A stretch of 21,464 nt of DNA, from the IMG/VR virus record IMGVR_UViG_3300045973_000104, positions 1-21,464 of that record; one strand, written 5' to 3'. The notes under the pieces were generated by a model. That model saw only the letters and a list, made by a program, of their open reading frames with translations, did no database searches and was not told the origin of the DNA. This DNA comes from a virus. The translations under genes were made by a program, and so were the position numbers. This document shows positions 1 through 21,464 of this stretch, one piece after another; position 1 is the stretch's first letter; the number at the start of each line of letters is the position of its first letter.

Positions 1-1
1 G

Positions 2-928
2 TTGACCGAGACTTCTGACATTCTTTACGACACTCCAGATTATCAGTTTGAGAGCAATCCTACTTTTAACGTAGTCGGCCAGTCCGATCACAATCTTGGA
101 TTTGTGCAGGGCGAGTGGTTTCGGACATCGGTAGACAAGTTTTCTCCAGACGGAAACTCACTGATCGCTGACATTTTGGATTTCATCGACGAGATCAACT
201 ACTCGTTGTCTCAGTCGAGTCAGGCTGTCGGGTACGGGCAAGAGCCACAGTTGACTGTCTCTGGAATGGACGTTGATGAGATCGATAAACTGATCAAATC
301 AAGCTCGAAGGCATGGAATTTAGGACGCCAGGGCAAGGCTGAGTTCGTTGAAACCAATCTCGAAGGTGTGAAGGTCGCAAACGAGCTTCGCGACAAGATC
401 CGTCTTGGCATCCAGGACGTTGCAAGGCTTCTGCTACTTGATCCTGAGAAGATGGTTGGACACGCGCAATCTGGCGAGGCGATGAAGGTTCTTCATGGTC
501 CGATGATTGAGCTGATCGGTGAGATTCGTCCACTTGTGGAAGACGCGCTGATCGAACTCGTGACGAAGATTGCGATCACAGTTCTCAAGGTGAATGCAGA
601 AGGTCAGCAGACTGACATCATGATCCCAGAAGGCTGGCAGCCACAGTCGTTGGATGTGGTCGCTCATTGGCCACAGATCTTTCCGATGACCTTGGATGAC
701 CTTCTCAAGAAGTCACAGGTCGCGATTGGTCTTGCCGCTGCTAGGATTATGTCTGAGGAGTGGGCGACTGGTTTCATGGCTCAAGACGTTGGAGTTGAAG
801 ACGTTCAAGAGGAGCTTGATAAGCTCGCTGCACAGCCAGTGATGAGTCCGTTCGGACCAGTGAGCAGTGAAGGTGGCGGATTAGCGCCAGTACCAGGATT
901 TGAGCAAGGAGCACAAAGTGGCAAATAA
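2..928 (+). CDS. Portal protein, C-terminal part (5' end outside window)
   Basis: Probable portal protein, the dodecameric ring at the capsid vertex through which DNA is packaged and ejected. The frame is open from the first bases, and the TTG at position 2 is unlikely to be the true start: about 308 residues are present, while portals usually have 450-600. Portal-like traits are the long helical region around residues 125-180 (GEAMKVLHGPMIELIGEIRP), the WPQIFPMTLDD segment followed by an alanine-rich helix ending near MSEEWA, and a flexible Gly/Pro/Ser-rich C-terminus. The position just before a MuF-type minor head protein and scaffold supports the call. The last 11 bases overlap the next gene. 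The family is recognised from motif pattern and gene order, not from a search. Confidence 0.75.
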   Translation: MTETSDILYDTPDYQFESNPTFNVVGQSDHNLGFVQGEWFRTSVDKFSPDGNSLIADILDFIDEINYSLSQSSQAVGYGQEPQLTVSGMDVDEIDKLIKSSSKAWNLGRQGKAEFVETNLEGVKVANELRDKIRLGIQDVARLLLLDPEKMVGHAQSGEAMKVLHGPMIELIGEIRPLVEDALIELVTKIAITVLKVNAEGQQTDIMIPEGWQPQSLDVVAHWPQIFPMTLDDLLKKSQVAIGLAAARIMSEEWATGFMAQDVGVEDVQEELDKLAAQPVMSPFGPVSSEGGGLAPVPGFEQGAQSGK

Positions 929-1604
929 AGGCGAAGGCAGTCGTGGTGGGCATATCATCGGACACACGAAGTCTGGTGCTCCGATCTATGGAAGTGCTGC
1001 AGATCACGCTGCGAAGATCAAAGGTGGCAAGAAGTTCAAGAGCTACGAAGTAGAGCCTGAGAAAGATCCAGACCATCGCGGGTACCTTCAACAGAAGCCT
1101 ACCAAAAACGACTCAGGTAAGATTTATGACAGGCCACCGCTCAGCACTGAAGAGCTGAAGAAATTCGGTAAGGCAGTCTCAGGCAATAGCGCAAAGAAGA
1201 ATGCCGGGTCAGCAGCTCTCGTTGGTGCTGGATTAGCTACGTCTGCAGTCGCTGGAAAGCTTGCTGCGAATCATGTTCACGAGGCTGCGCACACTCATAA
1301 CGCGCTCAGGAACGTCGAAGCGATTATCGGGCAAGGCAAAGCGATCGACCTGCGCGCGCTCGAGTCAAAGCTATCTCACAGGGCATTCAAGATCCGGAGC
1401 CTTGGCGGAGCTGTTGCTGCATCTCTGGTGGCTACTGGAGTTTACAAAGCTGGTGGCGACGAGACATCCAAAGGCAAGAAGGCTGCAGAGGCGGCAGGTG
1501 CTGCGGTGGCGACATTTGCACTTAATGGATTGTACTCGAGAGCATTGGGAGCTGGCAGAGCGCAAGCGGTTGCTTACGCCATCAAGAGATTTAAAAGAAA
1601 ATGA
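918..1604 (+). CDS. Unknown protein with N-terminal GHTKSG motif, between portal and MuF gene
   Basis: No function recognised. I place the start at GTG 918 because AAGGAG (906-911) lies 6 bases before it; a TTG at 900 is in frame but lacks such a site. The 228-residue product opens with a glycine-rich basic segment containing GHIIGHTKSGAPIYG, a motif I associate with scattered phage and mobile-element proteins of unknown role. The first 100 residues are lysine-rich and polar. The second half is alanine/glycine-rich, with hydrophobic stretches near GSAALVGAGLATSAVAG, GGAVAASLVATGVY and AAGAAVATFALNG that could be membrane-active or packed helices. The C-terminus is basic (AIKRFKRK). It ends in an ATGA overlap with the MuF gene, so it is translated with head genes and may be a minor internal capsid or ejected protein; that role is inference. 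Confidence 0.7.
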   Translation: MANKGEGSRGGHIIGHTKSGAPIYGSAADHAAKIKGGKKFKSYEVEPEKDPDHRGYLQQKPTKNDSGKIYDRPPLSTEELKKFGKAVSGNSAKKNAGSAALVGAGLATSAVAGKLAANHVHEAAHTHNALRNVEAIIGQGKAIDLRALESKLSHRAFKIRSLGGAVAASLVATGVYKAGGDETSKGKKAAEAAGAAVATFALNGLYSRALGAGRAQAVAYAIKRFKRK

Positions 1605-2467
1605 GCCAGGAGTTCTTCGATTCTCTTGATGTTGATGGGATCGTCGAAGACCACGCAACGGCTGTCGTAGGACTTCAAGAAGATCAGGCAAAGAAGATCG
1701 TCAAAGCGTACAGCGAGATCAGGCAGGATCTGCAGGATCGATTGCTTCATGCACGTTTTGATTCGTTCACTGCGCAGAGACTGAGATCAGTTTTGGCTCA
1801 GATCGACGCTGCGATTGATGCTACAAATAAGAGTTTGCACACTACGATTGGAGTTGGAGCAGATCACGCGACCAGGCTGAGCTTGAATCAGTTGGTAGCG
1901 GAGCTTCACAGGTTTGATCGGAAGTTCACTGGAGCGGTCAGGCCAATCAATCTAAATGTGGCTCATGCAGCGATTGAGACAAAAGATTTTTTGATGAACC
2001 ATTATCAGAAGAGTTTGTCGCACTACTCGAGTCAGACCAAGGTGAATGTTGCCAGGGCTTTGTCGCAAGCCGCGCTCCAAGAGCTTCCATACTCTGAAGT
2101 AGTTTCAAAGGTAGGACAGTTTTTTGAAGGGCAAGAGTGGGAAATCCATAGAATTGCTCGTACCGAATTGCATCACATTTATAGTGTGGGCAAGCTTCAG
2201 GGCATGAAGGAACTAAAGAAAGAAGTTGTTCCTGACTTAATGAAGGGCTTATTCCACCCGATGGATAGTCGGACTGGGAAGGACTCGATTGAGCTTTCGA
2301 TACTGAATCCGATTTTGCCATTGAATGAACCTTTCGAGCAAAATTATACGCCGATTCTAAAGAATGGCAAAAGAGGCAAGACTCAGCACTATGAGTTTAT
2401 GACTCCACCAAATAGACCAAATGATCGCGCAATATTGATCCCAGTTCGGGATCAATGGCTAAAATAA
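1601..2467 (+). CDS. MuF/SPP1 gp7-type minor head morphogenesis protein
   Basis: Minor capsid protein of the Mu gpF / SPP1 gp7 type, usually bound to the portal inside the prohead. The C-terminal half carries the family pattern: a helix with IHRIARTELHHIYSVGKLQG around residues 183-202, then HPMDSRTGKDS (the usual D-x-R-T element), and finally PPNRPNDRAILIPVR, matching the common PPxHPnCRC end but with the cysteines replaced. The N-terminal half is helical. The start ATG 1601 overlaps the previous stop as ATGA, implying translational coupling. The length of 288 aa is normal for a stand-alone MuF protein without a toxin domain. The last 71 bases overlap an opposite-strand gene, and a 9-bp hairpin lies within the overlap. 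Confidence 0.8.
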   Translation: MSQEFFDSLDVDGIVEDHATAVVGLQEDQAKKIVKAYSEIRQDLQDRLLHARFDSFTAQRLRSVLAQIDAAIDATNKSLHTTIGVGADHATRLSLNQLVAELHRFDRKFTGAVRPINLNVAHAAIETKDFLMNHYQKSLSHYSSQTKVNVARALSQAALQELPYSEVVSKVGQFFEGQEWEIHRIARTELHHIYSVGKLQGMKELKKEVVPDLMKGLFHPMDSRTGKDSIELSILNPILPLNEPFEQNYTPILKNGKRGKTQHYEFMTPPNRPNDRAILIPVRDQWLK

Positions 2468-2588
2468 GATTGAGTGCAGAGGCTAGCATTTTAGTGAGTG
2501 CTAGCTGATCTTTGCGCGCGATATCACGATCTTTCCGAAGTTTTTTGATGGTGGCGAGCAGTTTCTTTTCGCGTTCTTTAGGGGTCAT
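2397..2588 (-). CDS. Small coiled-coil protein of the opposite-strand cassette
   Basis: A 63-residue protein of unknown function. ATG at 2588 (complement) is preceded by AGGAG (complement of 2596-2600) at 7-base spacing, which argues for a real gene; a longer GTG start at 2615 has no such site. The sequence begins MTPKEREKKLLATIKKLRKD and is highly charged with heptad-like leucines, so a coiled coil is likely for residues 4-40. The remainder is more hydrophobic (LASALNLILAIDPELGSIL) and could form a second helix or an interface. It is the second gene after the zinc-ribbon gene, 23 bases downstream of it, and runs into the 3' end of the MuF gene from the other side. Cargo or regulator function is unknown. 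Confidence 0.6.
   Translation of the reverse strand: MTPKEREKKLLATIKKLRKDRDIARKDQLALTKMLASALNLILAIDPELGSILRDHLVYLVES
2434..2456. repeat. Perfect 9-bp inverted repeat in overlapping gene ends
   Basis: ATTGATCCC, a 5-base loop AGTTC, then GGGATCAAT. It sits in the last codons of the MuF gene and also inside the 3' part of the opposite-strand coiled-coil gene. No T-run follows on either strand, so it is not a typical intrinsic terminator, but a stem this perfect in a convergent overlap could still slow or stop transcription or protect mRNA 3' ends. Confidence 0.6.
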
Positions 2589-2611
2589 TTTAATTCTCCT
2601 GGTATGCAGTC

Positions 2612-2812
2612 TCACGACACAGCTAACTTAGCCAATCGAGTCGAGTGGCAATATATGCACCTTCTAGTGATCGTGACACGCTCTATGACGGCTTGCGTGT
2701 TCGTCATTAAAAACGTGGAGTCCTGCTCGACGTATGTCATGACATCGCAGTCACATACGTGACAGAAAAACTCTTTCGAAATATCGATATTGGCGTCTTG
2801 TGGGATTGGCAT
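2612..2812 (-). CDS. Small zinc-ribbon-like protein of the opposite-strand cassette
   Basis: A 66-residue protein with two CxxC knuckles: C17-H-V-C20 and C52-I-Y-C55, with further C22, H18 and H56 nearby. The 31-residue spacing between the pairs fits a zinc ribbon with a beta-hairpin between the knuckles. ATG at 2812 is used; no clear Shine-Dalgarno is visible, only a T/A-rich leader. It is transcribed against the surrounding head genes, first in a two-gene unit. Small phage zinc ribbons can act as transcription or translation regulators or as inhibitors of host factors; which applies here is not visible. It resembles no family I can name with confidence. Confidence 0.6.
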   Translation of the reverse strand: MPIPQDANIDISKEFFCHVCDCDVMTYVEQDSTFLMTNTQAVIERVTITRRCIYCHSTRLAKLAVS

Positions 2813-2818
2813 AAAGAC

Positions 2819-2848
2819 ACTGTTCTAACAATGTTCAACAGTAGTCAA
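2819..2848 (-). promoter_or_regulatory. Operator-like dyad with possible -35 box upstream of the zinc-ribbon gene
   Basis: ACTGTT (2819-2824) and AACAGT (2837-2842) form a perfect 6-bp dyad with 12 bases between. The same stretch carries a direct repeat TGTTC. On the complement, TTGACT (2848-2843) is a good -35 match directly beside the dyad. The best -10 candidate, TAGAAC, has a short 15-base spacer, so the promoter itself is weak as read. The dyad lies 7 bases before the ATG, where a repressor would block transcription of the two-gene unit. Confidence 0.4.
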
Positions 2849-2890
2849 TAAAATAAATCACCTATTACCTGACTAATAAAATACAACAAT

Positions 2891-2919
2891 TTGACTTCGA
2901 TGCCTAAGTCGTCCAAAAT
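2891..2919 (+). promoter_or_regulatory. Sigma70-type promoter candidate for the capsid genes
   Basis: TTGACT (2891-2896, 5 of 6 consensus), a 17-base spacer, then CAAAAT (2914-2919, 4 of 6). The start point would be near 2926, giving a leader of about 55 bases before the scaffold ATG at 2981. It lies in an A/T-rich gap between divergent genes. The alternative reading of the TTG at 2891 as a start codon has no ribosome binding site. Confidence 0.45.
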
Positions 2920-2947
2920 GAAAATCACGTTACCAACACCTCACAAC

Positions 2948-2964
2948 CCTGGACTGAATCCAGG
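2948..2964 (+). promoter_or_regulatory. Leader hairpin before the scaffold gene
   Basis: CCTGGA, loop CTGAA, TCCAGG: a 6-bp perfect stem ending 3 bases before the Shine-Dalgarno AAAGGA (2968-2973) of the scaffold gene. It would lie within the predicted capsid-unit leader and may stabilise the mRNA or affect ribosome access. Confidence 0.4.
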
Positions 2965-2980
2965 TCGAAAGGACAGTTAC

Positions 2981-3667
2981 ATGACAGTCGCAGAATTGAA
3001 GGCAGCACTTGATCTCGCTATGGCTGAAGCCGCAGCAAAACCAGATGACGCCGATCTAAAGTCAAAAGTCGAAGCCGCAAAGGTTGCGCTGGCCGCAGCC
3101 GAAGCAGCACAGGTTGATCCTGAAGTTGCAACAGCAGACGAGAAGACTAAAAAGTACATCGAATCACTCCGAAAGGAGAACGCGAAGTACAGGACGCAAG
3201 CGAAAGAAGCAGCGTCTAAACTAAGCAGTGTCGAAAAGGCGATCGGAGCTGTCGGAGATGAAACCCCGGAAGCAAAGGCTGCTCGAGTAGCACAAGAAAA
3301 CGAAACCATCGCATTCGACAACGCGGTTTTATCAAACGCTGTAGAACACGGTGTTTCAAAAGAGAGCATTAAATATTTCAAATATCTAATCGCGGAAGCG
3401 GCTGGATCTTTGGGAGAAGGTGAAGAGTTGGCTGAAGATAAGATTGCAGAAATTGCGAAAGAAGTGAAAGCTAAGAGCGTGAAACCTGCAGCAACTACTA
3501 CAGTCACGAGCCAAGCAACTGCACCAGCAGGGCAAGCTACTTCTGGGATGACTCCAGAACAGTTTGTAAACCTTGGATTCAACGACAAATGCAAACTCTA
3601 TGAAACTCAGCCTGACCTCTACGCATCTTTGATGAAGCAAGCCACTGCGAAGCGACTTCTCAAATAA
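2981..3667 (+). CDS. Capsid scaffolding protein
   Basis: Internal scaffold that guides assembly of the major capsid protein into a prohead and then leaves. The start is set at ATG 2981 because AAAGGA (2968-2973) lies 7 bases upstream; TTG 2891 and ATG 2900 are in frame but have no binding site and coincide with a promoter-like sequence. The 228-residue product is almost wholly helical and charged: an Ala/Lys/Glu-rich N-terminal half, a heptad stretch around YIESLRKENAKYRTQAKEAA, an Ala/Thr/Pro linker near residues 170-190, and a C-terminal motif MTPEQFVNLGFNDKCKLYE followed by basic residues, as in the capsid-binding tail of scaffolds. It directly precedes the major capsid gene, the usual order. 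Confidence 0.85.
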   Translation: MTVAELKAALDLAMAEAAAKPDDADLKSKVEAAKVALAAAEAAQVDPEVATADEKTKKYIESLRKENAKYRTQAKEAASKLSSVEKAIGAVGDETPEAKAARVAQENETIAFDNAVLSNAVEHGVSKESIKYFKYLIAEAAGSLGEGEELAEDKIAEIAKEVKAKSVKPAATTTVTSQATAPAGQATSGMTPEQFVNLGFNDKCKLYETQPDLYASLMKQATAKRLLK

Positions 3668-3676
3668 GAGGGATCT

Positions 3677-4561
3677 ATGTCAGCAACAACTTCAGGTGAT
3701 TTTAATTTTACGCCGAAGGTTTGGAAAGACCATATCATGGCCTATTTCCGCCGTCGGCTCGTGGCCGGTGCTTTTGCTCTTCAGGACGACACACTGAAGT
3801 CTGAGCCAGGTACGGTCGTCAACTTCCCATACTTCAAGAAAATCGGCGATGCCGAAGAACCTCTTGAAGACGTTGGCTTGCTCGTTGACAAACTTTCTGA
3901 CGACGCTTTCAGCGTGACTGTCAAGGAAGTGTCGAAGGCTGTCGGCGTGAAGAAAAAGGCGTTCAAAACGTCCGCTGCTCGTTCCGAAGAAATCATCTCG
4001 GAAGTGCAACGCCAAATCGGTCGCGTCATGGCAGAAAAAGTCGACAAAGACTTGATCGCTGAATTCTCTGGTGCTGGCAACTTCACTGTTGGCTACACTG
4101 GTGCAACTTCGGCTGACAAGATGACTATCGCTAACCTCAACGTTGGACGTATCACTGCGTTCGGCGATTTGTTCGGCGATGCAAAGGTTTGCTTCATGCA
4201 CTCCCTCGCATTCTTGTCCTTGATGAACGGTTCGACTGCTGGCTTCTTGCAAGCTAACGCACTCGATCCAATGTGGATGGTTGAAGGTTTCCAAGGCCGT
4301 TTGCTCGGCATGGCAATCGTCGTGACTGATAGCCTCGGAACTGGCGCTCTCGGCGACGCTTCCACTGGTTATAAGGCATTCATCCACAAAGACAGCGCGT
4401 ATGGATTCATGATCAAGCAGGAAATGGAAGTCGAAAGCGACTACGATATCCTTCATCGTGAATGGGTATTTACTGGCGACGAGTGGTACGGCGTGAAATC
4501 CTTCCATGCGAAGGTTTCTGCTTCGGACCTCAAAACTGCTCAGTTGATCACTGGCGTCTAA
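3677..4561 (+). CDS. Major capsid protein (HK97-fold type)
   Basis: The main shell subunit. Its 294 residues, its place just after the scaffold and its strong binding site (GAGGGA, ATG 3677) fit a highly expressed coat protein. Visible traits are an N-terminal amphipathic segment (FTPKVWKDHIMAYFRRRL), GTVVNFPYFKKIGDAEEPLE, a long central helix with SEEIISEVQRQIGRVMAEKV, and a late segment with KDSAYGFMIKQEMEVESDYD, patterns seen in coat proteins of scaffold-dependent phages. There is no N-terminal delta domain, in line with a separate scaffold. All nine arginines I count use CGN codons, unlike downstream tail genes that also use AGA/AGG, which suggests selection for high translation. Exact family assignment is from pattern memory. 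Confidence 0.85.
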   Translation: MSATTSGDFNFTPKVWKDHIMAYFRRRLVAGAFALQDDTLKSEPGTVVNFPYFKKIGDAEEPLEDVGLLVDKLSDDAFSVTVKEVSKAVGVKKKAFKTSAARSEEIISEVQRQIGRVMAEKVDKDLIAEFSGAGNFTVGYTGATSADKMTIANLNVGRITAFGDLFGDAKVCFMHSLAFLSLMNGSTAGFLQANALDPMWMVEGFQGRLLGMAIVVTDSLGTGALGDASTGYKAFIHKDSAYGFMIKQEMEVESDYDILHREWVFTGDEWYGVKSFHAKVSASDLKTAQLITGV

Positions 4562-4588
4562 TTTTTAGATCAAAAGGAGACTAAGAAA

Positions 4589-4996
4589 ATGGCAATGAAT
4601 AACGAACTCCTTCCTCAAGTATTGCACTTGCAGGTTGGAACACAGGCAGCGAGCATTTCGCTTCCTGGAATGAAAGTCCTGAGAGACACAATTGTAAAAC
4701 GTGTTTCTCTCATCAACCAAGTTGGCCTTGCTGCTGACGACACGAACTATTTGCAAGTTCAGCTCGTCAACATCGTTGGCGACGTGGTTTTGGCAGAAGT
4801 TAGCTCCAAGCTGACTGGTGGCGAAGGTTCTCTCGTGGCAAATGCGCCACTTGATGACACTGCTACTGCTGCTTTGCTCGCTGCTGGCACTCCGCTGGAT
4901 CTTCCAGCCGGAACTGTCTGCTACGTCAAGGTAATCAAGAACGGAACAGGCGCACCAACGCTTGCTCAGCTTGAACTCGAGATGTACTCGAAATAA
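4589..4996 (+). CDS. Probable capsid decoration or head-associated protein
   Basis: A 135-residue, mostly beta-strand protein with an AAGGAG site 10 bases before ATG 4589. Alternating hydrophobic strands (LQVQLVNIVGDVVLAEVSS, GTVCYVKVIKNG) and a short polar N-terminus suggest a compact beta-sandwich. It follows the major capsid gene and is the last gene before a strong terminator, so it belongs to the high-level capsid unit; this position is typical for a decoration or cement protein present in many copies. No sequence motif proves that role. A head-fibre or minor shell protein would be the alternative. Confidence 0.55.
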   Translation: MAMNNELLPQVLHLQVGTQAASISLPGMKVLRDTIVKRVSLINQVGLAADDTNYLQVQLVNIVGDVVLAEVSSKLTGGEGSLVANAPLDDTATAALLAAGTPLDLPAGTVCYVKVIKNGTGAPTLAQLELEMYSK

Positions 4997-5002
4997 AGAA
5001 TT

Positions 5003-5051
5003 CGGGGAGAGATTGGGTTGCTGAAAAGCCCTCGTCTCTCCCCGTTTTTTT
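5003..5051 (+). terminator. Strong intrinsic terminator ending the capsid unit
   Basis: CGGGGAGAGA (5003-5012) pairs perfectly with TCTCTCCCCG (5035-5044), a GC-rich 10-bp stem, followed at once by seven T residues (5045-5051). The 22-base loop can pair further through GGG and CCC. It starts 7 bases after the stop codon of the decoration gene and should separate capsid expression from the connector and tail genes. Confidence 0.92.
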
Positions 5052-5070
5052 AAGTTACAAAGGAATCGTT

Positions 5071-5247
5071 ATGGGAATCATGGCACGTAGAAGGCTCGCA
5101 CTTCGCAAACAGCAAGAAGCGAACGGCACAGCAAAGCCTGTCGAAAAGAAAGTTCCTAATCCTGAGAAGCCAAAACCTACTCAGGCACCAAAGAAGCGCA
5201 CTAAAGAAATGGTTCCCGCCTCACTACTCAACAGGAGTGACGACTAA
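5071..5247 (+). CDS. 58-aa basic Lys/Pro-rich protein
   Basis: A short gene starting at ATG 5071 with AAAGGA (5059-5064) at 6-base spacing; its stop TAA shares a base with the next ATG (TAATG at 5245-5249), strong support that it is translated. The product begins MGIMARRRLALRKQQE and continues with many Lys and Pro residues (KKVPNPEKPKPTQAPKKR), so it is basic and probably unstructured apart from an N-terminal helix. It could bind DNA or the acidic surface of the portal/connector, or only serve translational coupling. It begins 19 bases after the terminator. Function unknown. Confidence 0.75.
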   Translation: MGIMARRRLALRKQQEANGTAKPVEKKVPNPEKPKPTQAPKKRTKEMVPASLLNRSDD

Positions 5248-5603
5248 TGGCTTTCACCACTCAACAGATGCAGGATATTATTTACTATCTGGGGTGGCCA
5301 GGTAAGACCATTCTTCCTGATTCTACGCATTACAATTCGGTCATTTACTCTCGTTTAGTCAGTCTGATTCCTGAGATTGAGTCGCAAGCTACTGCGCTCG
5401 TCACAAGGATCAAGGACATCGACAAAGTTCTGATCGCGTCGATCGCGCGCGCGTCTACTCTCGAGGTAGGCGACATCAAGATCAATCAACGTGAGCGAGA
5501 AGAGCTTCGCGCTGAACGTAAAAAGGTTCTCGTAGAGCTTTCTGACCTTTTGGATATCGATGTCATGAAGTCTAGCAACACCAGCATTTCGATGGTGTCA
5601 TGA
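5247..5603 (+). CDS. Probable head-tail connector (adaptor) protein
   Basis: 118 residues, mostly helical. It begins MAFTTQQMQDIIYYLGWP, followed by three predicted helices rich in Ile, Arg and Glu (ALVTRIKDIDKVLIASIARA; REREELRAERKKVLVELSDL). Small helical proteins encoded right after the capsid genes usually form the adaptor ring under the portal (the gp15/gp6 role in SPP1/HK97). The start overlaps the previous stop (TAATG) and the end overlaps the next start (ATGA), so translation is coupled on both sides. The assignment rests on size, helix content and position. Confidence 0.6.
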   Translation: MAFTTQQMQDIIYYLGWPGKTILPDSTHYNSVIYSRLVSLIPEIESQATALVTRIKDIDKVLIASIARASTLEVGDIKINQREREELRAERKKVLVELSDLLDIDVMKSSNTSISMVS

Positions 5604-6040
5604 GCACGAAAAATCCTCTCATCGATAGCTTACTTCCAGCTCTGGATGGAATCTTAGGTGTCAGGGATTCAGTCGGAGCTGTTCTTCGCACAGTTTCGAT
5701 CCTCACTCGCACATGGCAGGGCGGCAATCATCCAGGAGAAGGAACTCCTTTGGATACGGTTGTCCAGATGCTCCCGACTCCATTCTTGAAAGATTACTCT
5801 CACAATTTGCGCCTAGTCGAAGGCGGAATGGTTCGCCAAGGCGACATCATGATTCGCAATATTTCAAAGCACAAGTACCCGACTGAGGATCTTGTGGATT
5901 GCAAGACTCCATCAAAGAGCATAGAAAAATTTTACCTGATTGATGATCGGCTCTATACTGTAATCAGCGTAAAAGAAGACTATGTGACATGGGATGTCCA
6001 GGTTAGAAAATACTCAAACCAGAAACGATACGGAGCGTAA
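5600..6040 (+). CDS. Probable head completion/stopper protein
   Basis: 146 residues, beginning with an ATGA overlap. An N-terminal helical segment (NPLIDSLLPALDGILGVRD) precedes a beta-rich body with RTWQGGNHPGEGT, a PTPFLKDYSHNLRLVEGG stretch and GDIMIRNISKHKYPTEDL. This pattern (variable Gly-rich loop, then strands measuring a value that ends in a predicted beta-barrel) recalls head closure or stopper proteins that plug the connector after packaging. It sits between the adaptor candidate and an HK97-gp10-like gene, the usual slot. No catalytic motif is visible. Confidence 0.55.
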   Translation: MSTKNPLIDSLLPALDGILGVRDSVGAVLRTVSILTRTWQGGNHPGEGTPLDTVVQMLPTPFLKDYSHNLRLVEGGMVRQGDIMIRNISKHKYPTEDLVDCKTPSKSIEKFYLIDDRLYTVISVKEDYVTWDVQVRKYSNQKRYGA

Positions 6041-6042
6041 TT

Positions 6043-6318
6043 ATGGCAAGTGAAATGGGAAAATCGAAATTGATGGGCGCAATGGCTGCACGTTCTCCAG
6101 AAGGCGTAGCACCAATGGCTGGCGATATGGGCGGAGCATCGAAAGGTTTTGAAATGAAGCCAGGTTCCAAGGGCCGTAGTTCTGGACCTTGCTTGCCATT
6201 GTCAACTGGTGCTCCAGAAGGCCATTCTTTGCTCCCATCGGTTGAATCCGAAGCTGGCGAAGATGAAGGCGCGATTGAAGAGCCAGGCGAAGGTTTTGAA
6301 GACAAGCCAGTAGCCTAA
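6043..6318 (+). CDS. 91-aa disordered, low-complexity protein
   Basis: Function not recognised. ATG 6043 has GGAG 7 bases upstream, and the stop shares a base with the next ATG (TAATG), so it is very likely translated. The sequence is Gly/Met/Ser/Pro-rich at the start (MGKSKLMGAMAARSPEG, APMAGDMGGASKGFEM), has one Cys (GRSSGPCLPLS), and ends in an acidic tail (EAGEDEGAIEEPGEGFEDK). There is little hydrophobic core, so it is probably unfolded alone. Its place among connector genes suggests a small structural or assembly partner. Confidence 0.65.
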   Translation: MASEMGKSKLMGAMAARSPEGVAPMAGDMGGASKGFEMKPGSKGRSSGPCLPLSTGAPEGHSLLPSVESEAGEDEGAIEEPGEGFEDKPVA

Positions 6319-6776
6319 TGGCGACAAAAGCAGTCAAGATGTCGGATCTGTCCAAGCATCTTGGGCAGTTCGGCACAGCAAGTCTGGCGACGCAGAAGAA
6401 AGCTGTCGGGCGAGCAATCGTGACGGCCATTCCTAAGCTTGTCGCAGCTAGTCCGGTTGATACCGGGCTTTACGCGCAGAGCTGGGACTTCACTCTTGAC
6501 GATCAGAAGGCGATCATCGGAAACTTTGCGCCGCACGCCGCAGTGATTGAATTTGGAGCACGCCCATTCACTCCACCGTTAGGGCCGCTTCTAGCCTGGG
6601 CGAAACGCGTATTGAAGGACTCTAGCCAGCCACCAGGATATTCACCAGAAGTCCAGCGGTTGGCTAGAGGAACTCAAATGAAGATCGCAGCCTTGGGGAT
6701 GAAGCCAAAACATATCCTGGAGAACGCAATTCCTGGTATTATTGAAGACATCAAGAGAGAGTTGGCGGGTTCATGA
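6318..6776 (+). CDS. HK97 gp10-like head-tail joining / tail completion protein
   Basis: 152 residues with the clear hallmark of the HK97-gp10-like family: SPVDTGLYAQSW at residues 45-56, then GNFAPHAAVIEFGARPF (the usual YA...vEfG element), a loop with PPLGPLLAWAKRVL and a C-terminal helix (IIEDIKRELAGS). Members sit at the head-tail interface or act in tail completion. It starts by TAATG overlap with the disordered protein gene and ends with ATGA into the next gene. The N-terminus is helical (MSDLSKHLGQFGTASLATQK). Confidence 0.8.
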   Translation: MATKAVKMSDLSKHLGQFGTASLATQKKAVGRAIVTAIPKLVAASPVDTGLYAQSWDFTLDDQKAIIGNFAPHAAVIEFGARPFTPPLGPLLAWAKRVLKDSSQPPGYSPEVQRLARGTQMKIAALGMKPKHILENAIPGIIEDIKRELAGS

Positions 6777-7357
6777 CGATTCCACTGAATAATCCAGTCG
6801 AGCTTTGCATGGATGCCTTGGAGATCTATTTCCAGCGCGCGATGCCAGAGTTGAACCACATCATCCAAGACTTCCCGAATCCAAACGATGACTTGATCTT
6901 TCCAGGGCTGAGTCTAACGCACCAAGTAGGGGCTGGTTCTTTCACCAATTTTCAGCCTACCGAAGAATCAGTAAGCTCTCCCCCCAAGCCAGACAAAACA
7001 GTCGATGTTGTCTATGTCGTAGGGCAATGGGATTTTAAGGTTCAGCTCGATTTTTGGTGCAGTTCAGAACCTGAACGTAATAGAATCTTTTCAAAAGCTA
7101 AGGATGTTTTGAATCCTGACATCAATCCAATGGGATTGCGGTTGCAGATGCCTAATTATCATGGAGCTTGGGCTTCTTTTACATTGGATGGTTTCGATCA
7201 TAACGATGGAGAACAGGCTTCTCAACGTGGTGAATGGCGTGTCATTGTGATGCTTTTAGTTACATGTCCTGAGATCAGAGAAGCGAAGAGCATTGCGATC
7301 ACTGTGCCTGTTGCAATTAACCCGGTACTCGTTGATAATCAAAGCGTACCTTTATGA
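6773..7357 (+). CDS. Probable tail terminator / tail completion protein
   Basis: 194 residues, starting in an ATGA overlap. The layout, an N-terminal helix (PVELCMDALEIYFQRAM) followed by strands such as DVVYVVGQWDFKVQLDFWC, then SSEPERNRIFSKAKDVL (helix) and a final strand pair with WRVIVMLLVTCPEI, matches the alpha/beta fold of tail terminators (gpU-like), which stop tube growth and join tail to head. It is the last gene before the sheath gene, as expected. The C-terminal 25 residues form an extra hydrophobic tail. The assignment relies on topology and position. Confidence 0.6.
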   Translation: MTIPLNNPVELCMDALEIYFQRAMPELNHIIQDFPNPNDDLIFPGLSLTHQVGAGSFTNFQPTEESVSSPPKPDKTVDVVYVVGQWDFKVQLDFWCSSEPERNRIFSKAKDVLNPDINPMGLRLQMPNYHGAWASFTLDGFDHNDGEQASQRGEWRVIVMLLVTCPEIREAKSIAITVPVAINPVLVDNQSVPL

Positions 7358-7373
7358 ATATGGAGATTAAAAA

Positions 7374-8822
7374 ATGAGCAGCCCATTCAGATCCTCAAAC
7401 CCATTGGATTTTGATGCCGTAGACGGCATTGTAATCAACGAGTCTGCACCACCACCTTCCGTTCAAGGTGTAGGGACTGGCATTGCGATTTTGGTTGGAC
7501 AGTTTGAGCGTGGTCTTCCAGGACTTGCTGACACTTCTGGAACTGGCGACATCTTTGAGAAGTACGGCAAGAATTACGCATACTCTGGATTAGTCGCGAC
7601 ACTGAATAAAAAGTTTTCGCTACTTCGCATCGCACGCGTGGTTGCTTCTGGAGCTGTTCAAGCTTCTCGAGCATTCGTTGCAACTGCAACACCGATCATC
7701 ACCTTCTCCGCTGCTCAAGGTAAGGGTGCTTTCGGTAACGGTATCAAGGTGACGATTGCTGCTGGCACAACTTCTGGCAAGAAGTACACAATCACTGACA
7801 CGAACGTAGGCGCTGTTCTTCCTCAAGAAGTTTACGATAATGTTCTCGTTGCAAACCTTGCAGTGAGCAATGTTTTCGCAGCGAGCAAACTCGTAACTGC
7901 GGTTGTGAACTCTTCTGCTAGCGAGCCAGACAATATCGCAGCAACGGCATTGGCAAGCGGATCTGACGGATCTGTCGCTGATTCTGATTACCAGACTGCG
8001 ATCGACCTTTGCGCTGTTCAAGGCGCAGGGAATATTTTGTTCTTGGATGCTTACACGGCCACACGCCGCGCAGCACTCAAGCAACACGCTGTCGATACTC
8101 AGGACAAGATGGTCATCATCGCAAACGTCGCAGGAACTTCTGCATCGGCTGTTGAAGCTGACGCAGCAACTTACCGCGATGTTGACGGTCGAATCATTTA
8201 CGCGTTCCCATTCGTTCAGACTGTTGTGAACGGATCGAACACGTTGGTTTGCCCTGCATCGTTCTACGCTTCGATCTTGTCTCAGACTGCTCCAAGCGTA
8301 GATCCAGCAGACGTTGACAATATCCAGTACTTGCAAGGCATCAACGGAATCGAATTGATGTTGTCTCGCACTGACTACATCGCTCTCATGAACGCAGGTG
8401 TTTCCGCATTCGAGTACGACTCGGATGTTGGTTACAAGGTTCGTTCGGGTGTTGTAACTCAGATCGTGAACAGCTCGAAGGTTCTCGTGTCTCGTCGACG
8501 CATGACGGATTATCTCACGAACTCGATCGGTCGATTCTTGAAGCTCTATCAGAACGGTCCAAACGCACGCGCGAAACGCGATGCTGTTAAGGCTGCAATG
8601 CTCGACTTCATTGCTCGTAACGAAAAAGAAGGAATCCTTCCGAAGGATTCTGAAGTCAAGAGTGGAAAGGCCAAGCTGGTTGACACTGAATCTGCCAACA
8701 CAGATGCGTCTATCGCAGCCGGAATGTTCACGATTCTTTACAAGCAACGTATTTTCAGCTCGATGCGCTTCATCGTTCTTCAAGCTGAAATCGGTCAATC
8801 TGTGTTGGTCACTGAAGTTTAA
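7374..8822 (+). CDS. Contractile tail sheath protein
   Basis: 482 residues with sheath architecture. An N-terminal segment with VDGIVINESAPPPSVQGVGTG and GIAILVGQFERGLPG is typical of phage sheath domain I. A surface insertion domain follows (residues ~100-210), then a core with QTAIDLCAVQGAGNILFLDA, DGRIIYAFPFV and a C-terminal domain with GRFLKLYQNGPN and AMLDFIARNEKEGILPKD, the part that forms the inter-subunit mesh. ATG 7374 has GGAG 8 bases upstream. The tube gene follows after 15 bases. This gene makes the phage a myovirus. A 405-codon open frame on the complement is a codon-usage shadow. Confidence 0.93.
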   Translation: MSSPFRSSNPLDFDAVDGIVINESAPPPSVQGVGTGIAILVGQFERGLPGLADTSGTGDIFEKYGKNYAYSGLVATLNKKFSLLRIARVVASGAVQASRAFVATATPIITFSAAQGKGAFGNGIKVTIAAGTTSGKKYTITDTNVGAVLPQEVYDNVLVANLAVSNVFAASKLVTAVVNSSASEPDNIAATALASGSDGSVADSDYQTAIDLCAVQGAGNILFLDAYTATRRAALKQHAVDTQDKMVIIANVAGTSASAVEADAATYRDVDGRIIYAFPFVQTVVNGSNTLVCPASFYASILSQTAPSVDPADVDNIQYLQGINGIELMLSRTDYIALMNAGVSAFEYDSDVGYKVRSGVVTQIVNSSKVLVSRRRMTDYLTNSIGRFLKLYQNGPNARAKRDAVKAAMLDFIARNEKEGILPKDSEVKSGKAKLVDTESANTDASIAAGMFTILYKQRIFSSMRFIVLQAEIGQSVLVTEV

Positions 8823-8837
8823 GAAAGGGATATTCAA

Positions 8838-9263
8838 ATGGCAAATGCTTCAATAAGAGGCCACCAGGGCAAATTCGAGGTCTACGAAAACGGGAAGCTT
8901 GTAAAGCTTCTCGCGATGAAAAGCGTGGATGTGAATCAAGAGTCTACGTTCATCAAGTCGATGTACGTTGGCAATCCAGTTCCAGAAGGCGATCAAGCGA
9001 TCGAAGGCTGGAGTGGCTCGATCGAAATGGAAGTTAAAGACGCTGCAGCCGATGAGTTCATCGATGCTCTCGTCACGAATAACCTGAACGGGATCGGCGT
9101 ATCCGATTACTCGTTCTTGGATACCGAATTTTATTCGGATGGCACACAGAAGACTTACGTCTACTCTGATTGCCAGTTCAAGCTCTCGAAGAAAAAAGAA
9201 GGTTTGCAAGCTAAGCAAACCAAAAAGCTAGACTTCCAAGCTATGGTTCGTCAGCCGTTATAA
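8838..9263 (+). CDS. Tail tube protein
   Basis: 141 residues, the inner tube partner of the sheath. It begins MANASIRGHQGKFEVYENGK and contains VDVNQESTFIKSMYVGNPVP and GWSGSIEMEVKD, a beta-strand layout with the Gly-x-x-EMEVKD turn common in tube proteins of contractile phages. Binding site AAAGGGA (8824-8830) stands 7 bases before ATG 8838. The gene lies directly after the sheath and is followed by a hairpin that may reduce expression of the chaperone and later genes. Confidence 0.9.
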   Translation: MANASIRGHQGKFEVYENGKLVKLLAMKSVDVNQESTFIKSMYVGNPVPEGDQAIEGWSGSIEMEVKDAAADEFIDALVTNNLNGIGVSDYSFLDTEFYSDGTQKTYVYSDCQFKLSKKKEGLQAKQTKKLDFQAMVRQPL

Positions 9264-9268
9264 AAATT

Positions 9269-9313
9269 TGGTGGTGGGACTGGTGTTTGTCATGATTCAC
9301 TTTCCCACCACCA
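9269..9313. terminator. Long hairpin between tube and chaperone genes, possible attenuator
   Basis: TGGTGGTGGGA (9269-9279) pairs perfectly with TCCCACCACCA (9303-9313), an 11-bp stem with a 23-base loop. On the + strand no T-run follows; instead a 12-base palindrome ATTGTTAACAAT (9313-9324) does. On the complement the stem is followed by AAATTTTTAT, so a terminator in that direction is also possible. It may set sheath/tube above chaperone levels or stabilise the mRNA end. Confidence 0.5.
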
Positions 9314-9344
9314 TTGTTAACAATCGTTAGAGGAGAAAATAGTT

Positions 9345-9677
9345 ATGCGTGGAATTAAGGTAGTAATCCCAGAAACTGGGAAAGTCGTAATTTTTAGAGA
9401 GCCACAAATTTCCGATCAGGAAATGGCCGCACAAGCAGTAGGAAGTAAAGCTGGAGATTCACAGTTCACCTACGCTTTGATGCTCAATAAAGAAATGATT
9501 CGTCAGTTGATTGTTGAAATCGACGGAGCGAAAGTTGATGCCAAAGTTCTCTTGAGTTTGGACGAACACCTGACGATGCAGGAATATAATCGCCTCAGTC
9601 AGGTCGTATCGAAACTAACAGGGCTAGACAGCCCTTTAGTCCCAAAGATCGAGAGCGTAGACTTTGGCGGCAAATAA
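9345..9677 (+). CDS. Tail assembly chaperone, short (unshifted) form
   Basis: 110-residue protein translated from ATG 9345 with AGGAG (9331-9335) at 9-base spacing. It starts MRGIKVVIPETGKVVIFREP and contains a helical part (ISDQEMAAQAVG; LTMQEYNRLSQVVSKLTGLD), like gpG/gp41-type tail assembly chaperones that coat the tape measure before the tube polymerises. It lies between the tube and tape measure genes, the fixed place for this protein. Its 3' end carries two -1 slippery heptamers; most ribosomes should finish at TAA 9675-9677 and give this form. Confidence 0.85.
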   Translation: MRGIKVVIPETGKVVIFREPQISDQEMAAQAVGSKAGDSQFTYALMLNKEMIRQLIVEIDGAKVDAKVLLSLDEHLTMQEYNRLSQVVSKLTGLDSPLVPKIESVDFGGK

Positions 9678-9802
9678 TCTGGATTTGCCGTTACACAAGT
9701 CTTAGGCCCGATGATATCCTGAAGATGAAGAACTGGCAGTATTACGAGACTTGCGATGCACTTCAAGAGATACTGTCAAAGGAGTCTGGAACGGAGTCAT
9801 AG
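9345..9802 (+). CDS. Tail assembly chaperone, -1 frameshift fusion form
   Basis: Predicted G-T-type fusion product. After codon 101 (AAG 9645-9647) a -1 slip would continue at 9647 in the frame that stops at TAG 9800-9802, adding 51 residues for 152 in total. The downstream frame has no start codon of its own with a good binding site near its beginning, yet is clearly protein-like: LRPDDILKMKNWQYYETCDA and LQEILSKESGTES, helical like the T part of such chaperones. It ends exactly one base before the tape measure ATG (9803). The -1 direction and gene position match the known conserved frameshift in long-tailed phages; which of two slippery sites acts is not known. Confidence 0.82.
9632..9647 (+). 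promoter_or_regulatory. Two tandem -1 slippery heptamers
   Basis: C CCT TTA (9632-9638) and C CCA AAG (9641-9647), both in the zero frame of the chaperone gene and both perfect X XXY YYZ patterns, are 2 bases apart. For the first, re-pairing gives CCC TTT; for the second, CCC AAA, with lysine tRNA in the A site, which is usually the easier slip in bacteria. The -1 frame is open across both and continues to 9802. Confidence 0.8.
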
Positions 9803-11671
9803 ATGGGATCGACCCAAGTCTTTAGTGTACTTACAGAATTCAAGTTTGACGTAGCTCAAGCAGTTGCGGGTTCTGATACACTTCAAAAAAGCACCAAGAA
9901 ATTATCTGAGGCTGCCGACCAAGCTCTCGTATCTGTTCAAACATTGGGTTTAGGTTTAGTTGAGGTTTTGGGGTACGGAGGCGTCATTGGTTTTTTCAAG
10001 AAAGCCATTGACGCCTCTGATTCTTTTCAGTCGTCTATTTTAGACATGAACGGGGTTCTCACGAGTCAGCTTGGCGCACTGACCGGCCCGGTCGATACGC
10101 TCAATGAGCGCTTAGGCGCGTCGCGCGACATCATGGAGCAGGTCGCCAAACAAGCAAAGAAGTTCGATGTCTCGACTGGTGATGTTTCCGGTGTATTGGG
10201 AACTCTCATCGGAGGAGCCGCGCAGAACACTGAAGACACGAGCATGAAGAGTCTCGTTGGAATGTCTGGCCAGGTGGCTGCAGGAGCTTCTGGAATTGGA
10301 TTAAGTCCCACTGACATGGCAACACAGGTTGCAGCGATCATGGGCAGCACAGCGACGCAGGGCGCGCTAGTAAACGTGCTCCAGACGATGCCGTCTGCAT
10401 TCAAAGGCAAGAGTTTAGCTGGCATCAACGCGATGGACGACGACGAGATCATGAAGCGGCTGAGCGCTGGTCTTCAGATTATCGCGTCTGACATGAGCGA
10501 TCTGTCAGCCAGGTCGGAGCTTCTTTCGTATCAAATCACAAGATTCAAGAACATCATGACTGACATCATCAAGCCAATTGGTGATGCGATCAGGCCAGTT
10601 CTCGTGAACGTGATGAAAGAAATCAACGGATACATGAAGACTGCTGGAGCCGGGATCTTCAACAGCTTCGGAAGCATCATGAAGTTGTTTGTGTCTACTC
10701 CGAGAGAGATGCTGACGAATCTTCTGCAGTTCAGAGAGGCGCATTCCGATCTCGGGAAAGCCGCAAAGACTGTTGGGACGATCCAAGCTGTTGAAGGCAT
10801 TGGATGGATTCTTGCAAAGCTTACAGGCAAGGCATTGTTTCTAACTCCTGTAGTCGGTCAGCTCGCGTTCGTGTTCAGTATGCTTGGGGACATTATGTCT
10901 CGAGATCACAGTCCGATCATGCAGATGATTGGATACGTGTTGAAGTGGGGTTCTGCACTTACTGTTGTGGCTGGAATCCTGTCTTACTTTGGTGTTTTGA
11001 TGCCTGTTCTTGCGTTCGCTTTTGCAGAGATTCTTGCACCACTTGCACTGCTTTACATTATGTTCCAGGCAATCAGCAGAGCGATGGCTAAGGCGCACAT
11101 TTCAGACGCTCTTGCTATGGCTGAGATCTTACCGAAGTTCATGGGATTGCTCGCTAGACTTGGCGAGGCGGTTAAGCAAATCTTTCTTCCTGTGTGGCTT
11201 GCGATCGATGGATTGTCATCTATTCTCGCTCCATTGTTTGAGTGGTCTGGAGTCTTGTCAGCTTTGATGCCGATTCTAGAGGCGTTCGTTTTCGTTCTCG
11301 AAACTGTAGGTACGCTGATAGTCAACATCATGGCTGCGATCTCTGGAGCGTTCGGCGCGATCTTCAATGTGCTTTCGAGCATGAGCGAAGAAGGCTGGCT
11401 GCTGAATATTTTCGACAACATCAAGAAGGGCTTCCAAGAAGGCTTTGATGACTTCATTGGGAAGCACAAGAAGAACATCGAAGACGGCACTTCTGTCCGC
11501 AACGCCAATACTGACATAACCATTTCAAAGGTTGAGATCAGAAACGACTTCAAAGCTGGCATGGAGCCAGATCGAATTGCGTACACGATCAAAGAACAGT
11601 TGATGAACGCGCACAATAATCCAGTTGCCAATAAGGGCGGTTCTTTCCAAGGAAAGTTGTTGGGGGCGTAA
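9803..11671 (+). CDS. Tape measure protein
   Basis: 622 residues. It sets tail length and is ejected with DNA. It begins right after the frameshift stop, with GGAG 6 bases before ATG 9803. The N-terminal 50 residues are coiled-coil-like (SDTLQKSTKKLSEAADQAL), followed by Gly/Ser/Ala-rich helical regions. A hydrophobic block spans about residues 340-430 (KALFLTPVVGQLAFVFSML; SALTVVAGILSYFGVLMPVL; AEILAPLALLYIMFQ), with another near 493-522, as expected for membrane-inserting tape measures. The C-terminus is polar. By the usual 0.15 nm per residue, the tail would be about 90 nm, short for a myovirus. No lytic transglycosylase or peptidase motif is seen. Confidence 0.9.
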   Translation: MGSTQVFSVLTEFKFDVAQAVAGSDTLQKSTKKLSEAADQALVSVQTLGLGLVEVLGYGGVIGFFKKAIDASDSFQSSILDMNGVLTSQLGALTGPVDTLNERLGASRDIMEQVAKQAKKFDVSTGDVSGVLGTLIGGAAQNTEDTSMKSLVGMSGQVAAGASGIGLSPTDMATQVAAIMGSTATQGALVNVLQTMPSAFKGKSLAGINAMDDDEIMKRLSAGLQIIASDMSDLSARSELLSYQITRFKNIMTDIIKPIGDAIRPVLVNVMKEINGYMKTAGAGIFNSFGSIMKLFVSTPREMLTNLLQFREAHSDLGKAAKTVGTIQAVEGIGWILAKLTGKALFLTPVVGQLAFVFSMLGDIMSRDHSPIMQMIGYVLKWGSALTVVAGILSYFGVLMPVLAFAFAEILAPLALLYIMFQAISRAMAKAHISDALAMAEILPKFMGLLARLGEAVKQIFLPVWLAIDGLSSILAPLFEWSGVLSALMPILEAFVFVLETVGTLIVNIMAAISGAFGAIFNVLSSMSEEGWLLNIFDNIKKGFQEGFDDFIGKHKKNIEDGTSVRNANTDITISKVEIRNDFKAGMEPDRIAYTIKEQLMNAHNNPVANKGGSFQGKLLGA

Positions 11672-12940
11672 ATGGGCATTCTTAATGACGTAGGTGGCGC
11701 AGCCCAAGGATCGCTAGATAATTTCTTGGATTCTCTCCCGAATCCATTCAAGACTAAAAAAGTACCGAAGAGATTTGCTCCAGACTTTCTGGAAGGCTTC
11801 ATTATCACCGAGTTTGAAAATGGTGTTGAGAAATCAAACGCTGACAATTTCGGACTCGTTTTAAAAGGACATCAACTTCCGTTCCAGCCGTTCCCATTCG
11901 GTGGCGAGCAGAAGATCGTCAAGGATTACTACGCTGGAAATCCAGAGCCAGTCGTGCAGGTTCTTGGGCCACGAGAGAGCGAAGTAGTCATAAAAGGTCG
12001 TCTGAAGGCAAAGGCGTTCAGCAACAAACTAGAAGATAAAGATGCTGCTGGATCTATGTACCGAGTTCCGATTGCGATCCAAGAGCAGATGGATGCGATC
12101 AGACTTCGTGGAAATCTACTGAGATTGAATCTCGGAGAGTGGGAGCGGTTCGCATTTCTTGAGAAGACTCACTTCGAGTTGAATCAAGTCTCTCGAATCG
12201 ATTACGAGCTTACGTTCACGATCATTGGATTCAACAAGCCTACAAACTGCAAGTTCACTGACAGAACGAAGCTGATACCATTTGATGACAATAAAGCTCT
12301 GATCGCTGCGGCGAATGCTTTCATCACCAAAGGTCCACCAGACAACATGCCAAAGAGCCTGTCGTTGCTTCTTGGTAAGGCGATGAGCGATGTTTTCGGA
12401 GCTGTCAGCCTGGTCACGAACTTCGTTGATACGACGGTTCGCTCTGCTGAAGATGTCGTTTCAACTGTGAACAGAGTCAAAGGCGTGATTCTAAACGCGC
12501 GCGCAACGATCTCGAAATTCAAGAGAAGCGTTCGCGGTATCCAGCTTTCGATCGAGAGCTTGGGGAGCACGTTCACCAATAAGAATGGTGGCCTGGGAAC
12601 TAACGTCAGAACAGTTCTTGGAGTGGATAACAATCTCCCGACTTCGCAAAAGAAGTCTCTACTGACGACGAGCACTTACTCAAACACGGCGTACATCAAC
12701 AGCGCGGTTTCTCAGACGAAGGTTCTGTCTCAAATCCTGGCAACGATGCACAGCAGGTTTGACCAGCTCTCCAAGTCTACTCCGCTTCTTCGGTACTCTG
12801 TCAAAACTGGCGACACGCTTCAGAAGTTGTCGATCAAATATTACGGTGTGGCTGATAGCTGGAACAAGATTTACGATCACAATAAATTGAGCACGACTGT
12901 CTTGGTGGTTGGAAGCATCTTAGAGATTCCAAGGCTATGA
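11672..12940 (+). CDS. LysM-containing baseplate hub adaptor protein
   Basis: 422 residues. The C-terminal ~50 form a LysM domain: YSVKTGDTLQKLSIKYYG, then WNKIYDHNKL and VGSILEIPRL. The first 190 residues are a beta-rich tail domain (FIITEFENGVEKSNADNFGL; GPRESEVVIKGRLKAKAF; YELTFTIIGFN). The middle part (240-330) is helical. Such proteins (PBSX XkdP or T4 gp53 type) link the tube, hub and wedges; in this setting LysM more likely mediates protein-protein contact than peptidoglycan hydrolysis. ATG 11672 follows the tape measure stop directly. Confidence 0.8.
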   Translation: MGILNDVGGAAQGSLDNFLDSLPNPFKTKKVPKRFAPDFLEGFIITEFENGVEKSNADNFGLVLKGHQLPFQPFPFGGEQKIVKDYYAGNPEPVVQVLGPRESEVVIKGRLKAKAFSNKLEDKDAAGSMYRVPIAIQEQMDAIRLRGNLLRLNLGEWERFAFLEKTHFELNQVSRIDYELTFTIIGFNKPTNCKFTDRTKLIPFDDNKALIAAANAFITKGPPDNMPKSLSLLLGKAMSDVFGAVSLVTNFVDTTVRSAEDVVSTVNRVKGVILNARATISKFKRSVRGIQLSIESLGSTFTNKNGGLGTNVRTVLGVDNNLPTSQKKSLLTTSTYSNTAYINSAVSQTKVLSQILATMHSRFDQLSKSTPLLRYSVKTGDTLQKLSIKYYGVADSWNKIYDHNKLSTTVLVVGSILEIPRL

Positions 12941-12991
12941 CCATGATCGGGGTGTCCCATTAGCGTTTATTACCCACAGTCAGCAGTAATT

Positions 12992-14383
12992 TTGAATGTC
13001 ATCTTTGAAGACTTCAAAGGGAACACTGAGACTAAAAATCTCAGCACGATTTACAAGCTCCCAATTATTGCTCGAGATGTGACAGTCAACATCAACGACT
13101 ACACTCAAGCTGACACGTTCGACATGGAGATCGACTACAAGAATTTTCCATTCGATCCACGCTGCATTCGGTCTGTAGGCGTGACGATTTACATCGACGA
13201 CATGAAGGGAACTTACAAGAACGGCCAGGAGCTGAACTTGATCGTTCCATCTTCTGACAACGAAGTTTTCCATGGCTTTGCAGACGAAGACACGATCACG
13301 TTCGATGACGAGCACAGAGCTGTTAGATTCAGCGGTCGAGATTTCACTGGGATGTTTACAGATCTTCCAGCTCCAGGAGTTCCTCAAGACACGACGACTC
13401 CTCTTGATGATTTGATTCGCGGTATTATCGCAGCAAATCCAACGCTAGCAAAGATCACTGTTGACAATCGCACTGGCGAGAAACTGCTTCCGATCTCGAG
13501 CTTCTCTCCAGACTTCAAGCCACAATCGACGAAGGTGAATCCAAGACCGAATCAGAATCTTTGGGATTTAATTCAGGAGCTTGTGTCTCAGCACGCGCTG
13601 ATCGCTTACATCGAGTTGGATACTCTTGTGATTACGAAGCCGCGTATTTTATACGGAAAGACCGAAACGAAGCAATTTATTTACGGTCAAAATGTAAAGA
13701 CTCTCGAGTTCAAACGAAAGCTTGGTCGTAAAAAGGGATTCAACATCCAGGTGATTAGCTTCGCAAAGAAGGAAGTCATAAAGGCTGAGATCCCTCGCGA
13801 GTCAACTGCAGAATGGGCGAAGAGCATTGGACTTGCACAGCTCGACGTGACAATTCCACAAGTGGACTCAGAAGGCGCGCCAGCCACACCTAAAAAAGCT
13901 CCAACGATGACTTTTAGATTTGCCGACAAAGACAAGAAGCAGTGCATCGAGATCGCGCAGAAGATTTACGAAGAGGTCGGAAGACAGCAGATCGAAGGAT
14001 CTCTCGTCACAAAAGAAATGGATATCGTTGAGACAGGCGACAATGGAGTCAGCTCTTGCTTCAACGCTACGCTCATGCGCATTGGGACTCCGATCCTAAT
14101 CAAGATCCAGCAAGGCGATCTCGAGGGGTTGGACAAGATCCCTGACATCCTAAATAAAACGACTGGGAAGATGGAGCCAGACGTTGCGACCAGGAAGAAC
14201 TTCCTAATCAAGCGATGCTATGACGCAGACGTTGCGGAAGCGTTCGCAAAATCTTTCTCGATGTTTACCCCGAAGTTTTTTACAAAGTCGGTTAAGCTAA
14301 CAGTGAATCAAGAATCTGGATTTCAAATGAAGGTTGACTTCATTAATTTTATCGAGTTGGACAACGAAAAGTTAGGGATTTAA
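12992..14383 (+). CDS. Baseplate hub protein (gpD / gp27-like)
   Basis: 463 residues from TTG 12992; the hub trimer that joins tube and spike. Recognisable parts are an N-terminal strand pair (KLPIIARDVTVNINDYTQAD), HGFADEDTITFDDEHRAVRF with SGRDFTGMFTDLPAP (as in late-control D proteins), LWDLIQELVSQHALIAYIE, and later domains ending in FQMKVDFINFIELDN. TTG 12992 has no binding site, and the same frame remains coding-like upstream from 12947 (SVYYPQSAVILNVIFEDF), so the real N-terminus is probably at ATT 12959 or reached from ATG 12943 by a +1 shift. It ends in TAATG overlap with the spike-like gene. Confidence 0.82.
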   Translation: MNVIFEDFKGNTETKNLSTIYKLPIIARDVTVNINDYTQADTFDMEIDYKNFPFDPRCIRSVGVTIYIDDMKGTYKNGQELNLIVPSSDNEVFHGFADEDTITFDDEHRAVRFSGRDFTGMFTDLPAPGVPQDTTTPLDDLIRGIIAANPTLAKITVDNRTGEKLLPISSFSPDFKPQSTKVNPRPNQNLWDLIQELVSQHALIAYIELDTLVITKPRILYGKTETKQFIYGQNVKTLEFKRKLGRKKGFNIQVISFAKKEVIKAEIPRESTAEWAKSIGLAQLDVTIPQVDSEGAPATPKKAPTMTFRFADKDKKQCIEIAQKIYEEVGRQQIEGSLVTKEMDIVETGDNGVSSCFNATLMRIGTPILIKIQQGDLEGLDKIPDILNKTTGKMEPDVATRKNFLIKRCYDADVAEAFAKSFSMFTPKFFTKSVKLTVNQESGFQMKVDFINFIELDNEKLGI

Positions 14384-15156
14384 TGGGCATTGATCTTGAG
14401 TTGATGAAATCTATTTTTCGAGATGACCGATTGCACATCGGTCTTGCGCTCGTAAAAAGAGTCATTGTTCAAGACGATATGACAGACGTTGCGATTGAAT
14501 GCGAAATCGTGCCGGAAGGTCGTACAGTTATCGTTACTGATACTTGGGAGTCTGTAGGAGACAACACTGGACATGGAGATATTCCAGATCCCAACGACCT
14601 TATCCTCATCGTCATGGCAGACGGTGATCCTGATCGAGCCTACGCGATCAAGAGGCTTGCTTCTCATGAAGAGAAGTTACCGAAACAGATCAAGGATGGT
14701 CACTTCGTAACCAAGTCAAAGCCGGGTAAGAAGTTGTTTCTAGGGAGTGACACTCGAGTCGAGATCGGCAAAGCCAATGCTGACGCTCCAGCAGCAGAGA
14801 ATTTAGTCCTTGGATTGGTCTTCAAACAGTTAATGTCTGACGAATTGACTCAGCTAGCTACGCTTTCGACAACGCTCAAGACGCTTTCTCAGAAGACGAG
14901 TTCGCTGTTAGGCCAGGTCAATAGCCTGGTGTCTGCTCTGTCTTCGTTCGCTGGATCTTTGACGATAGAAGCCGCTGCAGGTGCTGCATTGACTGCACAG
15001 CTCACTCCAATCGTCATCCAATTGACGACTATCGACTCGGCGATTGGAACTGTTGGCTCTGACGCAGATGGCGTGAAAACAGCACTGAATAACCTCAAGT
15101 CAAGTCCTGTGGAAGATAAACTCGTTTTGAGCGATACTGTCTTTACGGAGAAATAA
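14383..15156 (+). CDS. Baseplate spike-like protein (gpV type) with helical C-terminus
   Basis: 257 residues. Residues ~10-125 are beta-rich and could form the OB-fold domain of spike proteins (HIGLALVKRVIVQDDMTDVA; PNDLILIVMADGDPDRAYAI; GKKLFLGSDTRVEIG). Instead of the usual triple beta-helix or Zn/Fe-binding tip, residues ~140-235 form a long Leu/Ser/Thr/Ala-rich helical region (LATLSTTLKTLSQKTSSLLG; LVSALSSFAGSLTIEAAAGA). The gene lies between hub and gp25, the place for gpV. It could be a spike with an unusual coiled-coil extension or another central baseplate protein. The start is a TAATG overlap. Confidence 0.6.
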   Translation: MGIDLELMKSIFRDDRLHIGLALVKRVIVQDDMTDVAIECEIVPEGRTVIVTDTWESVGDNTGHGDIPDPNDLILIVMADGDPDRAYAIKRLASHEEKLPKQIKDGHFVTKSKPGKKLFLGSDTRVEIGKANADAPAAENLVLGLVFKQLMSDELTQLATLSTTLKTLSQKTSSLLGQVNSLVSALSSFAGSLTIEAAAGAALTAQLTPIVIQLTTIDSAIGTVGSDADGVKTALNNLKSSPVEDKLVLSDTVFTEK

Positions 15157-15555
15157 ATGGCAAGTGTAGCAGACGTTCTTCTCACTGATTTGGCACATAA
15201 AAGGGACTTTCTTCCTACTCCAGGAGGAGATCTCCAGACCATTTCCGGTATGCAGAACGTCAGAGATGCACTGTTCGCTAGGCTCATGACAGAGCCAGGA
15301 AGCCTAATTCATCGTCCAGATTACGGGGTTGGGATCAAGCGGTTCCAGAACGCTCTGAACAGACTCGGAAAGCAGAGAGAGCTTGCAGGTCGAATCAGTG
15401 AGAACTTCGCCAGAGATCCAAGGGTTGAAAAGGTCGAAGGTGTTCTGGTAGACTATGACGAGAGCAATCCATCAAAAGTAACAATTGTTGTTCGGGTTAA
15501 GGTGGTAGGAGTTGATGCAGTCGTCATGAACTTTACACCATTCAGCGGGGCTTGA
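15157..15555 (+). CDS. Baseplate wedge protein, gp25/W family
   Basis: 132 residues with the compact lysozyme-like gp25 fold seen by pattern: GGDLQTISGMQNVRDALFAR, then MTEPGSLIHRPDYGVGIKRF (a strong family element: a turn with E-P-G-x-x-x-x-P-x-Y-G), and a C-terminal helix-strand part ending with VDAVVMNFTPF. Members sit in the wedge and begin sheath assembly. The start ATG 15157 immediately follows the previous stop TAA, and baseplate J follows after 3 bases. Confidence 0.9.
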   Translation: MASVADVLLTDLAHKRDFLPTPGGDLQTISGMQNVRDALFARLMTEPGSLIHRPDYGVGIKRFQNALNRLGKQRELAGRISENFARDPRVEKVEGVLVDYDESNPSKVTIVVRVKVVGVDAVVMNFTPFSGA

Positions 15556-15558
15556 TAA

Positions 15559-16749
15559 ATGGCACTTACTCTTAAATCTCAGGGTGAATATTATACAGAC
15601 TTCCAGAACGAAGTCCAAGACAACGCTCCAGAGCTGACCGATTTTACAGAAGGATCGAAGCTCGACATTTTAGGTGGCGCGCATTCTTCTGGCGTTTCTG
15701 AACTCACAAAACTGATCGTCGATCAGTTCATGAAGACTTTCTTCGATACTGCGAATGGCCCAGAGATTACTGGCGGATCTGACGATCTGCAGACTCTGGC
15801 AGTCGATCACTTCGGTACTTCATTCTCTCGTCCACTGGCAGCCTACGCAATTGGCGATGTGACGTTCTCGAGGCCAACTTACACTGCTGGATCTGTGACG
15901 ATCCCGATTGGAACAATCGTCAAAACTGCAGTTGACTCTAACGGTGTTTCGCAACGATTTGCGACAGTCGCAGCGGTTACAATGGGTCCAACGACTCTTT
16001 CGATCAATGCGAGCGTGAAGAATGCAGTCGCTGGAATTCTTGGGAACGTAAACGCGGGAGCGATCAACAGCATCGAGAGCGCACTGACAGATCCAACGAT
16101 CATCGTCGTGAACGCCGCTGCTACAGCGGGTGGAGCAGCATCTCTTTCGGACTCTGCTTACCGTGAGTTCATTCGCAATAAATTAGAGACTCTCAAGGGC
16201 GGAACAATTCCAGGCATTGAAGGCTTGGCTAAAACAATCGCAGGAGTAGAGATTGCAACCGTTATCGAAGACGAGATCGCTGTTAAAGCGTGGAACATTG
16301 CTACCAATACTCCTATTGAGCCTTTGTTTAGAATCCCTAGGACGACTCTCTACATTGCAGACGCCAATGGATCAGCTAGCGGCGCACTTGTCTCACAGGT
16401 TCTTTCCTCTTTGGATTTTATCAGAGCCGCTGGTGTTCAAATCTTTGTGCTTGGCGCAACGCCTCTTCCTGTAAACTGGACAGCTTCGATCACGCTGAAT
16501 CCAGCAGGACCAAACTTCTCTGTTCTTGAGAACGATCCGAAGTTGATTTTGGATACGATGACTGCTTACTTGAACAGCCTACCAATTGGGACAGGCTTTG
16601 TAAGACGTATCGCGCGCCTCACGATCTTGAGCATTTGGGGTCCAGACGGGACAAACGACATCACTGACTTTGTGAACAAGACACCAGTCGGCGATGTGGC
16701 GGTTACCAGCATCGAAAAGCTTAAACCCGGAACAATAGGGATCGTCTAA
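15559..16749 (+). CDS. Baseplate J-like wedge protein
   Basis: 396 residues. The family shows in GSKLDILGGAHSSGVSELTK, a strand region (DVTFSRPTYTAGSVTIPIGT; RFATVAAVTM), a Gly/Ala-rich loop and SLSDSAYREFIRNKLETLKG with GTIPGIEGLAKTIAGVEIA. Baseplate J proteins form the wedge ring and relay the contraction signal. They are normally encoded between gp25/W and gpI, as here. The gene ends in a TAATG overlap with the next one. Confidence 0.92.
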   Translation: MALTLKSQGEYYTDFQNEVQDNAPELTDFTEGSKLDILGGAHSSGVSELTKLIVDQFMKTFFDTANGPEITGGSDDLQTLAVDHFGTSFSRPLAAYAIGDVTFSRPTYTAGSVTIPIGTIVKTAVDSNGVSQRFATVAAVTMGPTTLSINASVKNAVAGILGNVNAGAINSIESALTDPTIIVVNAAATAGGAASLSDSAYREFIRNKLETLKGGTIPGIEGLAKTIAGVEIATVIEDEIAVKAWNIATNTPIEPLFRIPRTTLYIADANGSASGALVSQVLSSLDFIRAAGVQIFVLGATPLPVNWTASITLNPAGPNFSVLENDPKLILDTMTAYLNSLPIGTGFVRRIARLTILSIWGPDGTNDITDFVNKTPVGDVAVTSIEKLKPGTIGIV

Positions 16750-17360
16750 TGGCACTCTCCCAAGCTGATTGGTACGCCAAATTAAAGTCTTGGGTTCCTA
16801 CTTGGTTCTTCGAGAGCGAGCATTTCAATGTCGCGGAGTTCCAAGGGATCGCGCGCCTATTGTCTGAAGCTCAGCAGCAATCTGAAGACCACGTTTCCCA
16901 GACGTTCCTAAGCCAGGCCACAGATACGTTCCTGGATACGCACGCAAACGAGCGAAATTATAGGCGTCTTCCACAGGAAATTGATGCTGTTTTCTCTCCT
17001 CGAATCAGGAGCTTGCTGAATCAATCCAATTTTCCAGCGATCAAGATCCTGGTTGATGCGTTTCTGATCGTTGGCGAGTCCACTATCCGAGAGCATTTTC
17101 GTGATATCATCTTCTTAAATCGAGAAGCGTTCTATAGTCGGAGAGAGGTTTTCACCGATATTTATTACAATGCTTTCTCGATCATTGTAGAAAAACAGCT
17201 CCATGTACCGTACAGTTTTGCATCAAGGGAAAATTTCTTCTCTCGTGAAGACTTCGCGGGAAGCAACGAAAGTAGTCAGACCATATTTGATTTGATCGTT
17301 GAAACGGTCAATAATGTTAAGGCAGCGGGAACTCTCTACAGAGTTATTGAAAGGGATTAA
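16749..17360 (+). CDS. Baseplate wedge protein, gpI-like
   Basis: 203 residues directly after the J-like gene. The N-terminal helical region (WYAKLKSWVPTWFFESEHFN; EAQQQSEDHVSQTFLSQATD) resembles gpI/XkdU-type proteins, and YRRLPQ plus a long helix follow. The C-terminal half is aromatic and rich in Phe and Arg (NREAFYSRREVFTDIYYN; SRENFFSREDFAGS), likely a fibre- or wedge-binding surface. The fibre gene follows 2 bases later. Assignment rests on order and size. Confidence 0.75.
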   Translation: MALSQADWYAKLKSWVPTWFFESEHFNVAEFQGIARLLSEAQQQSEDHVSQTFLSQATDTFLDTHANERNYRRLPQEIDAVFSPRIRSLLNQSNFPAIKILVDAFLIVGESTIREHFRDIIFLNREAFYSRREVFTDIYYNAFSIIVEKQLHVPYSFASRENFFSREDFAGSNESSQTIFDLIVETVNNVKAAGTLYRVIERD

Positions 17361-17362
17361 AA

Positions 17363-18673
17363 ATGGCAAGGCGCATTGTAAACGACGGCCAGGAACTTAT
17401 CTATCAGGATCTGAACGATCTTCAGGCTCTTTCGGAGCAGGAGATTTACGATCGCGTCGTTTTCCAGATGCTCCAAAAGGTCGAGAACGCTTTCTTCCAA
17501 GATTCATTCAAGGCTGTTTTTGTTGATGCCACGAACGTAAGTTTAAATGCTGGATTAGGTTTGCAGACTGATGCCACTGTTGCTGCAACTGAGCCACAAA
17601 AACGGCCGATTTTTTCCGCAACATCTCAGACTGTCACTGTCGCAGATCCTGACGGTGTGAATGATCGTATCGACAAAATCGCAGTGAAGGTTGCGCGCGT
17701 CGTCACTGGTACGGATACAAGAAAATATAAGGCAACGATTGGCGGAAGCGTCACGAGCACTGTGTTCAACGTGAAAGACGACTGGTCTAGCGATGTCGTC
17801 GTAGTAACTGGAACTCCTTCGGGATCTCCTGTTGCTCCCGCGACTCCTGCTGGATACTTGGCAGTTGCAACGGTTCTCGTTCACGCTGTCACTGGTCTTG
17901 GTGGCCAGGTCGATATCACCGATCTTCGGTCGCTCATGCCAGTTGGCGGAGCAACGACAGTCAACACGACTGGATACCAAAGACTTCCTGCTGGCGCATC
18001 GACTTCAATCGCTTCTTTGTTTGCTGCGGCTGACGCGCTCCTAAAACAAGGGTACCTGAACTACACTGATTTTGATGATCTTGGAGCTGATCCTGCTGCT
18101 CCAGGAGCATCCAAGGTTCGCGTCTACCTCAAGGGTGGCGTAGCATTCTTGAAGGATTCTTCGGCTGCTGTGACTCCACTTGGCTCTGGTGGTGGTGGCG
18201 GTGGTGGTGGCGAGTGGCATCCAAATGCTATCGCTCCTACTGAAGACACTGAGAATGGCGAACTGGTTTGGATCTTCTCGAAGGCAGACGTAGGGTCACA
18301 AAAGCTCAGCCTGTTCGTAAAAGTCCCACAAAGTTATATCGCTGGTCGTCAAATTCTCATGTTCTTGGGACAATACAGCCCAAGCGCATCCAACACTCAG
18401 CTTTTGTCGACAGTCTCGAGCTTAATCCGAAAGAATCTTGACGCGATTGGATCGACTGCAAATCAACGCACGAGCACGAACTCAGCTCTGACCAACACGG
18501 TTGCAAACATGTATCGCCAGTCGACGCTTGACTTGACCGATGCCACGGGGAAGATTAACGGGTTCTCTGTCTCTCCTGGCGATCTGATTCGTTTGGATTT
18601 GGTTCGCGGAGTGGATACTGACACGGACGATATCCGTTTCGTTCCTTCCGCCACAGAGTTAAAATTTAGTTAA
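17363..18673 (+). CDS. Tail fibre-like or baseplate appendage protein
   Basis: 436 residues. An N-terminal helical anchor (DLNDLQALSEQEIYDRVVFQ, MLQKVENAFF) is followed by beta-rich repeats (NVSLNAGLGLQTDATVAATE, KIAVKVARVVTGTDTRK). Residues 276-283 are eight consecutive glycines coded by a 12-base unit present twice (18188-18211), clearly a flexible linker. The C-terminal domain of ~150 residues (WHPNAIAPTEDTENGELVW, LFVKVPQSYIAGRQILMFLG, ending ATELKFS) may be a jelly-roll receptor-binding unit. It contains no cysteine, unlike the next protein. No chaperone gene follows. Confidence 0.7.
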   Translation: MARRIVNDGQELIYQDLNDLQALSEQEIYDRVVFQMLQKVENAFFQDSFKAVFVDATNVSLNAGLGLQTDATVAATEPQKRPIFSATSQTVTVADPDGVNDRIDKIAVKVARVVTGTDTRKYKATIGGSVTSTVFNVKDDWSSDVVVVTGTPSGSPVAPATPAGYLAVATVLVHAVTGLGGQVDITDLRSLMPVGGATTVNTTGYQRLPAGASTSIASLFAAADALLKQGYLNYTDFDDLGADPAAPGASKVRVYLKGGVAFLKDSSAAVTPLGSGGGGGGGGEWHPNAIAPTEDTENGELVWIFSKADVGSQKLSLFVKVPQSYIAGRQILMFLGQYSPSASNTQLLSTVSSLIRKNLDAIGSTANQRTSTNSALTNTVANMYRQSTLDLTDATGKINGFSVSPGDLIRLDLVRGVDTDTDDIRFVPSATELKFS

Positions 18674-18688
18674 TCGAAAGGGAAGATC

Positions 18689-20503
18689 ATGTTTAAGAAA
18701 ATCATCATCGGTTTATTGTTGGCTCTCCCCGCATTTGCTGCGGATGTCCCTGAGCGCCAAGAACTTCCTGCGGTCAACATGTTGGCCAAGAAAAATCCTG
18801 GCTTTGAGAACGGCAAAGCAAGCTGGTCGGTAAGCGGCGGATCGCTCTCGACAGCAACGAGCGGAGCTAACTTCTACACGGGCGCGGCAAGCGGAGTGTT
18901 CACTGCTTCTGGCTCAGGCCAAATTCTTTCGAGCGCACTCGTTCCAGTGCTGAACGCACCAAACGGTTCTGCAAGTTGCAAAGTAAAGACTGCAGCGAGC
19001 GACTTCGTGCTTCAAGTGTTTGACGGCACGAATGTTCTGGCGGAATCCACGATTGGATCGAGCACTTCATTCAAAACTGCTGTAGCTACCTTCCCAATGC
19101 CAGCAACTGGCAGTATTCGTTTGCGAGTGAAGTCTGCAAGTGCTGCAGCAATCGCACTCGACAACTGCGTGATTGGTGAGAACAAGTTGATCCAGTTGAG
19201 CCAAGCTCAGCACTACGGATCGATGTCCGTTACGAACTGCACTGGTGTAACGTCTTGGACTACTGGCGCGTACCACGATCAAGACAGTGGCGGGACGGCA
19301 TGTACTTACACTGCGACAGGAAAACTATCTGCTCCAGTGGGTGCATTCATGGGTTTCCGCACAGCATTTGAGCCAGGTGAGTATCTGATCACAACCGGTA
19401 ATGCTTCGGAACTCAGCGCATCCGCAGTTATTCTTGGAACGAGAATCAGCAATGGGACGGTGAGTACGAAGAGTCCTACAAAGCAATTGGGCGGATCTGC
19501 TGTCAGTGCAAACTCTGGCGACACTTATTCGTTGACTGTCACATCTCCATTGTCTGCTTCAGATTTTAAATTTCAGGTAAATGTTGCCGCAGGTACCTAC
19601 TCATCTGATACTAGTGGTGCGAACGAGTTTACGTTTGACGTGTACAAGTTCCCTACTCAAGTGGATCAGGCATACACCGCAGGAACAATTGCTCAGGATT
19701 GGAGCGGGAACGTCACCGGTAATACCGGCATTACGTCCGCAACTCCAGTTGACCTTCCAGGGACTCCAACGCTGACAGAGTACTCGAACACGAATGCTGG
19801 AACGGTTACGATTTCAGCAGCTAGTAACGGGTTCACGATCTCTCCTGCTCGCGCTGGAACAGTTGAAGTTTGTCACTCAGGTACAGGTAATTTTTCAAAT
19901 GCCAGCGCCTCTGCAACGATTGGTACCTACAAGAATAGCGTTTTAATGGATGCTGTTCTTGGGATCACGAATAGTACGGCGGGGGGTTCTTTACCTTTCG
20001 GACGATGCTTGCAGACTAAGGTTACCTCGGTTGGATCTCCTCTCGAATTCAAGATTGAAGCATCGATCAACTCAGGCACCTTTTCTGTCGGCGACGTTCT
20101 ATGGACCTTCAAGTATTTGGATCAGCAAGTTCCTGCTCCAGTTCTGGTTGGCTCTGTCATTAGTCCGATTGCTGGTGTTGAGATCCTCGCCAGGGCGTCA
20201 GTTGCTGGAGCTGGCGGCCCAAATACTGCGTGCGTGACAAGCCCTTGCACCGTTCATAGCCAATCTGGATCTTGGATTACTTCTGTTACGAGAACTTCCG
20301 CAGGTGTTTATGTGGTTAACTTTGCTTCTGGTACGTTCTCTGCGTCTCCAATGTGCCAAGTGACTGCATCTGACGTGTCTACGGCAATTTCAGCAAGTCT
20401 TGTAAATACGGCGACATCAAGCCTAGTTGGTGTAGCAGTCTGGAATGGTGTAGGTGCAAACGCCGATGATGCTTTTCAGATTCTATGTATGGGTCCTAAG
20501 TAA
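18689..20503 (+). CDS. Secreted cysteine-rich fibre-like protein with Sec signal peptide
   Basis: 604 residues; function unknown. Residues 1-17 are a clear Sec signal peptide: MFKK, hydrophobic IIIGLLLAL, then PAFA before ADVPE, with an AxA cleavage site after A17. A jelly-roll carbohydrate-binding-like domain follows (KNPGFENGKASWSVSGGS, residues ~35-165), then other Thr/Ser/Gly-rich beta domains. The C-terminal ~90 residues (SVTRTSAGVYVVNFASGTFS) resemble fibre tip domains. Ten cysteines (97, 160, 184, 205, 395, 440, 515, 520, 556, 600) suggest five disulfides formed outside the cytoplasm. ATG 18689 follows AAAGGGAAG. It lies between a fibre gene and a lipoprotein gene. It may be a surface adhesin, a receptor decoy or a fibre added after lysis. 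Confidence 0.8.
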   Translation: MFKKIIIGLLLALPAFAADVPERQELPAVNMLAKKNPGFENGKASWSVSGGSLSTATSGANFYTGAASGVFTASGSGQILSSALVPVLNAPNGSASCKVKTAASDFVLQVFDGTNVLAESTIGSSTSFKTAVATFPMPATGSIRLRVKSASAAAIALDNCVIGENKLIQLSQAQHYGSMSVTNCTGVTSWTTGAYHDQDSGGTACTYTATGKLSAPVGAFMGFRTAFEPGEYLITTGNASELSASAVILGTRISNGTVSTKSPTKQLGGSAVSANSGDTYSLTVTSPLSASDFKFQVNVAAGTYSSDTSGANEFTFDVYKFPTQVDQAYTAGTIAQDWSGNVTGNTGITSATPVDLPGTPTLTEYSNTNAGTVTISAASNGFTISPARAGTVEVCHSGTGNFSNASASATIGTYKNSVLMDAVLGITNSTAGGSLPFGRCLQTKVTSVGSPLEFKIEASINSGTFSVGDVLWTFKYLDQQVPAPVLVGSVISPIAGVEILARASVAGAGGPNTACVTSPCTVHSQSGSWITSVTRTSAGVYVVNFASGTFSASPMCQVTASDVSTAISASLVNTATSSLVGVAVWNGVGANADDAFQILCMGPK

Positions 20504-20515
20504 GGGGGAAGAATT

Positions 20516-20650
20516 ATGAAGATTGTTCTTTTTGTATCATTCTTGGTTCTGAGTTCTTGTTCTTCGGCGATCCTAGTCGAAGACTGCAAGCCGCATCATT
20601 TGACACTCGCCGGTAAAATGGTTTCTAGCTGCATTCCTTTTAAAGAATGA
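20516..20650 (+). CDS. 44-aa predicted lipoprotein
   Basis: ATG 20516 has GGGGGA 6-7 bases upstream. The product starts MKIVLFVSFLVLSSC: a lysine, a hydrophobic run and a lipobox L-S-S-C15, so signal peptidase II should leave a mature lipopeptide of 30 residues. The mature part has two more cysteines (C24, C39). It ends in an ATGA overlap with the holin candidate. Likely roles are outer-membrane spanin subunit (Rz1-like, although it lacks the usual proline richness) or a surface-exclusion lipoprotein; neither is proven. Confidence 0.75.
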   Translation: MKIVLFVSFLVLSSCSSAILVEDCKPHHLTLAGKMVSSCIPFKE

Positions 20651-20886
20651 AGGAAACAATGGTAACGCGCCTCGCCCGCATGGAGGAGCGTCTTGAGTTT
20701 TTGCACCAGAAGTCAGAGGAGCGTCACGTCGAAGTGAAGGCTCTTCTTGAACCACTGGCGCACACTGTCGCGAAGCATAAAACTCTTCACGCTCTGAGTC
20801 GAAACGACAAGCACTGGATGTACGGAATTTCAGTCTTCTTTGGCGGACTAGCTGGCGCTCTCGTCAAGTACTTGCCTAGACCATAA
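20647..20886 (+). CDS. XhlA-like membrane protein, holin candidate
   Basis: 79 residues from ATG 20647 (ATGA overlap), or 75 from ATG 20659, which has AAGGAA closely upstream. The N-terminal two thirds are a charged coiled coil (RLARMEERLEFLHQKSEERH, VEVKALLEPLAHTVAKHK); one membrane segment lies at the end (WMYGISVFFGGLAGALVKYL) before a short basic tail. This is the layout of XhlA-type proteins, which work with a holin in host lysis. Position shortly before an amidase gene fits. Whether it is the holin or an accessory is unclear. Confidence 0.7.
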   Translation: MKETMVTRLARMEERLEFLHQKSEERHVEVKALLEPLAHTVAKHKTLHALSRNDKHWMYGISVFFGGLAGALVKYLPRP

Positions 20887-20900
20887 TTTTCCCTCATAAT
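20872..20900 (+). promoter_or_regulatory. Possible promoter before the small lysis-region genes
   Basis: TTGCCT (20872-20877, 4 of 6), a 17-base spacer and CATAAT (20895-20900, 5 of 6). The expected start point is near 20907, one base before the ATG of the next small gene, so its message could be leaderless; that gene has no visible ribosome binding site. It overlaps the end of the holin candidate. Confidence 0.35.
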
Positions 20901-20907
20901 AATTTGC

Positions 20908-21042
20908 ATGGATAAACAATTCTGGGCGATGGTAACTGCTCAAATGATTGTCCTCATTGGTGAGCGACACATGGGGAAAACTGAGTTTGGCAGCATCCTT
21001 GGATGGATTGAGGCCAAACTGTTACAAAAAAAGGAAAAGTAA
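20908..21042 (+). CDS. 44-aa small protein, unknown, lysis region
   Basis: ATG 20908 to TAA 21042. The sequence starts MDKQFWAMVTAQMIVLIGER and ends with a basic tail LLQKKEK. A 13-residue hydrophobic stretch (FWAMVTAQMIVLI) is short for a transmembrane span; an amphipathic membrane-binding helix is possible. No Shine-Dalgarno is visible, though a promoter-like sequence just upstream could give a leaderless transcript. It ends 2 bases before the next gene's start, which fits a real gene, but a chance open frame cannot be excluded. Confidence 0.5.
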   Translation: MDKQFWAMVTAQMIVLIGERHMGKTEFGSILGWIEAKLLQKKEK

Positions 21043-21044
21043 AA

Positions 21045-21380
21045 ATGTTGAATGCAATGTTGAAACCTATCGTTAAGGCTCTCGTAGACGGCGAAAAAGC
21101 AGTTGCTGCTGGAATTGCAAAAGATTGGTCTGCTCTTGGTCAAGCTGGTGTTGCTGTCCTTATGGACATCCCTGCTTTGATCGCTGGCGCGCCACAGTTT
21201 GAAGCCGATCTCCAAGCCTTGCTTGTTGATCCTGCCGCCGATGCTGACCTTTTGGCTTACGTAGTTCTGTCTCTCGAAGGACAAGACGAGAAAGCCAAGA
21301 AGATCATTGCCGCTGCTGCTGACCTCTTGCTCTCCACAGTCGTGAAGACAAAGGTCTTGGTCGAAGCCGTCAAATCGTGA
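21045..21380 (+). CDS. 111-aa Ala/Leu-rich helical protein of unknown function
   Basis: ATG 21045 with AAAGGA 9 bases upstream. All-helical composition, rich in Ala, Leu and Val: KPIVKALVDGEKAVAAGIAK, then WSALGQAGVAVLMDIPALIA (hydrophobic with one Asp), then an Asp-rich loop and two more helices to the end (KIIAAAADLLLSTVVKTK). It may associate with the membrane but has no clear uncharged span of 20. It lies between the holin candidate and the endolysin gene, whose GTG overlaps its stop (GTGA), so it may join lysis or its timing. Confidence 0.7.
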   Translation: MLNAMLKPIVKALVDGEKAVAAGIAKDWSALGQAGVAVLMDIPALIAGAPQFEADLQALLVDPAADADLLAYVVLSLEGQDEKAKKIIAAAADLLLSTVVKTKVLVEAVKS

Positions 21381-21464
21381 AATTTGCCCTTGTAGTCGGG
21401 CATGAAGCAGATCGTCCAGGGGCGCACGCTGTTGCGCCTCTGGACTGCTACGAGTACGAGTACA
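21377..21464 (+). CDS. N-acetylmuramoyl-L-alanine amidase endolysin, 5' part (runs off window)
   Basis: Starts at GTG 21377, overlapping the previous stop as GTGA. Twenty-nine residues are visible, beginning MKFALVVGHEADRPGAHAVA and ending DCYEYEY. The pattern strand-G-H, then P-G-A, then E-Y-E-Y matches the start of Amidase_3-type zinc amidases, with H9 and a glutamate of the EYEY element as likely zinc ligands. The enzyme would cut the bond between muramic acid and L-alanine. The fragment is short, so the family call is moderate. Confidence 0.65.
   Translation, partial: MKFALVVGHEADRPGAHAVAPLDCYEYEY

Follow-up and report, generated by a model that had tools for sequence, protein, structure and literature searches.

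The virus DNA analysed here encodes, beside a virion fibre gene, a 604-amino-acid protein that appears to be a detachable adhesive tip, one produced in another compartment than the virion itself. In the textbook view, phage fibres assemble in the reducing cytoplasm. The 604-aa protein, which we call the NPG protein, is encoded in the tail operon beside the fibre and is built of adhesive modules of tail-fibre type, but it departs from a cytoplasmic virion fibre by an export signal and paired cysteines. An exported, disulfide-bonded, fibre-like family, fixed beside a virion fibre in many lineages, would amount either to a novel way of maturing virions or to a novel kind of adhesin exported by phages. 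We favour a split, two-compartment tail fibre, an explanation to which we give slightly less than an even chance.

The window, that is, the whole stretch of 21,464 b, is an IMG/VR virus record with tail sheath and baseplate J genes upstream (Table 1). A 30.8-kb sister contig (L002), carrying an ORF identical to the 604-aa ORF, runs on into an Amidase_3 gene. The window junction is therefore one from tail genes to lysis genes. The 436-aa fibre matched PHROG 3398 ("virion structural protein," 4e-7), and its N-terminal part is kept in all J-type relatives. Its C-terminal (CT) domain was modeled by AlphaFold2 (AF2) with a pLDDT of about 95; compared alone with PDB structures, this domain gave no confident match.

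Table 1. Features of the window around the exported gene (coordinates in the window)
Feature	Position	Strand	Basis or remark
436-aa virion fibre gene	17363..18673	+	N-terminal baseplate-attachment part, Gly-rich linker, C-terminal CT domain
CT domain (aa 282-436), beta-rich, conserved	18206..18670	+	Alignment A1, 21 copies; proposed dock
604-aa exported, disulfide-rich, modular adhesin-like NPG protein	18689..20503	+	ATG; signal peptide, ten paired Cys, 38/38 CT loci
Sec signal peptide MFKKIIIGLLLALPAFA	18689..18739	+	Sequence; family has signal peptides at same place
Domain 1 (aa 25-166), "NPGFENG" CBM-like jelly roll	18761..19186	+	AF2 and VIA
Domain 2 (aa 174-321), TNF/C1q-like, Bd2734-tip homologue	19208..19651	+	VIA, family profile
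Domain 3 (aa 337-476), beta-rich, Cys395-Cys440 pair	19697..20116	+	AF2 strands; Cys pair co-conservation
C-terminal domain (aa 498-604), ends ..ILCMGPK	20180..20500	+	AF2 pLDDT >90 over most; alignment A2
44-aa lipoprotein, candidate o-spanin-like outer-membrane lysis protein	20516..20650	+	Lipobox VLSS/C, +2 Ser
79-aa coiled coil plus C-terminal TM segment, lysis-cassette candidate	20647..20886	+	Sequence
111-aa ORF	21045..21380	+	Sequence
Amidase_3 endolysin gene	starts 21377	+	Continues in L002

The 604-aa protein begins with MFKKIIIGLLLALPAFA/AD, comprising a K-rich n-region, a hydrophobic core, and an AFA cleavage site. Its ten cysteines all lie in the mature part and fall into five pairs (97-160, 184-205, 395-440, 515-520, and 556-600); the 436-aa fibre has no cysteine. 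Across 26 aligned proteins, both members of a pair were present in 78 cells of the alignment and only one in 3, counts that come from related, nonindependent sequences and from a pairing chosen by inspection. The number of cysteines was even in 32 of 38 mature proteins. This paired gain and loss, as read from the alignment, fits folding in an oxidising compartment. A sequence-only reading of the same DNA had described an exported, disulfide-rich, fibre-like protein at a tail/lysis junction, with a clear signal peptide (AFA/AD) and ten cysteines next to a fibre lacking them, and each of these points is borne out by the sequence, the recurrence of the signal in the family, and the Amidase_3 gene downstream.

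Searches of Pfam and PHROGs (E<=0.1) placed the 604-aa protein in no family, and three scattered weak Pfam matches each occurred in a single member of its family. The AF2 model (26 sequences; mean pLDDT, 75; pTM, 0.40) shows beta-rich domains one after another, with unreliable relative positions. By VIA, domain 1 matched the porphyran-binding CBM 8xmz (Z, 16.9; rmsd, 2.1; 131 aa) as well as many CBM4/16/22/61 structures, with which it shares its fold; the window protein has no Pfam match or enzyme domain. The C-terminal domain is conserved in much of the family, and homologues carry Laminin_G_3 and tail-collar domains.

Domain 2 matched 8okw, the C-terminal domain of Bd2734 from the predatory bacterium Bdellovibrio bacteriovorus (VIA Z, 15.3; rmsd, 2.5; 142 aa; 17% identity). 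From sequence alone, the family profile found 8okw with an E of 2e-19 over 139 residues, and single homologues within a small set of phage ORFs reached an E of 6.6e-24 against the Bd2734 tip in pairwise comparison; the window protein itself gave no pairwise sequence match to 8okw. Judged by profile and predicted fold, domain 2 and the tip of Bd2734 are homologous. The predator has 21 MAT (mosaic adhesive trimer) proteins, which are exported as fibres and contribute to prey recognition; Bd2734 belongs to them, carries a TNF-like tip, and when deleted causes slightly slower predation (PMC10769870). Through this homology, phage genes and predator adhesive fibres are connected at the level of sequence, which opens a direct test of the origin of the MAT repertoire.

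Relatives were gathered in three ways. Baseplate J led to 13. Where these have downstream sequence, the fibre gene is directly followed by one for a signal-peptide protein in L043, L046, L047, L048, and L051, whereas L042, L044, and L049 have no such protein after the fibre gene. The motif NPGFENGxxxW, taken from the 604-aa protein, was found in 38 IMG/VR stretches, and in about twenty of these the protein opens with a signal peptide with the motif shortly behind. With a single exception, every exported NPGFENG protein open to such a check has a CT-domain gene on its upstream side, adjoining except in L003; these partner genes end in a homologue of the last ~155 aa of the window fibre, which is the CT domain. 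The CT domain alone (~150 aa) fetched 39 IMG/VR loci, 38 of them with downstream sequence. A homologue of the 604-aa protein lay downstream of CT in all 38, a set that includes a few near-identical contigs, and 37 of the homologues had an evident signal peptide. In L188 the NPG-type protein was visible only on reading the frames, and in L195 one ORF separates the CT gene from the NPG-type gene. In both L003 (10012-10821) and L195 (5479-6288), a 269-aa ORF occupies precisely this position, flanked by the CT fibre gene on one side and the exported gene on the other; by eye it resembles a homing endonuclease of the GIY-YIG type.

We scored signal peptides with a crude rule in the 35 nonidentical CT-fetched loci, where 34 downstream proteins could be scored. 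The rule was passed by 29 of these 34, compared with 2 of 102 upstream ORFs (minimum length, 150 aa). Of the five that failed, four resemble signal peptides by eye, and the fifth, L194, truly lacks one. The sequence-only reading had suggested checking homologues for signal peptide and synteny, and both are found: the signal recurs across the family and the upstream CT neighbour is constant. It had also named homologues without the signal, occurring as ordinary virion fibres, as evidence against its reading. One of the 38 (L194, 5456-7486) lacks the signal, and the other 37 carry it; the cysteines of the L194 protein are odd in number, five in all.

Many CT/exported gene pairs have a 4-base overlap of the ATGA type. 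CT is joined to many different, unrelated fibre N termini, so what is kept is CT with its exported partner and not one phage lineage. Mean identity was 40% for CT, 29% for domain 1 of the exported protein, and 19% for its remainder, as expected if the exported protein faces receptors. Distances of CT and NPG domain 1 across loci were uncorrelated in a mirror-tree comparison (r=0.10; permutation p=0.16), which gives no signal of co-evolution. In L043, L046, and L051 the exported protein is present and CT is absent. In a few phages a signal peptide also opens the CT protein (L003/L195, L025, L037/L192, and probably L022/L197). In fibre-like proteins of L025 (5181-6701), L037 (9836-11974), and L003 (6851-10001), a typical fibre N terminus directly follows a signal peptide. 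The phage of L025 has a second CT copy ~15 kb away (L215, 572-1977), with its own signal peptide and preceded by a signal-peptide protein built of typical tail-fibre repeats.

In the split fibre that we favour, the 436-aa fibre would be built into the virion in the cytoplasm, with the conserved CT domain at its end. The 604-aa protein would be translated beside it, exported by Sec, and folded and disulfide bonded in the periplasm, and would supply variable carbohydrate- or receptor-binding modules. At lysis, the exported adhesin would meet the virion, dock on CT, and complete the receptor-binding apparatus; we infer this docking, its timing, and the receptor-binding role. Linkage, export signal, paired cysteines, and module homologies are read from the sequences themselves. 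The constant CT neighbour across phage types, the translational overlap, the adhesive modules, the greater variability of the exported partner, the paired cysteines, and the small number of integrases in relatives' records count for this explanation. So does fibre length in the J-type lineage, a comparison of about ten genomes: the fibre is short (287 to 436 aa) where the exported protein is present (the window, L015, L043, L046, L047, L048, and L051) and long where it is absent (L042, 569 aa; L044, 653 aa; L049, 743 aa). The long fibre of L042 has a tail-collar domain, and that of L044 has a weak propeller-like match. Against the split fibre stand the lack of a co-evolution signal, the exported proteins without CT, L194 without a signal, and the signal peptide on the CT protein of a few phages, which a cytoplasmic virion base leaves unexplained. 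A more far-reaching version, in which virions are completed outside the cytoplasm and phages of predatory bacteria export the receptor-binding half of the fibre through the Sec/disulfide machinery of the host, attach it at lysis, and share tips with the predator's prey-recognition fibres, is speculative, and we doubt it more than we believe it.

The main rival, to which we assign a clearly lower probability than to the split fibre, is an adhesin on the host surface or released from it that masks receptors, thereby blocking re-adsorption of progeny or superinfection, and never enters the virion. Such a protein would need the signal peptide, would sit naturally next to the lipoprotein and lysis genes, and would be in keeping with the export of the CT partner in a few phages; lambda Lom, an exported outer-membrane beta-barrel from the tail gene region, provides a precedent (PMC12309495). 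However, masking leaves unexplained both the constant CT fibre domain upstream and the absence of the exported protein in long-fibre relatives, and the 604-aa protein has no membrane anchor besides the cleavable signal. Its AF2 model, a chain of small beta-rich domains, contains no transmembrane beta-barrel of the Lom type. An adhesin role and attachment to virions after lysis, both suggested by the sequence-only reading, are among the live readings.

The homology of domain 2 to the MAT tip raises another alternative, that the phage encodes a MAT-like predator adhesin, displayed on the infected Bdellovibrio-like cell in the way that the predator carries MATs, its exported surface fibres (PMC10769870), which would alter prey attachment to the benefit of the phage. 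We consider this unlikely: the predator host is only putative, the domain behind the signal is CBM-like, whereas the one at the N terminus of MATs is reportedly without PDB homologues (PMC10769870), and translation together with a virion gene implies expression late in the lytic cycle, most records being without an integrase. A Phage_integrase domain was present in 6 of 36 relatives' records. The scarcity of integrases and the late, coupled position of the gene speak against a role confined to lysogeny, and lysogenic conversion as a general role is unlikely on the same grounds, with the qualification that the records may be fragments. A last alternative is that the protein is a cytoplasmic virion fibre of the ordinary kind and that its hydrophobic N-terminal stretch does not serve as a signal. 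This would agree with its modules of fibre type and with L194 but is highly improbable, given that signal peptides of varied sequence recur at this position in 37 of the 38 loci and that cysteines come and go in pairs.

T4-type fibres with separate adhesins encode the receptor-binding part separately, adjoining the fibre gene. To our knowledge, two-component fibres, LtfA/LtfB as well as those of T4 type, are made and joined in the cytoplasm and lack signal peptides. LtfA/LtfB of DT57C is a two-component tail fibre (PMC4728585); like the CT/NPG pair, it has its receptor-binding part encoded separately beside the fibre gene. Lambda Lom resembles the NPG protein in being exported and encoded in the tail gene region (PMC12309495), but it is an outer-membrane beta-barrel expressed in lysogeny, whereas the NPG protein is made of soluble modules of beta-sandwich type and is linked to a fibre domain. 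MAT fibres (Bd2734, 8okw) share with the NPG protein Sec export and a modular, phage-fibre-like build, and most homologues of domain 2 have a cysteine pair matching that of the Bd2734 tip. Unlike a MAT, the NPG protein is encoded in a phage tail operon beside a virion fibre and has no evident beta-helical stalk; the homologue of the interchangeable adhesive MAT tip is internal, in the middle of the protein, whereas in Bd2734 the tip is C terminal. After the signal, the NPG protein has a CBM-like domain with many PDB matches (Z to 16.9), an indirect contrast with the conserved domain of ~130 aa that MATs are reported to have at this place, described as lacking PDB homologues (PMC10769870). Exported tail-region phage proteins such as Lom, split fibres, and MATs are each already known; in the open-licence literature we found no description of a protein family that is exported by Sec and constantly adjoins a domain of a virion fibre.

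The host is probably a Bdellovibrio-like predator, as judged from the tip homology only. A CT profile found no match in about 1,500 genomes (Myxococcota, Pseudomonadota, Bacteroidota, Desulfobacterota, and others), a set outside which Bdellovibrionota fall, so that this null result shows little about the host. Among the matches listed in a motif scan of genomes, the loci inspected mostly held secreted proteins with the CBM motif and gave no host clue. INPHARED phages had no match to the 604-aa protein, the CT domain, a homologue, or the Bd2734 tip, and plasmids had none to the Bd2734 tip. The partner protein of L033 matched cultured phages in its N-terminal attachment part only.

The sequence-only reading had correctly noted a lipobox-bearing 44-aa lipoprotein, whose ORF starts 12 bases after the stop of the 604-aa ORF, and had joined the two proteins into one exported module. 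This pairing was rejected as a conserved unit. The lipoprotein lies directly 3′ of the exported gene in only a few loci and one gene further in L037 and L194, it is present without the CT domain in L051, and in the window it is coupled by an ATGA overlap to the next gene, for the 79-aa coiled-coil/TM protein. By gene order, the conserved partner of the 604-aa protein is the CT domain of the upstream fibre, not the lipoprotein. The lipoprotein is better read as part of a putative lysis cassette and is possibly a spanin; the lipobox and the ATGA overlap are present in the pair, and the TM segment of the 79-aa protein is at its C terminus, unlike that of an i-spanin. Its mature part has three cysteines, and small lipoproteins with a similar cysteine pattern occur in L037, L051, L184, L190, L194, and L200. 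A further cysteine-rich ORF of 199 aa, exported or lipoprotein-like, lies 3′ of the amidase gene in L002 (11242-11841), and an ORF in L015 (1-600) is weakly similar to it (9e-4).
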